Shown here in pieces: positions 1 through 64,000 of a stretch of DNA of 64,000 bases. The position numbers and the translations under genes were made by a program. The stretch comes from Dyadobacter sp. CECT 9275 (lineage in GTDB: Bacteria > Bacteroidota > Bacteroidia > Cytophagales > Spirosomataceae), in NCBI RefSeq assembly GCF_907164905.1, contig NZ_CAJRAF010000002.1, forward strand, positions 3,806,001-3,870,000, in the 5' to 3' direction. Below the pieces are notes generated by a model that saw only the letters and a list, made by a program, of their open reading frames with translations, did not search any database and was not told where the DNA came from. Every line of letters begins with the position of its first letter. The first letter of the stretch is position 1.

Positions 1-747
1 CATTTTGGCTATCACACTTACCAGAAACTCAAACTGCTTGTCACGCATGCCGCCGGAGACAGCGGCGTAAGCCGTGTTTACCGGTTTGAAAAGCGTATAA
101 TGGCTTAAAGCATCGATAGGACTTTCGGCTAATACCAAAGTAGTATCTGAAGGCTCGATAGCTCCCAGCCAAAGCGCCTTTTCGCTGCCGCGCATAAAGA
201 CGCCTTTGTCGTGGTTTTTCAGTTCGAGACCGCAGATTCCCTGACCGTCCTGGTGCGGAAAAACAACATTGCCGTAATAGTCCTGAAAAATCTTCCCGCG
301 AAAGCGCTCGTTTACGAGTACTTGTGAGGGAATTTTTCGCTCGTCGGTAAGATAAGGATGGGTGATGATCGGTTTCATTCTTTGAAACGCTTTCAAAATA
401 CGCTGCCTGTCATAGACCTGTTCTTTCACATCAGGCACATTGTAGTGTGACAAAGTCTGGCCGTGGCTTTCCCATCCGGCCAGATGTTCGGCGATTTCAG
501 GCAGCGTTTTTCCGGTTCGTCTTTGGATAAAATCGACAATTGTGCCGTTGTCCTGATTATCTCGGACGGAAAAGTAAATCCAGGTATCTGCTTTTCTTGA
601 TATAATGATCTTATCACCATTGTTATGGCGCATAACCAGTGAGCTGCGGGTAGACTTTCTGCTATCCAGCTCATAACCCTGCGCTGCGGCATACTGGCCG
701 AGGTTGATGGATTCTTTGAAAAAGGCAAAGTCATTTTTATGGGTCAT
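1..747 (-). CDS. TOPRIM/DUF3991-type protein of a mobile element (partial, C-terminus off the window)
   Basis: The frame is open from ATG at 747 to the window edge (249 codons), so the C-terminus is missing. The start has a near-perfect Shine-Dalgarno sequence (CTAAGGAGG) seven bases upstream. The first ~80 residues resemble the DUF3991 lead-in (NNGDKIIISRKADTWIYFSV, then a GTIVDFIQ stretch). Around residues 205-235 there is a TOPRIM-like segment with LVLAESPIDALSH, where E and D match the acidic motif. Such proteins occur in conjugative and integrative elements with primase or relaxase functions, so a role in element DNA processing is inferred. It is the last visible gene of the minus-strand ardC-radC group and lies 10 bases after the DUF6876 gene. 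Family assignment is from memory. Confidence 0.7.
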   Translation of the reverse strand, partial: MTHKNDFAFFKESINLGQYAAAQGYELDSRKSTRSSLVMRHNNGDKIIISRKADTWIYFSVRDNQDNGTIVDFIQRRTGKTLPEIAEHLAGWESHGQTLSHYNVPDVKEQVYDRQRILKAFQRMKPIITHPYLTDERKIPSQVLVNERFRGKIFQDYYGNVVFPHQDGQGICGLELKNHDKGVFMRGSEKALWLGAIEPSDTTLVLAESPIDALSHYTLFKPVNTAYAAVSGGMRDKQFEFLVSVIAKM

Positions 748-757
748 ACTGACCTCC

Positions 758-1129
758 TTAGTATTCTGTCGGAAGCAGAAGGACACTGTCTGTCAAAAAC
801 AGTCGGATTTTAGGAAGTTTGAAATCCGTATAGCTGATATGCTCTGAATAAACGGTGTCATCGTTGCCGTTTCCGCAGGTAAGCATCGCGGTCTGATCTG
901 GGTTGACTGTAAGCTCCCAGACCTGGAAAGGTTCGATTTTAACTGCTGGCTGTTCATATTGAAGGGCGAAAATCCGGTCTATGAGCCAGTAACATTGTGC
1001 TTCGGTGGCCAGGAATTGAATACCGTCGGTATAGGTGAACTGACGAAAGAGCTGGTGTCTGTACCAGTTCACCGTTCCTGTGAAGGTTCTCAAAGTCTGT
1101 GACAGGTGGATGGCGTCTTTGTTTTCCAT
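758..1129 (-). CDS. DUF6876-like protein
   Basis: 123 residues. The start at 1129 (MENKDAIHLS) is preceded by AAGAAAGGGAAA. A longer frame reaching 1285 would run through the hairpin element and has low-complexity, unlikely sequence, so I reject that start. The protein has FTGTVNWYRH near residue 16 and a YTDGIQFLATEAQCYWLID block near residue 35, which recall the small DUF6876 family found in plasmids and integrative elements. No catalytic residues or membrane segments are evident. It sits between ardC and the TOPRIM gene. The function is unknown; an accessory or anti-defence role is only suggested by its neighbours. Confidence 0.65.
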   Translation of the reverse strand: MENKDAIHLSQTLRTFTGTVNWYRHQLFRQFTYTDGIQFLATEAQCYWLIDRIFALQYEQPAVKIEPFQVWELTVNPDQTAMLTCGNGNDDTVYSEHISYTDFKLPKIRLFLTDSVLLLPTEY

Positions 1130-1166
1130 GATATTTCCCTTTCTTTTTGTGAAGGCCTGATTGCCT

Positions 1167-1286
1167 TGTGCAGACCGTCCACGGGCTGTCTGCCAGCGGC
1201 TTTGCAAGCTGTTTTTTGTCTCGCGAGGAAGCCGCAAGGCGGGGAAAAAACCGCTTGCAAAATGCGGCAAGCCCGTAGGCTGCACA
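1167..1286. repeat. Large structured hairpin, element A
   Basis: Nested inverted repeats between ardC and the DUF6876 gene. TGTGCAG (1167-1173) pairs with 1280-1286, ACGGGCT (1181-1187) with 1270-1276, and TTTGCAAGC (1201-1209) with 1253-1261. A run of six T (1212-1217) pairs with six A (1245-1250), followed by a bulged G (1218). TCTC (1219-1222) pairs with GGGG (1241-1244) through two G-T wobbles. The apex is an unpaired GCGAGGAA (1223-1230) and a small stem GCC-GCAA-GGC with a GNRA-type loop. Element B has the same order of parts with different stem sequences. The wobbles and the GNRA loop favour folding of the plus strand. Confidence 0.7.
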
Positions 1287-1359
1287 TGGAAGGCAATCTG
1301 GACTTCACAGATCGAAAGGAAGTAAAATCAAAGACGGCAACTTCGAACAAACTTTGGAA

Positions 1360-2307
1360 TCATGTTGAATGAGCCAATACAAACTCAGCCGCCTTTTGTG
1401 CATGGGAAGCAGCAGAAAAGATAAGACGCTTGTCATCCTGCAAAGCTTTCAACCAATGCTGGATGTAGGCTGCATGTTGCTCTTGTGGAATAGGCTCAAT
1501 GCCCAGTATTGCAGAGAGATAGCAGGAGCCGATTTCGGCGACAAGTTCTTCTTTGGCGTACCCTTGGTCACCGAAATGTTTTCTGCCGAAATCCCGGTCA
1601 AGGCGTGTGGGATGCTTTGTCCAGTGGCAAATTTCATGTCCGAGCGTGGAATAAAATCCTTCGGCACTTTCAAAGCTTTCAAACGGTGGCATCTGAATGC
1701 GGTCAGTGGTTTGGTTGTATGACGCATTGGTACCGGTGTATATGTCTGCCTTGGTATTGGCAAAGAATGTTTCGAGTTCCTGATTACGTTGAGCGAGATT
1801 CAGCTCTTTTCTTTCCGGAATATTGTAATAATGCGCTGGTAAATCCTTGATTTGTGAAACGTTGAAGACCGTATAGGTTTTTAGGAAAGGAATTTTCCGG
1901 GTTTCTGATTGACCATCCTGACTTTCTTCTTCTTTGATCATATGATCGGCATAGACAATCTGGGTTCCTTTCTCGCCTTTAATCACCGAGCCTTTCAGCT
2001 CCAGGGCCTGTTTAAAGGTCATCCAGTGGGAGAGCGTGTAGTTTTTCTCACAGGCTGCCGCCCAGAGAAGGATTGTGTTGATACCGCTGTAAGGTTGGTC
2101 GTTCCAACGAAGCGGCAGCGTGACGTTTGTGGAAAGATATCCTGAACTCCAGGGTTGACGCCAAGTCAAGTTGCCTTTTTCAAGATCGGCCAGGATTTTG
2201 TTGGTAACACGGCTGTAAATGTCAGTTTGTGGCTGGGTGTCAATTTTCAGATCGTCCTCCTGGTTTTGGTTTCTGGATGTTTTCTTTTTAGGTTTTGAGG
2301 ATTTCAT
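1360..2307 (-). CDS. ardC: ArdC-type antirestriction protein with zincin domain
   Basis: 315 residues, starting at 2307 behind AAGGAG. Residues ~30-150 match the ArdC N-terminal single-stranded-DNA-binding domain (IYSRVTNKILADLEKG, then LPLRWNDQPYSGINTILLW). Residues ~190-310 match the MPTase-PolyVal metallopeptidase domain, with the zinc motif HEICH near residue 225 and an EELVAEIGS helix supplying the further ligand. Known ArdC proteins protect incoming plasmid DNA from type I restriction and bind single-stranded DNA. The lysine-rich first ~25 residues are probably disordered. It lies in a minus-strand series after radC, with hairpin elements on both sides, as expected for genes expressed early after DNA entry. 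Confidence 0.9.
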   Translation of the reverse strand: MKSSKPKKKTSRNQNQEDDLKIDTQPQTDIYSRVTNKILADLEKGNLTWRQPWSSGYLSTNVTLPLRWNDQPYSGINTILLWAAACEKNYTLSHWMTFKQALELKGSVIKGEKGTQIVYADHMIKEEESQDGQSETRKIPFLKTYTVFNVSQIKDLPAHYYNIPERKELNLAQRNQELETFFANTKADIYTGTNASYNQTTDRIQMPPFESFESAEGFYSTLGHEICHWTKHPTRLDRDFGRKHFGDQGYAKEELVAEIGSCYLSAILGIEPIPQEQHAAYIQHWLKALQDDKRLIFSAASHAQKAAEFVLAHST

Positions 2308-2348
2308 GTTTGCTTCTCCTTAGCTGTCAGGGTTACGGGGAGTTCTTC

Positions 2349-2446
2349 ATCCGGCAGGCAAGCGAGCAAACAGCAAGAATTTTGCCCCGCGAGGAAGGCC
2401 CAGAGGCCGGGGAAAATTCTTGTTAGAGCAGTGAGCGGTGCCGGAT
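2349..2446. repeat. Large structured hairpin, element B
   Basis: Lies between radC and ardC, just upstream of the ardC start. ATCCGGCA (2349-2356) pairs with 2439-2446 and CAAGAATTTT (2374-2383) pairs with 2413-2422. A G bulge (2384) follows, then CCCC (2385-2388) paired with GGGG (2409-2412). The apex holds an unpaired GCGAGGAA (2389-2396) and a GGCC-CAGA-GGCC stem-loop. The apex layout, the G bulge and the 8-base unpaired segment are the same as in element A, while most paired bases differ. This is the pattern expected of a conserved folded element rather than a recent copy. Confidence 0.7.
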
Positions 2447-2491
2447 AAACTCACCGTGCAGGCCCTGATTGCGGAGAAGCAAATACGTCCG

Positions 2492-3004
2492 TTAGCCTGG
2501 TAAAAGAGAAGGATGACGGGCACCAGTGTGATCAAGTCCCGGTATCAGGCCATTGTCCGCAAACGAATAATATCCATCTCTGGTCAGGATTAAATGATCC
2601 AGGATCGAGAGTTCAAGAAGTTTTGCGCCCTCGATAATCCGGGATGTAATGACTTTATCAGGCTCACTGGGGTGGGCTATGCCGGAAGGATGGTTATGGG
2701 CAAGGATCAGTTTGGACGCGTGGGCTTTCAACGCAGTACCAAAGATCAGCTTGGGGTCAGCAAAACAATAATTGATTCCGCCTGAACTGATGTGGGAAAT
2801 GCCCAGACAATTACATCTATTATCCAGCAGCATGATCTTGAACTGCTCTACAAGCTCTATTTTGCCGGAATCCCAGCTGCTGCGGAAAAGCTTATCGGCG
2901 ATCCGGGAGGCATCAACATGCACCCTTTCATGATAAGGAGTTTTGTTGCGGTAGGTGATTTCGATCTCAGATGCCTGGAATTGGGATTTGATTTCTTCTG
3001 TCAT
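2492..3004 (-). CDS. radC: RadC-like JAB/MPN domain protein, short form
   Basis: 170 residues. The JAB metalloprotease-fold motif HNHPSG with a following EPD (around residues 120-132) gives the HxH...D zinc site, and an FKIMLLDNRCNCLG strand precedes it. The helix-hairpin-helix domain of chromosomal RadC (~220 residues) is absent, which is normal for copies on plasmids and integrative elements. Its start at 3004 lies one base after the stop of the upstream primase-like gene (TGAAATG), so translation is probably coupled. GAAGGG lies upstream. Despite its name, the family has no established DNA-repair activity, and its role in mobile elements is unknown. Confidence 0.85.
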   Translation of the reverse strand: MTEEIKSQFQASEIEITYRNKTPYHERVHVDASRIADKLFRSSWDSGKIELVEQFKIMLLDNRCNCLGISHISSGGINYCFADPKLIFGTALKAHASKLILAHNHPSGIAHPSEPDKVITSRIIEGAKLLELSILDHLILTRDGYYSFADNGLIPGLDHTGARHPSLLPG

Positions 3005-3005
3005 T

Positions 3006-3929
3006 TCAAATTCCCTTCAAAGGCAGGTTATTTCTGTGCCATTCGCTTACATTCTTGTGTGGCGCATACATCGCGTTCATCTTGATATGCCGAAGCGCTG
3101 GTTCCGCTTTCAGCAGCTCGCTTAAAAGCATGGCTGCCTGTCGTCCGGCCTTATCATTGTCCATCCAGCTATACAGGGCCTTGTAGCTGTAATTTTTGAT
3201 GTAAGGGGCTGCAATTACGACGTTGCTGCTCTCGTGCAATATGATTGTGTCATGCTCCCATGTTTCGCGGTTAAGATGCGCAAGCACCGACAGGAAATCG
3301 AAGATATTTTTGAAAACGTGTATTTGTCTGGACTTCGGATTTGTTCCGCGAAAGAATGTAATACCACCTGGATGGATAAACCCATTAAAAAGTGGGTTAT
3401 GAAGCTGGTAACCGTCGCTTTCGTTTTTTACACCCAGGGCTATAAACGTTCTGCCGGTAGTGCGGTTAAAGACTTTCAATTCCTTCGTAAATCGCTGTGC
3501 GGTTGAGACAGGGATACCCAGGCTTTCCAGGTACCTGATCAGCCCGATGAAGCCAATTGGAGCAGCCGATTTGATGCTCAAAACTGTTTGAGCGGTTCCG
3601 CTGATTTCTTCACCAGAATTGTTGCCTGGTTGCAGTGTGCAGAACCGCTCATTGTTCAGATTGGAAATCCATCGTGTTACATCAGCGGGCGTATTTGCTT
3701 CTGCAGTGTATTTCAGATACTGAAAGGCAAAATCCCTCAAATCTCCGCCGATTGACAGGGTATAGTCATACCATGTATTCGTCTTGAAATAGACCCAGAA
3801 ACGCGGTTTTTGTTCTTTACTGATCGGGCAGCGGTATAACGCCTTTGACTTTCCCGTATAATCCGCTTTGATTTGAAGCTTGTCGAGAATTTTAGTTATG
3901 GCTATACTATCGGCATGGTCCTTGTCCAT
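3006..3929 (-). CDS. TOPRIM primase-like protein of mobile element
   Basis: 307 residues from ATG 3929, chosen because GGGAGGAG lies just upstream; an in-frame ATG at 3965 lacks this. The N-terminal part has ALYRCPISKEQKPRFWVYF followed by a WYDYTLSIGGDLRDFAFQY stretch, which resembles the CHC2 zinc-finger region of mobile-element primases with most Cys ligands lost. The C-terminal ~110 residues look like a TOPRIM fold: IHVFKNIFDFLSVL stands where the catalytic Glu normally is, and YSWMDNDKAGRQA contains the DxD-type acidic motif. The likely role is priming or helicase loading in element replication. The missing Glu (VFKN instead of EG) means activity is uncertain. Confidence 0.65.
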   Translation of the reverse strand: MDKDHADSIAITKILDKLQIKADYTGKSKALYRCPISKEQKPRFWVYFKTNTWYDYTLSIGGDLRDFAFQYLKYTAEANTPADVTRWISNLNNERFCTLQPGNNSGEEISGTAQTVLSIKSAAPIGFIGLIRYLESLGIPVSTAQRFTKELKVFNRTTGRTFIALGVKNESDGYQLHNPLFNGFIHPGGITFFRGTNPKSRQIHVFKNIFDFLSVLAHLNRETWEHDTIILHESSNVVIAAPYIKNYSYKALYSWMDNDKAGRQAAMLLSELLKAEPALRHIKMNAMYAPHKNVSEWHRNNLPLKGI

Positions 3930-3966
3930 TGCACTCCTCCCAGGAAAACGATGTGATGCGGGCACA

Positions 3967-4001
3967 GGAGGGGGAAAGTTTCTCTAGAACTTTTCCTCTC
4001 C
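3967..4001. repeat. Inverted repeat in the leader of the primase-like gene
   Basis: GGAGGGGGAAAGTT (3967-3980) and AACTTTTCCTCTCC (3988-4001) pair over all 14 positions if two G-T wobbles are allowed, with a 7-base loop. As in element A, the wobbles work only on plus-strand sequence. It lies between the HTH gene and the primase-like gene. It lacks the GCGAGGAA apex, so it is not a third copy of elements A and B. It could be a terminator or attenuator. Confidence 0.5.
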
Positions 4002-4019
4002 GCTTTTAAATATGATTTA

Positions 4020-4217
4020 TCAGGGCATAAACTTTAAGTTCAGGTATCTATCCAAATCATCCCTGTGATAGTGAATTTCTCCGTCAATCATTTTCGGGTT
4101 CAGATCATGCCTTTTGATGGAATCCCAAACAGCCATCACACCTGCTGTGGTATCAATATAGTTTGCAGCATCCTTGCGTTTCAACAAATGCTGCCTGTCA
4201 GTGTTGTCGATTTTCAT
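4020..4217 (-). CDS. Small helix-turn-helix (excisionase-like) protein
   Basis: 65 residues with LLKRKDAANYIDTTAGVMAVW, a winged-helix/MerR-like excisionase pattern (helix, turn, recognition helix), and a C-terminal HYHRDDLDRYLNLKF wing typical of HTH_17 proteins. GAGGAG lies upstream of ATG 4217. It is the first gene of the minus-strand group and is divergent from alpA, so it may control the element backbone or assist excision. It is too short for a firmer call. Confidence 0.65.
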   Translation of the reverse strand: MKIDNTDRQHLLKRKDAANYIDTTAGVMAVWDSIKRHDLNPKMIDGEIHYHRDDLDRYLNLKFMP

Positions 4218-4487
4218 TCAAGCTCCTCAATCTATGTCGGGTTCGGCATCAAAAGAATCAACCGGAGATAACCAATCGTTCATAGAATTACTATCATAGA
4301 TTGTCAATTTTACCTTAATATTCTTTGTCTGTTAAAGGTCGGAAAAAGCTTTGCTGAAATATACCATATTGAGTCCTGGATACGCCCGGATATTTTAGAA
4401 GATCATATTTAACGCGCCATTATTGTCGGCTTACATTCCCGGGTTCATGCTAACTCTATTGCTCACCATCAAGGCAAGGAGCTTGGC
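4218..4487. promoter_or_regulatory. Divergent intergenic region between HTH gene and alpA
   Basis: 270 bases between two divergently transcribed regulator genes, AT-rich in its middle (ATTGTCAATTTTACCTTAATATTC around 4300). It should contain both promoters and probably operators. The alpA start is preceded by AAGGAG. I cannot assign exact -35/-10 boxes with confidence and see no large palindrome. Confidence 0.35.
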
Positions 4488-4691
4488 ATGAGCGATCAGA
4501 CTCGTTTTTCGTCCGTTGGATTTTTACGTCTGCCGGAAATTTTAAAACTGATTCCCGTAAGCAAAGCAACCTGGTGGAACGGTTGCAGGTCCGGACGTTT
4601 TCCAAAACCCTATAAGCTGGCACCACGCATCACGGCATGGAAAGCCTGTGATATTTTTGACTGTATCGAAAAATTCAAATCATCGAATTGA
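4488..4691 (+). CDS. alpA: AlpA-family DNA-binding regulator
   Basis: 67 residues. FLRLPEILKLIPVSKATWW, then GRFPKPYKL and ITAWKACDIFDCIE, is the standard AlpA/Cox-like winged-HTH layout. AAGGAG precedes ATG 4488. AlpA proteins activate the neighbouring integrase or act as recombination directionality factors in P4-like islands. Here it converges on a related integrase, overlapping its 3' end by 17 bases, and that integrase is broken, so this AlpA may have lost its partner or may act on the intact copy at 26.5-27.7 kb. Confidence 0.85.
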   Translation: MSDQTRFSSVGFLRLPEILKLIPVSKATWWNGCRSGRFPKPYKLAPRITAWKACDIFDCIEKFKSSN

Positions 4692-5695
4692 TCGCCACAC
4701 CCGGAATCTGCTCAGGTTTTATCCTCTTTTGACAGCTTCTTTCCAGGAATGCACCCATTTTTTTGAAAGCATCCTGCTGTTGCCGCTTTAACTGGGCACG
4801 TTGATAGGTTTCGACAATCTTGTCTTCGATTTTTTGATTGAGACACTTTTTAACGATATACGGCATGATACCCAGTTCCTGCATCACTGTAGCCGTTGTG
4901 CGGCGTAGATCATGGATGACCCAGCGGCCATTGGGTAGGACCAAAGCCTGATCGTCCTGAACCCGGCTTTTTGCGCCCGGTTTCTTTTGCCGGTCTGTTA
5001 CTTGTTTGGTTAAAACCTGGCGGGTGGCAGGCCCGCGCTCTGACCGGCCTGGTACCAGCCAGTCAGTGGTTCTTGTCTTTTCAAGCGCTCTTAATTGTGC
5101 AACTGCAAAATTGGAAAGATACACGTCATGGCTATTTGTATTCTTGGCATGCTCAGAAGGGATGTGCAACTGCCGCTTCTCAAAATCAATGTGTTTCCAC
5201 TTCATGCGCAGAACTTCATTTACCCTGCAGCCTGTCGCCAAAAGTAACCATATCAGATGTTGGTATTCAGACCTCATGGTGGAGCGTGGTAAAATCCCGC
5301 TGAGTGTTTTTATTTCCTGATTGTTTAAAAATCGCTTGCGGGGCTTTTCTCTTCCGCCAACCCTTTCCTTGGTCAGTCTGCGTGTAGGGTCCTGGCTGAT
5401 AAGTTCTTCACTATCCGCATAACCGAAGAATTGCTTCAGGTTGGACAAAAGCCGGTTTGCCCATACTTTGGGCTTTACGCTTAAGGACGCGGTCGAGAAT
5501 GGCTTTCATGTCATTCCGTGTGATCTCGCCAATTGGCTTTCTGCCGATGAGTGGAAAGACATCCTTTTCAAATGCCCGCTCTATTTCTTTTCCCTTATCC
5601 TTTCTGTTTTGCAACTCGGCTGTCTTCCATGAGTCAAACACAGCTCTTACGGTGTTTTTTTGTTTTTCCTCTCGCTGCGTAAGATCTTTTAGCCT
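4675..5695 (-). pseudogene. int: P4-type tyrosine integrase, truncated and frameshifted
   Basis: Closely related along its length to residues ~119-420 of the intact integrase at 26478-27749 (shared ERAFEKDVFPLIG, LLATGCRVNEVLR, HDLRRTTATVMQELG). The first ~118 residues, the arm-binding domain, are absent: similarity starts at 5695, where the sequence changes to a response-regulator fragment. A single extra base in the TTT run at 5456-5458 breaks the frame. Removing it restores NRLLSNLKQFFGYAD, matching the intact copy. The gene therefore reads as two frames, 5411-5710 and 4675-5448, and cannot make a working recombinase. Confidence 0.9.
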
Positions 5696-5697
5696 AC

Positions 5698-5979
5698 ATG
5701 AGGGCTCCATATGCCGAACCTTTCCTGATACTTTCTGACATTGACCTTCCTTACATGAATGGCATCGATCTTAATTCACAGCTAAGCACCGACATTGAAA
5801 TAAGGCGGACGGGTGTCCCCTACCTTTATCTAACGAACCGGGCAACTCACGAGCTGATCATCGACGTGTACAGCAAGCTGGCACAAGGCTACATCATTAA
5901 ACCCAGTTCTCCAAAGGAGCTTATTTCGACGCTGAAAGCCATTATGGATTATTGGCAGGTATGCGCTATGCCCTCCTGA
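5698..5979 (+). pseudogene. Response-regulator receiver domain, N-terminus lost
   Basis: About 90 codons of a CheY-like receiver. The phosphoacceptor region is ILSDIDLPYMNGIDL, followed by the conserved T in YLYLTNRA and the conserved K in GYIIKPSSPKEL. The first ~45 residues, including the acidic pair of the phosphorylation site, are missing because the gene starts at the junction with the truncated integrase. The remaining frame is open, but its ATG lies in junction sequence. It is read as a remnant of a resident single-domain regulator. Confidence 0.75.
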
Positions 5980-6036
5980 ATTCCAGCGATCGGTGTAATG
6001 TGGGCCGTTCATAGTGAATCAAAGCCCATCGCTTGT

Positions 6037-6483
6037 TCAACTATAAATCACCAAGGCGTACGGAGGTATGGTCAGGCGGATTGCCTTCCCGTTTCTTACT
6101 TCAATATTTAATTCAGCCGGACTCAAGTCCGTGGCAAACAGACATTTCATCGAGGTATCGATTGGATGCATCGCCTCATCGACTGTAACGTATATAAAAG
6201 CGTATTTTTCCTGGTCTAAATTTATAGCGCATAGTATTTCATGGTCACCGAAAATCCGCGACCACGCGATCACCTGCTTAACGCCGGTTTGCTCATCCGG
6301 ATAGCTAAATATACTTCCATTCCGTGATGTAGAGCGGAGAAAAAAGGCGCCGGATATCAAAGCAGGATACATTCGAATCGAGCTATCGAGCCGCTCCATT
6401 TGAGAAGGCTGTAACTTTTCCAGACAGCCCTCACGGACACCCAGAAAGTCGGGATTCAAATGAATGTCGAGCAGGTTTTTGCA
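6037..6483 (-). pseudogene. C-terminal fragment of a GH13 alpha-amylase-like enzyme
   Basis: The open frame extends from a TGA at 6484-6486 to 6037. It contains KQVIAWSRIFGDHEILCAIN and ends IRLTIPPYALVIYS, typical of the C-terminal beta-sandwich of GH13 amylase or trehalose-synthase enzymes. The (beta/alpha)8 catalytic domain (~350 residues) is absent and no good start exists (a TTG at 6459 is possible). It is probably a remnant of a trehalose or glycogen gene and belongs to the set of broken genes on both sides of 5.7-6.5 kb. The family call rests on the short C-terminal pattern only. Confidence 0.5.
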
Positions 6484-6533
6484 TCACTGGAATCAGGTGC
6501 GTTAATGCACTTCATGGAGATACATTATTTTGA

Positions 6534-6596
6534 GTAGAATAAAATATTATTCTAAATATTCGCAAAACAATTTTTATTGACAAAATTTTATTCTAC
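6534..6596 (+). promoter_or_regulatory. AT-rich inverted repeat upstream of cold-shock gene
   Basis: GTAGAATAAAAT (6534-6545) is the exact inverse complement of ATTTTATTCTAC (6585-6596), separated by 39 bases that contain TTGACA. The right arm lies 27 bases before the cold-shock ATG. It could be an operator or, if transcribed, a weak stem in the leader. Confidence 0.4.
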
Positions 6597-6623
6597 ATTT
6601 AATAAATATTTTAAAATAATATT

Positions 6624-6815
6624 ATGAACAAGGGGTCTGTTAAGTTTTCTAATGACACCAAAGGTATTGGGTTTATATCTCTGGAACATGGTGGAAATGA
6701 TGTTTTTGTACACACTACGGGTCTCAGCGACGACATACGCGAGAACGACAGTGTGTCTTACGAAGTTGAAGAAGGAAGAAAAGGCCTGAACGCAGTTAAT
6801 GTTTCCATTAGCTAA
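6624..6815 (+). CDS. Cold-shock domain protein
   Basis: 63 residues, the normal size for CspA-type proteins. The OB-fold RNA-binding motifs are present as KGIGFISLE (RNP1; canonical KGFGFI, here Ile for Phe) and DVFVHTTGL (RNP2). Such proteins bind single-stranded RNA or DNA and act as RNA chaperones or antiterminators. No Shine-Dalgarno sequence is seen. The leader is extremely AT-rich and holds a 12-bp inverted repeat. A strong terminator follows at 6841-6870, so it is probably monocistronic. Confidence 0.9.
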   Translation: MNKGSVKFSNDTKGIGFISLEHGGNDVFVHTTGLSDDIRENDSVSYEVEEGRKGLNAVNVSIS

Positions 6816-6840
6816 TCGGGCATATCATACAAAGCAACAT

Positions 6841-6870
6841 AATCCTCCCGGTGTGGAGGATTTTTTGTTT
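6841..6870 (+). terminator. Rho-independent terminator after cold-shock gene
   Basis: ATCCTCC (6842-6848) and GGAGGAT (6855-6861) form a 7-bp stem with a 6-base loop, followed directly by a T run interrupted once by G. It overlaps an upstream in-frame ATG (6851) of the next gene, which supports the later start at 6884. Confidence 0.8.
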
Positions 6871-6883
6871 TAGACTCAATATT

Positions 6884-7819
6884 ATGAAATCTATCATCAA
6901 CCGGCTCCTAAGATCGACTTGGCAGACTGTGGTACAGCTACTGACCCAGCTTCCAGTTACGCTTTTTAGTAAGGCGCTGCTTTGCTTAACGATAATTCTT
7001 TCGGCGATTCTTTACTTTTTGCTTCGGTTCGTATTGCGGTACCGGAAAGCGGTTATCCAAAAGAATCTGATAAGTTCATTTCCGGCCAAATCTGCCGGTG
7101 AGATCCATAAGCTTATGAGCGCTTATTACCGTCACATGAGTGACCTGCTGCTTGAACCTTTTTTGTTTTACTTGGCACCGGGCACGCTCAGAAAACGCCT
7201 GGCCAATTACATAAACCCCGAAGTCTTGCAGTTGCTTTACAAAGACCGCCGGTCTGTCATTGCCTTTGCATCACACTACGGAAACTGGGAGTACCTAATT
7301 AATCTCCCAGAAGTGACCGACTATCCGGTCTACACCGCGTATTCACCCATCAAAAGTAGGCCTCTGGACAGTTTGATGATCAGACTGCGTTCATTTCTGG
7401 GTGTCAGGCTGATTCCCAAAAAGGGGTTCTACCGACAGGCGTTGGTGCTGTTGCGGCAAACTGCTATCCCAAATTTGCTGGTGGTCATTGCGGATCAGCG
7501 CCCTGCGCCGGGAAACGACAAATTCCATATTTCGTTTTTGGAACAGGAAACTGCCGTTCAAACAGGCGGGGAGAGGATGGCAGTGTTATCACATGCAGCA
7601 ATCGTGTATGTCGAATCACGAAAAAAATCGCAGTTCAGTTATGAGTTTACATTTCGGCTGATGGAAAATCCGGACCGGTCAACACCCCTAAGCATCACCA
7701 AGACCTACTACCATTTTCTTGAAAAGAGCATTAAGTGTACACCAACTTATTGGCTGTGGTCACACAACCGGTGGAGGATTCCGTCAGCCAATGCAATCCA
7801 CGCATCTCAAATTACTTAA
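6884..7819 (+). CDS. Lauroyl/myristoyl acyltransferase-like protein (LpxL/HtrB family)
   Basis: 311 residues from ATG 6884; the alternative at 6851 lies inside the terminator. One N-terminal membrane segment (ALLCLTIILSAILYFLLRFV) anchors a lysophospholipid-acyltransferase domain. The catalytic HX4E motif is SHYGNWE near residue 130, and the C-terminal WLWSHNRWR matches the family's conserved tryptophan/arginine box. It probably transfers an acyl chain to lipid A or an aminolipid at the inner membrane. It lies two bases before the GH130 gene, so the two are probably co-transcribed. Confidence 0.85.
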   Translation: MKSIINRLLRSTWQTVVQLLTQLPVTLFSKALLCLTIILSAILYFLLRFVLRYRKAVIQKNLISSFPAKSAGEIHKLMSAYYRHMSDLLLEPFLFYLAPGTLRKRLANYINPEVLQLLYKDRRSVIAFASHYGNWEYLINLPEVTDYPVYTAYSPIKSRPLDSLMIRLRSFLGVRLIPKKGFYRQALVLLRQTAIPNLLVVIADQRPAPGNDKFHISFLEQETAVQTGGERMAVLSHAAIVYVESRKKSQFSYEFTFRLMENPDRSTPLSITKTYYHFLEKSIKCTPTYWLWSHNRWRIPSANAIHASQIT

Positions 7820-7821
7820 TT

Positions 7822-9294
7822 ATGGCCGCACATCTTGTCCGGAAGGACACTATTTTTCAACCTGATTCGAGTCGTGTAATCGCGCGATTTCTATACAATG
7901 GCGACGACCGGAGTAAGGAACTTATATTGATTATTCTCGCTCTTGATGCAAGCGCCCAGGTACGCCAATTGAACAACGTCCTGAGGAAATACGCAAAACG
8001 GCACCGGAACATCCTGAAAGTTTTCGAACGGCATTTTCGAAAACTCGACGCTCTGCTAAACACTATGAGAATCAACCCACAGGAACTGGAAACAAACCAG
8101 CGCCTGCTAATCGGTGCCTATTTCACGATGGAATACTCCATCGAAGCCGCTGCATTTTTCAACCCATCCATTGTAGCCGATCCCGACCAGTCCGGCATCG
8201 AGCCCGGCGAAAGACGTGTAATCCTTAGCTTTCGGGCTACGGGGGAAGGCCATATATCTTCAATCGTATTCCGGTCGGCACTCATTGACCAGAATAATGA
8301 TATCACCATCGATACCCCCGGTCGATTACTCGACTCTCCCGAGCATGTGCGGAACCACATATATAAGAAACAGTCGTTTTTGTCAAAATTGGGCGAAATG
8401 CAGGATTTGGATAATCCTGCGTACCCGGCTATTGAAGGAAAGTTAACTGAAACCTTTACCTACGAAGAGCTCAAACGGTATGTAGAAGAAACCAGCAGGT
8501 TGCCGGGAATGGATATTCCGGGCGCGCTGTTTCTTAGAGAAGTAATGTGGCTGGCCTCCTCGCATTACGAAATGGATTTTTCCCTGGACACCGACATTTC
8601 AGAACGCGTAATCTTTCCTATCGCTGATACGGAAAAACGGGGTATCGAAGACGCCCGGTTTGTCTGTTTTACAGACGACAAGCAAGAGCAGACCTACTAT
8701 GCTACTTACACTGCATATGATGGCGTCAATATCCTGCCGAAGCTATTGACTACCCGGGACTTTTACCACTTCAAAGTTCTACCGCTTCATGGAGAGATCG
8801 CGCAAAACAAGGGAATGGCATTGTTCCCTCGCAAGATCAATGGTAAATACGCCATGCTTTGCCGTATCGATGGGGTCAACAATTACATTGCTTACTCGGA
8901 AAATATCAGCATTTGGCGAAAGGCCATTCTGATCCAGGCACCCAAATTTCCCTGGGAATTTGTTCAAATCGGAAATTGTGGCTCACCCATTGAAACCTGG
9001 GCCGGATGGCTGGTATTAACGCACGGAGTAGGCCCGATGCGCGAGTACGTGCTAGGTGCATCGCTGTTTGAATTGGAGAGCCCTGAAAATGAGATAGGAC
9101 GTCTGATTAACCCCCTATTAATCCCCAATGCAAGCGAGCGTGATGGTTATGTGCCGAATGTAGTGTATTCCTGCGGCGCATTTGTGCACAATCAGAGTCT
9201 GATTATTCCTTATGCGACTTCCGACTACGCTTCTACCTACGCCGTGGTCAATTTGGAAGAATTATTAGAAGACCTTATCCGGGACAAAAATTAG
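7822..9294 (+). CDS. GH130-family glycoside phosphorylase/hydrolase
   Basis: 490 residues from ATG 7822, the first start after the acyltransferase stop; a frame extending to 7735 overlaps that gene. An N-terminal helical region (~1-150) precedes a five-bladed propeller typical of long GH130 proteins: KRGIEDARFVCF near residue 280, NKGMALFPRKINGKY with the phosphate/substrate Lys-Arg region, and WLVLTHGVGPMREYVLGA. GH130 enzymes mostly phosphorolyse beta-mannosides. The stop overlaps the 3' end of the convergent GT4 gene by four bases. With two GT4 genes beside it, synthesis and turnover of a mannose-containing glycan is inferred. Confidence 0.85.
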   Translation: MAAHLVRKDTIFQPDSSRVIARFLYNGDDRSKELILIILALDASAQVRQLNNVLRKYAKRHRNILKVFERHFRKLDALLNTMRINPQELETNQRLLIGAYFTMEYSIEAAAFFNPSIVADPDQSGIEPGERRVILSFRATGEGHISSIVFRSALIDQNNDITIDTPGRLLDSPEHVRNHIYKKQSFLSKLGEMQDLDNPAYPAIEGKLTETFTYEELKRYVEETSRLPGMDIPGALFLREVMWLASSHYEMDFSLDTDISERVIFPIADTEKRGIEDARFVCFTDDKQEQTYYATYTAYDGVNILPKLLTTRDFYHFKVLPLHGEIAQNKGMALFPRKINGKYAMLCRIDGVNNYIAYSENISIWRKAILIQAPKFPWEFVQIGNCGSPIETWAGWLVLTHGVGPMREYVLGASLFELESPENEIGRLINPLLIPNASERDGYVPNVVYSCGAFVHNQSLIIPYATSDYASTYAVVNLEELLEDLIRDKN

Positions 9295-10301
9295 CGACGA
9301 AGTATCTGTTCATAAACCGCCACATAATTGTCCACCATCTTTTCTTTGGAAAACATGGTTTTCGCCCATTGGCGGCATTCCTGCCTGTCAAGCTGCGCTA
9401 TCTTTTCAACGGCCTCAATCGCCTCACCGGTTGTATGGACCAGGAACCCGGTTTTTCCGTCTACAATCAGCTCGCACATCGACCCACGGTTAAAGGCGAT
9501 TACCGGCGTGCCACAAAACATCGACTCGGCGACGCTTAAACCGAAGGGTTCGTCGAACTGAATTGGATGAAGCAGGGCGAGCGCCTTTCCCAGCAATGTT
9601 TTGCGCTGAGATGGCCCGACGTTACCAAAATAAAAGACGGATCTTTCATCGATACAGGGCTTGATCTTTTGCTCGAAATAGGCATCGTCCTGAATCAGCC
9701 CCGCGATCAACAGTACCCGCCCTGACTTCCTGGCTATCTGAATTGCTTCCAGGGTTCCTTTCTCCGGATGGATACGCCCGAAAAACAGCAGGTAGTCCTT
9801 CGAACTTCTCTCGAAAGGGAAGTCTTTGCCATCGACACCATTGTATACTGTGGCGATGTAGTCCAGCTCGTCGCTGCGGTCTGCATTGCTGATTGATGCG
9901 TAAAAAGATGACGCGTTATATTTCCGATATACGTCCAGTATTTTGGAAGAGGAAAAACCATGGATTGTCGTGAGCATCGGTGTTTTGATCAGCTTCGAGT
10001 AGGTCAATGGTAGAAAATCGAAGTGATTGTGGATTAAATCAAATCGCGAGGCATTTTCCATTAAATGGCTGATATGCAAACATTCGGCCACCTTCGGGTC
10101 GATGTCCCTGTCTTCCGCATAGGGAGCGTGCGAGGTTCCTTCCAGTTTTGCCGTGGTCACCGAATCGGTAGTGGCAAAGAGCGTTACTTCTACGCCCTTC
10201 TCGACAAGCCCTTCCGTCAGATAGGAAGCCACCTGCTCCCACGGGCCATATTTTCGGGGTGGTGTGCGCCAGGCGATCGATGAGAGTATAGCTACCCTCA
10301 T
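9291..10301 (-). CDS. GT4 glycosyltransferase
   Basis: 336 residues. The GT-B fold is visible: an N-terminal half with RKYGPWEQVASYLTEGLVEKG, and a C-terminal donor-binding half with FFGRIHPEKG, FYFGNVGPSQR and the EX7E-type motif EPFGLSVAESMFCGTPVIAF. A retaining GT4 enzyme using a nucleotide sugar is expected; the acceptor is unknown. Its ATG overlaps the stop of the upstream fused GT4 gene by four bases, so the pair is translationally coupled. Confidence 0.85.
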   Translation of the reverse strand: MRVAILSSIAWRTPPRKYGPWEQVASYLTEGLVEKGVEVTLFATTDSVTTAKLEGTSHAPYAEDRDIDPKVAECLHISHLMENASRFDLIHNHFDFLPLTYSKLIKTPMLTTIHGFSSSKILDVYRKYNASSFYASISNADRSDELDYIATVYNGVDGKDFPFERSSKDYLLFFGRIHPEKGTLEAIQIARKSGRVLLIAGLIQDDAYFEQKIKPCIDERSVFYFGNVGPSQRKTLLGKALALLHPIQFDEPFGLSVAESMFCGTPVIAFNRGSMCELIVDGKTGFLVHTTGEAIEAVEKIAQLDRQECRQWAKTMFSKEKMVDNYVAVYEQILRR

Positions 10302-12541
10302 ACCAGTTTGGCTTCCATCTGAGTGACTTCTTCAAATGCTTCAAGCACACTCAGATGCGAGATTAGATAGGCTAGTGTGCTTTCAGCTCCCTGGTTTCGG
10401 TTCACACCTGTGCTTTCCAGCCCGTCGCAGCAGCCTTTTGTTTCAAAATCATAAAGGCTTACCCGAAGGTCGTTTTCTCCCAAGAACCACATAAAACAGG
10501 TGTGTAGCTTCTGAATGTAAGACTGTTCATTGGTAAGGCGGAAAGCCTGATGAAACATCAATACCATCGCAAGCGCATCCAGTGGTTGCTGGGCAAACAT
10601 CGATTGCTCGAGGTCTCTGCCGTACCAGTTCTCGTTGCCGACCACCGACAAATAGCCGTTGCGAAGCGTCACACCCGAAAGGAAATCCATGCTTTCTATC
10701 GCTACCTCAGAAACGCGGATATCATGCAAAAACTCCGCAGCATGTAGGAGCGCCAAAGGCAAAAATGCATTGTCATAGGCTAGCAGCGATTCAAACCATT
10801 GCCAATCACTGCTGCGGTTGATATCATATTCAGCGAGAAGCTTGCCGGTCAGGGTCTCCAGTATTTTGAGCATGCCTTCGTCCGTCGGACTACTTTTCAG
10901 GTAGTGGCATATCCCGACGATGGTGTTGGCAATGCTTCGGATAGATTTAAGACTGGTAAAATTCGGCACGGCGTCGAAGAAAATCTCACGGCCTGTCTGG
11001 TAATAGGCGTCATTAGGCGCATTCCCGAGTAGATAGCCCAAAGACCAGATCGTGCGACCAAAAGAGTCTTCCGAGCCCACTTCGTCCAGGAAGTTCCGGT
11101 TGAAGCTCAGGAAGTTTCTGAACATGCCGTCCTGAGTTTGCATGTAATTGATGTAGCTCAGATAGGTGGGCGACAATTTTAAGGCGAGCGGATGCTTGTT
11201 TCTTTTGTAGGTCATCAACACCATCAGCAAGGCCCTTGCATTATCATCCAGGCAATAGCCTTCTTTCAGGTTCGGGATCCCGTATTTGGCGTGCTGGATA
11301 ATGCCGGTGTCGTCGGTGAGGCGCCTCACATGATCGAGCAGGAATGGCGGGAGCGCAAGCGGGTCCAGAATCATCGGACTGCCCGATTCAAGATCCAGTC
11401 CGATTTTCGCTATTGATTCCGCCAATTCCAGGTATTTTTCCCCGATTTTCGGCCAGGTTATTTCGCGGCCATAATCAAATGCATTTTTGCGGAGCTGCCG
11501 CATCTGGTCGGGATGATCCAGCAGTTCAAGCAATATCTCGGTGAGTGCCGGAGAATCGTGGAAATTGAAAAGGCGACCCCTGCCATCGGCAAGGAGTTCT
11601 GCCGCATGCCAATATGGTGTAGAGATCACCGCATTGCCGGCGCCGATCGCATAGGAAAGTGTTCCGCTGGTGATCTGAGCCTCGCTGGTGTAAGGAGTGA
11701 TGTAGATATCGGAGGCCGAGAGGTATTTGAAAAGCTCGGACTGACTGATGAACTCGTTCAGAAACACTACGTGCTTTGCGATGCCCAGTTGTTTGACCTG
11801 GCCTGCAAGGAAGACACGGTATTCTTCCCCGGCATGCCTGACTACGTTGGGATGTGTTTTTCCCAGCACAATGTAGACAAGTTGCGGATACTTCTTTACT
11901 ACCTCGGGCAAGGCCCTCAATACTGTCTCGATCCCTTTATTACGCCCGATAAACCCGAAGGTCAATAGGACCTGTTTGGAGGATAGTTTGAACTCTTTCT
12001 TGGCCATAAGTTGGCCGAAGTGTATGTCCGGCACGCCATGTGCTATCAGGGCGATCTTGTCTGTGAGTACCCCGTAGACGTCCGATAGCATATCGACCGC
12101 GGTCTGGCTCATGACAACCACCGACTGTGCAATTTTACATATCTCTGTCATAACTGCCTTCTGATTGTAGGAAGGTGTTTTTAGGACAGTATGTAGCGTC
12201 ACGATCAGCGGAATTTTGAGCCGGTACAATAGTGGAAGGATGTAGATGCCGTCCTGTCCACCGAATATGCCGAATTCGTGTTCGAGGATGCAGATATCGG
12301 CCCCGCTCATGTTAATGACATTGGCCGCTTCGAGGTAATCGGTCTGCTCTTCCTGCCGGATAGTGAGTTTGACCTCTTTGGGATAATCGTAATGAAGGCC
12401 GTTGTCGTCTATCGCGATCACAAAGCCTTGCGAGCCGCCGACCAGGGCTTCCTCTCCCACGGTAGAATGATATAAATTTTGGGTGAAAGTGCCGATTCCG
12501 CATTCCCGGGGTGGATATGTTCCTATAAACGCAATTTTCAT
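10298..12541 (-). CDS. GT4 glycosyltransferase fused to an alpha/alpha-barrel (six-hairpin-like) domain
   Basis: 747 residues. Residues 1-~380 are a GT-B glycosyltransferase (PPRECGIGTFTQNL at the start, FGFIGRNKGIETVLRALPE, PYTSEAQITSGTLSYAIGAG). Residues ~390-740 are an all-helical domain (GYCLDDNARALLMVLMTY, SEDSFGRTIWSLGYLLG, DNAFLPLALLHAAEF) that resembles the six-hairpin toroid of glycosidases. The combination suggests chain polymerisation with trimming, or binding of the growing glycan. It is the first gene of a two-gene minus operon. The upstream 156 bases are shared with the divergent small basic ORF, and both directions carry the same 14-base motif. Confidence 0.8.
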   Translation of the reverse strand: MKIAFIGTYPPRECGIGTFTQNLYHSTVGEEALVGGSQGFVIAIDDNGLHYDYPKEVKLTIRQEEQTDYLEAANVINMSGADICILEHEFGIFGGQDGIYILPLLYRLKIPLIVTLHTVLKTPSYNQKAVMTEICKIAQSVVVMSQTAVDMLSDVYGVLTDKIALIAHGVPDIHFGQLMAKKEFKLSSKQVLLTFGFIGRNKGIETVLRALPEVVKKYPQLVYIVLGKTHPNVVRHAGEEYRVFLAGQVKQLGIAKHVVFLNEFISQSELFKYLSASDIYITPYTSEAQITSGTLSYAIGAGNAVISTPYWHAAELLADGRGRLFNFHDSPALTEILLELLDHPDQMRQLRKNAFDYGREITWPKIGEKYLELAESIAKIGLDLESGSPMILDPLALPPFLLDHVRRLTDDTGIIQHAKYGIPNLKEGYCLDDNARALLMVLMTYKRNKHPLALKLSPTYLSYINYMQTQDGMFRNFLSFNRNFLDEVGSEDSFGRTIWSLGYLLGNAPNDAYYQTGREIFFDAVPNFTSLKSIRSIANTIVGICHYLKSSPTDEGMLKILETLTGKLLAEYDINRSSDWQWFESLLAYDNAFLPLALLHAAEFLHDIRVSEVAIESMDFLSGVTLRNGYLSVVGNENWYGRDLEQSMFAQQPLDALAMVLMFHQAFRLTNEQSYIQKLHTCFMWFLGENDLRVSLYDFETKGCCDGLESTGVNRNQGAESTLAYLISHLSVLEAFEEVTQMEAKLV

Positions 12542-12556
12542 TTTTTCGTCTGTTGA

Positions 12557-12687
12557 TTTGTTGTAAGGTAACCTAATTAAACGGTATTACCCGGGAATAT
12601 TTCAGCTGTCACCGAATACTTCAGAAAATCTCTATGAATTCATAAAACATGTTGAATATCAATTAAAAGGACCTACCTTACAACAAA
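12557..12687. promoter_or_regulatory. Divergent control region with mirrored TACCTTACAACAAA motif
   Basis: The 14-base motif occurs on the plus strand at 12674-12687, 10 bases before the small basic ORF, and on the minus strand at 12557-12570, 15 bases before the GT4 fusion start. On the plus side a TTG lies 19 bases upstream of TACCTTAC, a spacing fitting a Bacteroidota -33/-7 promoter. The motif is probably the -7 region plus start of transcription, or a shared regulator site. Confidence 0.45.
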
Positions 12688-12697
12688 ACTGAAAACC

Positions 12698-12811
12698 ATG
12701 TTAAAAGAACAAACCCAGCCGAAAAGCGACAAGAAAAAGCCTGCCAAAAACCTGAAAGAAAAGCGCGCGGACAAGAAGGAGAAGCGGGACAATAAGTCGA
12801 AAGGAGACTAG
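12698..12811 (+). CDS. Tiny lysine-rich protein (copy 1)
   Basis: 37 residues, nearly half Lys or Arg, with the core KKPAKNLKEKRADKK. A second copy at 24555-24668 has the same length and the core KKPVKNLKEKRADKK, although the nucleotides around it differ. Such conservation between separated copies supports a real protein. The stop codon abuts the transglutaminase ATG (TAGATG), so translation is coupled. It is disordered and highly basic and could bind nucleic acid or serve as a transglutaminase substrate, its lysines being possible acyl acceptors. That last idea is only inference. Confidence 0.65.
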   Translation: MLKEQTQPKSDKKKPAKNLKEKRADKKEKRDNKSKGD

Positions 12812-13660
12812 ATGACGAGCGTTTCAGTCAAGCATAGGATAGACTACTCCTACGATCACAAAGTACTGCTGTCCCCCCACAGATTCCGCTTGGTACCGCT
12901 GCCCGATACCCATGCGATCATTGAAGAATACAATTTTGTATTGTGGCCTGCTAATAGCCTCTACTGGCAACACGATGTTTATGGCAATAAATTAGCGCGG
13001 GCCGATTTCGCCAACAAAACAGATTTTATGTCGGTGGAAGTCACCCTTGACATCAAACTAAACAGTTTGAACCCCTTCGATGTATTGGTCGACGATGAAG
13101 CGCAGCGCTTTCCATTTTTGTATCCTTCGATCGTAAAAAATGCATTGCTACCTTATTTACAAATCGTAGACAGGAGTTCTGTCCTCACTGCATTCGTTGG
13201 CTGCACCGAAAAGTTTCATGGTGAAACTCTTTCTTTCCTGGTAAAACTCAATCAACATGTTAGTAACCATATCCGGTACGTTCATAGATTAGAGCCAGGC
13301 GTGCAGTCATGTGGGATGACCCTGAAAACCCGGACTGGCTCTTGCCGAGATTCAGCGTGGCTCATGGTTCAGGTGCTTCGACGTTTAGGACTGGCGAGCA
13401 GGTTTGTATCAGGTTATCTGATACAATTAGGTACCACATCGGGCGACTCTGTTGAATTGCATGCCTGGGCGGAAGTTTTCATACCGGGGGCCGGCTGGAT
13501 TGGTTTGGACACGACTTCAGGCCTGTTCACCAGTGAAGGCCATATCCCGCTTGCGATTGGACCCGGTCCGGAGCAGGTGGCACCTGTTGAAGGATTGACC
13601 GAGCAATGCTCGGCTTCAATGACTTATCAATTTAAAATTGAATCTTCAAAATGCTTGTAA
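12812..13660 (+). CDS. Transglutaminase-like cysteine protease family protein
   Basis: 282 residues. The N-terminal bacterial transglutaminase-like beta-sandwich (YSYDHKVLLSPHRFRLVP, YWQHDVYGN) is followed by the catalytic core. The Cys is in TRTGSCRDSAWLM near residue 178, the His in ELHAWAEVFIPGAGW near residue 215 and the Asp in GLDTTSG. No signal peptide is seen, so it is probably cytoplasmic. It may act as a protease, amidase or cross-linking enzyme; the substrate is unknown. The gene starts directly at the stop of the tiny basic ORF, and a decayed relative with the same layout lies at 24.7-24.9 kb. Confidence 0.9.
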   Translation: MTSVSVKHRIDYSYDHKVLLSPHRFRLVPLPDTHAIIEEYNFVLWPANSLYWQHDVYGNKLARADFANKTDFMSVEVTLDIKLNSLNPFDVLVDDEAQRFPFLYPSIVKNALLPYLQIVDRSSVLTAFVGCTEKFHGETLSFLVKLNQHVSNHIRYVHRLEPGVQSCGMTLKTRTGSCRDSAWLMVQVLRRLGLASRFVSGYLIQLGTTSGDSVELHAWAEVFIPGAGWIGLDTTSGLFTSEGHIPLAIGPGPEQVAPVEGLTEQCSASMTYQFKIESSKCL

Positions 13661-13690
13661 CACGAGCATCTGGCGCCGTCGTGACCCTTC

Positions 13691-13912
13691 TTAGCTGACG
13701 GTATCCAGATAACGCCTAACTTCGTCGAAAATATGCTTGTTGCTTTTGTTGGGAACGTTACACTCCAGTAATTTCCTGAGAAGTTCAATCGGCTTATCAG
13801 TCAGTACTTCTAATTCCTGCATCAATGACAGATTGAGCCTCTCCGAACTAAGGTGCCTGTTACCTTCCATGATGGGATAAACTTTATCGGCAATTTGTTG
13901 AGCCAGTTTCAT
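13691..13912 (-). CDS. Small helical protein of unknown function
   Basis: 73 residues, predicted mostly helical (MKLAQQIADKVYPIMEGNR, then LMQELEVLTDKPIELLRKLL). No family is recognised. It begins five bases after the stop of the LuxR-type regulator on the same strand, so the two form an operon, and it may modulate that regulator. No cysteine pairs for metal binding, signal or membrane segment. Confidence 0.55.
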   Translation of the reverse strand: MKLAQQIADKVYPIMEGNRHLSSERLNLSLMQELEVLTDKPIELLRKLLECNVPNKSNKHIFDEVRRYLDTVS

Positions 13913-13917
13913 GTCGT

Positions 13918-14592
13918 TTAATTTTCGTTCATTCCAAGAATCTCTTTAAGTGCAAGAACATTGTCAATGCCTAGTTTCGCAAAAATGGCAGCTTTGAATG
14001 TGCTGATCGTTGAGAGATGCAGCCCTGTTTTTTCAGCGATGGACGAGGTCGACATTCCTTGTACGAGGTAGTCGGCAACTTCTTTTTGTCTTCGCGTAAG
14101 CAGATCCCATCGTCTTTGCGGGGTATGGCTGGCAATCAGGTACTCGAATATGACCGCCATATGCTCAGCGCCCAGATACCGCTTCCCGCCCATGACAGAC
14201 CTAATGCAAATCAGCATTTCCGATATATCCGCATATTTGGACAGGTAACCATTTACCCCCTTCTTAAAGTAATCGATGATCACCTCGGGTTGTATTTCAG
14301 GCCCATACACGATCACCTGCGAACCGGAATATTTCCGCCTGATTTCTGAGATGGACGGATACCCCTCCTCTTCAAAATCCGCATGCAACACATAAATAAC
14401 CAGATCAGGCTCCGGCCGCCCTGCATTTTGATCATAATCCCGGATATTGTTTGATTCTACAATCTCCGCTTCCTCAAAATTCTTCCTGAGAAGAATCGCC
14501 AGACCCATGCGCATTACCGGGTGAGTGTCAAAAATTGCAAACGTCGGACGGCGCGGTGCCGGGTGGATATTCATGGATAAAGGTAGCTGCAA
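13918..14592 (-). CDS. NarL/LuxR-type response regulator with degenerate receiver
   Basis: 224 residues: receiver-like domain (~15-135), then a LuxR HTH (LLTRRQKEVADYLVQGMSTSSIAEKTGLHLSTISTF) near residues 155-220. The receiver keeps FDTHPVMRMGL at the first acidic position and K in GYLSKYADISE, but where the phosphoacceptor Asp is expected it reads DLVIYVLHADF, so phosphorylation in the usual way is unlikely. It probably acts as a phosphorylation-independent or ligand-controlled transcription factor. Its target is unknown; it shares an operon with a small helical protein. Confidence 0.85.
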   Translation of the reverse strand: MQLPLSMNIHPAPRRPTFAIFDTHPVMRMGLAILLRKNFEEAEIVESNNIRDYDQNAGRPEPDLVIYVLHADFEEEGYPSISEIRRKYSGSQVIVYGPEIQPEVIIDYFKKGVNGYLSKYADISEMLICIRSVMGGKRYLGAEHMAVIFEYLIASHTPQRRWDLLTRRQKEVADYLVQGMSTSSIAEKTGLHLSTISTFKAAIFAKLGIDNVLALKEILGMNEN

Positions 14593-14798
14593 TTAACGTA
14601 GCAATCACCCTTTCTTCAGCTTATTAAAAAGTTTTTAGCATCTCGAAAACGATTGATATCACTCTCGAATTTCTTTGAGAATTTTCTACAATAAATATTG
14701 ATTTTCAGCGTTTTACATCAAACGGCCTATGCCAGAGCAGATTTAGCATCCCTGTATCTTCCAAAGTTATTTTACCACAAGGACTAAAAAAGGAAGAT

Positions 14799-15908
14799 AT
14801 GAGCACAGAGAAAAAAATCAAGTTTGTCGCAATCGACAAAACCCTTTTCTTCCCCACCCTTAAAAAAAGGGTTGAGCAGTATTTTACAGAAAATCATAAA
14901 TCAAGGTACGCCGACGGAATGATGGTGCTCAAAACGATCATCCTGCTGGCGTGTTACGTACTGCCCTTTGTCGCAATACTGGCGTTCACGCCCGGAGTAT
15001 GGGTTAGTACGCTGTTATGGCTGGTAATGGGTGCTGCCATTTCCGGGATCGGAATGAGCGTCATGCATGACGCCAATCACGGCGCATTCTCCAGAAGGCC
15101 AGCGGTAAACAAATGGCTGGGTTTTACAATATGCCTGGCCGGCGCAGGCGTATCGAATTGGAAATGGCAGCACAATGTCCTGCACCATACCTACACTAAC
15201 GTCGCTAACCTGGACGAGGACATCAAGGACCGGGGCGTTATGAAACTTTCGCCGCACGAGGCGGTGAAATCCATTCACCGGTTTCAATGGATGTATGCAT
15301 TCTTTTTTTACGGGATTCTGACATTATACTGGGTGCTTCTGAAAGATTTTATTCAATACGCCCATTTCATTAAATCCGGACTGAACCGACAGACAAAACG
15401 CGAAAACCTGCAAATGCTCACAGGAATGATCGTGATAAAGCTGCTTTACTTGGGCATATTTTTCGTGCTTCCTACACTGGTTTTTCAAATTCCCTTCAAT
15501 GCGATCCTGACCGGATTTTTACTCATGCATTTTGCCGCCGGCCTTGTGCTGACGGTGATCTTTCAGCTTGCCCATTCGGTGGAAGGAACCCAATACCCAT
15601 TGCCCAATCCGGAAGGCATTATAGAAAAAGACTGGGCTGTGCATCAGATGGAAACCACTGTCAATTTCTCTCCGCGAAATAAATGGCTCAGCTGGTATGT
15701 CGGAGGACTTAACTTTCAGATCGAGCACCACCTCTTTCCGAAAATATGCCACATACATTATCCGGCCATCGCTCCCATCGTCAAAAAAACAGCCCAGGAA
15801 TTCGGACTGAAATATATGGAGCATCAAACTTTTATAATTGCCCTGAGGTCCCATATCGCGATACTTAAAAAGTTCGGAATACCCCGTTTTAATGAAGGAA
15901 TTGTTTAG
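14799..15908 (+). CDS. Membrane fatty acid desaturase
   Basis: 369 residues with all three histidine boxes of acyl-lipid desaturases: HDANH near residue 88, HNVLHH near 125 and the QIEHH form (FQIEHHLFP) near 310. Four or more hydrophobic segments are present (TIILLACYVLPFVAILAF, ILTGFLLMHFAAGLVLTVIF). The QxEHH third box is typical of front-end, delta-5/6-like desaturases, here without a cytochrome b5 domain. It introduces double bases in membrane acyl chains, for example for cold adaptation. AGGAAG lies before ATG 14799. Monocistronic by its setting. Confidence 0.9.
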   Translation: MSTEKKIKFVAIDKTLFFPTLKKRVEQYFTENHKSRYADGMMVLKTIILLACYVLPFVAILAFTPGVWVSTLLWLVMGAAISGIGMSVMHDANHGAFSRRPAVNKWLGFTICLAGAGVSNWKWQHNVLHHTYTNVANLDEDIKDRGVMKLSPHEAVKSIHRFQWMYAFFFYGILTLYWVLLKDFIQYAHFIKSGLNRQTKRENLQMLTGMIVIKLLYLGIFFVLPTLVFQIPFNAILTGFLLMHFAAGLVLTVIFQLAHSVEGTQYPLPNPEGIIEKDWAVHQMETTVNFSPRNKWLSWYVGGLNFQIEHHLFPKICHIHYPAIAPIVKKTAQEFGLKYMEHQTFIIALRSHIAILKKFGIPRFNEGIV

Positions 15909-16080
15909 CTTCAATGCACACTTCTAGTTCTCGTCCGCCCTGAAATGCATGCCGAGCGAAATATCAGAGTGGCAGCAATCTTTCTACTTCCCGTTCCCAC
16001 AACCGGATTGCTGTGACATTCGTAAGCACATCCGTCCGGAGTACCGGCTCAAAGAAACAACATTTACAGACACCGCCCGC

Positions 16081-17838
16081 ATGAACGCACACCATCATAT
16101 CATCTCCATCGGCGCCTCCGATTCCGGCATTGACGACATCGCGACCTTCTTCGATCAAAAACCGCTCGCCGGAGTCGCCTATGTAATCATACAGCATTTA
16201 CCGCCACACTTCCGCGCTAGACTGGCTGAAATACTGGCCAAGGATTTATATCTGGTGATCAGTGAGGCGCAAAACGGAGTGCTGGTCGAAACAGACCACG
16301 TCTACATCATTCCCGAAGGCAAATCGATGAGCATCCGGAAGGGAAGGTTATACATCACAGAAAAACCGTATAATCCCAGGCTGCATAGCAGCACCGACAG
16401 TTTTTTCGCCTCCCTCGCAGCAGATCAAGGGGAAAAAGCCATAGGGGTAGTCCTTTTTGATATTGGCGAAGATTGCCTTGAAGGGATAAGTGCGATCCGG
16501 GATGCCGGAGGTATTGTCATCGCGCGACGGCAAGACGCCATTCTCCTTGCTCCCTCCATCAATGAGGTTGACTTTGTCACTGAGCCCGCCCTTATACCCC
16601 AAATCATAGAAGATTATGTAATGCAAAGCCGCAAAACACTGCTGGATCAGAATGAAGAAGTGACCATGGAAATGATATTAGATGCGATCCGCGAGAATAC
16701 CACATTTGATTTTTCGGGTTACAGATTGGACATTCTATCGCACAAGACCCGAAAAAGAGCTTTGGATCAAAACTTCTATTCGCTGGCGGATTACCTGTCT
16801 TTTCTTAAAGTCACGTCGACAGAAATGCATGCACTATCCAGGGAATTTCTTACCGGCGGGATTGCCGCTCCGGTCAATGAAAACACCCCAAATTCTCCGG
16901 GAACAAATCCGGAACCCGAAATTTTCGGATTCAAACGGGATGGGGATAAACTGGAAAATAAAGTTACCCATGAAGAACAATTGATGGAACTTGAAAAAGA
17001 GCTTAATGAATTGAAAACAAGACTGTCCCTAGTGCACAAATCAGATGTATCGATGAACAATTTGAAGGTCGCAAACGCGTTGATGCGACTGGCTAATGGG
17101 CGGCTACGACATGATAATCATGAAATGCGATCAGCAAACCACCAGCTAGACGCAAAAAACAAAAAGTTAACCGAAGCTAATGAAGAGCTAGACAACTTTG
17201 TCCACCTGGCGTCACACGATCTGTTGGCACCGCTTGCTCATATTGAAGGTAGTATCGCACTAATCAACGAGATAGGCGTGAATGATACCCAACTAACCGA
17301 GATGATCGGTATCATCAACGCATCCGTAAAGAGATTTCGCGCACTGGTGGAAGATATGGGTAACGTGGCGAAGGCCGAACATGATTTAAAATCAAAGGAA
17401 AAGGTCGATATAGAAGAAATAATCCAGAGCGTATTGTGGCCGCTGGAAACCAAGATCAAACAATCCAACACTCAAATAATTGTCAGTCTGCGGGAAAGAT
17501 CCATTTACTTTTCCAAAAAGAACCTCAGGAGTATTGTCTTCAATCTGGTTTCCAACAGTCTTAAGTTCAACGAAAGCCTGCAACCATCGATCCATATCGT
17601 TACGGAGAAGATCAACGGCCAGGTCGTCCTCTCCGTGGAAGACAACGGGATGGGTATCCCTACACCCGAACTGGAGCATATCTTCAAACTCTACGGAAGA
17701 GCGAGATACGACATAGAAGGCAAAGGGGTGGGGCTTTACCTAACAAAACGGATGATAGATGCGTCTGGGGGAAGCCTGGTGGTTGAGAGCACTCCTGGTG
17801 AAGGAAGCAAATTCACCATTAGTTTCGCAGCTAAATAG
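16081..17838 (+). CDS. CheB-like / CheR N-terminal / histidine kinase fusion lacking the CheR catalytic domain
   Basis: 585 residues from ATG 16081, where CheB similarity begins; an ATG at 15949 would add 44 unrelated residues. The CheB-like domain (~1-180) has IGASDSG, IIQHLPPHF and GEDCLEG at the Ser-His-Asp triad positions, but the usual STGG and TGMGxDG motifs are altered. Residues ~190-260 match only the N-terminal CheR domain (MILDAIRENTTFDFSGY); the methyltransferase domain is gone. A long coiled coil (~300-385) leads to a kinase with H-box ASHDLLAPL, N-box NLVSNSLKFN, G1 EDNGMGIP and G2 GKGVGLYLTK. Relatives are two- to threefold longer CheB-CheR-PAS-kinase proteins, so this looks like an internal deletion that kept the frame. 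Confidence 0.8.
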   Translation: MNAHHHIISIGASDSGIDDIATFFDQKPLAGVAYVIIQHLPPHFRARLAEILAKDLYLVISEAQNGVLVETDHVYIIPEGKSMSIRKGRLYITEKPYNPRLHSSTDSFFASLAADQGEKAIGVVLFDIGEDCLEGISAIRDAGGIVIARRQDAILLAPSINEVDFVTEPALIPQIIEDYVMQSRKTLLDQNEEVTMEMILDAIRENTTFDFSGYRLDILSHKTRKRALDQNFYSLADYLSFLKVTSTEMHALSREFLTGGIAAPVNENTPNSPGTNPEPEIFGFKRDGDKLENKVTHEEQLMELEKELNELKTRLSLVHKSDVSMNNLKVANALMRLANGRLRHDNHEMRSANHQLDAKNKKLTEANEELDNFVHLASHDLLAPLAHIEGSIALINEIGVNDTQLTEMIGIINASVKRFRALVEDMGNVAKAEHDLKSKEKVDIEEIIQSVLWPLETKIKQSNTQIIVSLRERSIYFSKKNLRSIVFNLVSNSLKFNESLQPSIHIVTEKINGQVVLSVEDNGMGIPTPELEHIFKLYGRARYDIEGKGVGLYLTKRMIDASGGSLVVESTPGEGSKFTISFAAK

Positions 17839-18085
17839 TGTCTCAAAACGGGAAAGTTCCCTACGATCTTCTTCCGGCATCAAAAGCCGGGACGGTGATG
17901 TTGCCTGGTGCTTATTTGATAATGTCAGATAGCTGATTTTTAAAATCGACGCGCCGCTGCCGCGTAACTGCTCACGTTCTAGCCCATTCCAACACAGTAC
18001 AAGAAGGCCTTTTTCTAACCAACATAGCTATACGTTGATCTCTCTATCATTAGCCTTTCCGGGCAGTATATGCGTATCTTTATAG

Positions 18086-18436
18086 ATGGTCCATCAAAAC
18101 TTGCTGCTCGTACTGATTCTTTTCTTTTTCATAGCCTTACTATATCTGTGGAGCGAAAGGTTGAAAATTTCTTACCCGATTCTACTTGTACTGGGAGGAC
18201 TGGCTATTCCGTTAATTCCGGCAGTGCCCAATGTCAGTTTGAACCCCGAAATCATCTTTTTGATCTTTCTTCCTCCATTGCTTTTCGAAGCGGCCTGGAC
18301 CACGTCCTGGAAAGATTTCTGGGCCAGAAAAGAGTAGATCTTCTCACGGGGGTTCGGTCTTGTATTTTCAACGTCTCTGGTCATAGCCCATCTGTCAGTG
18401 GCCATCATCCCCGGCTTTACGCTTGCTTTGCCTTAA
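18086..18436 (+). pseudogene. N-terminal fragment of a CPA1 Na+/H+ antiporter
   Basis: Starts at ATG 18086 with NLLLVLILFFFIALLYLWSE and IFLIFLPPLLFEAAW, the hallmark of NhaP-type CPA1 antiporters. An in-frame TAG at 18335-18337 interrupts it. The same frame continues with FGLVFSTSLVIAHLSVAIIPG and stops near 18436, after ~115 of an expected ~500 codons. There the sequence changes to a histidine-kinase tail. It is a dead remnant. Confidence 0.8.
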
Positions 18437-18843
18437 AAAAGATCAAGGTTACCCGGGATTATGATTCGAATGACTGTGTAATGAAGATTAACGCGCAAAA
18501 AATAAAAATCGCTTTGACGAATATCGTGGTCAATGCCATTGAAGCTATGAATCCACGGCTAGGCGAGTTGAAGCTGGTCACCAGGTCGACAGACACGACG
18601 CACCTGATCCGCATTGAAGACAATGGATGCGGGATCAATGATGCGGGCATGAAAAATCTGTTTAAAAGAGGTTTCTCCGATAAAGCGGGTGGTATAGGAA
18701 TCGGCCTCTTCTCGACTTTGAAAATTTTGAGATCCAGTCATGTGGATATATATGTGCAGTCCCGGGCCGGCTCCGGAACATGCTTCATCCTGACATTCAA
18801 CAAGAAACATAATCCCGGAAAATCGACCCGAAGGCTGCTGTAA
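18433..18843 (+). pseudogene. C-terminal ATPase fragment of a histidine kinase
   Basis: The last ~135 codons of a sensor kinase: N-box NIVVNAIEAM, G1 IEDNGCGIN, F-box LFKRGFSDKAGGIGIGL and a terminal SGTCFILTF. The H-box and sensor domains are absent. It is open in frame with a 257-codon ORF from 18070 whose first ~120 codons are merely the antiporter fragment read in a wrong frame, so the ORF as a whole is not a real protein. Confidence 0.8.
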
Positions 18844-18919
18844 ACCCGACATTATCAGCTATATTGTAACAGGATGGCTTTGGATTCATTGCCGACTACA
18901 GTAACTTCGCTTATCGATT

Positions 18920-19480
18920 ATGATATTGTATATCAAATACATGGTTAGCCTGAGATGTAAAATGATGGTCGAGCAGGAACTGAAAAATATCGGCTTGCAC
19001 TATGTGGTTGTGGAGCTGGGAAGCGTCGAAATTCTTGAAGATATCACACTCGAGCAGCGCGAAGCACTCAAAAGGAATCTGCTCAAATCGGGCCTGGAGC
19101 TACTGGACGATAAGAGGAGTATTTTGATTGAGAAAATCAAAAATGTCATCGTGGAAATGATACATTACCAGGATGAACTTCCTAAAACTAACTATTCGGA
19201 TTACATCGCAGAAAAACTGGGGTACGACTACACTTATATTTCCAACATCTTTTCCGAGGTGAAGGGCATCAATATCCAGCAATTTATTATCCATCACAAG
19301 ATAGAAAAAGTTAAAGAACTGCTGCTCTACGGAGACTTGAACCTCACAGAAATCTCTTACAAGCTACACTACAGCAGCGTGGCGCACCTTTCCAATCAGT
19401 TCAAAAAGGTCACAGGTCTTACTCCTACCTTTTATAAAAAACTTCGGAGAAAGCGCGACGATAACCTGGAAAATATCTGA
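18920..19480 (+). CDS. AraC-family transcriptional regulator
   Basis: 186 residues. The N-terminal half (YIKYMVSLRCKMMVEQELKN, then VVVELGSVEILEDIT) is the short sensor region of a family widespread in Bacteroidota. The C-terminal AraC double HTH is visible in DYIAEKLGYDYTYISNIFSE and LTEISYKLHYSSVAHLSNQFKKVTGLTPT. The second in-frame Met (KYMVS) could also be the start. It heads a plus-strand series of envelope and stress genes (porin, cupin, YtxH-like, BON) and is a good candidate for their regulator, though that is by position only. Confidence 0.9.
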   Translation: MILYIKYMVSLRCKMMVEQELKNIGLHYVVVELGSVEILEDITLEQREALKRNLLKSGLELLDDKRSILIEKIKNVIVEMIHYQDELPKTNYSDYIAEKLGYDYTYISNIFSEVKGINIQQFIIHHKIEKVKELLLYGDLNLTEISYKLHYSSVAHLSNQFKKVTGLTPTFYKKLRRKRDDNLENI

Positions 19481-19635
19481 GGCTTATTGGCCTTCCTCTG
19501 AAAAGTATTGATTTCCGTTTCTGACAATCAGTGATCAATGTAACTTTTCAACTCAGTTATGTAACACATAAGGGCCCGCCGGTGTCGACCTTTGTACAGG
19601 TTGATTCAAATCTAAAAACCCTGCGGGGCTCAACA

Positions 19636-20211
19636 ATGAAAAAGTTCTCAATAACACTTATACTATGTGCAATGACCATCACGTCGTTCGCACAAACGTT
19701 TGGTTTCGGACCGAAGGCTGGCGTAAACCTCAGTAATTATCAAGGCGGTAATATTCAAACTGACGCTAAGGTGGGCTACCATTTTGGGGGTATGCTTAAT
19801 TTTGGTTTTGGAAATGTCTTTTCTATTCAGCCTGAAGTGCTTTTCTCCACCCTGGGGGCCAAGGTAGAGAGTAGTGGCAGCAAAGCGGACTTCAAGATCA
19901 ACTATCTGACGGTGCCCGTCATGCTGAAATTCAGGACAAGAAGTGGTTTTTATCTGGAAGCAGGACCTCAAGCGGGCTTCCGGTTATCTGAAAGTGTTCC
20001 TGACCAGACCATTGATCATTTCGCTAAAAATCTGGATATATCCCTGGGTGCGGGTTTGGGTTATCAGTCTAATATCGGGCTTGGAATCGGGTTTCGCTAT
20101 GTGGCAGGGCTATCAAAAGTGGGCGACTTCTCTTCACAGGAAATCAATCCGGACTTCAAAAACAGCGTTATCCAGGGCAGCTTATTCTGGGTGATTCCCA
20201 TCAAAGAATAG
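19636..20211 (+). CDS. Outer membrane beta-barrel (porin-like) protein
   Basis: 191 residues from ATG 19636, where a clear signal peptide begins (MKKFSITLILCAMTITSFA, cut before QTFG); a frame reaching 19531 has no signal. The mature part alternates polar and aromatic strands (FGFGPKAGVNLSNYQ, FYLEAGPQAGFRLSE, GIGFRYVAGLSKVGDF), an OMP_b-brl_2 type eight-stranded barrel. It is a surface or channel protein of unknown cargo. Confidence 0.85.
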   Translation: MKKFSITLILCAMTITSFAQTFGFGPKAGVNLSNYQGGNIQTDAKVGYHFGGMLNFGFGNVFSIQPEVLFSTLGAKVESSGSKADFKINYLTVPVMLKFRTRSGFYLEAGPQAGFRLSESVPDQTIDHFAKNLDISLGAGLGYQSNIGLGIGFRYVAGLSKVGDFSSQEINPDFKNSVIQGSLFWVIPIKE

Positions 20212-20284
20212 TATGCTTCTGCATAAGCGTCGCAGATACGTTAAAAATAGGCTTCATGTATGAAATCAGGAAAATATAGCGGAT

Positions 20285-20629
20285 ATGAATACGGACCGTG
20301 AGGAGATAGAAAAAGCAAAGGCGCACATTATTGTGGAGATTATCGAGTACGTACCCAATGCGGTTCAGAGCAGAACTATTATCAAAAAAATGACTGGTAA
20401 CGTTACAGTTTCGGCCTTCGATGCCGGAGAGGAAATCGCCGAGAAATCTTCCGCCTTTGATACCTATATTCAGATTATCGACGGTTCTGCTGAAATTGTC
20501 ATCGATGGTAAAAAACACAGACTTACATTGGGCCAGGGGATTGTGATTCCTGCGCATCAAAGGAACTCTTTTTTCGCCAAAGAGCCTTTCAAAATGATTT
20601 CGACAGTTATAAAAAGCGGGTATGAGTGA
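20285..20629 (+). CDS. Small cupin-domain protein
   Basis: 114 residues: a single double-stranded beta-helix with cupin motif 1 as TYIQIIDGSAEIVIDGKKH and motif 2 as GQGIVIPAHQRNSFFAKEP. Metal-binding His/Glu are reduced (one His in PAHQRN), so metal binding is uncertain. It probably binds a small molecule. Its stop overlaps an in-frame ATG of the next reading frame. Confidence 0.8.
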   Translation: MNTDREEIEKAKAHIIVEIIEYVPNAVQSRTIIKKMTGNVTVSAFDAGEEIAEKSSAFDTYIQIIDGSAEIVIDGKKHRLTLGQGIVIPAHQRNSFFAKEPFKMISTVIKSGYE

Positions 20630-20660
20630 TCGGCATCTACTGCCAATTAAACTTATTACT

Positions 20661-20903
20661 ATGAAAACGGAAAAAGTGTCGCTTAGGTTGGTGCTGGTCA
20701 TGTCCTTAGGCCTCGTTTTTGGATTGTGGTTTGCATTCGGCAAAGTATATCGTATATGTAGAAACGTTAGAAAAAGAAGAGGAGAATACGGAGGCGCAAT
20801 GGATAAGCTGAACCGCGTGACAAATTTCAAGCGTCAAGTCGATAAAATCGTCGCAGGTCTTCCGGCAAAAGCACATCGCAATAGAAGGAGAGCCCGGCTG
20901 TAA
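20661..20903 (+). CDS. Small membrane protein
   Basis: 80 residues from ATG 20661 (MKTEKVSLRLVLVMSLGLVF), which resembles the MKTGK start of the next gene; an ATG at 20622 overlapping the cupin stop is possible. One membrane segment (LVLVMSLGLVFGLWFAFGKV) and a long, very basic tail (VRKRRGEYGG, KAHRNRRRARL). It resembles YtxH-like envelope stress proteins only in layout. No function can be given. Confidence 0.5.
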   Translation: MKTEKVSLRLVLVMSLGLVFGLWFAFGKVYRICRNVRKRRGEYGGAMDKLNRVTNFKRQVDKIVAGLPAKAHRNRRRARL

Positions 20904-20944
20904 AGCAAGAAAGAGTAAGCAGTTATTGTTTAAATAAATAGAAT

Positions 20945-21142
20945 ATGAAAACTGGAAAAGCATTTTTTGGATGGGTGATCATGGCATCACTTTTCGTTGC
21001 AGTCGGAACAATGTTTGCGCCGAAAAACACATCTTACAGAATAAGACGACTGGTAGAAAAAGGGAGGAGGTTCTTGGGGATGCGAGATCCGTCAGTGGCA
21101 AAGCCAGATTTGTTGAAAACAGCGTCCGAAGGCAGGCCGTAA
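20945..21142 (+). CDS. YtxH-like small membrane protein
   Basis: 65 residues: MKTGKAFFGWVIMASLFVAVG, one membrane span, then MFAPKNTSYRIRRLVEKGRR, the pattern 'membrane span, FAP, basic helix' typical of YtxH/general-stress proteins. It follows the other small membrane gene by ~40 bases and precedes the BON gene, suggesting one stress-related operon. Confidence 0.6.
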   Translation: MKTGKAFFGWVIMASLFVAVGTMFAPKNTSYRIRRLVEKGRRFLGMRDPSVAKPDLLKTASEGRP

Positions 21143-21187
21143 GTTCGCGTCTGATAACATTCAAATAATCACACTTAATATAATAAC

Positions 21188-21865
21188 ATGAAAACTAATG
21201 AAGATTTGCAACGGGATGTCCGCGATGCAATCAGATGGGAGCCATTGTTGCGCGAAACAGATATATTTGTTACCGCGAAAGACGGTGTGATCAACCTTTC
21301 TGGCACCGTGGATAGCTATGGCAAGAAATCGGAGGCGGAAGAGGCCGCCAGGCGCGTGAAAGGCGTCAAAGTCGTGACCGAGCAGATAAGTGTTAAACCA
21401 AAAGATGATACGACTATCCGGGATGATGCTGATCTGGCTAACGAAATAGTGAACGGCTATCAATGGACACAGGAAATACCTTCGGGTCGTGCCATAGTAA
21501 AAGTGGAAAATGGCTGGATAACCCTGGAAGGGGATCTGCAATGGAACTATCAGCGCGATGCAGCGGAACGGTTGATCCGGGAATTTCCGGGAGTAAAGGG
21601 CGTGTCCAACAATATCAAAATTAAATATGAACCGACGTCCGAAATTGATAAGGCGGCGATAGAAAGTGCTTTTACCCGTAGCAGCTCCATCACTCAAGAA
21701 GGCATTCATATCAGAGTGGTTAAAAGTAAGGTCATTCTGACAGGCACAGTGAGCTCATGCTATGAAAAGGATGAAGCGGCGCGGCAGGCTTGGAAAGCAC
21801 CCGGGGTCGAGATCGTTTATAACGAATTAATAGTAGAACAACATCCCGTTACTGTGGACAGATAA
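21188..21865 (+). CDS. BON-domain protein (three repeats)
   Basis: 225 residues, with three BON domains (~5-72, ~78-147, ~150-217), each with the strand pattern DGVINLSGTVDSY / NGWITLEGDLQWN / KSKVILTGTVSSC and a VKGVxxV turn. BON domains in OsmY-like proteins bind phospholipid membranes. No signal peptide is visible, unlike OsmY, so a cytoplasmic or membrane-surface role is likely. Typical of Bacteroidota stress clusters next to YtxH and AraC genes. Confidence 0.9.
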   Translation: MKTNEDLQRDVRDAIRWEPLLRETDIFVTAKDGVINLSGTVDSYGKKSEAEEAARRVKGVKVVTEQISVKPKDDTTIRDDADLANEIVNGYQWTQEIPSGRAIVKVENGWITLEGDLQWNYQRDAAERLIREFPGVKGVSNNIKIKYEPTSEIDKAAIESAFTRSSSITQEGIHIRVVKSKVILTGTVSSCYEKDEAARQAWKAPGVEIVYNELIVEQHPVTVDR

Positions 21866-21914
21866 CAGTGTGCTCCCAGCGGGAGAAAATATTCATTTCA
21901 AACAAGATAGAATC

Positions 21915-22382
21915 ATGAAAAACAACACAATAATAGCTTCTCTGAGCTTAATCCTGCTCGCCTTCCCCTTAACCGCGCAAGTGGTCTCAAAAGACTCCCT
22001 TGCAACCCTAAAAGCGGAAAGGCAAATGCTTGAAATAGGCAAAAGGTTAAACGAAAACAAAACGCAGCTGGCCAAGCTTGAAAACGAGCGTGAAGGAAAG
22101 TTGATGGAGGTATCGCAAACATCCGAGAACGCACAGAAATCGGCGGATGCTAATAAGCAGGCCGCAGATAAACTTAGAGACGAGTCACAAGACCGCAAAT
22201 TGGCCCGTAGGGCTAACAATAGCGCTGGCTCAGCCAAGTCGGATGCGAAGAAAGCCCGAAAGGCCGGGTATAGTCTGAAAAAACTCGACAGCGATATTAA
22301 TTCTCTGAAAGCTAGTATTCAGAAGGATGAAAAGGAACTGGCCGACATGCAGCCTAATATACTCCCGGAGCCGATGTATTGA
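21915..22382 (+). CDS. Exported coiled-coil protein
   Basis: 155 residues from ATG 21915, where a signal peptide starts (MKNNTIIASLSLILLAFPLTA, cut before QVV). The rest is charged, Ala-rich helix with heptad character (LKAERQMLEIGKRLNENKT, ANKQAADKLRDESQDRKLA), ending with Asp/Glu-rich coils. It is a periplasmic coiled coil, perhaps a structural or envelope-stress protein. It starts 50 bases after the BON gene. Confidence 0.7.
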   Translation: MKNNTIIASLSLILLAFPLTAQVVSKDSLATLKAERQMLEIGKRLNENKTQLAKLENEREGKLMEVSQTSENAQKSADANKQAADKLRDESQDRKLARRANNSAGSAKSDAKKARKAGYSLKKLDSDINSLKASIQKDEKELADMQPNILPEPMY

Positions 22383-22419
22383 AATCCGAAGGTTGTATGA
22401 CTTCTATCGACCTAATAAT

Positions 22420-22644
22420 ATGAACGAGCCCATATTTGATAACAAGTACTTTGATGGACAATGTGTCTATGCTAATGAGAATCCCGGTCAAAAGCTGGTT
22501 ATCAGACGTTACTATAAGAGAATCTATTATTGTCGGGCGGTAGATGGCTCAGAGAAGGAGTATGCCCTTTTTGAAAGGGAAATTTCGCCCGATTATGAAA
22601 GTGGTAAACAGCTGTATTGCCACTTTCCGAGAGAAGACGTTTAA
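22420..22644 (+). CDS. Conserved-looking small protein, unknown function
   Basis: 74 residues from ATG 22420 (MNEPIFDNKYFDGQCVYANE), just after the upstream coiled-coil gene; a frame extending to 22327 overlaps that gene. Rich in Tyr and charged residues (RRYYKRIYYCRAVDG, ISPDYESGKQLYCHF). It has no recognisable domain. A decayed kinase tail on the other strand follows directly. Confidence 0.5.
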   Translation: MNEPIFDNKYFDGQCVYANENPGQKLVIRRYYKRIYYCRAVDGSEKEYALFEREISPDYESGKQLYCHFPREDV

Positions 22645-22647
22645 TAG

Positions 22648-22800
22648 CTAATCACTAAAATGAAAACTGAATTCACATCCTTCACCAACGGTGCTTTCAA
22701 CAATCAAGGAACCACCTGATGCATCGATAATACGTTTCGTAAGGTAAACCCGACACGGTTTCCTTATGAGATGTATGACTCTTTAAGGATCGAAGATATG
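22648..22800 (-). pseudogene. Histidine-kinase C-terminal scar
   Basis: On the minus strand, YLTKRIIDASGGSLIVEST and then VGEGCEFSFHF end at a stop at 22648-22650. This is the final stretch of a histidine kinase and nearly repeats the tail of the CheB-kinase gene at 17.7-17.8 kb (YLTKRMIDASGGSLVVEST). Further upstream the frame shifts and contains stops but keeps a recognisable GNRVGF. Up to ~23,018 I see only unrelated, degraded sequence. Confidence 0.7.
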
Positions 22801-23018
22801 ATCCAGTCTGTTGTGGGCAGGCCCAGGCCTTTAGACCATGTAGCATGAGCGCATTTTCGGAAGAATCAACCCCATAAGGGGCTGGCGTAGAACACCTCTT
22901 AGCTACACGCGATCCTGTTAATGGCTATTATACTCTATTTGCCTTGTATGGTACAGTAATTGTACAGCTACATCCCCGGGCAGATCCCTAACACCTAGTC
23001 TGCTTAAAATCAAAACAA

Positions 23019-23356
23019 ATGAACACGTTAGCTGACACAACCGAACTGATCGAGACTACAACCGGTCCTCTGATGGGGAACGAAGCCTCCCTTACGCCAC
23101 AACGTGTATCGAAGTAATCGCTCAATGGCTTGGTCCGCTTTCAGTAAGTGAGAGTACCCAGCCCATTGCGGACGAGTTGGACAAATTAAAATCACTGCTT
23201 GCTTCGGTCCCCACAAATGCCGGCACCATTGTGGAACAAATGAAGGAGGTGGCTACGAAAGTTTCGCGGATTGCTCTGGAATTAGGCGCGGAGGGCGAAA
23301 TGCCTTCTTTGCTTACGGCGTTGGCGACCGCCCTGAGAATGGGGACAGATTTATAA
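23019..23356 (+). pseudogene. Small helical protein gene broken by a frameshift
   Basis: The frame from ATG 23019 (MNTLADTTELIETTTGPLMG) stops after 32 codons near TCGAAGTAA. The adjacent frame continues smoothly as VIAQWLGPLSVSESTQPIAD and LTALATALRMGTDL to 23356, giving ~110 residues in all. The continuity suggests one former helical protein with a one- or two-base frameshift. The family was not recognised. Confidence 0.5.
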
Positions 23357-23429
23357 AGCCGAACGGCCAAGTTAGCAGGGCTGCTTATCCAGATCTACCA
23401 GATCTGTCAATTTAAATAACCGTTTAGTT

Positions 23430-24542
23430 ATGAATGTAAGTAAAGTAAAACAGGTACACGAGTTTGGTCAGAGCATCTGGCTCGACTTTATAGACCGCAA
23501 GTTCATTGTCTCGGGTGGATTGCAGAAGCTGATCGATGCGGACGGCGTAAAAGGCGTGACGTCCAATCCTGCAATTTTTGAAAAGGCAATCAGCAGCAGT
23601 TTGGATTACAACGCGGATATTGCGGAACATTTAAAAGGCGATATAACCAATGAGGAAATCTTCTTCAAGCTGGCCATATCCGATGTAAGGCAGGCATGCG
23701 ACATTTTGTGGCCGGTCTACAACGAGGAGTGACTTGTTGGGGCCGATGGGTATGTCAGCCTGGAAGTTTCCCCGTTCCTAGCTACTGACACCCTAGCGAC
23801 CATCGACCAAGCCCGCCAGCTATGGCAGGAGGTAGGCAGGGATAACGTGATGATCAAGATTCCCGGAACCGAGTCGGGCCTGATTGCAACCCAGACGGCG
23901 ATTAGCGAAGGTATTAACGTAAATGTGACATTGCTTTTCGGTCTTGACCGGTACGAAGCCACGACAGAAGCCTACATTTCTGGACTTGAAAAACGGGCTG
24001 CGGATGGTTTATCCATTGACCACATTTCCTCTGTCGCCAGTTTCTTTCTGAGCCGTATCGACATTCTGTTCGATCCATTTCTGGACGATAAGGGACTTGG
24101 CGAATTGAGGGGTGAGGTCGCAATTGCTTCCGCAAAATTGGCGTATCAGACTTATGAACGCGTTTTCAGCACAGACCGTTGGAAGGCCCTGGGAGCAAAA
24201 GGTGCAGTGCCGAAACGGCTGCTCTGGGCAAGCACAAGCAACAAAAATCCTGCGTTTACCGACAACACACACTACGTGGAAGCGCAGATCGGTGACAGCA
24301 CCGTCAATACGCTTCCAATGGAAACATTAGAAGCGTATCACGACCACGGCAATCCAGCTAGCAGGCTAAAAGCTGATCTTGACAAAGCTATCGAGGTCAT
24401 GGCACGGGTGAAAGCGGCCGGAATCGACATGGTCGCAGTAGCGAAGCAACTTGAAGAGGAAGGGATTGAAAAGTTTAACCAGCCGTTTCAGAAACTGTTG
24501 GGCGCGATCGAAATACAAAAGCAAGGCAATCAATCAGATTAA
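23430..24542 (+). pseudogene. tal: Transaldolase with in-frame stop
   Basis: 371 codons in one frame, matching a bacterial transaldolase of the long (TalB-like, ~370) class: GVTSNPAIFEKAI, GADGYVSLEVSPFLA, the Schiff-base region NVMIKIPGTESG, and KRLLWASTSNKNPAF. A TGA at 23730-23732 interrupts the frame between VYNEE and LVGADG. The halves (100 and 231 codons) are otherwise intact. The substrate would be sedoheptulose 7-phosphate or fructose 6-phosphate. The lesion is recent, as no other damage is visible. Recoding is not supported. Sequencing error is possible. Confidence 0.9.
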
Positions 24543-24554
24543 ATCAATTAAACA

Positions 24555-24668
24555 ATGTCAAACGATAAAAATGCCCCGAAAGGAGACAAGAAAAAGCCAG
24601 TCAAGAACCTGAAAGAAAAGCGCGCTGACAAAAAGGATAAACGCGACGGTAAAAGCAAGTACGATTGA
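24555..24668 (+). CDS. Tiny lysine-rich protein (copy 2)
   Basis: 37 residues, MSNDKNAPKGDKKKPVKNL at the start, sharing KNLKEKRADKK and overall length with copy 1 (12698-12811). It starts 12 bases after the transaldolase stop, and the gene after it is a dead transglutaminase, so this is a decaying copy of the basic-ORF/transglutaminase pair. No Shine-Dalgarno sequence. Function unknown. Confidence 0.6.
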   Translation: MSNDKNAPKGDKKKPVKNLKEKRADKKDKRDGKSKYD

Positions 24669-24708
24669 CACATCAGATCAACGACACATAAGACTGGCCG
24701 GCTTTTCT

Positions 24709-24869
24709 TCGCCGCATTTGATCAGGCTTGACCCTACGCTCATTCGCATATTGTCCCCGAATCCTATTCTTTAACCCTACTGCCTGCCCACCATATGCAC
24801 TGGCAGCAGGATGTGTATGGAAACAAGGAGGACGTGTTGATCCATTCAATTTTAGCGCAGGTGGTCTGA
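24709..24869 (+). pseudogene. Transglutaminase-like N-terminal remnant
   Basis: Frame read SPHLIRLDP (24709 on) matches SPHRFRLVP of the intact protein, and 24787-24869 reads LPAHHMHWQQDVYGNK then a stop, matching YWQHDVYGNK and the NWQQDPFGN of other family members. Only ~50 codons of ~280 survive, with a TAA and a frame change between the two blocks and no Cys/His/Asp core. It lies exactly where the intact gene does relative to the basic ORF. Confidence 0.7.
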
Positions 24870-24908
24870 TAATGGTGAGATCCGAGCGATAACTTAAAGC
24901 TACCAAAT

Positions 24909-25802
24909 ATGATTCTAGAGAATAAACTACCACTACGATACTTGATCGGCATTGTAAAATACGAGCTTACTGCCGTCCTGGTATTGAGTCTGATCACTCA
25001 TTTCGGAGCCTTCCGGCTTACCAACTTCCTGCCGGACATGCCGCTGGCTATTCCGGCCTTTCTGGGAACATCCATTTCGGTCCTTTTGTCATTCAAAATG
25101 AACCAGTCGTACGACAGGTGGTGGGAAGCAAGAAAAATCTGGGGTGCTATTACCAACGATTCGCGAAGCCTGATTATGCAGCTGCTGGCTTTTGTGACGC
25201 ACGATCATGACGGAATCGTAAAACGGATCGCCTACCGGCAGGCAGCCTGGGGATATACGCTTGGGCGCTCCCTAAGAGGAAACGACCCGCTTGCTGACCT
25301 GCAACACTTAATCGACGCTGATGATCAACGGAAGATCCTGGCACACACCAACAAACCTTTGGCGATATTGCAGCTTACGGTGCAGGACATCCGTGCAATG
25401 CGCGCAATGGATGCATTGGACGTGCATGCGCACATTCACCTTCAGGAGGCAATTATCCGGCTAACGGATTCGATGGGCGGCGCAGAGCGGATAAACCGGA
25501 CGGTGTTTCCCTCGACATACCGGCTAATCCTGCACTTGATCATTTATCTGTTTGTGATCACACTCACAATTTCGCTGAGCAGCATTGACAACGTGCTCGT
25601 CATTCCGCTGCTGATGCTGATTTCCGCCGGGTTTTTCTGCATCGAAAAGATCGCGTACCATTTACAAGACCCATTTAAAAATAGCCCAAGTGATATTCCA
25701 ATCACGGATATCGCCAAAAACATAGAAGTCAACACAAGGCAATTGCTGGGTGAAGAAGTGAAGACCAAAGAATCAAGCTTGGAAAGTTATTATGTAATGT
25801 AA
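24909..25802 (+). CDS. Bestrophin-like (RFP-TM/UPF0187) membrane channel
   Basis: 297 residues. Features of bacterial bestrophins: LPLRYLIGIVKYELTAVLVL at the start, the first span, then FKMNQSYDRWWEARKIWGAI, a signature stretch near residues 60-80, and C-terminal spans (LILHLIIYLFVITLTISLS, VIPLLMLISAGFFCIEKIA) with the family's YHLQDPFKNSPSDIP. A pentameric ion channel in the inner membrane is expected, cation-selective in studied bacterial cases. No Shine-Dalgarno sequence. It is the last intact gene before the IS256 remnant. Confidence 0.85.
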   Translation: MILENKLPLRYLIGIVKYELTAVLVLSLITHFGAFRLTNFLPDMPLAIPAFLGTSISVLLSFKMNQSYDRWWEARKIWGAITNDSRSLIMQLLAFVTHDHDGIVKRIAYRQAAWGYTLGRSLRGNDPLADLQHLIDADDQRKILAHTNKPLAILQLTVQDIRAMRAMDALDVHAHIHLQEAIIRLTDSMGGAERINRTVFPSTYRLILHLIIYLFVITLTISLSSIDNVLVIPLLMLISAGFFCIEKIAYHLQDPFKNSPSDIPITDIAKNIEVNTRQLLGEEVKTKESSLESYYVM

Positions 25803-25840
25803 ATGCTTCTATAAAAAAATGAAGTACGACTCATATTAAG

Positions 25841-26460
25841 CAGTTTACCCATTCGTTTTTCTTGATTGTATGCATTATAAGGTGTGAGATAATGGCAGCG
25901 TCGAATCACGTGCTATTTACAACATTTTGGGTGTGACCTGAGAAGGAAAAAAAGATCTAATTGGAATTTATCTCTCTGAGAATGAAGGTGCTAAATTTTG
26001 GCTATCTGTTTTAACAGACTTAAAACAACGCGGCGTTGAAGATATTCTGATAGCTTGCATAGATGGCTTAAAAGGTTTCCCAGAGGCAATTGAAGCGGTG
26101 TTTCCCAAGACTAAAATTCAACTATGCATAATTCACCAGATTCGTACCAGTATACGGTATGTTCCTGAAAAGGATAAAAAGTCTGTCATTGCCGACTTGA
26201 AGCCTGTTTATAAAGCAGTTAACCACGAAAAAGCCTACGAGAAATTACTTGAATTCGATGACAAATGGGGAAAGAAATATCACCTGGCTATGAAAACCTG
26301 GATGGACAACTGGGTGAATTTATCGACCTTTTTTGAGTTTACCGCTGAAATAAGAAAGGTAATTTATACTACAAATGCAATTGAAGGAATGCATAGGCAG
26401 ATTAGAAAAATCACCGCAGCGGCGGCCGCCAAGACAACAGGAGCATTTACCTATAAGTAA
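25841..26460 (+). pseudogene. IS256-family transposase remnant
   Basis: One frame from ~25841 to 26460 matches the IS256 (mutator) DDE transposase catalytic region: GIYLSENEGAKFWLSVLTDL, DGLKGFPEAIEAVFPKT (second D), and AEIRKVIYTTNAIEGMHRQI (E). In-frame TGA codons at 25885-25887 and 25939-25941 and loss of both ends make it dead. After RKIT there is a run of five Ala codons (gcagcggcggccgcc, containing a NotI site) that other family members lack, as I recall. A stop follows soon after. An AAGTAAG...CTTACTT repeat follows it at ~26455-26484. Confidence 0.85.
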
Positions 26461-26477
26461 GGTTTCTCGCTCTTGTC

Positions 26478-27749
26478 TTACTTAACCAGTTGAATCTCTC
26501 CGAGAAAATTACCTAATTTCTCGAACGCTTCACGCTGTTGCACGGCTAGTTCCGCACGCTGATACGTCTCCATGATTTTGTCATCCGTTTTCTGGTTCAG
26601 ACACTTCTTGATGATATGTGGCATGATGCCTAATTCTTGCATTAATGTGGCTGTAGTACGGCGTAAATCATGTATTACCCATTTGCCGTTGGGCAAGATC
26701 AGGGTTCTGTTATTAACCACACGGCCTTTTACACCGATATCTTGCTGCCGATCGGTTACTTGCTTCGTCAAAACCTGACGGGTAATTGCTCCATCGCCGG
26801 TACGATTAGGAACCAGCCAATCAGTCATTCGAGTGTCATGTAACTGCTGAATCTGTAATAAAGCAAACTGAGAAAGATATACGTGATGGCTGACAGTATT
26901 TTTTGAGTGCTCGGATGGAATGGTCATTAACCCCTTATCTAAATCAACATGAGACCATTTTGCGCGCAAGACTTCATTAACACGGCATCCTGTTGCCAGA
27001 AGCAGCCATATCAAATACTGATATTCGGCTCTCAGCCCTGAAGAAGGTAAAATTTGATGAAGCTGTTTGAGCTCTTCTAGGGACAGATACCGCTTTCGTG
27101 ACTTCTCTTTTCCGCCAACACGTTCCTTAATTAACCGGCGTGTGGGATTAAGTGTAATAAGTTCTTCATCATCCGCATATCCGAAAAACTGTTTGAGGTC
27201 TGATAGCAGCCGATTGGCCATGCGTTTTGATTTGCGATTCAAAGGACGCTCTAAGATAGCTTTAATGTCTGAACGCTCGACTTCACCGATCAACTTGTTG
27301 CCGATCAGAGGAAACACGTCCTTTTCAAATGCCCGCTCAACTTCTATTCCAAAGTCTTTTCGGTTTTGGAGTTCTGCACGTTTCCAGTCAGCAAATACTG
27401 CTTTGACTTTATTGCGCTGTTTTTCCTCCCACTGATTAAAATCCTTGACCTTGTCGAATTTCCGGATTTCCGCTTCGAGTAATGGGTCGAGTCCTCGGGC
27501 CAGCAGTTCCCTCTTCTCGGAGGCCAATTTTCTTGCTTCTTTTAATGAAACATCCGCTAATGGTCCAAGCGACTGTTTTCTCCGCTTGTCCGTTATCGGC
27601 GATGTATAACGAAATACCCATTGCTTTGCGCCATAGCTTCGAATGAACAAATAGAGACCGCCACCGTCGTTGAGCATTTGATCGGCATCGCCTGATTGTA
27701 AACGTTCCACCTGTTGAACTGTCAATAAATGCAACTGTGCCTTAGGCAT
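26478..27749 (-). CDS. int: P4-type tyrosine recombinase/integrase (intact)
   Basis: 423 residues. The N-terminal arm-binding domain (residues ~1-90, LNDGGGLYLFIRSYGAKQWVF) is followed by a core-binding domain (~115-215) and a catalytic domain with TGCRVNEVLRAKW (Arg I), HDLRRTTATLMQEL (HxxR) and the Tyr in METYQRAE. The third catalytic position reads CLNQKTDD, with Gln in place of the usual His. AAGGAGG precedes ATG 27749. The attachment core lies 150 bases upstream of the start, as in P4-like islands. It is the partner of the broken copy at 4675-5695. Confidence 0.95.
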   Translation of the reverse strand: MPKAQLHLLTVQQVERLQSGDADQMLNDGGGLYLFIRSYGAKQWVFRYTSPITDKRRKQSLGPLADVSLKEARKLASEKRELLARGLDPLLEAEIRKFDKVKDFNQWEEKQRNKVKAVFADWKRAELQNRKDFGIEVERAFEKDVFPLIGNKLIGEVERSDIKAILERPLNRKSKRMANRLLSDLKQFFGYADDEELITLNPTRRLIKERVGGKEKSRKRYLSLEELKQLHQILPSSGLRAEYQYLIWLLLATGCRVNEVLRAKWSHVDLDKGLMTIPSEHSKNTVSHHVYLSQFALLQIQQLHDTRMTDWLVPNRTGDGAITRQVLTKQVTDRQQDIGVKGRVVNNRTLILPNGKWVIHDLRRTTATLMQELGIMPHIIKKCLNQKTDDKIMETYQRAELAVQQREAFEKLGNFLGEIQLVK

Positions 27750-27774
27750 TTAGTCCTCCTTCGTGGGCCAAATA

Positions 27775-27782
27775 GTGTACCA
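27775..27782 (+). repeat. Arm-type GTGTACCA site, left of att core
   Basis: GTGTACCA lies 26 bases before the integrase start codon, on the integrase side of the tRNA-derived core. The same octamer occurs twice on the other side (28007-28014, 28019-28026). Short direct repeats of this kind are binding sites for the N-terminal domain of P4-type integrases. Confidence 0.55.
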
Positions 27783-27901
27783 AGAATCTTTGGATTGGGT
27801 TGGACGGGGTTAAATCGCAACAGGCTAAGTATACTATAAATCAATATTTTCTATCAAGAAATTATCTTCCGTTAAACCCGGAAAAACAATAGCTGGCACA
27901 G

Positions 27902-27946
27902 ATGGCATGCAAGAGGTCACCGGTTCGAGACCGGTTAGCTCCACCA
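27902..27946 (+). repeat. Attachment core: 3' part of a tRNA-Ala(GGC) gene
   Basis: The 45 bases run from the anticodon loop (ATGGCAT) through the anticodon 3' stem GCAAG, variable loop, a T-arm (ACCGGTTCGAGACCGGT) and acceptor end TAGCTCC with encoded ACCA. The 5' half of the tRNA is absent, so it is not a gene. tRNA 3' ends are the usual P4-integrase attachment cores. It lies ~150 bases from the intact integrase. Confidence 0.8.
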
Positions 27947-28006
27947 TTTAAAATCAATGATTTAGCTAAGGTTGTCCCTCCTGTCTATCAGCTCCCCTTT
28001 CTTGCC

Positions 28007-28026
28007 GTGTACCATCCCGTGTACCA
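28007..28026 (+). repeat. Two arm-type GTGTACCA sites, right of att core
   Basis: GTGTACCA at 28007-28014 and 28019-28026, 12 bases apart, about 60 bases right of the tRNA-derived core. Together with the copy at 27775 they place arm-type sites on both sides of the core, as in attP or in a junction between two tandem elements. From here to 28267 I see no gene. Confidence 0.55.
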
Positions 28027-28267
28027 ATAAATACTTGCTGGCCACGCAGAATTAAGGCGACTGCCTCGTTGATAGGGAAGGAACCAATCTGGGCATTCGC
28101 CATTCAATTATTTCAAACAACGACACCCGAAATTTAACTTGTATGAGATTTCCAATAAATACTAGCTAACTGTTGTAGTCAGAAATATCACGAAGATTTT
28201 ATATATGCTCCTCTTCGCCCACTTTTTGCAGACATCGGAGTTAGATTGAAGAGCATTTTGGTTTATA

Positions 28268-30034
28268 TCAATTAATGTTGTTAAGTTTTTTTTTGACAAG
28301 GAAGGCCTCTAACTTATGCCACAAGTCATCTGGTCTAACAGGCTTTAGCAAGTAATCATTGATACCAGAAGATATTTGAAGGCTCTGGGATATCACCTCA
28401 GTCGAGGCAGTTACTGCTAAAATAGGAGTAGAAGTGTTTTTAGAATTATCCATCTTTCGAATACGCTTTGAAGCTTCAAAACCATCCATTCTAGGCATAT
28501 TGATGTCCATTAGTATTAGATCGTATTCAAAAGCCTCCACCTTTTCAAGTGCCTGAATTCCATCGGAACTAGAATCCACCTTGATCCCCCAGCGTTCCAG
28601 CAATCTTTTCATAACCAAGATATTTAAGGGCTCATCATCGACAATCAGAACACGAAAACCTGCTAATGTTCCAATAGCGGGGACTGAAAGATTTTTCGAA
28701 GGGAAATTCCCTCCCAGGAGGGTATAAATCAGACTGAAACTGACCTTCGTGCCATGCCCCTCCCGGCTTTCGATAATCAATTCCCGTCCATGCAAACGAA
28801 CAAGCTGATAAGCGATCGTTAAGCCTAATGTTCCGTGATTTTGTCGCCTGCTCTCTTCGGGTGCAGTTTGAAATGGATTAATCACCCTGGTCAATTTTTG
28901 CTCTGATATCCCGATTCCTGTATCATTAACACTGATCGCCAACCGGATGGAATCTGGATTCACACGCTCAGCACTCAAGTTTAGTGAAACCTGACCGACC
29001 TCGGTAAATTTGAAAGCATTTTCAAGGAGGTGAAAAAGGATCTGGCTCAGCCGGAATGCGTCACCACTGAGCTTGACGTCCGTTAGTGTCAGGTCGGAAC
29101 TGAAAGTAAATTTCAGTTTCTTCTGGTCAGCACTAGGCCGAAAAGATTGATAGATATTATAAAGCAGCTCGCCGGGGTAAAATGGCTCATTTTTGAGCTG
29201 TATACTGCCTCTTTCCAAATTTGTGAAATCAACGATTTGATCAATAGTTGCCAGCAGGTTAGTTGTGGAGAAATCAAGTATGTTAAAAGCCTCCTTTTGT
29301 TCTGGTAACTGAACGCCTTTAAGAAGCAGGTCGGTTGCACCTTGCACGACATTCAAAGGAGTTCGCAACTGATGCGACATCGTTATCAGAAAGTTGCTTT
29401 TAGCTATTGTTTGCAGACGTGCTTCGGCCAGAGCCTTCTCAAGATTGTTCTTCAGCGTATGTCTTTTTTGATCAACCTGCAAAAGCGTCTGAAAGAAGGA
29501 AAAATGGATATAGACCAGTAGTAGAAAATTACTGACAATTAAAAATGGGAAGGAGAATTGATTAGGTATAAGGTTGTTTCCTGGCAACTGATAATTGAAG
29601 TAGTTTTTCAGAATGACTTCACTCACCAAAGGCAATACGCTCAAAACGGAGTATAATGCTCCCTTCTGGGGGCCTAATAAAAAGTAGCCACTGGAAAGCA
29701 CAATAAAACAATATTGGACAATTACCACATTGATCCCGTCTTGGACAAGTAAGGTGCTCGACCAACTGATAAGCGTCATGAAAATTAAAAAAAAGTGTGC
29801 CGCTATTTTCCAAGATCTGGCAAATAAAAGAAGGGCAAGACAAATTAACCAAATAACCGGAAATACTTGAGTAGCGAAAAATGGTTTATACGGAGCATGC
29901 GTTTGCAGATCGACAGCCAGCAGTGAAAGCCTTATACTAAGAAAAGTGAGGATACAAACAAACAATATTTTGACTCGTGCCCTGTCTAGCAGGTTTTGTT
30001 GACTGTGTATTATAAACTTATAACGACTTATCAT
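28268..30034 (-). CDS. Hybrid histidine kinase with membrane sensor and receiver
   Basis: 588 residues. About five to seven N-terminal membrane spans (residues ~20-200, e.g. ILFVCILTFLSIRLSLL and YCFIVLSSGYFLLG) form a 7TM-like sensor. A coiled coil leads to the kinase: H-box MSHQLRTPLN near 230, N-box HLLENAFKFT, G1 DTGIGIS, and a G2 region HGTLGLTIA that departs from the usual GxGLGL. A C-terminal receiver (~460-580) has VLIVDDEP, LILMDINMPRMDG and YLLKPVRP, all key residues present. No Shine-Dalgarno sequence. No partner regulator is adjacent. It borders the attachment site, so it may be element cargo or a resident gene. Confidence 0.9.
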   Translation of the reverse strand: MISRYKFIIHSQQNLLDRARVKILFVCILTFLSIRLSLLAVDLQTHAPYKPFFATQVFPVIWLICLALLLFARSWKIAAHFFLIFMTLISWSSTLLVQDGINVVIVQYCFIVLSSGYFLLGPQKGALYSVLSVLPLVSEVILKNYFNYQLPGNNLIPNQFSFPFLIVSNFLLLVYIHFSFFQTLLQVDQKRHTLKNNLEKALAEARLQTIAKSNFLITMSHQLRTPLNVVQGATDLLLKGVQLPEQKEAFNILDFSTTNLLATIDQIVDFTNLERGSIQLKNEPFYPGELLYNIYQSFRPSADQKKLKFTFSSDLTLTDVKLSGDAFRLSQILFHLLENAFKFTEVGQVSLNLSAERVNPDSIRLAISVNDTGIGISEQKLTRVINPFQTAPEESRRQNHGTLGLTIAYQLVRLHGRELIIESREGHGTKVSFSLIYTLLGGNFPSKNLSVPAIGTLAGFRVLIVDDEPLNILVMKRLLERWGIKVDSSSDGIQALEKVEAFEYDLILMDINMPRMDGFEASKRIRKMDNSKNTSTPILAVTASTEVISQSLQISSGINDYLLKPVRPDDLWHKLEAFLVKKKLNNIN

Positions 30035-30133
30035 ATGACTCGGTTGGGTAAGGCTGAATCACCTAGATTCGTACTTAATGTGTTAGAGGGTTAAACGTTT
30101 AAATTTAAGGAAAAGAAGAGACTGTAAAATTAA

Positions 30134-30165
30134 CTCTGTCTAAAAGTTAAAACTTTTAGACAGAG
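30134..30165. repeat. Perfect 15-bp inverted repeat
   Basis: CTCTGTCTAAAAGTT (30134-30148) and its exact inverse complement (30151-30165) are separated by AA. It stands between the kinase promoter side and the IS66 scar. The sequence with the preceding GAGACTGTAAAATTAA resembles insertion-sequence ends, perhaps of an IS256-type element, though I cannot confirm this. It could also be a terminator without a T run. Confidence 0.55.
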
Positions 30166-30173
30166 CATGGAAA

Positions 30174-30607
30174 AGAATTTGAACAGATGCGCGACAACCA
30201 TTATGGGGCTTCTCAAGGTGCTGGTTGTCAATCAGAAATACTTACAAGCCGATGAAACTCCATTGAAAGTACTCGATAGGGACCATAAAAATGGGATCCA
30301 TTAGGGCTATGGCTATGTCCAGCACGGCCAAATTGAGATCGATAATAATCTTGCAGAGAACACCATCTGCCCCTTAGATGTGGAAAGAAAGGCCTTTTTT
30401 GTTTACTGGCTCCCACCAAGCAGCCGAGATGACTGCAGCGATGTACCGTGAAACGGACCGTCCTTTATGGCAACATGCATGAAAAACGGTATCGATGAGC
30501 ATCAATGGCTCACCGGTGTGCTGGAAAGAATCCAATCTCACAAGCACAAGTATCTCTACCAATTACTGCCAAACAGCTGGAGCAAGTATCGGCAACAGCA
30601 CGTTTAA
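30174..30607 (+). pseudogene. IS66-family transposase (TnpC) scar
   Basis: Recognisable IS66 blocks in order: YLQADETPLKVLDRDHKNG, then (after a TAG and a large deletion) QIEIDNNLAENTI, then in other frames TGSHQAAEMTAAMY and a final TGVLERIQSHKHKYLYQLLP. Most of the DDE domain is missing, and at least one stop and two frameshifts are present. It ends 128 bases before the von Willebrand A gene and may supply part of that gene's upstream region. Confidence 0.85.
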
Positions 30608-30735
30608 GCGACTTGTAAATTGAGCTTTGCCTGCAATAGAGGTTGCCGGGCGGATATACGAACCTTCTCAGCCAACTAAAATAATGGTCTTTTTTTAATC
30701 GATTATAAGTCTTTCGGTTATAGAATGGGCTCATC

Positions 30736-33700
30736 ATGAGCCGATCCTGTCAGTCTATTTTCGTTACCCTCTGCTGCCTGCAAGTGGCTTTGGCTGTGGC
30801 CGCCTGCTTGCCGGGCGAAAACGATGTACTGGACCGCTATAACCAGATCAACCAGCGGACCGCTGTTGAGAACGCCGGTTTGAGTCTTGCCCAGGCGGCC
30901 AGCGACATGTCTGCTTATCTGGTGGCGGGCAACCTGGTGCGCCGCGCTCCGCTGGACGATATTGGGATCACAACCCTGTCAACTGTCCCGGACGAAGATA
31001 ACCCTATGCCCAAAACGCAGCCGGGAATCAAGGTCGCCACCTGTTCGTTCGTGCCGGGTGAGGATCTGCCGGAAGACCGTTCACAGCGCAAACTGAGCGC
31101 GGTGGCCTATTTTACAGCGCAACCCAAAGGCTTACCGCCTTTGCAAATGATCTTTCCGACGATGACCAGGGCCCTGGCGCAGCGTTTCGGCGGCGCGTCT
31201 GTCGGTCTGGTTGATGGCAGCGGCAGTGTCCAATACCCCAAAGTGGCCCAAGATGCGGATTGCATGCCAACATTGACGGATGCCGCTCCCTTTTCGCCGG
31301 TCTATGCTGCAGGTTTTAAATACGAAGGCGCAATCGGTACATTGATCCCCGACGCCAAAAAGACGACCTGGCCCAGCGTCTACCGTGATATCACCATCCC
31401 CTGCCCATCGCCTTATCAGGGTGTAGTGAAACGCAAGCAGCATTGCCGTCTGATCACCGATGAGAATAGCGTGACACCTGAAGTAGGCATCATTGATCTG
31501 GCCAGCAAGAAGTCCGGCGGCAAGGCAGAGAATACCATCAAGCGGATTGAAAAAACCTGGGATTGCGATCCGCCGGATGGGCAGCAGCTCACGCCTAGTG
31601 CCGCAGAGATCAATGATTATTGCCGTGACCCCAATGCCGGATTGAGCCCCCAGACCGAAAACAGCATCCAGCTGAGTGCGGAGAATATCAAGGAACTGCT
31701 CGATAACGGTTCCAGTCAATATTATACCTTCAAGTGCCGTAAGAATGCCAATGATACCAACAGTTGTGATACCAAGCCATTCAATCCAAATACCAATGTA
31801 CCAAGCACAACATTCCTGCGCTGTGATCCGCAGCCTGTTCCGGAGCAGTATGTGATCAACCCGGTTGTGCCGATGCAGGTAGATGTGACCGGCAAGGTCA
31901 TCAGCGAAACCCCGGCCGCGGCAAAGACCGGTGCGATCCTGGGCAACCGCAGCTGCGGCCAGGGTTGGACGGGTGATCTGATTGCCGGTTACCAGGTACG
32001 CGCCTGCCGTTTGATCAAAGTGGTGGATGGTGTGCAGACACCCATGAAACTCGCGCAAACGGTGTATAAAATCGGGTATGTCGGTGCGCGGTGTATGGCC
32101 CCGCCGAAAGAAGAAACATACGATTGCCCGCACCCTTATGATGGAAATGTGGTACTGCGTGAATCCCATTACATGACCAAGCCATTGGCCCTGCAATTGG
32201 GAACTGCTCCGGCTGGGGAATGGTCTCCAAGTACCATTCCCTGGAGTCGGGCTGGGCTGTTCGGGGATGCCACGACTGAAACACGCGCCCGTGCCAGACA
32301 GGAAGACTATATTGTTTCCTATCTTCCACTGGAAGGGTGGCAGAACCCCGATTTCAGCTCAAGACTTGGGCAGGCCATGGCCGGTTACATGAAGAAAGAG
32401 ATTACAGGTTGTAAACTGGCAGGACAGACATGTGAGTTCCCACCGGATCCCATCAAGCTCGGCATTGTGTTTGACCGGTCGGGGAGTATGAAACCAGAGC
32501 CTCCCTCTCCCGTGCCAACCCTGACGACGAGCACCAGTCGGATGGAATGCCGGGCTACTTTGAATGATATCTTTACCGACCGTACAGCTGCCTGTGGATT
32601 GTTGCGTGATAATGCCCGCGATGAATATCCACAGGATGGCCAATTGATCGAATCTGTCCTGGGGGAGTATCTGATCAATCGCTACGATTCAAAATATTAC
32701 AGGCTGATGATGGATGCGATCAACAATAAGCAGTCATGTAATGCTTCGATCGACATCGGTTATTGCGTTCCGGGTAAAAGTACCCAGCAAAGCTCCTGTT
32801 CACCCGGAACATGCGTCGCACTTCGTTCAACAGTTACAGGAAACTATCTTGATATTGCCGAAGAACAGCTACAAACAGCTTTGGGATATATTCCGACAGG
32901 AAGCAATGTGACCTATACCGAGTTTGTATTCGATAATAACGTCGAACCCTCCAAGACTTTCAATCTCTGTAACTATGTCACCGATCCCAATTGCGACTTT
33001 GGTTATGAAGTTAACCAGATGCGAAATGACATGCTGGCAAACAAAGGAACAGCCAAAGCGGGAACGCCATTGATTGAAGCGGCTGATCAGACGTTGAAAA
33101 CCATGTTTGGTGATCACTATGCGGATGCAGGGGTTGTCAATACAGAACCGGGTATATTACTGCTTTTCACCGATGGAGCAGAGCGGGATGGTATCAATGA
33201 AAAGGATGGCTATATCTTCAAAAGTGATTATCCATACCCATTTGGCTCGCTCTGTGAGGCAAGGTTCCCAGGAGCTGGCGTAGATGGAGATAACTATGAT
33301 TTCTGCCGTTACATAGGACTTCACGAAGGATCCGGGTCACCAGATATGGACCCCGCTCAAGTCATTAGTAAAATAGAGCCATATTATTTGACAAACCAAT
33401 GCGGTGATCCTTCCAATGAAGGTACTCCAACATGTCGGCACGTCCTCAGGCTTTATGATGCTGACGGTTTGGTGCGAGAAAACTGGAAGGATTGCTTCAA
33501 GACCGGAAATTCAACCCGAGGGACATTTATTGACTTTGTGAAAGACAAGTTGCCCAATCTGAGAGTATTTATTCTCAACCTGGGCAGCCGAGAACTGGCC
33601 AATTGCCCCAGTGACCCCAACAGCAATATTCAAATGATTGATGTAGAAGATGCTATCGGCTATCAGACAGCTTTTAATAATGCGTTCAAAAGCGTGAATA

Positions 33701-33771
33701 CAAAACCTGCAAATCCACAGGATGTATGTCAGCGGATGCGCCAGACATACACAAACGCCGCCGATTATTAA
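30736..33771 (+). CDS. Large Cys-rich lipoprotein with von Willebrand A domain
   Basis: 1011 residues. A signal with lipobox (ALAVAAC, cut before Cys24) predicts a membrane-anchored lipoprotein. Residues ~30-570 contain many Cys and repeated DCPHPYDGNV / PCPSPYQGVV-type units. A VWA domain begins at ~575 with the MIDAS motif FDRSGSMKPE, continues with the Thr position in AGTPLIEAA (~770) and LLLFTDGAERDG (~805), and ends near 985. The Cys-rich segment resembles TadG/pilus-adhesin layouts, so surface adhesion is inferred. A palindrome GGCTCATCATGAGCC surrounds the start. No Shine-Dalgarno sequence is seen. G+C is visibly higher than in neighbouring genes. Confidence 0.75.
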   Translation: MSRSCQSIFVTLCCLQVALAVAACLPGENDVLDRYNQINQRTAVENAGLSLAQAASDMSAYLVAGNLVRRAPLDDIGITTLSTVPDEDNPMPKTQPGIKVATCSFVPGEDLPEDRSQRKLSAVAYFTAQPKGLPPLQMIFPTMTRALAQRFGGASVGLVDGSGSVQYPKVAQDADCMPTLTDAAPFSPVYAAGFKYEGAIGTLIPDAKKTTWPSVYRDITIPCPSPYQGVVKRKQHCRLITDENSVTPEVGIIDLASKKSGGKAENTIKRIEKTWDCDPPDGQQLTPSAAEINDYCRDPNAGLSPQTENSIQLSAENIKELLDNGSSQYYTFKCRKNANDTNSCDTKPFNPNTNVPSTTFLRCDPQPVPEQYVINPVVPMQVDVTGKVISETPAAAKTGAILGNRSCGQGWTGDLIAGYQVRACRLIKVVDGVQTPMKLAQTVYKIGYVGARCMAPPKEETYDCPHPYDGNVVLRESHYMTKPLALQLGTAPAGEWSPSTIPWSRAGLFGDATTETRARARQEDYIVSYLPLEGWQNPDFSSRLGQAMAGYMKKEITGCKLAGQTCEFPPDPIKLGIVFDRSGSMKPEPPSPVPTLTTSTSRMECRATLNDIFTDRTAACGLLRDNARDEYPQDGQLIESVLGEYLINRYDSKYYRLMMDAINNKQSCNASIDIGYCVPGKSTQQSSCSPGTCVALRSTVTGNYLDIAEEQLQTALGYIPTGSNVTYTEFVFDNNVEPSKTFNLCNYVTDPNCDFGYEVNQMRNDMLANKGTAKAGTPLIEAADQTLKTMFGDHYADAGVVNTEPGILLLFTDGAERDGINEKDGYIFKSDYPYPFGSLCEARFPGAGVDGDNYDFCRYIGLHEGSGSPDMDPAQVISKIEPYYLTNQCGDPSNEGTPTCRHVLRLYDADGLVRENWKDCFKTGNSTRGTFIDFVKDKLPNLRVFILNLGSRELANCPSDPNSNIQMIDVEDAIGYQTAFNNAFKSVNTKPANPQDVCQRMRQTYTNAADY

Positions 33772-33782
33772 TCGACGGCGTT
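33754..33782 (+). terminator. Hairpin between convergent lipoprotein genes
   Basis: AACGCCGCCGATTA and TAATCGACGGCGTT form a 14-bp stem with one mismatch, overlapping the stop codon of the von Willebrand A gene. No T run follows, so it is a weak intrinsic terminator at best. It lies between two convergent genes and may serve both. Confidence 0.5.
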
Positions 33783-33804
33783 GAGCAAAGAAGAGAATTG
33801 GAGA

Positions 33805-34410
33805 TTAATTGACGACTAAGCTGTAAACCTTATCCTGCCCACCATAGCCTGTGGCTTTGTCACCGACCAATCGCCATTTCAGATTGGAGTTGTTAACAAC
33901 ATTCAGTACATCATTCAGATTATTGGCGCCATCGGCGAGGATTTGGGTTTTTGTGCCCGAAAAGCGCATGTCTTTGATAGCGTACTTGCCATCCGAAGTT
34001 TTGCCAATATTTTTCCCTTCGACAGAAACCCCGGTATTTAGTTCGTAATTCTTCAGATATACGATTTGGTTTGAGAATTCTTTTACGTTCTCGGCTGTGA
34101 TCAGATTATTCTCAAAGCTTACTATTTCACCTTTTGCTTTGGTGCTGGCACTTATTTTGGCTTCCACCAATTTATCATCGGCTGCCGTCTCGCCGTATAC
34201 TTTCTGCCAGAAGCGAACCGTGCTGTCTGCTTTATAGAAACTCACCGAACCTGCCTTACCGGTAATACTGTAAGAAGTTACTTGAACAGGGTCGGTACCC
34301 GGCCCGTTGCCTTCACCTTTCTGATCAACGCCAGGCTTGTCACAGGCGGTCATCAAAGCGCCAAGCGCGATTACAGAAGCGGTATTCTTGAAGTTTTTCC
34401 AAACTGACAT
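33805..34410 (-). CDS. Lipoprotein of unknown function
   Basis: 201 residues from ATG 34410, chosen for GGGGAGGATGAT upstream; a frame to 34506 lacks a start signal. The signal with lipobox is MTAC (ALGALMTAC, Cys at ~24), then a low-complexity linker (GEGNGPGTDPVQ) and a beta-rich domain (YSITGKAGSVSFYKADSTV). It converges on the von Willebrand A gene and shares its high G+C, so the two may have arrived together. No domain is recognised. Confidence 0.7.
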   Translation of the reverse strand: MSVWKNFKNTASVIALGALMTACDKPGVDQKGEGNGPGTDPVQVTSYSITGKAGSVSFYKADSTVRFWQKVYGETAADDKLVEAKISASTKAKGEIVSFENNLITAENVKEFSNQIVYLKNYELNTGVSVEGKNIGKTSDGKYAIKDMRFSGTKTQILADGANNLNDVLNVVNNSNLKWRLVGDKATGYGGQDKVYSLVVN

Positions 34411-34594
34411 ATCATCCTCCCCTTGTGGATGCCTGACAGTATAGCAAAAAAACCGTTGCAATTCAAAGAGTTTGGAAAGGGGTGAAAAAAGTCGAGGATC
34501 TTGCATATAAATAGCTGTTTTATAACATATTAATACCTGTTAAATTAACTCATTGGTTTAGTGATACTAATTCCCAATAGACAATACACCACAT

Positions 34595-34639
34595 CCAACT
34601 CCAGCGAATCGGGCCAGGGTCCCGCTCTGCTGGAATTGG
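34595..34639 (-). terminator. Inverted repeat downstream of the resolvase
   Basis: CCAACTCCAGC (34595-34605) pairs with GCTGGAATTGG (34629-34639) with one wobble. It lies just after the resolvase stop on the minus strand, where a terminator is expected, but no T run follows. Confidence 0.3.
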
Positions 34640-34661
34640 TCTTACTCAACACTTCAAGGGG

Positions 34662-35306
34662 CTAAAGTGCCTTCAAGCGTTTAAGTAAGGTATGAATGGT
34701 ACCTGGATGCCAGCGACTAGTGCCACGAAAGGTTGGAACCCCTCGTATGTTCAGCTCCTTCGAAACAGCACGCACGGATTGCACCCCTTTTTCCTTCAAT
34801 TTTTTCAGTAATGGCAGCAATTTGAGAGCAAAGTCTTCTGCAGCTTTACGGTTGATTTTCGAGAGCGTTTTTCCATTTTGTCCAAGTACTGTCCCTCGTT
34901 TTTTTGCTACGTCCAATGCCTCTTTCGTTGCCTCGCTAATTTTTCGCCTATGCTCTTCCGCTACTGCTGCCAGTATATGAATTGTAAAACGGTTTGCGTG
35001 AGGATTGTCCGTTACTACAATGTCAACGTTAGACTTAACAATTCTCGCGATCTGTTCCACGTCACGTCCCAATCGGTCAAGTTTTGATACGATAAGAGTC
35101 GCTTTCATTTTCTTGCACATTTTTAAAGCTTGCATCAGGCCAATCCTGGATTTTCGTGTAGATTTGATCTCAATGACCTGATCGATTAATTCATAATCGT
35201 TGAGTTTGCAATAATTCATGATAGCTTCCTGCTGCGCCTCCAGCCCCAGCCCACTTCTTCCTTGCTTGCAAGTGGAAACCCGATAGTATGCAATTGCCTG
35301 TTTCAT
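34662..35306 (-). CDS. Serine recombinase / resolvase
   Basis: 214 residues. The catalytic N-terminal domain has YYRVSTCKQGRSGLGLEAQ (Ser near residue 10), IVSKLDRLGRDV and AAVAEEHRRKISE. A C-terminal DNA-binding region (RAVSKELNIRGVPTFRG, then a helix) follows. The size is that of small resolvase/invertases (~200), not large integrases. Upstream are two palindromes sharing TAAACGATCGTTTA, which are candidate binding or recombination sites. It is probably a stability function of the mobile segment. Confidence 0.9.
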   Translation of the reverse strand: MKQAIAYYRVSTCKQGRSGLGLEAQQEAIMNYCKLNDYELIDQVIEIKSTRKSRIGLMQALKMCKKMKATLIVSKLDRLGRDVEQIARIVKSNVDIVVTDNPHANRFTIHILAAVAEEHRRKISEATKEALDVAKKRGTVLGQNGKTLSKINRKAAEDFALKLLPLLKKLKEKGVQSVRAVSKELNIRGVPTFRGTSRWHPGTIHTLLKRLKAL

Positions 35307-35336
35307 AAGCCATTACCCCTCTGCCCTGTCTAGTGG

Positions 35337-35350
35337 TAAACGATCGTTTA
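35337..35350. repeat. Palindrome TAAACGATCGTTTA, proximal copy
   Basis: A perfect 14-bp palindrome 31 bases upstream of the resolvase start. Its whole sequence is the centre of the 32-bp palindrome at 35453-35484. This is a likely protein-binding site of the resolvase or a regulator. Confidence 0.7.
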
Positions 35351-35452
35351 TATTTGTACAGAATTTGTTTAAAAAACGGTTAACCGATTCTGGAAAGAGG
35401 TTGAACTACAACGAGTTGAGAAGGAGCGAAAAGCAAAAATTACCAGGAAAGT

Positions 35453-35484
35453 GTCTATATGTAAACGATCGTTTACATATAGAC
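35453..35484. repeat. Perfect 32-bp palindrome, distal copy
   Basis: The half sequence GTCTATATGTAAACGA is followed by its exact inverse complement, with GTAAACGATCGTTTAC at the centre. Centre-to-centre distance to the proximal copy is 125 bases. It lies in a gene-free 336-base stretch between the resolvase and the divergent lipoprotein. A res-like site, operator pair or replication-associated site is possible. Confidence 0.7.
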
Positions 35485-35642
35485 AAATTTTTCCGGAAGA
35501 ATTTAGATAGGTATAAGGATAAGGGTTATTGAGTATCGAATTTAAGCATGTCCTCAAACTCACCCGGACTGGTGCTGAGGCATTGATTTATATCTAAATC
35601 AATTTATAAGTACCCGAGACTTTCAGGTCAGAGGAGAGAGAA

Positions 35643-36056
35643 ATGAAAATAAAAATAGCCCTGCTTTTACTTATAACCAGCTTATCAACCACTGCCTGTG
35701 GTGGCCGTGCTGCCAACCCAGTCATGACCATGCAGTACGGCGACCAAAAGAAAAGCTGCCGTGCCCTGGAAAGCGAAATGATCGGCGTACAACAAGAAAT
35801 ATCCCGCCTTGTTCCTAAAACTGATAAGACCGGCAAGAACGTGGCATTAGGGGTTGCCGGAGCGTTCGTTCTGTTCCCCTGGTTCTTTATGGATTTCAGC
35901 CATGCCGAAGAAGAAGAGGTGAATGCTTACCGCCAACGTTATAATAATCTGGCAAGTTTGGCAGCCGACAAGGGCTGTGATATTGATACCAGGCCCATCC
36001 CAGTTATCAAATCCCATACATCCGAACGTTTCAAAGAAGATTCTAAGCTGAACTAG
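35643..36056 (+). CDS. Small lipoprotein
   Basis: 137 residues behind GAGGAGAGA. The signal has lipobox STTAC (Cys19, followed by GGR). The mature part has QYGDQKKSCRALESEM, a hydrophobic segment NVALGVAGAFVLFPWFFMD and AEEEEVNAYRQRYNNLASLA, a layout I recall from proteobacterial lipoproteins of unknown function. It probably has a membrane anchor and a hydrophobic helix. It is divergent from the resolvase. Confidence 0.7.
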   Translation: MKIKIALLLLITSLSTTACGGRAANPVMTMQYGDQKKSCRALESEMIGVQQEISRLVPKTDKTGKNVALGVAGAFVLFPWFFMDFSHAEEEEVNAYRQRYNNLASLAADKGCDIDTRPIPVIKSHTSERFKEDSKLN

Positions 36057-36156
36057 GTTTATAGCTGCCGGGTTTCAGGATGTTTAGACTTCTGCTCTTT
36101 CGAAACAGAATCCTCAACTCATGCTTTCTCCATTTGGTTTATTTTTCAATACAAGA

Positions 36157-36173
36157 ATAAACTAATAGTTTAT
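36157..36173. promoter_or_regulatory. Candidate AbiEi operator
   Basis: ATAAACTA-A-TAGTTTAT is a perfect 17-bp palindrome upstream of the antitoxin gene. A second half site ATAAACTA lies at 36229-36236 and ends at the A of the ATG. AbiEi antitoxins repress their own operon by binding inverted repeats, which fits. Confidence 0.5.
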
Positions 36174-36200
36174 CTTTGTGGAAAATTATAAACACAAGTA

Positions 36201-36229
36201 TTGACAAAGTTTGTTTTTCTTAGTATAAA
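36201..36229 (+). promoter_or_regulatory. Promoter of the abiE operon
   Basis: TTGACA (36201-36206) and TATAAA (36224-36229) are spaced by 17 bases, matching a sigma70-type promoter. This differs from the Bacteroidota -33/-7 form and ends ~7 bases before the antitoxin start, so the transcript would be almost leaderless. Confidence 0.5.
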
Positions 36230-36235
36230 TAAACT

Positions 36236-37018
36236 ATGAGTTTACCAAATGAGAAAAAATTAAACCATTTGCTACGCGACTGGCCGTCAGAAGCAGTTGT
36301 CGTTACTTCGTGGCTTAACGATCAGGGATATTCCAATCAACTGCTTAACCGTTATAAAAAAAGCGCCTGGATCGAATCTCTGGGTACAGGAGCTTTGATC
36401 AAAACCGGCGATAAGGTCGGCTATGAGGGGGCCGTGTACGCGCTGCAAAACCAGCTGAATCTCTCAGTTCACCCGGGCGGACGAACAGCATTGTCTTTAC
36501 TTGGCAAAGCGCACTACCTCGAATTATCTCAAACGAAAGTTGATCTGTTCGGTGATACCTTTGAAACATTGCCCGGCTGGTGTGAAAATAGGGATTGGGG
36601 AGTAAAACTGGCCTATCATAAATCGAATTTTCTCCCAGGTAATATCGGCTTGACAGACTTAGAGCTTAAGTCCTTTTCAATCAAAGTATCGTCTGCCGCC
36701 AGGGCCATGATGGAATGCCTGTACCTTGCAAAAACCAACCCGCAAATCATAGAATGTTATGAGCTGATGGAAGGAATGAACAATTTGCGGCCAGGCTCTG
36801 TGCAGCAACTGCTGAATCAGTGTAATTCGGTGAAAGTAAAGCGTCTTTTCCTTTATATGGCCGAAAAGGCTGAGCACTCATGGGTTCAGCATTTGGTAGT
36901 TGAGCAAATAGATATGGGTAAAGGCAAACGTAGCCTAACAAAAAATGGCAGCTACGTGTCTAAATATCAAATAACGGTTCCGAAAGAGTTGGAAGAACAT
37001 GGAAAACAAAATTTATAA
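36236..37018 (+). CDS. abiEi: AbiEi-family antitoxin/regulator (type IV toxin-antitoxin)
   Basis: 260 residues. N-terminal winged-helix AbiEi domain (AVVVTSWLNDQGYSNQLLNRY near residues 17-40) and a central AbiEi_3-like part with LSVHPGGRTALSLLGKAHY, then a C-terminal helical region. AbiEi binds DNA to repress its operon and neutralises the nucleotidyltransferase toxin without stable contact. Its last 20 bases overlap the toxin gene. The operator palindrome is upstream. Confidence 0.85.
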   Translation: MSLPNEKKLNHLLRDWPSEAVVVTSWLNDQGYSNQLLNRYKKSAWIESLGTGALIKTGDKVGYEGAVYALQNQLNLSVHPGGRTALSLLGKAHYLELSQTKVDLFGDTFETLPGWCENRDWGVKLAYHKSNFLPGNIGLTDLELKSFSIKVSSAARAMMECLYLAKTNPQIIECYELMEGMNNLRPGSVQQLLNQCNSVKVKRLFLYMAEKAEHSWVQHLVVEQIDMGKGKRSLTKNGSYVSKYQITVPKELEEHGKQNL

Positions 37019-37898
37019 ACGACAAGTCGCGTTGCTACTCGACGTATTACCTGAGGTCGCCAAAGAGGAGTGCTTTGCTCTTCATGGCGGCACAGCGATT
37101 AATTTGTTTGTCCGCAATATGCCGCGCCTGTCCGTAGATATAGATCTAACCTACCTTCCCATTGAAGACAGAAAGATAACCTTGCTGAATATCGGGCAAG
37201 CTCTCGAAAGAGTTAAAACAAATATCGAAAAGGCGATCCCTCGGGTTCATGTCCAGCATAAGAAGGACATCGGTAAACTTCTCATTTCCCTGCCTGGTGC
37301 AGAAATTAAACTGGAAGTGAATCTTGTTGGTCGTGGGTCTTTCAAGACGCCGGTACAGATGGTGCTTTGTGAAAGGGCCCAGCAAGAATTTGATGTGTTT
37401 ACAAGTATCGCTGTTGTCCCTTTTGGACAGCTTTTTGGAGGAAAGGTATGCGCAGCCCTGGACAGGCAACATCCCCGAGATTTGTTCGATATCAGATATC
37501 TGTTGGCAAACGAAGGCTTTTCCGATGAAGTACGCCAGGGATTCATTTACTGTCTTCTGGGTAGCGACAGGCCGATGAATGAGCTAATAGTACCAAACTT
37601 TCAGGATCAGCGCTTAGCCCTGGCCAATCAGTTTTCCGGCATGAGTGCCGAGGAATTCAGCTACGAGGAGTATGAAACTGTGAGGGAACAGCTTGTAAAG
37701 GTTGTTCTGAAAAGCCTTACACCATCCGATAAGGACTTTCTCCTCAGTTTCAAAAACGTGGACCCCGACTGGTGTATTTATGATTTTGAGAGGTTTCCAT
37801 CCATTCAATGGAAGCTCCGTAATCTGGATATTCTCAAAAAAACAAACCCTGAAAAACATCAGGAACAATTCGAAAGGCTGAAAGAAAAGCTTGATTAA
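36999..37898 (+). CDS. abiEii: AbiEii-family nucleotidyltransferase toxin
   Basis: 299 residues. The nucleotidyltransferase core has FALHGGTAINLFV (GG motif near residue 30) and SVDIDLTYL with the DxD metal site near residue 47, then a helical C-terminal half. The family adds nucleotides to tRNA or other RNA and stops growth, giving abortive phage protection. It overlaps the antitoxin gene by 20 bases. An ISL3-like element follows 130 bases downstream. Confidence 0.9.
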   Translation: MENKIYKRQVALLLDVLPEVAKEECFALHGGTAINLFVRNMPRLSVDIDLTYLPIEDRKITLLNIGQALERVKTNIEKAIPRVHVQHKKDIGKLLISLPGAEIKLEVNLVGRGSFKTPVQMVLCERAQQEFDVFTSIAVVPFGQLFGGKVCAALDRQHPRDLFDIRYLLANEGFSDEVRQGFIYCLLGSDRPMNELIVPNFQDQRLALANQFSGMSAEEFSYEEYETVREQLVKVVLKSLTPSDKDFLLSFKNVDPDWCIYDFERFPSIQWKLRNLDILKKTNPEKHQEQFERLKEKLD

Positions 37899-38055
37899 AG
37901 AAACGGACTCGTTGTGCAAGAATTCTGAATAAAAAATTTTTTTGTATTAATGAAACCCAAAATTACTTTCTCAGCCCAGGATTTTGTCTGGCGTAATCCT
38001 ATATGAAGAGGTAATTAGTGATATAAGACGGATCAAGTCAAATTCTTGGGGGGAA

Positions 38056-38991
38056 TTAAGCATAAAGTTTAGAAAGCCGGAACAGGAAGAACTTGATGTC
38101 TCTTACGCCTCTGGATGATGATCTAAATGACTTGATTTTTGCGTTGAAGGATTCGGCAGACGCATTCGTACTCCTATTGTTGAAAAAATTTAGAATGTCT
38201 GAGTAATGCGCTTGAATAGACCTGGCGACGGTTTTGAAGGAGTCTATCCCACAGTCTTCTACTGTGTTATACCACAATGCAAGCTTTTTAAAGGCCACTT
38301 CCTTCGATCCGCAAGTCCGAAAGATGCTTCCGAGCTCCAAAGAGATATTGTAAGCTTGCTTGATTAAGGGATAACGTTCAAAGAGTAAATGGGCACGTTT
38401 TGCCTGCGATGAAGTCCATTTATCCTGATGCTTAAATAACAAATACCTGCTTCTGGCTAATAATTGTTTTACAGTGTCTCCGTTTTCGAGAACTTCCGGT
38501 TCAAAGCTGATTCCAGCCTCCTTTGCAGCGCCAATCGCTCCATTCTCCTGATCCAACGCTTCCCAACGGTATTTGATCCTAATCTCCTGTACAGCTTCAT
38601 ATGCAAGTTTTTGGACATGAAAACGATCGATTACACGATCTGCTTTGGCAAAACAGCGTTTCACGATCAGGTTCATGTTGGCCGCCATATCAAGAGTTAC
38701 TTCGGTAACTGTGTCCCGTATTTTCTTGGGAATCTTCTTTAAAACCTCAATAACCGTCTCGGCCTGAGTTCCTTTAATCATCGCAACAAGTGCGCCCTTT
38801 CTGCCTTTGGCTGCTTTATTGGTAACAATGGTGTATAATTCTCCGTTAGAGAGGGCGGTTTCATCAATGCTTAATTGAACTCCTGTATTCTGAGCATACA
38901 ACATCCAATCTTCCGCATGCTCTACCTGATCCCACTGGCGATAATCACTGATATGATTCTTATACTGCTGCTGAAGCTGTTTCCCATCCAT
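38056..38991 (-). CDS. ISL3-type DDE transposase (orfB)
   Basis: 311 residues. DDE catalytic residues are visible: D in QLSIDETALSNGE, D in VTLDMAANMNL, E in NASAESFNAKIKSF. The reading frame continues upstream of its ATG into DNHPVSCSQLGKYF, overlapping the end of orfA in another frame, so a frameshift fusion with orfA is possible (shift near the AAA GGG region at ~39040). It catalyses transposition of the IS at 38030-39456. Confidence 0.9.
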   Translation of the reverse strand: MDGKQLQQQYKNHISDYRQWDQVEHAEDWMLYAQNTGVQLSIDETALSNGELYTIVTNKAAKGRKGALVAMIKGTQAETVIEVLKKIPKKIRDTVTEVTLDMAANMNLIVKRCFAKADRVIDRFHVQKLAYEAVQEIRIKYRWEALDQENGAIGAAKEAGISFEPEVLENGDTVKQLLARSRYLLFKHQDKWTSSQAKRAHLLFERYPLIKQAYNISLELGSIFRTCGSKEVAFKKLALWYNTVEDCGIDSFKTVARSIQAHYSDILNFFNNRSTNASAESFNAKIKSFRSSSRGVRDIKFFLFRLSKLYA

Positions 38992-39034
38992 ATGAAAGTA
39001 TTTGCCTAGTTGGGAGCAGCTTACAGGATGATTA

Positions 39035-39385
39035 TCAATACAACCCTTTTAAAAAATCCGCAAATTCCTTAGTCATTCGCGTGCCCTTTTGAACCAATTC
39101 CCAATCTCTACTTATGATCTCACCGGTATCTTTGACCTCCCAGCGGCGGCGTTTGATACAAAGTGTAACTTTCTGATTTCTAATAGGAAAGTCTTGAATA
39201 TAAATCTCAGGCAGAAAACCTTTTGACTCTAATTTTTGATCTTTAAACTCAGTGGGAGGTAGGTTTTTCTCTTCCAGGTAGATCAGAAGACCAGGGATGG
39301 CTTCAACGATCTTGGAGAGGTCAAAAAAATCTAAGATGCCTTCCGGCAACAGGAAACGAACTAAGGCTTGATACGACTCTTGCAA
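39035..39385 (-). CDS. ISL3/ISAon1-type N-terminal protein (orfA)
   Basis: 116 residues (MQESYQALVRFLLPEGILDF start), with PEIYIQDFPIRNQKVTLCIKR and ending FADFLKGLY. It matches the separate N-terminal region found before ISL3-like transposases in Bacteroidota, probably containing the DNA-end-binding part. It precedes orfB on the same strand in a different frame. Confidence 0.8.
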   Translation of the reverse strand: MQESYQALVRFLLPEGILDFFDLSKIVEAIPGLLIYLEEKNLPPTEFKDQKLESKGFLPEIYIQDFPIRNQKVTLCIKRRRWEVKDTGEIISRDWELVQKGTRMTKEFADFLKGLY

Positions 39386-39567
39386 TGGACTCTAAAAATT
39401 GATTCACCGCAAAAAAACTACTTTTTTAGTCGCCCCCCAACTTTTCGGACTGATCCTATAAGACATTTCAAAACTTTAGAAATCCTGATCCTTCAATTGT
39501 TTTAGATATGTTTTAGATACTAACAAAAAAGCAGTCACATTTTCATGTAACTGCTTGATTTTCTGTG

Positions 39568-39640
<73 letters not shown>

Positions 39641-39743
39641 GTGTCGTTGAATTGGAGTGCAAACATACAACAATTATTAAATATTAAACAATTATTTTTG
39701 TTGAAATTTAAAAAATTGATTTTTCTGACACCCCCCAAATTGC

Positions 39744-41693
39744 ATGAATTCTAATTTTAGTACTTCCCGGCTTAAGGGGAATATCCATATCGTGCTTGTT
39801 ATTAGGTTGTTATGGGTCATGTTTCTGTTTCTGATCTGCCGTATACTTTTTTATGCGTTGAATACCGCGTTTTTTCCGGGAATTACCATTCCGGGTGCTT
39901 TAAGGTTATTTGTCGGCGGTTTGCGGTTTGATACCGTTGCCGTGTTGTATACCAACATCCTGTATATTCTCCTAATGCTTATTCCTTTTACCTTTAAATA
40001 CAGAAGAGGGTATCAGAAAGGTCTGGATTATTTATATGTTTTTACCAACAGTGTGGCGCTGCTGGCCAACTGTGCTGATCTTATCTATTACCGTTTCACC
40101 ATTAAGAGAAGTACCTGGACAGTGCTGAAAGAATTTTCCAACGAGGATAACCTGCACTTACTGCTGGGAGGATTTGCCGTCCGATACTGGTACATTGTGC
40201 TCATCTGGCTGGTTATGATTTTTTCTCTGGTTTTTGTCGCCAAAAGAATACAGGTTCAAAAGCGAGCACATGATCCTGGCTGGCAATTTTTTCTGGCACA
40301 TCTGGTACTGATGGCTTTGTCTGTTTATTTGTTTATCGGAGGAGTTCGGGGCGGATTTTTACATAGTACCCGACCAATCACCTTGAGTAATGCAGGGGAA
40401 TACGTTCAAAAACCCAAAGAAATGTTTATTGCTTTAAATACACCCTTTTGTATATATAAAACAATAGAATCGACAGATTATGAGAGGGTTAGTTACTTTT
40501 CCAGTGCCAGGGAGCTTCAGGAGGCTTTTGATCCGGTACACCAGCCCGGCGCGGTTCAGTCCCCCTTTAAGCCCATGAACGTGGTGATACTGATCTGGGA
40601 AAGTTTTGGCAAGGAAATGGTTGGGGCTTACAACCATGACCTGGAAAACGGGAAATACAAGGGTTATACGCCTTTTGTTGATTCGCTAATGGGGCATAGT
40701 AAAATTTTCTGGCATTCGTTTGCCAACGGAGCGAAATCCATTGAAGCAATTCCATCGGTGCTTACCAGTATACCGGGTATCAAGGAACCGTTTATTACTA
40801 CCCGATATACAGACAACAAGCTCCCGAGCTTGCCCAGGATGTTGGGAGAAAAGGGTTATCATACCTCGTTTTTTCATGGTGCCCCCAATGGTTCCATGGG
40901 CTTTCAGGCCTTTGTGAACCTGATCGGCGTGCAGCAGTATTATGGCAAAACCGAATATGACAACGATGCCGATTATGACGGTATCTGGGGTATCTGGGAT
41001 GAAGAATTTCTTCAGTTCTGGGCAAAAAAAATGAATACCTTTCAGCAGCCCTTTCAAAGTACCCTGTTTACGGTTTCCTCTCATGACCCTTTTAAGGTAC
41101 CTGAGCGATACCGGAACAAATTTCCCAAAGGCCCGCTGCCGATCTATGAAACGATGGGATATTCGGATATGGCGCTGAGGAAGTTTTTTGAAACGGCCAA
41201 AAAAATGCCCTGGTATAAAAATACCTTGTTTATCATCACGGCAGATCATGCAGCAACATTTGCCCATTTCCCAAAGTACCAGACATCCGTAGGAAATTTT
41301 TCTATCCCGATTATCTTCTTTTCACCATCTGACAGCACCATGCGCGGTATCGACAGCACCAATCTGGTTCAACAGATTGATGTGATGCCGTCGGTATTAG
41401 GGTATCTGAATTACGATAAACCATATTTTTCTTTTGGTAAAAATGTATTCAAAAAACAGGCTTCCAATTATGCAGTTAACTACGACGGGGTATATCAATG
41501 GTATAATGGGCCCTATGTTTTGCAATTTGATGGACAGAAAGCCGTAGGTTTGTATAATTATCAGCAGGATAAGTTATTGAAACACAACCTGGCCGGACAG
41601 CTGCCTGTGGTGCAGAAGCCAATGGAAAATCAGGTAAAGGGATTTATACAGCAATATATAAACCGGATGCTGGACGATAAAATGGTGCCCTGA
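39744..41693 (+). CDS. LTA-synthase-like membrane sulfatase/phosphotransferase
   Basis: 649 residues. Five N-terminal membrane spans (residues ~15-215) precede an extracytoplasmic alkaline-phosphatase-fold domain: metal-binding ILIWESFG (E near ~280), nucleophile region NGAKSIEAIPSVLTS (Ser where many have Thr), SFFHGAPNGSMGF, and FIITADHAATFAH with Asp and His ligands. It probably transfers a phospho-group onto envelope glycans or lipids. No Shine-Dalgarno sequence. A 103-base gap separates it from the divergent tRNA-fMet. Confidence 0.85.
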   Translation: MNSNFSTSRLKGNIHIVLVIRLLWVMFLFLICRILFYALNTAFFPGITIPGALRLFVGGLRFDTVAVLYTNILYILLMLIPFTFKYRRGYQKGLDYLYVFTNSVALLANCADLIYYRFTIKRSTWTVLKEFSNEDNLHLLLGGFAVRYWYIVLIWLVMIFSLVFVAKRIQVQKRAHDPGWQFFLAHLVLMALSVYLFIGGVRGGFLHSTRPITLSNAGEYVQKPKEMFIALNTPFCIYKTIESTDYERVSYFSSARELQEAFDPVHQPGAVQSPFKPMNVVILIWESFGKEMVGAYNHDLENGKYKGYTPFVDSLMGHSKIFWHSFANGAKSIEAIPSVLTSIPGIKEPFITTRYTDNKLPSLPRMLGEKGYHTSFFHGAPNGSMGFQAFVNLIGVQQYYGKTEYDNDADYDGIWGIWDEEFLQFWAKKMNTFQQPFQSTLFTVSSHDPFKVPERYRNKFPKGPLPIYETMGYSDMALRKFFETAKKMPWYKNTLFIITADHAATFAHFPKYQTSVGNFSIPIIFFSPSDSTMRGIDSTNLVQQIDVMPSVLGYLNYDKPYFSFGKNVFKKQASNYAVNYDGVYQWYNGPYVLQFDGQKAVGLYNYQQDKLLKHNLAGQLPVVQKPMENQVKGFIQQYINRMLDDKMVP

Positions 41694-41834
41694 GGCATCT
41701 CTAAACTCCTTACACTCAATTTCTGTAAGGACATATTTGAATTTAATTATTAAAAATAAGATTGTTAAGTCTGGGCCGGGGATGTAAAATAGGTTAGAGG
41801 TTATGCCCGTCGATTGAAAATAGAATAAATACGA

Positions 41835-42758
41835 ATGGAAAATAAAGAAGAAAATATCCCGCCTTTCAGAAATCACAGAGCAGGATTTGTAAGCATCATC
41901 GGAAAGCCCAACGTTGGGAAGTCCACACTGATGAACGTATTGGTTGGCGAAAAGATGTCCATCATTACTTCAAAAGCACAAACGACACGGCACCGGATTA
42001 TGGGTATTCTTAACGGAACCTATGAAGATATCCCTTTTCAGCTGGTATATTCTGATACCCCAGGCGTGGTTAAACCGGCTTACAAGCTCCATGACTCCAT
42101 GATGACCTTCGTCAAAGGTTCTCTGGAAGATGCTGACGTGGTACTTTTTGTAACAGAAATAGGGGAGAAGGCCGCTAATCATGAAGTAACACCCTTGCTG
42201 ATCAGAACGGATGCACCGGTAATACTGGTACTGAATAAAATTGATTTATCGAGCGAAGAAGAGGTAAAAAGAAAAACCGAGGAATGGGAGCAGGCCATTC
42301 AACCTGCCGCCATAGTACCTATTTCTGCACTTTTAAATGCAAATATTCAGACGCTTTTTGACGCAATCGTGACCAGGTTGCCTTTTCACCCGCCCTATTT
42401 TGCAGATGATGAACTAACAGATAAGCCAGAGCGTTTCTTTGCTTCGGAAATTATTCGTGAAAAAATTTTTATGAACTACCGTCAGGAGATTCCATACAGC
42501 TCGGAGGTAGTGATTTCTGAATTCAAAGAAAAGGACGATATCATCGTTATCCGTGCCGAAATACTGGTGGAGCGTAAAAGTCAGAAAGGCATTATCATCG
42601 GGGAAAAGGGTGAGATGCTTAAGAAAGTAGGCACCCAGGCGCGGCATGATCTTGAAGAATTTTTTGGCAAAAAAGTATTCCTGGAACAACATGTAAAAGT
42701 AGAGCCCGACTGGCGCAGTAAGGAAAACAAGCTGAGACAGTTTGGATACGAAGAGTAA
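41835..42758 (+). CDS. era: GTPase Era
   Basis: 307 residues. G1 GKPNVGKST (residue ~22), G3 DTPGVVKP, G4 NKIDLS, and a C-terminal KH domain with GEKGEMLKKVGTQARHDLEE are all present, length normal. Era binds the 3' end of 16S rRNA for 30S maturation. Its frame runs into the upstream part of der; the two GTPase genes stand in tandem, 70 bases apart. Confidence 0.97.
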   Translation: MENKEENIPPFRNHRAGFVSIIGKPNVGKSTLMNVLVGEKMSIITSKAQTTRHRIMGILNGTYEDIPFQLVYSDTPGVVKPAYKLHDSMMTFVKGSLEDADVVLFVTEIGEKAANHEVTPLLIRTDAPVILVLNKIDLSSEEEVKRKTEEWEQAIQPAAIVPISALLNANIQTLFDAIVTRLPFHPPYFADDELTDKPERFFASEIIREKIFMNYRQEIPYSSEVVISEFKEKDDIIVIRAEILVERKSQKGIIIGEKGEMLKKVGTQARHDLEEFFGKKVFLEQHVKVEPDWRSKENKLRQFGYEE

Positions 42759-42828
42759 CGTACAATTTATAAGAATGGAGGAGAGAAAACAAATGCTCTC
42801 CGGATCACAAAAAAGGTTTAGTGTAATT

Positions 42829-44139
42829 ATGGCAAATGTAATATCAATAGTAGGGCGCCCGAACGTAGGCAAATCCACGCTTTTTAACCGCCTTACTGAA
42901 AGCCGCAAGGCAATAATGGATAACCAGAGCGGCGTAACCCGCGACCGCCACTACGGGTATGGGGAATGGACCGATCAGTACTTCACCGTAATTGATACCG
43001 GCGGGTATGTGGTGGGCTCGGAAGATATCTTCGAAGGGGCGATTAGGGAACAGGTAGAAATGGCGATCGAGGAATCCAAGGTGGTGCTGTTTATGGTAGA
43101 TACCATGACGGGTCTGACGGATCTGGATAAAGATTTTGCGAATATCTTAAGACGTTTTAACAAGCCGGTTCTGCTGGTAGCCAATAAATCGGAAACACAG
43201 GAACGGTACCAGTCGGCTGCGGAGTTTTATGAGCTGGGTCTCGGCGATATGGTTTATGCGATTTCGGCCCAGACCGGCTTTGGTACGGGCGAATTGCTCG
43301 ATGAGGTAGTCAAACACTTTGAAACCGCCGGAATTGAAAATCCCGAAGCAGGTATTCCAAGAATTGCGATCATGGGGCGCCCCAATGTCGGGAAATCGTC
43401 CTTTCTGAATGTCCTGACAGGAACAGAACGCAGTATTGTGACCGACATAGCGGGTACCACCCGGGACGCTATCCATACACATTACAATGCCTTTGGAATG
43501 GAATTTATTCTGACCGACACGGCCGGTATCCGCAGAAAATCAAGGGTGAAGGAGGACATTGAATATTATTCCACGCTTCGTTCCATCAAAGCAATGGAAG
43601 AGTCGGACGTATGTATAGTATTGCTGGATGCTACGCTAGGGTTGGAAGGGCAGGACCTGAATATTATTGGCCAGGCCGACAAAGCCAAAAAGGGGATCGT
43701 GATTATGGTGAATAAATGGGATTTGATTGAAAAAGATTCCAAAACCGCCGATAGATATAAAAAGGAGCTTTTGGAAAGGTTGGCCCCTATGAATTACATG
43801 CCGATCATCTTTGCGTCTGTAGTAGAAAAGCAAAGGATTCATCAAGTAATGGAAAAGGCGATGGAGGTATTCCAGAACAAAACCAAGAAAATCACTACCT
43901 CGAAATTGAATGAGGTAATGCAGGCTGAGATCGAAAAATATCCTCCACCGGCACACCGCGGCAAATATATTAACATCAAATATATGATTCAGTTGCCAAC
44001 ACCCTCGCCAACGTTTGTGTTTTTCAGCAGCAATCCTAAGCATATCCAGCCGCCTTACCTGCGTTATCTGGAGAACCGCATGCGTGAAAATTTTGATTTC
44101 TCAGGCGTTCCTATCACTATTTTCTTCAGAGAAAAGTAG
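42829..44139 (+). CDS. der: Ribosome biogenesis GTPase Der (EngA)
   Basis: 436 residues from ATG 42829, the family's usual start (MANVISIVGRPNVGKSTLFN); an extension to 42742 would add 29 unrelated residues. Two GTPase domains in tandem (GRPNVGKST at ~10 and GRPNVGKSS at ~182; DTGGYV and DTAGIRR switch regions; NKSE and NKWD as G4) and a C-terminal KH-like domain. Required for 50S assembly. A terminator follows. Confidence 0.97.
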   Translation: MANVISIVGRPNVGKSTLFNRLTESRKAIMDNQSGVTRDRHYGYGEWTDQYFTVIDTGGYVVGSEDIFEGAIREQVEMAIEESKVVLFMVDTMTGLTDLDKDFANILRRFNKPVLLVANKSETQERYQSAAEFYELGLGDMVYAISAQTGFGTGELLDEVVKHFETAGIENPEAGIPRIAIMGRPNVGKSSFLNVLTGTERSIVTDIAGTTRDAIHTHYNAFGMEFILTDTAGIRRKSRVKEDIEYYSTLRSIKAMEESDVCIVLLDATLGLEGQDLNIIGQADKAKKGIVIMVNKWDLIEKDSKTADRYKKELLERLAPMNYMPIIFASVVEKQRIHQVMEKAMEVFQNKTKKITTSKLNEVMQAEIEKYPPPAHRGKYINIKYMIQLPTPSPTFVFFSSNPKHIQPPYLRYLENRMRENFDFSGVPITIFFREK

Positions 44140-44156
44140 TGTTTATCAGGATTTAA

Positions 44157-44193
44157 AAAAGGCGCAGGCTGGGATTTCCGGGCTGCGCCTTTT
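44157..44193 (+). terminator. Terminator after der
   Basis: AAAAGGCGCAG (44157-44167) and CTGCGCCTTTT (44183-44193) form an 11-bp stem ending in a T run. From here to 44370 there is no gene. Confidence 0.85.
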
Positions 44194-44374
44194 ACATTTC
44201 ATCTGTTTTTTTCTGCTGTTCGGCATGCATTAGAGGCACTCTGCCTTTTTTTATTTTCAAGATGCAACGCCATCCGATAAATTTGCATCTATCAGTTGAA
44301 AATGAAGGAGAAAGCAGAGAAGCAGGAGGGATGAAAAAAATTCAAAAAAAATGTTAAAAACAAGGTACTATGTA

Positions 44375-44406
44375 TTGCAAGATACCTAACAAAACATATA
44401 TATTTG
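44375..44406 (+). promoter_or_regulatory. Bacteroidota-type promoter
   Basis: TTG (44375-44377) and TATATTTG (44399-44406) are separated by 21 bases, matching the -33 TTG / -7 TAnnTTTG promoter. It lies 64 bases before the start of the secreted protein gene. Confidence 0.6.
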
Positions 44407-44469
44407 TACCATCAATTAGTTACAACAGGCTTGGCATTAAATTTCTGAACAGTTGAAACAATATTAGCT

Positions 44470-44880
44470 ATGAAAATCCTGAAATTATTCCTTCTTTTTC
44501 TTCTGGTAAGTCTGCAGGCCAGAGCTACCGGTTATACGCATAACATGTTTGTAGCACATAAAAAACTACAGGCAGGAAAAGAATGCAGCATAGTAATATC
44601 CAAGGACCATACTAAGAAAAACCACAAGCCAGCGAAGCAGGTGGTGAAAACAGTAAATTATCATGAGGCTTCCAAATCACTTACCAATCAGCTTTGTGAC
44701 CAGGTTAGTGGTATTGCTACCCTGAACGAGCGGATACTCGCTGAGGGGCCATCTGCAATTTTTAAGAGTGAAAGTGAGGAGGAAAAAGAAGCAGACAATA
44801 CGATTGTTTCGGGCTTGGTAGACCTGGTTAAAAGAACCATTTATGTCATGGTCGGTTTACCAGTTGTTGGCAGGCCATAA
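44470..44880 (+). CDS. Small secreted protein, unknown function
   Basis: 136 residues with a signal peptide (MKILKLFLLFLLVSLQARA, cut before TGY), a Lys/His-rich middle (SKDHTKKNHKPAKQVVKT) and a C-terminal hydrophobic stretch (TIIVSGLV..TIYVMVGLPVV). A strong -33/-7 promoter and a terminator make it a single-gene unit. No domain is recognised. Confidence 0.75.
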   Translation: MKILKLFLLFLLVSLQARATGYTHNMFVAHKKLQAGKECSIVISKDHTKKNHKPAKQVVKTVNYHEASKSLTNQLCDQVSGIATLNERILAEGPSAIFKSESEEEKEADNTIVSGLVDLVKRTIYVMVGLPVVGRP

Positions 44881-44900
44881 GGATAAACTTGTTTAGATAA

Positions 44901-44933
44901 AAAACCCAGGATGGCTGCCACCCTGGGTTTTTT
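44901..44933. terminator. Bidirectional terminator
   Basis: AAAACCCAGG (44901-44910) and CCTGGGTTTT (44922-44931) with flanking A and T runs, between two convergent genes. Confidence 0.85.
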
Positions 44934-44937
44934 ATGT

Positions 44938-45774
44938 TTATGCTACCACATTGGTTAATGTCCCGATGGGCTCAATCGTGATATGGACAATATCTCCGGT
45001 CTGAAGAGTAAAATCCGATGGAGGAATAATTCCTGTTCCTGTCATCAGGTAACATCCGGTAGGGAAAGCCATTTCTCTGAATAAGAACTTCAGCAGCTCA
45101 TCCGGGGTACGTTTCATCTGAGACAAGGTAATTTCCCCGTTGAAAACCTCTTCCCCATCCCTGATGATCGACAGGTCGATGATGGTTTCAGGAGATAGCG
45201 GAACCTCCGGTACATACAGGCACGGGCCAAGAGCCGCACTGCCAGTGTAAGATTTGGCCTGAGGAAGATATAAAGGATTTTCTCCTTCAATACTCCTGGA
45301 ACTCATATCATTGCCAATGGTATACCCCACCAGCGTGCCGGATTCTGTAGCAAAGAGGGTCAGCTCCGGTTCAGGAACATCCCAGGTAGAATCCTTGCGG
45401 ATCCGTACCGTACCCTGATGTCCCACGACCCTCCAGGCAGTTGACTTAAAGAAAAGTTCGGGTCTTTCAGCCTCGTACACCCGGTCGTAAAAACTTCCGC
45501 CGCCAGCTTTTTCAGACTCTTCCATACGGGCCGTACGGCTGCGGAAATAGGTAACACCCGAAGCCCACACCTCCTGTGTACCAATAGGAGCAAGAATCTC
45601 CGGCATTGGTAAATCATCAGAAAAGGTAACAGGTATAAGACTTTCAATCTGCAGGCCAAGCCACTCATACAGATCATTACGATTGACCACTACGTCCCAT
45701 TCCGTTTCATGCAAGCGATAAAACTGATCGTCATTTTCAAGTAGAATGCCGTGTTCGGTTCTGTATAATTTCAT
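44938..45774 (-). CDS. Fumarylacetoacetate hydrolase family protein
   Basis: 278 residues. The FAH fold carries [12 protein letters not shown], the metal-binding ExE region [10 protein letters not shown] near residue 131, and [24 protein letters not shown]. This subgroup includes 2-keto-3-deoxy-sugar acid dehydratases and hydrolases, so a role in sugar-acid catabolism is possible, but no partner gene is adjacent. No Shine-Dalgarno sequence. Confidence 0.85.
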
Positions 45775-45873
45775 GGATTGTTTGAATTAAGTTTCATGAT
45801 TATAAGCATACAGTAAAATTTCTATACTGTTATATCAATTACTATTCCCAGGCGCCTTCGGGCTATTGTACGT

Positions 45874-46341
45874 TTATCCGTTGTGCCAAAGCCGGCTGTC
45901 GATAGGAATTCTCCGTTGTTGAACGAGTTTGACTTCCGAAAATCTTTTATGATCGGGATGAATTAAAATATTCTGCGAAAAAGGTACAATCACAGAGGGG
46001 ACGCCTATGGCCAGAACATCCGGCTTTTTAAGCCAGTCCATTAGCCAAAGCTGGGTTAAATCATAAGTTTTATGATTCCAGTAACCGGGCATCTGAGATT
46101 CGCTATAATGCCTGATATCGTCAGGGATCAGAATAGAAGAAAGCCAGTAGGTGGGAAGATCTTCGTAACGCACACCGGGAGCGTGTACCAGCGTTTCCAC
46201 GAGCCCAAGTTCAGGAGAAGAGGTGGTATATAAAATACCGATTCCCTTTGGATTCCATCTGGCTCCGTACAAACGGCTACCTTCGGCCGAAAGGCTCTGG
46301 TCCCTGAATTTTTCTCTGACAATCTGGTAAACTACAGGCAT
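45874..46341 (-). CDS. RES-domain toxin
   Basis: 155 residues from ATG 46341 (MPVVYQIVREKF), five bases after the antitoxin stop; an extension to 46398 overlaps that gene. The RES domain has the Arg-Glu-Ser features: SRLYGARWNPKGIGILYTTS, a conserved Glu in ELGLVETLVH and Ser in VPSVIVPFSQN. RES toxins degrade NAD+. It is the second gene of a RES/Xre toxin-antitoxin operon. Confidence 0.85.
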   Translation of the reverse strand: MPVVYQIVREKFRDQSLSAEGSRLYGARWNPKGIGILYTTSSPELGLVETLVHAPGVRYEDLPTYWLSSILIPDDIRHYSESQMPGYWNHKTYDLTQLWLMDWLKKPDVLAIGVPSVIVPFSQNILIHPDHKRFSEVKLVQQRRIPIDSRLWHNG

Positions 46342-46345
46342 AAAC

Positions 46346-46771
46346 TCAGGCGGGAAGGCCATAGTCAAGACGGCCCAGCACATCGTCTGCCAGGCCAAAG
46401 CCCGTTACAGTATCCATCATCTGAATGGGAGACTGCCCGTTAAGCTCACTTAAAGGAGTGCGCAGCCATTGCTTCACAATATTCTCTTTGCCGTCAAAGG
46501 TATCCATTGCATGAAGCATAATATTTTTGAGCAACAAAAGCCTTTCGGAAGCATCGATGCTCAGCCGAGTTTCGGGCTGGATACGGTGAAGGTTCCTGGG
46601 AGTCATTCCCAGAATTCCCGCCATCTCGTTGTCAGTCAGCCCCACCATTTTTGAAACAGCGTCAGCCTGGGAACGTAACATTCCTAATCTTGATCTTCTG
46701 ATTACTTCAAGATCACTTGCAGGCTCCTGCCCATAGGGTACATGCCTTTCGGAAACAATTGGTAAAGCCAT
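46346..46771 (-). CDS. Xre/MbcA/ParS-type antitoxin
   Basis: 141 residues: an N-terminal HTH (VGLTDNEMAGILGMTPRNL) and a C-terminal toxin-binding domain (WLRTPLSELNGQSPIQMMDT) typical of antitoxins paired with RES toxins. It presumably represses the operon and blocks the toxin's NAD site. Confidence 0.85.
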   Translation of the reverse strand: MALPIVSERHVPYGQEPASDLEVIRRSRLGMLRSQADAVSKMVGLTDNEMAGILGMTPRNLHRIQPETRLSIDASERLLLLKNIMLHAMDTFDGKENIVKQWLRTPLSELNGQSPIQMMDTVTGFGLADDVLGRLDYGLPA

Positions 46772-46830
46772 AATGAAAACAATGACATATGTCCCAAATG
46801 TAGGTGACTTTTTTCGCTATAAAAAGTCTT

Positions 46831-49689
46831 TTACAACTTTTCTTTTAAAAATTCGGCTGTATGATTTCCTTTTAGCTTGGCCATTTCTTCAGGTGTTCCC
46901 GCAAAGGTCAGATATCCTCCGCCTTCTCCGCCATCCGGGCCCAGGTCCAGAATCCAGTCGGCACATTTGATAACCTCCATATTATGCTCAATAATCAGAA
47001 CACTGTCTCCCTGTTCGACTAACGCATTGATCGCTTTCAGCAGTTTTTTAATATCGTGAAAATGAAGGCCTGTGGTTGGTTCGTCAAAGATAAACATCGT
47101 TTTACCCTTGTTTGACGACCCCTTCCCCAGGAAGGAAGCAAGTTTCACACGCTGAGCCTCACCCCCTGATAACGTATTGGAAGATTGTCCCAAACCTACG
47201 TATCCCAAACCTACCTCCTGCAAGGGCATTAATTTGTCCGCCAGTTTTGGCTCCGGTGCACTGAAAAAATCAATAGCCTCATCAACCGTCATATCCAGGA
47301 TTTCCGCAACATCCTTTCCTTCATATTTCACTTCCTGAATCTCCTGTTTAAAACGCTTGCCGTTACAGCCCTCACACGTCAGATAAATATCGGCCATAAA
47401 CTGCATTTCTATTTTTACCTGTCCTTCTCCCTGGCAAATTTCACATCGGCCGCCATCCACATTAAAAGAAAAATGGGAAGGTTTGTAACCACGCGCTTTG
47501 GAAAGCGGTAAATCCGACATCATCTGCCGTATGTAATCATAGGCCTTGATATAAGTAACAGGATTAGACCTGGATGATTTTCCAATCGGGTTCTGGTCAA
47601 TCATTTCAATAGCCTCAATCCTGTCCAGGCTACCGGTAATCTCGTCAAAACGGCCCACCTCCTCACTGAATTCCCCTTTCAGGCGCATCAGAGCAGGATA
47701 TAATACTTTCCTGATCAGCGTTGATTTACCAGAACCGCTTACGCCTGTCACTACGGTCAGGTTGTTCAAAGGAATTTTTACGTTCAGATCTTTAAGGTTA
47801 TTTTCTCGGGCTCCCTTTACTTCCACGAAGTGTAAGGCCTTTCTGCGGATCTTTGGGACAGGAATGGAATCCATTTCCAAAAGAAAATCGAGGGTATGAC
47901 TTTTACGATTTTGGTTTAAAAACGATGCTTTTTTATCATCATCCAGCAGCTCGCGCCAGTTTCCCTGGAAAACCACGTGGCCCCCGCCTGTGCCCGCCTC
48001 CGGCCCGATGTCAATAATCTGATCGGCCGCATGCATAACCTCCTCCTCATGTTCCACCACAATTACCGTATTACCCAAATCCCTCAGGGATTCCAGTACG
48101 CCCACAAGCCTTTTGGTATCCCTCGGGTGAAGCCCGATACTGGGTTCATCCAGAATATACATAGATCCCACCAAAGCGCTGCCCAGGGAGGTAGCAAGTT
48201 TAATCCGTTGAAACTCCCCTCCGGACAGGGTATTTGTGAGCCGGTTTAAAGTAAGGTATCCCAGCCCGACCCGGCACATATATTCCAGCCTGGATTCTAT
48301 TTCAGTGAGCACGCGTCGGGCAACCTGTCGGTCGTGCTCGCTGATATCTAGCTGTTTAAAAAATGAAAGAACATCCTGAATCGGCATTAAAACGATATCG
48401 GTGATTGATTTCCCCGACACTTTAACGTACGATGCGTCTTTGCGAAGCCTGGAGCCTCGGCAATCCGGGCAGGTAGTACGGCCGCGGAAGCGCGACAGCA
48501 TCACGCGATACTGGATCTTGTAAGTCTGAGATTCAAGCTCTGCAATGAAATCATTGATACCCTGAAAATACTGGTTACCTGTCCAGAGCAGATTTTGCTG
48601 TGCGGGGGTAAGATCCCGGTATGGCCGATGGATCGGAAAGTCAAACTTCACGCCGTTACGAATCAACGGCGTGAGCCAGTCATTCATTTTTTCGGTGCGC
48701 CATGGAGCAATTGCACCCTCATAAACCGACAGATTTTTATCCGGAATAATAAGGTCCGGATCGATACCTAATATTTTACCAAAGCCTTCACAGCGCTTGC
48801 ACGCACCAAATGGATTATTGAAACTGAAAAGATTAACAGAAGGTTCTTCAAAAATGATACCGTCGAGTTCAAATTTATCCGAAAATGCTTTTCGCTCTCC
48901 ACCCATTACCTCAACAATACAAACGCCCTCTCCTTCGAAAAACGCCGTTTGTACTGAGTCGGACAGCCGGTACTGTGTATCCTCGTCATCTTTTCTGATA
49001 CCCGCGCGATCAATAAGTATAAAAATGGGTTGGCCGGCCTGTGTATAATTTTCCGGATTTTCGAGTACATCTTCAATCTGAACAACCTGCCCACCCAGTA
49101 TAATCCTGTTGTAACCTTTTGACAGCAATATTCCCAGCTCCTCCTCTTGCGTTCGCCCTTCCCGGATCAGCAGCGGCGCCAGAATAAGTACCCTGGTTCC
49201 GTCCTCATGGCTGAGCATGAAATTGACCACGTCCGTCACGGAATCCTTCCTGACCAGTTCACCCGAAACAGGTGAATAGGTATGGCCAGCCCTGGCAAAA
49301 AGTAATTTCAGATAATCATAAATTTCAGTAGAGGTCCCTACGGTTGATCTTGGATTTCGGGTATTTACCTTTTGCTCAATGGCGATAGCCGGAGAAATAC
49401 CTTTGATATATTCCACCTCCGGTTTTTCCATTCGTCCTAAAAACTGGCGGGCATAGCTGCTCAGACTCTCCACATACATCCGTTGTCCTTCTGCGAAAAG
49501 GGTATCAAAAGCCAGGGAAGACTTCCCGGAGCCGGACAAACCCGTAATCACCACAAGTTTGTTACGAGGAATGGCTACATCAATATTTTTAAGATTATTT
49601 ACCTTGGCACCCTTTATCAGGATATATTGTCTCGGATCAAGGTTGTCAAACTTGGATGCTTCAATCCGTGGCACGGTCAATTGCGTCAT
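46831..49689 (-). CDS. uvrA: Excinuclease ABC subunit A
   Basis: 952 residues, normal length. Two ABC ATPase halves with Walker [10 protein letters not shown] (~55) and GVSGSGKST (~660), signatures [12 protein letters not shown] and [12 protein letters not shown], and zinc-finger pairs CKRCEG/CPDCRG and CEICQG/CEGCNG. It recognises damaged DNA in nucleotide excision repair together with UvrB. Confidence 0.98.
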
Positions 49690-49803
49690 AAGGAATTACA
49701 GATGGGTCTATCAGAGGAAATGGGAAATCCCTATCCAGTAGTTAACCCAAAATTCGCCTTTTTAGTTTGAGTTTCCTAGCTGGTTTTCACAATCGGGATG
49801 GTT

Positions 49804-51357
49804 TTAATGACCGGTCTCTTCTTGCTTTTTCTTACGGATCTTTACAAGAACTATGCCATGTTTCTCGAAAATTATTTCCTGAAAATCGTAGTGGGAAAGA
49901 CCAGCCTTTCTGCCAAAAACAATATCACCTGCTTTCGGCTTACGTTCCTGGGCATAAAGTCCTGAATAAAAGTGAAAGCTCGGGTTGTAGTGATCAAGGA
50001 CTACCAAATTTTTGTCTCCTCTTTTTTTAACAATTAAGGCGGCTTCCTTCACCGGTAACTGTAACAGAGTTCCCAGCCGCGGCATCCACAAGATATTAAC
50101 GGTTATCAGTAGAACAATGCCCGTGAGCCCCATCCGGATTTCTGCCTGCCAATCTTTTTTAATCCAAATAATCAGAAGCAAACCCACTAACAGGCACATG
50201 ATGACGGCATATTGGGCATCAAAAATCTCAGGCACAACCCTGATCACGTCAACAGCGTAGGCGTTTGTGATCTCGGGTATAGCCAAGCCAACCATGAAAG
50301 GGATAAGAGCCAGCCAACCAAGCAGTATAAAAGACGGCCATGCAACAGGTAACTTGTGGGTTTTGGTAGCGTACCAGCCCCCGATCATGCACAACGGGCT
50401 GTATCCGTAAATGATGTAATGATGAAGTTTTGTGCCTGACAATGAGAAGAGTACAAACACGAGACCGAACCAGATGAACAGGAAGGAGAGCAACTTATCT
50501 GACCAGATGAAGCGGATTTTGCCAAAAGACTTTAATATAATGGCCGTAAACGGAAGTAATCCGAGGACCAGGATAGGCACGAAGTACAAGATCCCTCCGT
50601 AGTGCCCTTCAAAGGCGGTTTGAAAACGGTTCACATTATGCCTGAAAAAAAAACCGTTGATAAAATCCATCCCTGCGCGCTGGTATTCCAGGATGTACCA
50701 TGGTACCGCAATCACTAAAAATATCCCAAGCCCAACAGGGTCGAAAATTTTAAGCAGCGGTTTCCAGGTTTTCCATCGGATCAGATATATAAGAAAGACT
50801 GCCCCTGGTATCAGTATGGCTATGGGCCCTTTTGCCATAAAGCCAATGGCTGTGAAGGTATAAAAGACCCAGAGAAATTTCCTGTTGTGGTTCCAGAACG
50901 CCTCATAAAGGCAAAACATGGCGCCAGTTACAGAGGCGTTCAGCAGAGAATCCGCCAGAGCCGCTTTTCCGACAATGGTGATCTGAAGACTGGAAGCTGC
51001 TATCAGTGTAGCGAAGAAAGCAACGCGTTCGCCAAGCCGGTGTTTTGTAAAAAGATAGATAATAAGCATCCATAAAATGGCAGCCAGAGCGGAAGGAAGA
51101 CGTATGGCAAACTCGTTCCAGCCAAAAACCTGCGCACTGGCATATTGCAGCCAGTTAGTAAGAGGCGGTTTGTCAAACCGTTGTTCCTGATTGACAAACG
51201 AGGAAACAAAATCATTCCTGGCCACCATTTCTCTTGTTCCTTCGGCAAAGAATCCCTCATCCTCATCAAACAGGGGTGTATTTTCAAGTCCCCAGAGAAA
51301 CCCGGCCAATACATATATAATTAAAAATAATCTGCGTGTTTTTTCAGTAAGGATCAT
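49804..51357 (-). CDS. GT39-like (ArnT-type) membrane glycosyltransferase
   Basis: 517 residues with about 11-12 membrane spans. The catalytic first periplasmic loop has FDEDEGFFAEGTREM with the acidic pair near residues 30-40, then RFDKPPLTNWLQY. It uses a polyprenyl-phosphate sugar to glycosylate lipid or protein on the periplasmic side. Followed by a PAP2 phosphatase on the same strand. Confidence 0.85.
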   Translation of the reverse strand: MILTEKTRRLFLIIYVLAGFLWGLENTPLFDEDEGFFAEGTREMVARNDFVSSFVNQEQRFDKPPLTNWLQYASAQVFGWNEFAIRLPSALAAILWMLIIYLFTKHRLGERVAFFATLIAASSLQITIVGKAALADSLLNASVTGAMFCLYEAFWNHNRKFLWVFYTFTAIGFMAKGPIAILIPGAVFLIYLIRWKTWKPLLKIFDPVGLGIFLVIAVPWYILEYQRAGMDFINGFFFRHNVNRFQTAFEGHYGGILYFVPILVLGLLPFTAIILKSFGKIRFIWSDKLLSFLFIWFGLVFVLFSLSGTKLHHYIIYGYSPLCMIGGWYATKTHKLPVAWPSFILLGWLALIPFMVGLAIPEITNAYAVDVIRVVPEIFDAQYAVIMCLLVGLLLIIWIKKDWQAEIRMGLTGIVLLITVNILWMPRLGTLLQLPVKEAALIVKKRGDKNLVVLDHYNPSFHFYSGLYAQERKPKAGDIVFGRKAGLSHYDFQEIIFEKHGIVLVKIRKKKQEETGH

Positions 51358-51437
51358 TCCGGGTCTTTTGGTAAGCTACGATCTAAATCATGGAGTTTGG
51401 AGGTCTAACCGCGACGACCGTTACCTAATACCAGGTA

Positions 51438-52046
51438 TTACTTTTTCTTGAAAATTAAACACCACGTTAAAACAGAGAAAACAACCCCGATCATGGCGCC
51501 GGCAAGTACATCTTCCGGAAAATGTGCCAGCAGATACATCCGGGAATAGGCAACAAGGATGGGCGGCAAAAGTAAAAACGGCTTGACAAGGTTGCTTTTT
51601 GAACTAAATGCGAGGGTTGCAAACAGTGCAAATGCGGAGGTAGTGTGGCCCGATGGAAAACTTCCGAACTCATGAAGCGCTACACCAGATACCTGGTGCA
51701 AGGAGGGTAAAACGGACGCCAGTACTTTAGGGGGTCTGTAAAAATCCGTAAAAATGAATTTTTTTAAAAGTTGTGCAAAGATACCTGAAGAAGCATAACT
51801 CAAGATGACGCAAAGACCAGGACGTACCGAGAATAACAACATCAAGAGGCCAATACCCATTGAAAACCAGCCGTCCCCCCAATAGGTAATGAACGGGAAT
51901 ACGGCATCTCCCAGAGGACTCCAGTGCGCATTGATATGTATGAGCATGTCGGTCTGGCTGTGAAAAAGCTGGTAACTGGCATACATCACCCAAATACATA
52001 AGAAAGGGATAAGAAAGCTTCGCTGTTCGGTCCAAAAACTCTTCAT
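51438..52046 (-). CDS. PAP2-family phosphatase
   Basis: 202 residues, about six membrane spans, with the three PAP2 motifs: YRPPK region, PSGHTTSAF near residue 135 and SRMYLLAHFPEDVLAG near 168. It probably dephosphorylates undecaprenyl diphosphate or a lipid phosphate. The stop of the isochorismatase gene lies three bases before its start, so they are co-transcribed. Confidence 0.85.
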   Translation of the reverse strand: MKSFWTEQRSFLIPFLCIWVMYASYQLFHSQTDMLIHINAHWSPLGDAVFPFITYWGDGWFSMGIGLLMLLFSVRPGLCVILSYASSGIFAQLLKKFIFTDFYRPPKVLASVLPSLHQVSGVALHEFGSFPSGHTTSAFALFATLAFSSKSNLVKPFLLLPPILVAYSRMYLLAHFPEDVLAGAMIGVVFSVLTWCLIFKKK

Positions 52047-52049
52047 ATT

Positions 52050-52835
52050 TCAGAAAACGATAGCTCTGGAAGTAGAAAAAGTCACGCCTTTTGACTTCGC
52101 CTGGTCGAAAATAGGATCAGCAAGATGTCCCCAGTTGGGAACGTCCGACATGCAGTCTGTCAGAACCTCAATCTTTGAAATGAGTTCCGGGGCATATTTC
52201 AAGATCTGGCTGACACTGGTGGCTACACAATGGGAACGAGCCTCTCCTGTAATGAGTATCCGGTCAAAACTTTCCAGTTTTTTAAGAAATAGTTCATTTA
52301 AGGCTGTTTCAGGATCATTCCGGACAGGCACCTGCGCCCTGAAAACACCGAAATGCTCCGAAAGCGGGTTAATTCCCTTTTGAACGGAGGTATAATCGCG
52401 GCTTGTGCGGTGTGTCCATGCCAGTATGGCATCTGATATCGTATCGTCCAGAGCTGCCCCCCGCGTCCCGATCAGACAATGTTCGGGCCAGATAAAATGC
52501 TGAAATTCTCCTTCTCCTTCCAGCTGCACAAGGTACTCAGCTACATATTCTTTATGATAGCGCGGGATCCATCTGCCAGCCTTCACGGCTGCTGCGGTGA
52601 TCAAAGTGAAAGGCGCAACTGAGTTTCCGTTGGGATCTTCCCAAAAGAGAGGGTGTGCAATATCCATCACATGATGTGTATCCAGTGTGAGAAATATTTC
52701 GTCGATTTTGTCCCCATGCAGAGCAATCAGCCCGGCAATGCGATTTACGTCTTCCTGGGCTCCCGGTACAAAAAGAGAACCGGCAGGATTACAAAAATCA
52801 TATTGTGCGTCAATCAGCAAAAGCGCTGTTTTCAT
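52050..52835 (-). CDS. Isochorismatase-family cysteine hydrolase
   Basis: 261 residues from ATG 52835 (MKTALLLIDAQYDFC); an extension to 52985 adds 50 unrelated residues. The catalytic Asp is in LLIDAQYDF, Lys is probably in TVCKAG-like region HKEYV, and Cys is in ARSHCVATSV near residue 210. It resembles nicotinamidase-like hydrolases, but the substrate is not clear. Confidence 0.85.
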   Translation of the reverse strand: MKTALLLIDAQYDFCNPAGSLFVPGAQEDVNRIAGLIALHGDKIDEIFLTLDTHHVMDIAHPLFWEDPNGNSVAPFTLITAAAVKAGRWIPRYHKEYVAEYLVQLEGEGEFQHFIWPEHCLIGTRGAALDDTISDAILAWTHRTSRDYTSVQKGINPLSEHFGVFRAQVPVRNDPETALNELFLKKLESFDRILITGEARSHCVATSVSQILKYAPELISKIEVLTDCMSDVPNWGHLADPIFDQAKSKGVTFSTSRAIVF

Positions 52836-52930
52836 TATTCCAAATGAATAGGATGATTCGGATAAATACCGGATGCGGCAAAGATCATTAAAAGAAAGAA
52901 ATAAAAGTAAATGCCACCATAAAGAAAATA

Positions 52931-53482
52931 TTAAAATTCCAGCTCGGAAGGTAATTCCAGCTGACGTGCATACATTCTGGAACACAGTGTGTGTACCAGC
53001 ATCAGCATCCGGTTCGTATCTTTCAGATAGTCAGTGCGGTAGTCTGCATCCAACTTAGCCAGTCCGTTAATAATTGTCTGTGCTTTTTTGGCAATGTACA
53101 GCGCACATGTATCGGACCGGGAAGAATAATTGTGGAGAATTTCCTGATGCCGTTCCATAAAACTGAGAAGTAAATGTAAATTCAGTTCAATGGCACCGAT
53201 TTTATCCTTGGTTACTTTTACGTGATAACTGATATCCCCGCTCAGGCTGCGCATGTCCATCAGTATCCAGCCGGGTGTATCCTGGTTATAGCCGGCAACC
53301 CTTTCAATTCGGGTAATAATTTCTTCGCGCCGTTCAGGTATGGTAGCAGAATCCTCGATCAGCTCGAAGTATAATTTATCAACAAGCACTGCGTCCTTGC
53401 CGACCAGCCTGATCAAAAGTTTATCCTTTTCCTTCACGGGCATCTGAATAATTGCCTTTTTAAGAGATTCGGGGAGAGCCAT
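52931..53482 (-). CDS. Conserved helical protein, unknown function
   Basis: 183 residues, mostly helical, starting MALPESLKKAIIQMPVKEKD. It contains DTPGWILMDMRSLSGDISYHVKV and a long C-terminal helical stretch. No signal, no membrane span and no catalytic motif. The family looks typical of Cytophagales, but I cannot name it. Confidence 0.75.
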   Translation of the reverse strand: MALPESLKKAIIQMPVKEKDKLLIRLVGKDAVLVDKLYFELIEDSATIPERREEIITRIERVAGYNQDTPGWILMDMRSLSGDISYHVKVTKDKIGAIELNLHLLLSFMERHQEILHNYSSRSDTCALYIAKKAQTIINGLAKLDADYRTDYLKDTNRMLMLVHTLCSRMYARQLELPSELEF

Positions 53483-53570
53483 GGTACGCAGTTTTTATTA
53501 ACTTAGTTTTTACTTGGCATTACAACCCAAGTTTAAGAGGAAATTAAAACGTTTGACAAAAATAGGAGCA

Positions 53571-54869
53571 ATGAGTAAATACGCCTCAATTATTGCCGGT
53601 ATTGCCCTTATTTTAATTTTTATATTCACGTTATTTACACAAACTCTGAATGCCCCTTCCTTCGATGACTTTGAAGCAACCTTAGCCATTATCAAAAGGT
53701 TTTATTTTGAAAATCGGACCTGGAAGGACAGGCTGGCAGTGTTGTTCCTGCGGCACAACGAACACCGGATTGTAATATCCCGGTCAGTCGCGGTGCTGTA
53801 TTATCATTTGTTCGGGAACATCAGCTTTTCGAATCTTGTCTGGTTTCAAAATGTATTCCTCCTTGGCTTTTTTGGGTTAATACTGAAAATTTTTGCGGAT
53901 GAAAACAAACTTTCAGCCTCTGCTTTTTTGATTATTACGAGCTTTTTATTCAGCTTTTCCTTTTGGCAGGTTTCATTTTATTACTGGGCAGGCATACAGC
54001 ATTTTACTGTTTTTTTCTTTTCATTTCTGTCTCTTATACTACTTAACGAAGCCGTTAAATTATCCAGCTGGCGGTTCATTTTATCGGTGATTTCGGCTAC
54101 CCTGGCTGCTTTTTCCTTTGGTAACGGTTTCCTGGTCTTGCTGCTGGGAGGATTTATTTTATTGGTGCAACGGAAATATGCTCTGCTGGCCGTATGGGCA
54201 GTTCTGTCCGGGATAATGTTATATATTACCTTCCTTGTAGATCCCAATGAACCAAATGAGAAGGAGACTTTTAGCTTAGTATCCATGGCAAAACTTCTCT
54301 TTACTTTTATGGGAAGTTATTTGTTCATAAACCCTCCCTCCGATTTTTTGGTGTACCTCAACATCATATTTTGTATGATTGCAGGACTAGCCATTCTTAT
54401 CTTCTGGGTCTGGTTATTCATCAGCGGGTATGCATGTAAGAAACCGCTGTTATATAGCCTCTTTTCTTTACCTGTCCTTACAGGAATTCTCATTTCCATT
54501 TCAAGATTCAGTACTAAGGCTGCCGGGGGTATTGCTCCGAGATATATGTTTTTTACCAGCCTTATCCCTGTTTTGCTGTTACTTATTTTGCTGGATATCA
54601 AGGTAATTAAGCGGGAATGGCTGGGGTGGTTTTCGGTTTTGGTAGTGGTGTTATGGAGTGCCGGTTTCTATTTTCAGAGGAAAGAGCTGATCCTCATGAA
54701 TACCGAGATTACAACTAATCTAAATGCCTGGAAACAGGATCATTCTCACAAGATGATTTTTTACCGCGATGCGGAGCCTTATTCCAGTATATTGCAATGG
54801 TCTATTGAAAACAAAGTTTTTCAGTTACAGGATCAGCCCGGGCCTTCCCCGGTACCGGTTAAAAATTAG
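53571..54869 (+). CDS. Multi-spanning GT-C-like membrane protein
   Basis: 432 residues from ATG 53571 behind AGGAGC; a frame to 53514 adds only 19 residues. About 10 membrane spans, with FDDFEATLAIIKRFYF in the first periplasmic loop (acidic residues as in GT-C enzymes) and RHNEHRIVISRSVAVLYYHLFG after it. Probably a polyprenyl-sugar-dependent transferase for envelope glycan, followed by two more glycan-related genes. Confidence 0.65.
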   Translation: MSKYASIIAGIALILIFIFTLFTQTLNAPSFDDFEATLAIIKRFYFENRTWKDRLAVLFLRHNEHRIVISRSVAVLYYHLFGNISFSNLVWFQNVFLLGFFGLILKIFADENKLSASAFLIITSFLFSFSFWQVSFYYWAGIQHFTVFFFSFLSLILLNEAVKLSSWRFILSVISATLAAFSFGNGFLVLLLGGFILLVQRKYALLAVWAVLSGIMLYITFLVDPNEPNEKETFSLVSMAKLLFTFMGSYLFINPPSDFLVYLNIIFCMIAGLAILIFWVWLFISGYACKKPLLYSLFSLPVLTGILISISRFSTKAAGGIAPRYMFFTSLIPVLLLLILLDIKVIKREWLGWFSVLVVVLWSAGFYFQRKELILMNTEITTNLNAWKQDHSHKMIFYRDAEPYSSILQWSIENKVFQLQDQPGPSPVPVKN

Positions 54870-54948
54870 TAAGGGCCCTTATTTCGAAAAAAGAATAAAT
54901 GCCTCTAACTTGCGCTTTTTAACACACTCCTAAATCTAAAGGGAAGTT

Positions 54949-55926
54949 ATGATTTCAGTAGCTATGTGCACCTACAATGGGGCAAAATACTTGCCTCAAC
55001 AGCTGGAAAGCATTGCTAATCAAATAGTTGGGGTTGACGAATTGGTGGTCTGCGACGACGGATCCAAGGATAATACAATTGAGGTACTCACTGCATTTTC
55101 GGAATCATCTCCTTTTAAGATTCGCATATACCGCAATGAGGTTAATCTGGGTTCTACAAAAAATTTCGAAAAATGCCTTAGCCTTTGCGAGGGTGAGATA
55201 ATTTTCCTGGCCGATCAGGATGATATCTGGCGCAGCGATAAAGTCGAAAAACAATCCGGATTTCTGGAAAAACATCCGGATAAGGATGCCGTTTTCTCAA
55301 ATGCGACGATGATAAACGGAAATTCGGAGGAAATCGGCAAAACCATCTGGCAGGAAATAGAATTCAGCAAGGACCTTCAGGATAAATGGGAACGAGGGAA
55401 AGCACACGAAATATTGTTTAATGGTTTCGTGGTTACGGGCGCTACCCTGGCCATCCGCAGGAGCTGCCTGGATCGGCTCACTCCCTTCCCGACCCATGTG
55501 CCCGACCTCATTCATGATGCCTGGATCGCCATGGTTTTAAGTCTTGAAGACAAAATATCTTTAATCCCTGAAAACCTGATAAGTTACCGTATTCACTCCA
55601 GCCAGCAGGTTGGCTTCGGGGGAAAAGTAGAGTACGTTAAACTTACCGACCGGATTGTCCGGGGCAGAAAGGAGAAACTTTTACCGCTGGAAGAAAAAGC
55701 GCATAAACTGCACGCACTTTATCTGCTGCTCAGGTCCATCACGTTTGTTCCCAGAGAGAAACTGATAAAACTCTATCTGTCGCAGCAGCATTTTACCCGC
55801 AGGGCAACACTTCCAGAAAACCGACTGCTACGTGTGGCGCCTATCCTGAGCCATCTGCTGCGCGGTTATTATAAATTTAGCAGCAAGGACTGGTGGCTGC
55901 CGGCGATTGGTGACTTGCTGGAATAA
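54949..55926 (+). CDS. GT2 glycosyltransferase
   Basis: 325 residues. GT-A fold: MISVAMCTYNGAKYLPQQLE at the start, VCDDGSKDNT, and the metal-binding DQDDIWRSDKV. It probably adds rhamnose or a similar sugar to a surface polysaccharide. It ends 17 bases before the next gene. Confidence 0.9.
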   Translation: MISVAMCTYNGAKYLPQQLESIANQIVGVDELVVCDDGSKDNTIEVLTAFSESSPFKIRIYRNEVNLGSTKNFEKCLSLCEGEIIFLADQDDIWRSDKVEKQSGFLEKHPDKDAVFSNATMINGNSEEIGKTIWQEIEFSKDLQDKWERGKAHEILFNGFVVTGATLAIRRSCLDRLTPFPTHVPDLIHDAWIAMVLSLEDKISLIPENLISYRIHSSQQVGFGGKVEYVKLTDRIVRGRKEKLLPLEEKAHKLHALYLLLRSITFVPREKLIKLYLSQQHFTRRATLPENRLLRVAPILSHLLRGYYKFSSKDWWLPAIGDLLE

Positions 55927-55943
55927 CAACTAATTTTGAAATT

Positions 55944-56699
55944 GTGAAACAGGCAAATCCTTCAGTTGCGGTTGTGATCCCGGTGTACCAGGCAACGCTC
56001 AACGACAATGAGAAACGATCGTTGCAACAATGTGTCCGTGTTTTGGGCAAGTACCCGATCTGGCTCGTAAAACCTGAAAGCCTGAGCGGAGATTTTATTC
56101 TGAACGAATATCCGGCTATCAAAGCAATCTCTTTTGAAGACAGGTTTTTCAAAAGCACCCAGAGTTACAATGAGTTACTGATATCCATTGATTTTTACCG
56201 ACGCTTTCAGAATTACGATTATATCCTGATTTATCAGCCGGATGCCTACGTTTTCAGAGATGAACTGACCGAATGGTGTAAAAAGGGGTATGATTACATA
56301 GGTGCTCCTTCGCTTCATCAGGAAGAATTTGATTCACTCGTTTCCGGCAGCATTTTTTCAGAAGCACTGTCTTCCAGCCGGATTGTGTACAACGGGGGGC
56401 TGTCGCTACGTAAAGTTTCGGCGGTGATCCGGTATCTTAAAATTTACAATTTCTTCTATTCCGGATGGAAAGGTAATGAAGACATGCTCTTTTCGCAGGA
56501 GGCAACCCGGCTCCTGCCTATGAAATTATTCCTGAAAGTGCCGCCCTGGCAGGAAGCCCTCACATTCTCCTTTGAAAAAAGTCCTGCTGCTTCCTACGAA
56601 CTGACGGCTGGCCAGCTCCCTTTTGCCTGCCATGCCTGGGAACGTTACGACCCCGCATTCTGGGCCAAGTATATTCCTCAGGCAGGGGAGATACTTTAA
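55944..56699 (+). CDS. DUF5672-family protein (putative glycosyltransferase)
   Basis: 251 residues, start GTG 55944. IYQPDAYVFRDELTEWCKKG, YDYIGAPSL and VYNGGLSLRKVSAVI match the DUF5672 glycosyltransferase-like fold. FACHAWERYDPAFW near the end is characteristic. It probably acts with the preceding GT2 in envelope glycan synthesis. Confidence 0.8.
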   Translation: MKQANPSVAVVIPVYQATLNDNEKRSLQQCVRVLGKYPIWLVKPESLSGDFILNEYPAIKAISFEDRFFKSTQSYNELLISIDFYRRFQNYDYILIYQPDAYVFRDELTEWCKKGYDYIGAPSLHQEEFDSLVSGSIFSEALSSSRIVYNGGLSLRKVSAVIRYLKIYNFFYSGWKGNEDMLFSQEATRLLPMKLFLKVPPWQEALTFSFEKSPAASYELTAGQLPFACHAWERYDPAFWAKYIPQAGEIL

Positions 56700-56773
56700 C
56701 AATTTTTAACAAACTATGAGCGGCCTTCCGTCGTTTCTGGTATTATTGATTAAAAATTTAAGAGAAGATCCGC

Positions 56774-58003
56774 ATGAAATTTAAGTTGTTAGTGGTATTG
56801 TTCTGTGCCATCGGACTATCCTCCCACAGCAGTTTTGCACAGATAACAGAATCACCACGAGTGGAGGAGCAGTCTGCAAAATATGTAAAAATCAAGCGTG
56901 TAGAGCTTACGGATAATTACACGATCATTCACCTTCAGTTTTCGGAACGGAGCGGTTTAGGCCAGCAAGGCCCTCTGCGCCTACCCGACTTCAAAGGTCA
57001 GCAGCAGCAGGGAGCCGGTAGTATATGGCTGGATCCGGAGACAAGACTCTACAAACCGGGTGATATTAACACAAAGTTCAGGTTCATTAAAGCTGAAAAC
57101 ATACCCACCGACCAGCAGCGGAAAAGTGTTGCAGCTGGGGAAACTGTAGATTTTGTAGCTTATTTTGAAAGGCTGACGCCAGGTATCGAAATATTTGACT
57201 TCTACGAAGGCAGGGCGCAAAGTAAAACTGAGCAGACCTGGAATTTTTACGGTGTGCATATTACCAATCCGTTGAAAAAAACGTCATCAAAAAAGTCGTC
57301 TGCACCCCAAAAAAACCCAGCCGTTCAGAAAGAGGAAATAGAAGAAGCGCCATTGATAAAAGAGAAAGAGCCCGTTAGAGCAGTGGAAGAAGAGGCCTAC
57401 GGCGTTATAAAGGGTACGGTATACGATGGAAAAACAAAACAGCCCATACCCGCTGAAATTTCTTACGTTGAGAAAGGAGATTCCTTGCAGATTAAATCCT
57501 CGTCGGGGAAGTTCCGTATTGGGCTGGACCCGAAGGAATCTTATACTTTAAAAGTTCTTTCAAAAGGGTATTACGGAGAATCAAAAGAACTCTCCCTGGC
57601 TGATTCGGCTGGTAAAACGTCATTCAACCATGATTTTTATCTGTCGCCATTAAAAGTCGGAGAGACGATCGCGATGCCGAACCTGTATTTTGAAACCTCG
57701 AAATTCACACTGTTACGCGAATCGTTTGCCGAGCTGGACAAGCTTGCCAGTATGATGAGGGATAACCCGCAGATACGGATCCGGGTGGAGGGCCACACGG
57801 ATAATGTGGGAGATTTTGATAAAAATATTGAGTTATCGACCAAAAGGGCGGAGTCGGTAAAACAGTACCTGGTCGAAAAAGGAATTGAAAGCAGCAGAAT
57901 AGAGGCCCGGGGTTATGGCGCAACCAGGCCTTTGACCAAAAGCGGTTCAGAAGAGCAGCGCCGGAAAAACCGAAGGGTGGAATTTGTAATCACAAACACT
58001 TAG
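56774..58003 (+). CDS. OmpA-family outer membrane protein
   Basis: 409 residues. Signal peptide (LFCAIGLSSHSSFA, cut before QIT), an N-terminal beta domain (~25-165), a charged linker (~170-215, EEIEEAPLIKEKEPV), a carboxypeptidase-regulatory-like domain (~220-290, IKGTVYDGKTKQPIPAEI) and a C-terminal OmpA peptidoglycan-binding domain (~300-405, VEGHTDNVGDFDKNIELS, RRVEFVI). It anchors the outer membrane to peptidoglycan. Confidence 0.9.
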   Translation: MKFKLLVVLFCAIGLSSHSSFAQITESPRVEEQSAKYVKIKRVELTDNYTIIHLQFSERSGLGQQGPLRLPDFKGQQQQGAGSIWLDPETRLYKPGDINTKFRFIKAENIPTDQQRKSVAAGETVDFVAYFERLTPGIEIFDFYEGRAQSKTEQTWNFYGVHITNPLKKTSSKKSSAPQKNPAVQKEEIEEAPLIKEKEPVRAVEEEAYGVIKGTVYDGKTKQPIPAEISYVEKGDSLQIKSSSGKFRIGLDPKESYTLKVLSKGYYGESKELSLADSAGKTSFNHDFYLSPLKVGETIAMPNLYFETSKFTLLRESFAELDKLASMMRDNPQIRIRVEGHTDNVGDFDKNIELSTKRAESVKQYLVEKGIESSRIEARGYGATRPLTKSGSEEQRRKNRRVEFVITNT

Positions 58004-58020
58004 TGTTGCTACAATAAAAG

Positions 58021-58066
58021 AAAGTGGAAGCCCTCGCCGACCGGGATCAGCGAGGGCTTCTACTTT
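58021..58066. terminator. Bidirectional terminator between ompA-like gene and tpiA
   Basis: GAAGCCCTCGC (58027-58037) and GCGAGGGCTTC (58050-58060), extended outward by AAAGTG/TACTTT, between convergent genes. Confidence 0.85.
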
Positions 58067-58081
58067 ACCGTCAGGACCGGA

Positions 58082-58843
58082 TTACCGGGCCTTGATGATG
58101 TTGGTGAATTCTCTTGATTTCAGGGATGCTCCGCCAACAAGGCCACCGTCAATATCTGGCGCAGAAAACAGCTCGGGAGCGCTTGCTGCCGTCACACTAC
58201 CACCATAGAGTATGGAGATTTCGTTGGCAACCTCTTCGCCGTATTTACCTGCCAGATGACCGCGCAGCGCAGCGTGCATTTCCTGAGCTTGCTCCGACGT
58301 GGCAGTAAGCCCTGTCCCGATCGCCCATATCGGTTCATACGCTATGATTACCGAGAGAATCTGCTCTGCTGAAAGGTGGAACAGGCTTTCGGATATCTGG
58401 TTTTTTACAAATCCTATGTAATCCTCATTTTGTCTCTGGTCCAGTGACTCTCCGCAGCAGAAGATCGGAGAGATACCATGTGCCAGCGAAACATTTACTT
58501 TCTCGGCCAGCAAAGCATTTGTTTCTCCAAAATACTGGCGGCGCTCGCTATGGCCCACCAGTACATACTTCACTCCGATGGACTGCAGCATAGGCGCAGC
58601 AATTTCTCCGGTGAAGGCTCCTGATAACTTGTCCGAAACGTTTTGTGCAGCAACTGAGAAATGAGGAGCATTTTCAATATATTTCTGGATCGTGCTGAGG
58701 TATATAGCCGGGGGACAAAGAATAATTTCGGCATCATTTGTCACTTCATCATGGGCCATATTGACAAGTTCCGAGGTAAGCGCTATGGCCTCATCCAGAA
58801 CCTTATTCATTTTCCAGTTTCCGGCAACTATTTTTTTTCGCAT
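58082..58843 (-). CDS. tpiA: Triosephosphate isomerase
   Basis: 253 residues, normal length. Catalytic Lys in GNWKMN (~11), His in VGHSERRQYFGE (~98), Glu in AYEPIWAIGTG (~170) and the mobile loop following it, plus the GGSV region. It interconverts dihydroxyacetone phosphate and glyceraldehyde 3-phosphate in glycolysis. Confidence 0.98.
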   Translation of the reverse strand: MRKKIVAGNWKMNKVLDEAIALTSELVNMAHDEVTNDAEIILCPPAIYLSTIQKYIENAPHFSVAAQNVSDKLSGAFTGEIAAPMLQSIGVKYVLVGHSERRQYFGETNALLAEKVNVSLAHGISPIFCCGESLDQRQNEDYIGFVKNQISESLFHLSAEQILSVIIAYEPIWAIGTGLTATSEQAQEMHAALRGHLAGKYGEEVANEISILYGGSVTAASAPELFSAPDIDGGLVGGASLKSREFTNIIKAR

Positions 58844-59133
58844 GAGTTAATTTTTATTGTGATATGCATCATTTGACGCAACAAAATTATCATATTTTCA
58901 TCATTAACCGTATTCTATATCAATACTTAAAAAAAACGCAAAAAATTAGCACATATAAAGATTTGTTTGTGTTTAATGAAGGATTAATATATTAAATTTG
59001 AAGTAAGAAACTGTTTTGGTCCGATGCGCTACTTTGAGTGAATAGTTGTACTGATGATGGTCAAAACTATTCATTATCAGGATTTTCTGGGAGAGTCTAA
59101 CAAAATTTAAAAATTTCAGGAAAGGAGGCCACG

Positions 59134-60402
59134 ATGAAAGCGTCTAAGTGGTTATTAATAACACTTCTACTATCCATATGCGGAAATACCTTTGCAGAAA
59201 ATAACGATGCCGCGCTGGTGTCGGAAGAAAGGTACGGTTACTATTTAGAGAAAAACCGGAAAATGGCCCGCATACCTTTCGAACTACATTCGAATCTTAT
59301 TCTCATTTTTGTAAAAATCAATGAAACGGACTCGCTCAGGTTCATACTTGATACCGGCGTTAGCTCTATTATCATAACCGATCCGACGGCATTAAAGCCT
59401 GATAAGCTCCGGCTAACGCGTACAGTAAACCTTTCGGGAGCAGGAGAGGGTAAGTCGGTGCTGGCACATGTAGCAATAGACAACCGGTTTTCCATGGGCA
59501 GGCTCAAGGCCAGTCACCAGAACCTGGTGGTGCTGGAAGAGGATTTTCTGCACCTCTCCGAATACGTGGGCGTACCGGTTCATGGCATTTTCGGGTACGA
59601 GATCTTCAACAATTTTGTGGTAACCATTGATTTTGCAAGGAAAGAGTTAATGCTGGAGCGTCCCGATCATTACCGGTACAAAAAGTCGAAGGGAGAAAAA
59701 TTTCCGCTCGTCATTCAGGATACCAAGCCGTTTACCGATGCCGTAACGCTTTTTGCTGACGGGCGCGAACGTCCGATCCGTGTGCTGATTGATACCGGCG
59801 CAGGGCATGCCTTGCTGGTGAACAATTCTCCCAAGGAAACGCTGAGGTTACCCGAAAAGGTGATTCGTGCGCAGCTGGGCAGAGGCCTGAACGGCGTGAT
59901 CAACGGAAATCTGGGCCGTGTAGAAAGAATCCGGCTCGGCAAATACGAACTGGACAATATCGTTGCTTCCTTTCCCGACAGTATCGCGTTTGCGTCCAAG
60001 TTGCGTAATGGCATGGAGCGGCAGGGGAATATCGGCTGTGAACTGCTCAGGAGGTTTAAAGTGACCATGAATTACCATGAGGGGTATATGGCGCTTAAAC
60101 CGATCAAAAGCAAAATGAAAGAAAAATTTGAACATGATATGAGTGGAATGGAAGTAAGGGCAGGCGGGACAGATCTCCGTACCTTTTATGTCAGTCATGT
60201 CAATGCCAATTCTCCGGCCCTTAAGGCAGGCCTTCTGGAAGGAGACCAGTTGCTTTTTATTGACAACCGGGCAGCTAATGATATCAATATCAGTGATATA
60301 TATAAACTTTTACAGCGAGGTGACGGACGTAACATTGATCTGCTCGTAAAACGCAACGGAGATATTTTCTTTACCAGACTTACGCTGAAAAGAATGATTT
60401 AA
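59134..60402 (+). CDS. Aspartyl protease family protein with PDZ domain
   Basis: 422 residues. Signal peptide (WLLITLLLSICGNTFA), two retropepsin-like halves with active-site motifs FILDTGVSS (~72) and VLIDTGAGH (~212), and a C-terminal PDZ domain (~340-415, SPALKAGLLEGDQLLFIDN). It is probably periplasmic and cleaves or senses proteins. GGAAAGGAGG lies before ATG 59134, unusual among its neighbours. Confidence 0.85.
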   Translation: MKASKWLLITLLLSICGNTFAENNDAALVSEERYGYYLEKNRKMARIPFELHSNLILIFVKINETDSLRFILDTGVSSIIITDPTALKPDKLRLTRTVNLSGAGEGKSVLAHVAIDNRFSMGRLKASHQNLVVLEEDFLHLSEYVGVPVHGIFGYEIFNNFVVTIDFARKELMLERPDHYRYKKSKGEKFPLVIQDTKPFTDAVTLFADGRERPIRVLIDTGAGHALLVNNSPKETLRLPEKVIRAQLGRGLNGVINGNLGRVERIRLGKYELDNIVASFPDSIAFASKLRNGMERQGNIGCELLRRFKVTMNYHEGYMALKPIKSKMKEKFEHDMSGMEVRAGGTDLRTFYVSHVNANSPALKAGLLEGDQLLFIDNRAANDINISDIYKLLQRGDGRNIDLLVKRNGDIFFTRLTLKRMI

Positions 60403-60432
60403 TTACTTTTAGGCAAACCAACCCGGATCGTT

Positions 60433-61086
60433 TTGGAGCGCCTTATCATAACAGAAGACGGATCTCATTCACTTTTCAGTCCGCTGTTTAATCAGCAGTA
60501 TCATTCTTTGCAGGGAGCACTGACGGAGTCTTTGCATATATATATTCAGCTGGGCCTGCTGCCACTGATAGAAGACCAAAACGAAATTTCAATTTTTGAA
60601 ATGGGTTTCGGATCTGGTCTTAATGCATTACTCGCCTGGAAAACAGCGGATGAAAGGGGCTGCCGCATTTCCTACACTTCTGTGGAAGCATACCCGGTAT
60701 CTGCGGATGAAGCGGCGCTGCTCAACTATGATGCCCTGGTTGGAAAGCCGGGGCTTTTACTTTTGCATCAGTGTCCCTGGAATGTCAGGAATGAATTATC
60801 CGCGCAATTTAATTTCAGTAAGGTACTGGCCAGGCTACAGGATCTGGAAATAACAGATTCCTATGATCTGATTTTTTATGATGCGTTTGATCCCAGAGCG
60901 CAGCCGGAACTTTGGACAGAAGAAATTTTTGCCAAAATTGCAGCCCATACAAAGCCAGGTGGCGTATTAGTTACATATTCTTCCAAGGGGATCGTTAAAA
61001 GAGCACTCGCGGCGGCGGGTTTCAGAGTAGAAAGGCACCGCGGGCCGGGAAGGAAAGTACATGTACTCAAAGCCATCAAACTTTAA
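60433..61086 (+). CDS. mnmD: tRNA (5-methylaminomethyl-2-thiouridine) methyltransferase MnmD
   Basis: 217 residues, start TTG 60433. [15 protein letters not shown] is the SAM-binding motif, and [20 protein letters not shown] is the DUF752 signature. The FAD domain of MnmC is absent, so this is the stand-alone methyltransferase form. It overlaps no gene; gmhA starts 19 bases after its stop. Confidence 0.9.
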
Positions 61087-61105
61087 TCATTTATCAAAAA
61101 CAAGT

Positions 61106-61693
61106 ATGAGTTTTCAAAATATTATCAGCCAGGAATTACGCGAAGCACAAAAGGTACTGGATGCATTTTTGAATGATCCCGCGCAGCTGGAAAAGATAGA
61201 AACAGCGGCCGGGTTAATGGCAGATGCCATCCGGAATAACGGAAAGATCATTTCCGCCGGGAACGGAGGGTCACACTGCGACGCCATGCACTTTGCAGAA
61301 GAGCTCACAGGCAGATACCGGAATAACCGCCGTGCGTTGCCTGCTATTGCGATATCGGACGTCAGCCATATCAGCTGTGTGGGAAACGACTATGGTTATG
61401 AGTTTATTTTCTCGAGGTATCTGGAGGCGCTGGGACAGCCAGGAGATGTTTTTTTAGGATTGAGCACAAGTGGAAATTCAGGCAATATCCTCAACGCAGT
61501 GGAAGCGGCAAGGGCAAAAGGAATGAAGGTGGTGATCATGTCTGGTAAAGACGGCGGAAAACTTGCGGGAAAGGCTGATGTAGAAATCCGGGTACCTCAT
61601 TTTGGCTATGCCGACCGGGTTCAGGAGATACATATCAAGGTAATCCATATATTTATGCTGTTGATTGAAAAAATGATTATTGGTGAAGAATAA
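61106..61693 (+). CDS. gmhA: Sedoheptulose 7-phosphate isomerase
   Basis: 195 residues from ATG 61106 ([15 protein letters not shown]); a longer frame to 61061 overlaps mnmD. SIS domain with [20 protein letters not shown] near residue 50, [19 protein letters not shown] near 120 and the metal-binding [15 protein letters not shown] end ([12 protein letters not shown]). It makes the heptose precursor of LPS or S-layer glycan. Confidence 0.95.
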
Positions 61694-61737
61694 GCGGCTT
61701 TAAAAATAAGTCCTGACCGGCATAAAGATAACGAAGC

Positions 61738-62178
61738 ATGAAAGTACGGCCATCTGCAATTATTGTGAAAGATCAGGCGATTCTCACGCTTCGTTACCGT
61801 TATCAGTCTACGGATGTTTTTGCGCTTCCCGGCGGCAACCCTGATCCGGGAGAAACCCTTCAAGAAGCCCTATCCCGCGAGCTTACCGAAGAACTAAATA
61901 TTAAAGCAATCGCTGGTACAATGGTAGTTTGCGGAGAGGTAATCTGGAGGGAGGTTTCCCGGGAAACTTTACATATGGTTTTCGCAACCCATATTACCGA
62001 AGGTATCCCCCAGATTAACCCTGAACAAACCACAGCTCTGGAAATTGTCTGGCTGCCTGTTTCAGAACTTCATTCCCGTTTGTTATACCCCAATTTCGGA
62101 AAGCACATCCAGCAGTACCTCTCCAATGCGGTGCTGCCAGGTTATGTGGGTGTAGCGGACCAGCCCTATATCTGCTAA
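61738..62178 (+). CDS. Nudix hydrolase
   Basis: 146 residues. Nudix box GGNPDPGETLQEALSREL followed by TEELNI near residues 38-60. It hydrolyses a nucleoside-diphosphate derivative; substrate unknown. Follows gmhA by 44 bases. Confidence 0.9.
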   Translation: MKVRPSAIIVKDQAILTLRYRYQSTDVFALPGGNPDPGETLQEALSRELTEELNIKAIAGTMVVCGEVIWREVSRETLHMVFATHITEGIPQINPEQTTALEIVWLPVSELHSRLLYPNFGKHIQQYLSNAVLPGYVGVADQPYIC

Positions 62179-62268
62179 ATCTTCTTTTTGTCGGTTATAA
62201 TTCCCTCTCATATTTCTGAAAAACAGAAACATGCCGTACTTTTGCATTTTTTAAAGGGAACTGTGTAA

Positions 62269-64000
62269 ATGGAAAACGAAAAGAAGGAAAAACTATCAAA
62301 CTTCCTGATACGGCGAACGGAAAAGGATGTGTTGTCAAGAGGTCGTTCTATTTACAGCAGTGGAGGCCTGAAGGTTGCCAAACTGGAGTATCACGGGACC
62401 GGAAGTGCAGAGTTCAAAGTCAAAAGCGACTATTCCATTCAGTATTACCAGATACACATCCGGGATTTTCTTACTCCACAGATCACCACTTCCTGTACCT
62501 GCCCTTATAATGCCGGAGGCCTCTGCAAGCACCGGGTAGCCGCAATTTTGTATATTCTTGATAAAATGCCTACCATTAAACAGGTGGTTTATGAGATGCA
62601 CAAAACCATCGTGGAGCTGCCTGAGTTAAAGGAATATCTTCTTAAAAACCTTGTTCTGGACGATACCTGGCGAAACCGGGAAAACATAACAGATATTGAA
62701 GTGCGCTCTGCCAAAGAAGGCCAGGCTGAGTGTGTGGTGACGGTGAATCAGGTGAATTATACCGTAAACTTCAACCGCCTGAATGGTACAAGGCAGTTGC
62801 AGACGGCCTGTTCCTGCGACCAGCGCCTTTGGGTACCTTTGTGCGAACACAAGCTTGCCGCACTTCTGAAACTCAGGAGTGAGCTGGGGGAGCGCGCTTT
62901 TGAGGTTATGCGCGACTTTACTGCAGAAAAAGCAGGCTTACTGGCCGAGTTCGGTTATTCCCCGGAAGATGATATCAAGGAGAAATTTGATTTTCGTATA
63001 GACGAGGACGGTGAACTTCAGCTCCTGCGGCTGGACCCTACCATACAAAAAATCGGGCAGTTTCAGGACTGGCAAACCTTGCGCGAAAAAATTCTGCCAG
63101 CACAATCAGTTGCTTTTCAGGTTACCGGCACGGAGGCGGTTCAGGATGAGGACGACCGGGTTACTTTATTTTCGTTCTGGCCAAAGGGCGTTGAGAAATT
63201 AATGGACTTCGGATTTGGGGCATTTTCAGCAAAGTATAGTAACAAAACAGACAAGCTCACCAACATCCGTACCATCGCTGGTGGCTCAGGGCAATATTAT
63301 TCATCGGACGACGTGCCGGTACTTTCCGAGGCGGAGGCACGGCTGGTTCGTATTGCCAAGGGTCTGGAAGACGGCTTGCAAAAGTATATCAGGAAAAGGG
63401 GCTGGTCGTATAATGCCTACCTTAATTTTAATGATGTCACTCAGGACCAGAAACTGGAAGCCCGTACATACGTAGGAAGACAGGTGAATAAAATATTTCA
63501 GGACCTGGGCGATGAAAGAATTTTTATAACCGAAAACGATTTCGTAACCAGCAACAACCAGCTGGAGGCAGTTAAGCTGCATCGGAGTCCTGTTAAACTG
63601 TTTTTCTCTTTAACAGAGGACAAGGAGTTTGTAACACTTAATTCCTACGTTGAGCTAAAGCCGGGATCTCCCATGGACCTTCAGTCTGTAGCGGACTTTG
63701 ATAGTTTTTGGCTTGGGCTTTACAACAAGCAGGTACTTTTCCGGTGGGCAGGTATCAATGACGCCGAGATGGTGCATTTCCTGCGTCAGAATGGATTTAA
63801 AATCCGTGTCAAAAAGGAGTTTGCCGATGATTTCCTCGCCGAATGGGTAATACCTGTTACAGAGCAGTTTGACGTGCTTTTTCAGACACGCCATGCCATT
63901 CAGACCAAGGCGCTGGAATTTGAAAAAGTAAGAATATATCTCAGGGAAGACGAAGCAAATTTACTGATTGTCCCTACTTATATCTACAAAGGCGACGCAG
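62269..64000 (+). CDS. SWIM zinc-finger protein, probably N-terminal part of a SNF2-type helicase (partial)
   Basis: 577 codons are open from ATG 62269 to the window edge. There are two SWIM-like fingers: TTSCTCPYNAGGLCKHRVAA near residue 90 and CSCDQRLWVPLCEHKLAA near 190. Downstream is a long region without known motif (DDVPVLSEAEARLVRIAKG, then VRIYLREDEANLL). In Bacteroidota this arrangement usually precedes a SNF2 helicase domain, which would lie beyond the window, so the helicase assignment is inference. Confidence 0.75.
   Translation, partial: MENEKKEKLSNFLIRRTEKDVLSRGRSIYSSGGLKVAKLEYHGTGSAEFKVKSDYSIQYYQIHIRDFLTPQITTSCTCPYNAGGLCKHRVAAILYILDKMPTIKQVVYEMHKTIVELPELKEYLLKNLVLDDTWRNRENITDIEVRSAKEGQAECVVTVNQVNYTVNFNRLNGTRQLQTACSCDQRLWVPLCEHKLAALLKLRSELGERAFEVMRDFTAEKAGLLAEFGYSPEDDIKEKFDFRIDEDGELQLLRLDPTIQKIGQFQDWQTLREKILPAQSVAFQVTGTEAVQDEDDRVTLFSFWPKGVEKLMDFGFGAFSAKYSNKTDKLTNIRTIAGGSGQYYSSDDVPVLSEAEARLVRIAKGLEDGLQKYIRKRGWSYNAYLNFNDVTQDQKLEARTYVGRQVNKIFQDLGDERIFITENDFVTSNNQLEAVKLHRSPVKLFFSLTEDKEFVTLNSYVELKPGSPMDLQSVADFDSFWLGLYNKQVLFRWAGINDAEMVHFLRQNGFKIRVKKEFADDFLAEWVIPVTEQFDVLFQTRHAIQTKALEFEKVRIYLREDEANLLIVPTYIYKGDA

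Follow-up and report, generated by a model that had tools for sequence, protein, structure and literature searches.

The window analysed here, a stretch of 64,000 nucleotides from Dyadobacter sp. CECT 9275, begins with a row of minus-strand genes, namely a DUF3991 gene, a DUF6876 gene, the anti-restriction gene ardC, a radC-like gene and a toprim primase-like gene (Table 1). Further neighbours recognised by Pfam in the window are an AlpA-like gene and a tyrosine recombinase. The genes of a TraD/TraG-like coupling protein and of a MobF relaxase lie left of the window and run toward the ardC genes. Judging by these neighbour genes together with the coupling protein and the relaxase, the window belongs to a mobile element that has integrated. 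The tyrosine recombinase is split into two overlapping ORFs in different frames of the minus strand (4675-5448 and 5411-5710), whose C- and N-terminal parts match integrase models separately, and is probably a broken integrase. An IS21-type istA/istB pair is found between the coupling-protein and MobF relaxase genes (L003:11000-13348, left of the window). Most of the gaps in front of the DUF6876 gene and ardC is taken up by two large inverted repeats, elements A and B.

Table 1. Genes, hairpin elements and candidate promoter letters in the part of the window around elements A and B. Offsets are counted from the GGGG of the apex.
Feature	Position	Strand	Basis or remark
DUF3991 gene, truncated by the window edge, downstream of DUF6876	1..746	-	Pfam PF13154 on 1-792
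DUF6876 gene, presumed output of A	761..1129	-	Pfam PF21781, E 9.6e-43
Element A, inverted repeat	1159..1298	+	folds; occupies most of the gap; plus strand is the DUF6876 template strand
Apex of A: bulged G, TCTC/GGGG, unpaired GCGAGGAA, GCC-GCAA-GGC	1218..1244	+	sequence, family alignment
TTG in the 3' arm of A, offset 15	1255..1257	+	candidate -33/-35 element
TA in the 3' arm of A, offset 36, spacer 18 from TTG	1276..1277	+	candidate -7 element
ardC (anti-restriction; ArdcN and zincin-like MPTase), presumed output of B	1360..2307	-	Pfam PF08401, PF18818
Element B, inverted repeat, upstream of ardC	2327..2468	+	folds; plus strand is the ardC template strand
Apex of B: bulged G, CCCC/GGGG, unpaired GCGAGGAA, GGCC-CAGA-GGCC	2384..2412	+	sequence, family alignment
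TTG in the 3' arm of B, offset 12 (TTA at offset 15)	2420..2422	+	sequence
TA in the 3' arm of B, offset 38; spacer of 23 to TTG and of 20 to TTA	2446..2447	+	
radC-like JAB-domain gene, upstream neighbour	2492..3004	-	Pfam PF04002
toprim primase-like gene	3006..3965	-	Pfam PF13155, weak: 22.9 bits, cut-off 22.1

According to the sequence-only reading of this DNA, A and B are hairpins of a shared design with a common apex. Such hairpins are indeed present, and they fold far better than 200 dinucleotide shuffles. With RNA parameters the plus strand reaches z values of -4.8 (A) and -4.7 (B), and with DNA parameters -5.1 and -4.3, none of the 200 shuffles being as good in either case. The same reading had placed both elements correctly but made them too short (1167-1286 and 2349-2446), the inverted repeats extending to 1159-1298 and 2327-2468. 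Regarding the short GC stem that it had drawn at the apex, the minimum-energy RNA fold of A lacks this GCC/GGC pairing, but the family alignments described below back it, the small apical stem (helix 3) being paired in 98.1% and 98.6% of their cells. The 8-mer GCGAGGAA by itself is ordinary, with three occurrences in the window against 2.1 expected. The structured composite pattern is found twice in the 7.2 Mb genome, both times as A and B, and a reversed control pattern is not found at all.

A covariance model, which had been proposed as a check, was built from B and four relatives without A (model R1) and recovers A at 40.1 bits (E 2.9e-8), as well as the loci L036 and L026, none of which was in its training; the 79.9 bits obtained for B are those of a training sequence. 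A second model (R2) comprises 73 rows (set A6), of which two are the opposite strand of other copies (L018, L049), and scores A, here a member of the training set, at 54.7 bits. R1 matches 31 of 222 genomes of the window's family (E <= 0.001), and R2 matches 8 of 395 Bacteroidia genomes, the window's own included. A pattern scan of genome contigs returned at least 116 stretches, 80 of which were listed, and R1 (E <= 0.01) marks 80 places in 85 loci, namely these 80 and five viral ones, the 36 further pattern-scan loci lying outside the R1 search. Rhodobacterales, Rhizobiales, Methylobacterium, Hyphomonas, Diaphorobacter and Nitrosomonas are among the pattern-scan stretches listed, together with isolated cases, e.g., from Thermogemmatispora and Zavarzinella. 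Other ardC/radC elements carry the apex too, and of the two results named beforehand as refuting, its absence from such elements and a lack of compensatory change in the paired columns, neither was obtained.

Plasmids were covered through PLSDB, where single queries matched 70, 45, 100, 3, 110 and 5 records, with possible overlap; the 110 records belong to a Diaphorobacter query of Tn4371-like type. By DNA similarity, positions 1000-3100 of the window match eight PLSDB records, all in the coding part of ardC and none in the hairpins. Copies are also present in contigs filed as viral in IMG/VR (L018, L026 and L190). A first viral-contig pattern gave 18 stretches with only L018 and L026 as convincing copies, and a second scan gave seven stretches and added L190 at 30 bits. 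Four loci of another search, L005, L006, L008 and L009, were judged chance from their folds. A Tn4371-like element of two plasmids, a large one from Leclercia and one from Azospira (L205 and L206; 20046-20111), likewise has the motif, here before DUF736 and close to a Shedu gene.

With a regular expression and a pairing filter, 125 distinct copies were collected, which form 67 clusters below 65% identity, and the family ranges over Bacteroidota, Alpha-, Beta- and Gammaproteobacteria and a few others. Five of the 67 clusters (L072, L126, L155, L158 and L163; one copy each) were dropped by eye as probable chance matches; they are absent from the wobble and promoter-letter counts and from those on pairing probability and start-codon distance, and present in the 125, the 67 and the loop count. 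L036, which comes from a Bacteroidia genome, is counted among the non-Bacteroidota clusters, and the regular expression passes over 12 of the 116 elements of sets A4 and A5, which the listings based on it lack. A literature search limited mainly to freely available papers found no published description of this hairpin family.

The stems had been said to differ in sequence and to stay paired, and this is borne out by compensatory change across the family. In an alignment of 36 sequences, 90.6% of cells pair, as against 76.4% in shuffled alignments and 44-56% with slid partners, and 16 of the 21 pairs are changed on both sides, a number reached by none of 500 shuffles. With 73 rows, the paired share is 93.1% (69.0% shuffled, 49-67% with slid partners); two-sided changes are seen in 18 of 21 pairs, a number that one of 500 shuffles reached. 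The weakest helix is YCYC/GGGG, with 72% (36 sequences) and 82% (73 rows) of cells paired. These percentages lean towards the model, as the alignments were fitted to it; the recovery of A without training is independent of them.

The strand that folds was chosen from the wobbles and not from fold energy, which is almost equal on the minus strand (RNA z of -4.7 for A and -3.3 for B). In the outer-stem pairs left unfixed by the search, 61 G.T cells were counted against 15 A.C cells (62 clusters), and by this excess the strand that folds is the one serving the next gene as template, so that plus-strand folding, antisense to that gene, was rightly proposed. A further count in helix P2 (74 G.T, 1 A.C) was set aside because the search pattern nearly fixes one of its sides. 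A strand asymmetry of this kind argues against a double-stranded regulatory or recombination site, that is, a cruciform, a protein-binding palindrome, a terminator or a transposase or integrase site. While large inverted repeats in the intergenic gaps of mobile elements would suit such a site, the orientation of the copies follows the next gene and, where testable, the transferred (T) strand, and there are too few copies per genome for a REP-like repeat; a double-stranded site is therefore considered highly improbable. Regarding the individual candidates, no T run is seen by eye at the hairpin base, as a terminator would have, and a REP/RAYT-type repeat was rejected with two strong and one weak match in 7.2 Mb. 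Integron attC sites have conserved outer boxes around variable centres. The hairpin family has a conserved centre and variable outer parts, and an attC assignment was considered and dropped.

The apical loop bears on the nature of the folded molecule. Triloops of the form C-GNA-G cap 60 of the 125 distinct copies (33 of 67 clusters) and GNRA tetraloops cap five copies (five clusters), in a count taken on this hairpin family alone. GNA loops give extraordinarily stable DNA minihairpins (Hirao 1994, Yoshizawa 1997, cited in PMC11101458). UUCG loops, on the other hand, were the reason for Weinberg and colleagues to prefer RNA for their STAXI motif, although these authors themselves raise the possibility of single-stranded DNA (PMC2864571). 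Like the present family, STAXI and the radC RNA motif RF01754 are structured and lie close to radC, or to ssb and anti-restriction genes, but STAXI consists of repeated pseudoknots with UUCG loops and the A/B family of one hairpin, often with a GNA loop (PMC2864571). Neither motif, nor any other Rfam family, matches at gathering score: with Rfam 15, only tRNAs were found in the window and 18 loci, most of them with a copy. Up to E 10, three matches fall within 1100-2520, the one on A being freshwater-1 with 14.3 bits against 72. Covariation and wobbles on the plus strand, and the GNRA loop in A, would be accounted for by a structured RNA read from that strand, antisense to the ardC or DUF6876 leader. 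Such an RNA is nevertheless judged distinctly unlikely, with about half of the loops of the ultrastable DNA type, few GNRA or UNCG loops and no Rfam match, and it gives no reason for the T-strand polarity presented below. Among the three readings offered from the sequence, i.e., a structured RNA, a single-strand DNA signal used on entry and a recombination site, it is thus the second that is favoured by the wobbles, the antisense position, the T strand and the DNA-type loops, the structured RNA being weaker and the recombination site having gained no support from these results.

The position of the copies relative to genes is regular. Taking each element as plus, the left ORF is on the minus strand in 31 of the 35 A4 copies, and the left gene is ArdC-like in 22 of the 35. 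In the A5 set of 60, the opposite-strand rule holds by ORFs in 37 of the 56 copies with a left ORF, many of the long ORFs in this GC-rich DNA being probably spurious. All 21 annotated plasmid stretches, with a single copy apiece, have the next gene on the opposite strand; it encodes DUF736 in 16, a single-strand binding protein (ssb) in one and a hypothetical protein in four. DUF736 genes are reported to occur on all Mesorhizobium elements compared in an earlier study, often duplicated, and by term that paper has no mention of a hairpin (PMC8627217). Elsewhere, a DUF2958 gene lies directly behind L039 and a SprT-like gene about 220 nt behind L051, and the nearest recognised genes behind L018 and L026 are N6/N4 and C5 DNA methylases, at about 0.4 and 0.7 kb. 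In a Methylocella plasmid (L214, 1-235 and 401-442), an ssb gene follows the copy directly, as it does Frpo in F. The distance to the gene is also nearly constant: an ORF start was found behind 26 of the 35 A4 copies, and in 21 of these it lies 72-78 nt from TTTTG, the distances from start codon to TTTTG calculated from coordinates being 87 nt for A and 75 nt for B.

For plasmids, the folded strand can be compared with the strand that is transferred. The nick consensus is YATCCTG^Y for the P type and TAAGTGCG^CCCT for the Q type. Canonical nicks were sought beside relaxase genes, and where several matches occurred, the intergenic one upstream of the relaxase was taken, the others being inside genes. 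Such a nick was found in eleven plasmids: of P type in Ruegeria pTHAF33_c, Paracoccus p3, Phaeobacter pP24_b and Sulfitobacter pTHAF37_a, in Rhizobium rhizoryzae, Ciceribacter and Pseudorhizobium, and in Bradyrhizobium PSBB068 and BTAi1, and of Q type in Methylobacterium pA and Methylorubrum p1METDI. In all eleven, the first copy behind the nick is on the T strand, 1.6-14 kb away, as are 26 of the 27 copies in total; by our own grouping the eleven plasmids represent four oriT lineages and not eleven independent tests. Copies are co-oriented in nine of the ten records with two or more, or in eight of ten if a weak Geminicoccaceae copy is added. The contrary copies are one of five in the Sulfitobacter record and this weak fourth copy (31.6 bits), which is opposite to the three others and still obeys the gene rule, its own next gene being an inverted DUF736.

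Leclercia, Azospira, pMLa (unclear nick), Geminicoccaceae, pAtS4b and Methylocella stand outside the eleven-plasmid count; no canonical nick was found in the Tn4371-like element of the Leclercia record, and Geminicoccaceae and pAtS4b have variant nicks only. A second nick, of MOBQ type and opposite polarity, lies beside another relaxase in the Ciceribacter record, and none was found for the second relaxase of Pseudorhizobium; these observations cover the two records named. For the window's own element, the T-strand polarity is carried over by analogy from the alphaproteobacterial plasmids, which would make the plus strand the one that enters. An R388-like polarity of its MobF relaxase and coupling protein would, on our assumption, make the minus strand the transferred one.

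Location on the T strand would also be expected of a single-strand initiation site, where a T-strand hairpin recruits a primase, a primosome or RNA polymerase for synthesis of the complementary strand, with the toprim gene product as a possible partner. Folded single-strand signals such as sso, ssi and PAS are known on mobile DNA. Toprim genes are named near several loci, and the paper on Frpo has promoter as well as primer functions in its title (Masai and Arai 1997, as cited). However, one priming site would suffice, and two to five copies are present in 10 of 17 plasmid records; a priming site needs no gene to template directly behind it, and such a gene is found in 21 of 21 stretches. The near-fixed distance to the start codon, together with TTG and TA at group-specific places, likewise speaks against priming, which is considered an unlikely though not negligible main function. 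Unlike sso, ssi and PAS sites, the copies described here precede genes at that near-fixed distance, a distinction made by position.

The letters TTG and TA may be those of a promoter. Published descriptions give Bacteroidota promoters a TTTG at -33 and, at -7, a TAnnTTTG that covers -12 to -5 (PMC2483708, PMC9723704). Of the 21 Bacteroidota clusters, 17 have TTG at offset 15 of the 3' arm and 20 have TA at 36-38, other three-wide windows having TA in 1.9 clusters on average and eight at most. On the sense strand of the 5' arm, TTG occurs thereabouts in 7 of 21 clusters and TA in none, or in two of 21 within a window of ten. The spacer between TTG and TA measures 19-20 nt in 16 of 20 clusters; elements A (18) and B (23) are exceptions, which weakens the promoter reading for them. 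Of TAnnTTTG, the TA is the only part with clear letters in Bacteroidota. Mean pairing probability in this group is 0.90 for TTG, which is in duplex, and 0.59 for TA, which is thus open only in part; in both A and B, the A of TA faces a C on the other arm. With TTG in duplex and TA partly open, RNA polymerase could start within the hairpin.

In the other clusters TTG is placed differently: 23 of 41 have it at offset 24-26, where three-wide windows, overlapping ones included, average 3.3, and 4 of 41 have it on the sense strand of the other arm. A TATAAT-like hexamer (four of six letters) at a spacing of 15-20 is found in only 1 of 28, and this near-absence is the main weakness of the promoter reading outside Bacteroidota. 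In many non-Bacteroidota 5' arms (e.g., L127, L138, L102), a conserved purine-rich stretch of about GGAGCGCAGCGGAGGAC is seen by eye opposite TTG, preceded by a second small hairpin that is often GNA-looped.

Taken together, A and B are probably single-stranded DNA promoters that resemble Frpo and ssi in their working and belong to a family of their own. On entry of the element into a recipient in single-stranded form, its plus strand would fold into the long imperfect hairpin, whose 5' arm, adjoining the gene, could serve as template while the 3' arm provides the missing non-template strand. In Bacteroidota this 3' arm would offer TTG in a paired stretch and, usually 19-20 nt further down, TA where the pairing is partly open. 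RNA polymerase could then start and leave the hairpin into ardC (from B) or the DUF6876 gene (from A) before second-strand synthesis. The A/T stem and the GCGRGGAA apex would cap the structure and may together serve for docking. Once the DNA is double-stranded, each arm would pair with its own complement and the promoter would be lost.

Such a role has precedent in enterobacterial plasmids. In F, Frpo forms its hairpin on the T strand, with -35 and -10 boxes restored in it, and leading genes depend on both Frpo copies to be expressed early in recipients (PMC9849209). Like Frpo1 and Frpo2 of F and ssi of ColIb-P9, the hairpins described here are long and imperfect with an A/T-rich upper stem and, where a canonical nick was found, nearly always located on the T strand, they stand before leading-region genes (ssb, anti-restriction) on the template strand of these, and more than one copy may be present per plasmid (PMC9849209, PMC11541004). 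In contrast to Frpo and ssi, the family has a conserved GCGRGGAA apex with an often GNA-capped stem, spans several phyla and has its promoter letters elsewhere, and its promoter role is a predicted one. Homology to Frpo or ssi was rejected: R1 found nothing at E <= 10 in F 40-68 kb and ColIb-P9 40-75 kb, and R2 nothing at E <= 0.05 in F 40-68 kb and ColIb-P9 40-75 and 18-40 kb. By term, the main text of PMC11541004 contains no Bacteroid, ArdC, RadC or hairpin.

With slightly better than even confidence, it can further be proposed that these hairpins constitute, next to Frpo, a second family of promoters in single-stranded DNA, distributed over plasmids and integrative and conjugative elements (ICEs) of Bacteroidota and Proteobacteria. 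Its members would share the apex, their promoter letters would suit the sigma factor of the phylum concerned, and ardC and other genes would be read from them on the entering strand. An experimentally supported model of early expression exists for F and ColIb-P9 (PMC9849209, PMC11541004), and it is the recipient, not the donor, that requires ArdC of R388 (PMC7213743).

The 67-position covariance model marks candidate single-strand promoters in several bacterial classes, and its matches thereby flag candidate leading regions and the strand that is likely to be transferred. DUF736, DUF2958 and DUF6876, whose functions are unknown, become candidates for early-expressed proteins, and the hairpins offer a case of evolutionary covariation that seemingly acts on single-stranded DNA. 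In the genome of the window itself, R2 gives a third, weak match (L267, G000:C2:1042083-1042148; 33.1 bits, E 5.2e-4), surrounded by small genes which by their look resemble toxin-antitoxin genes.
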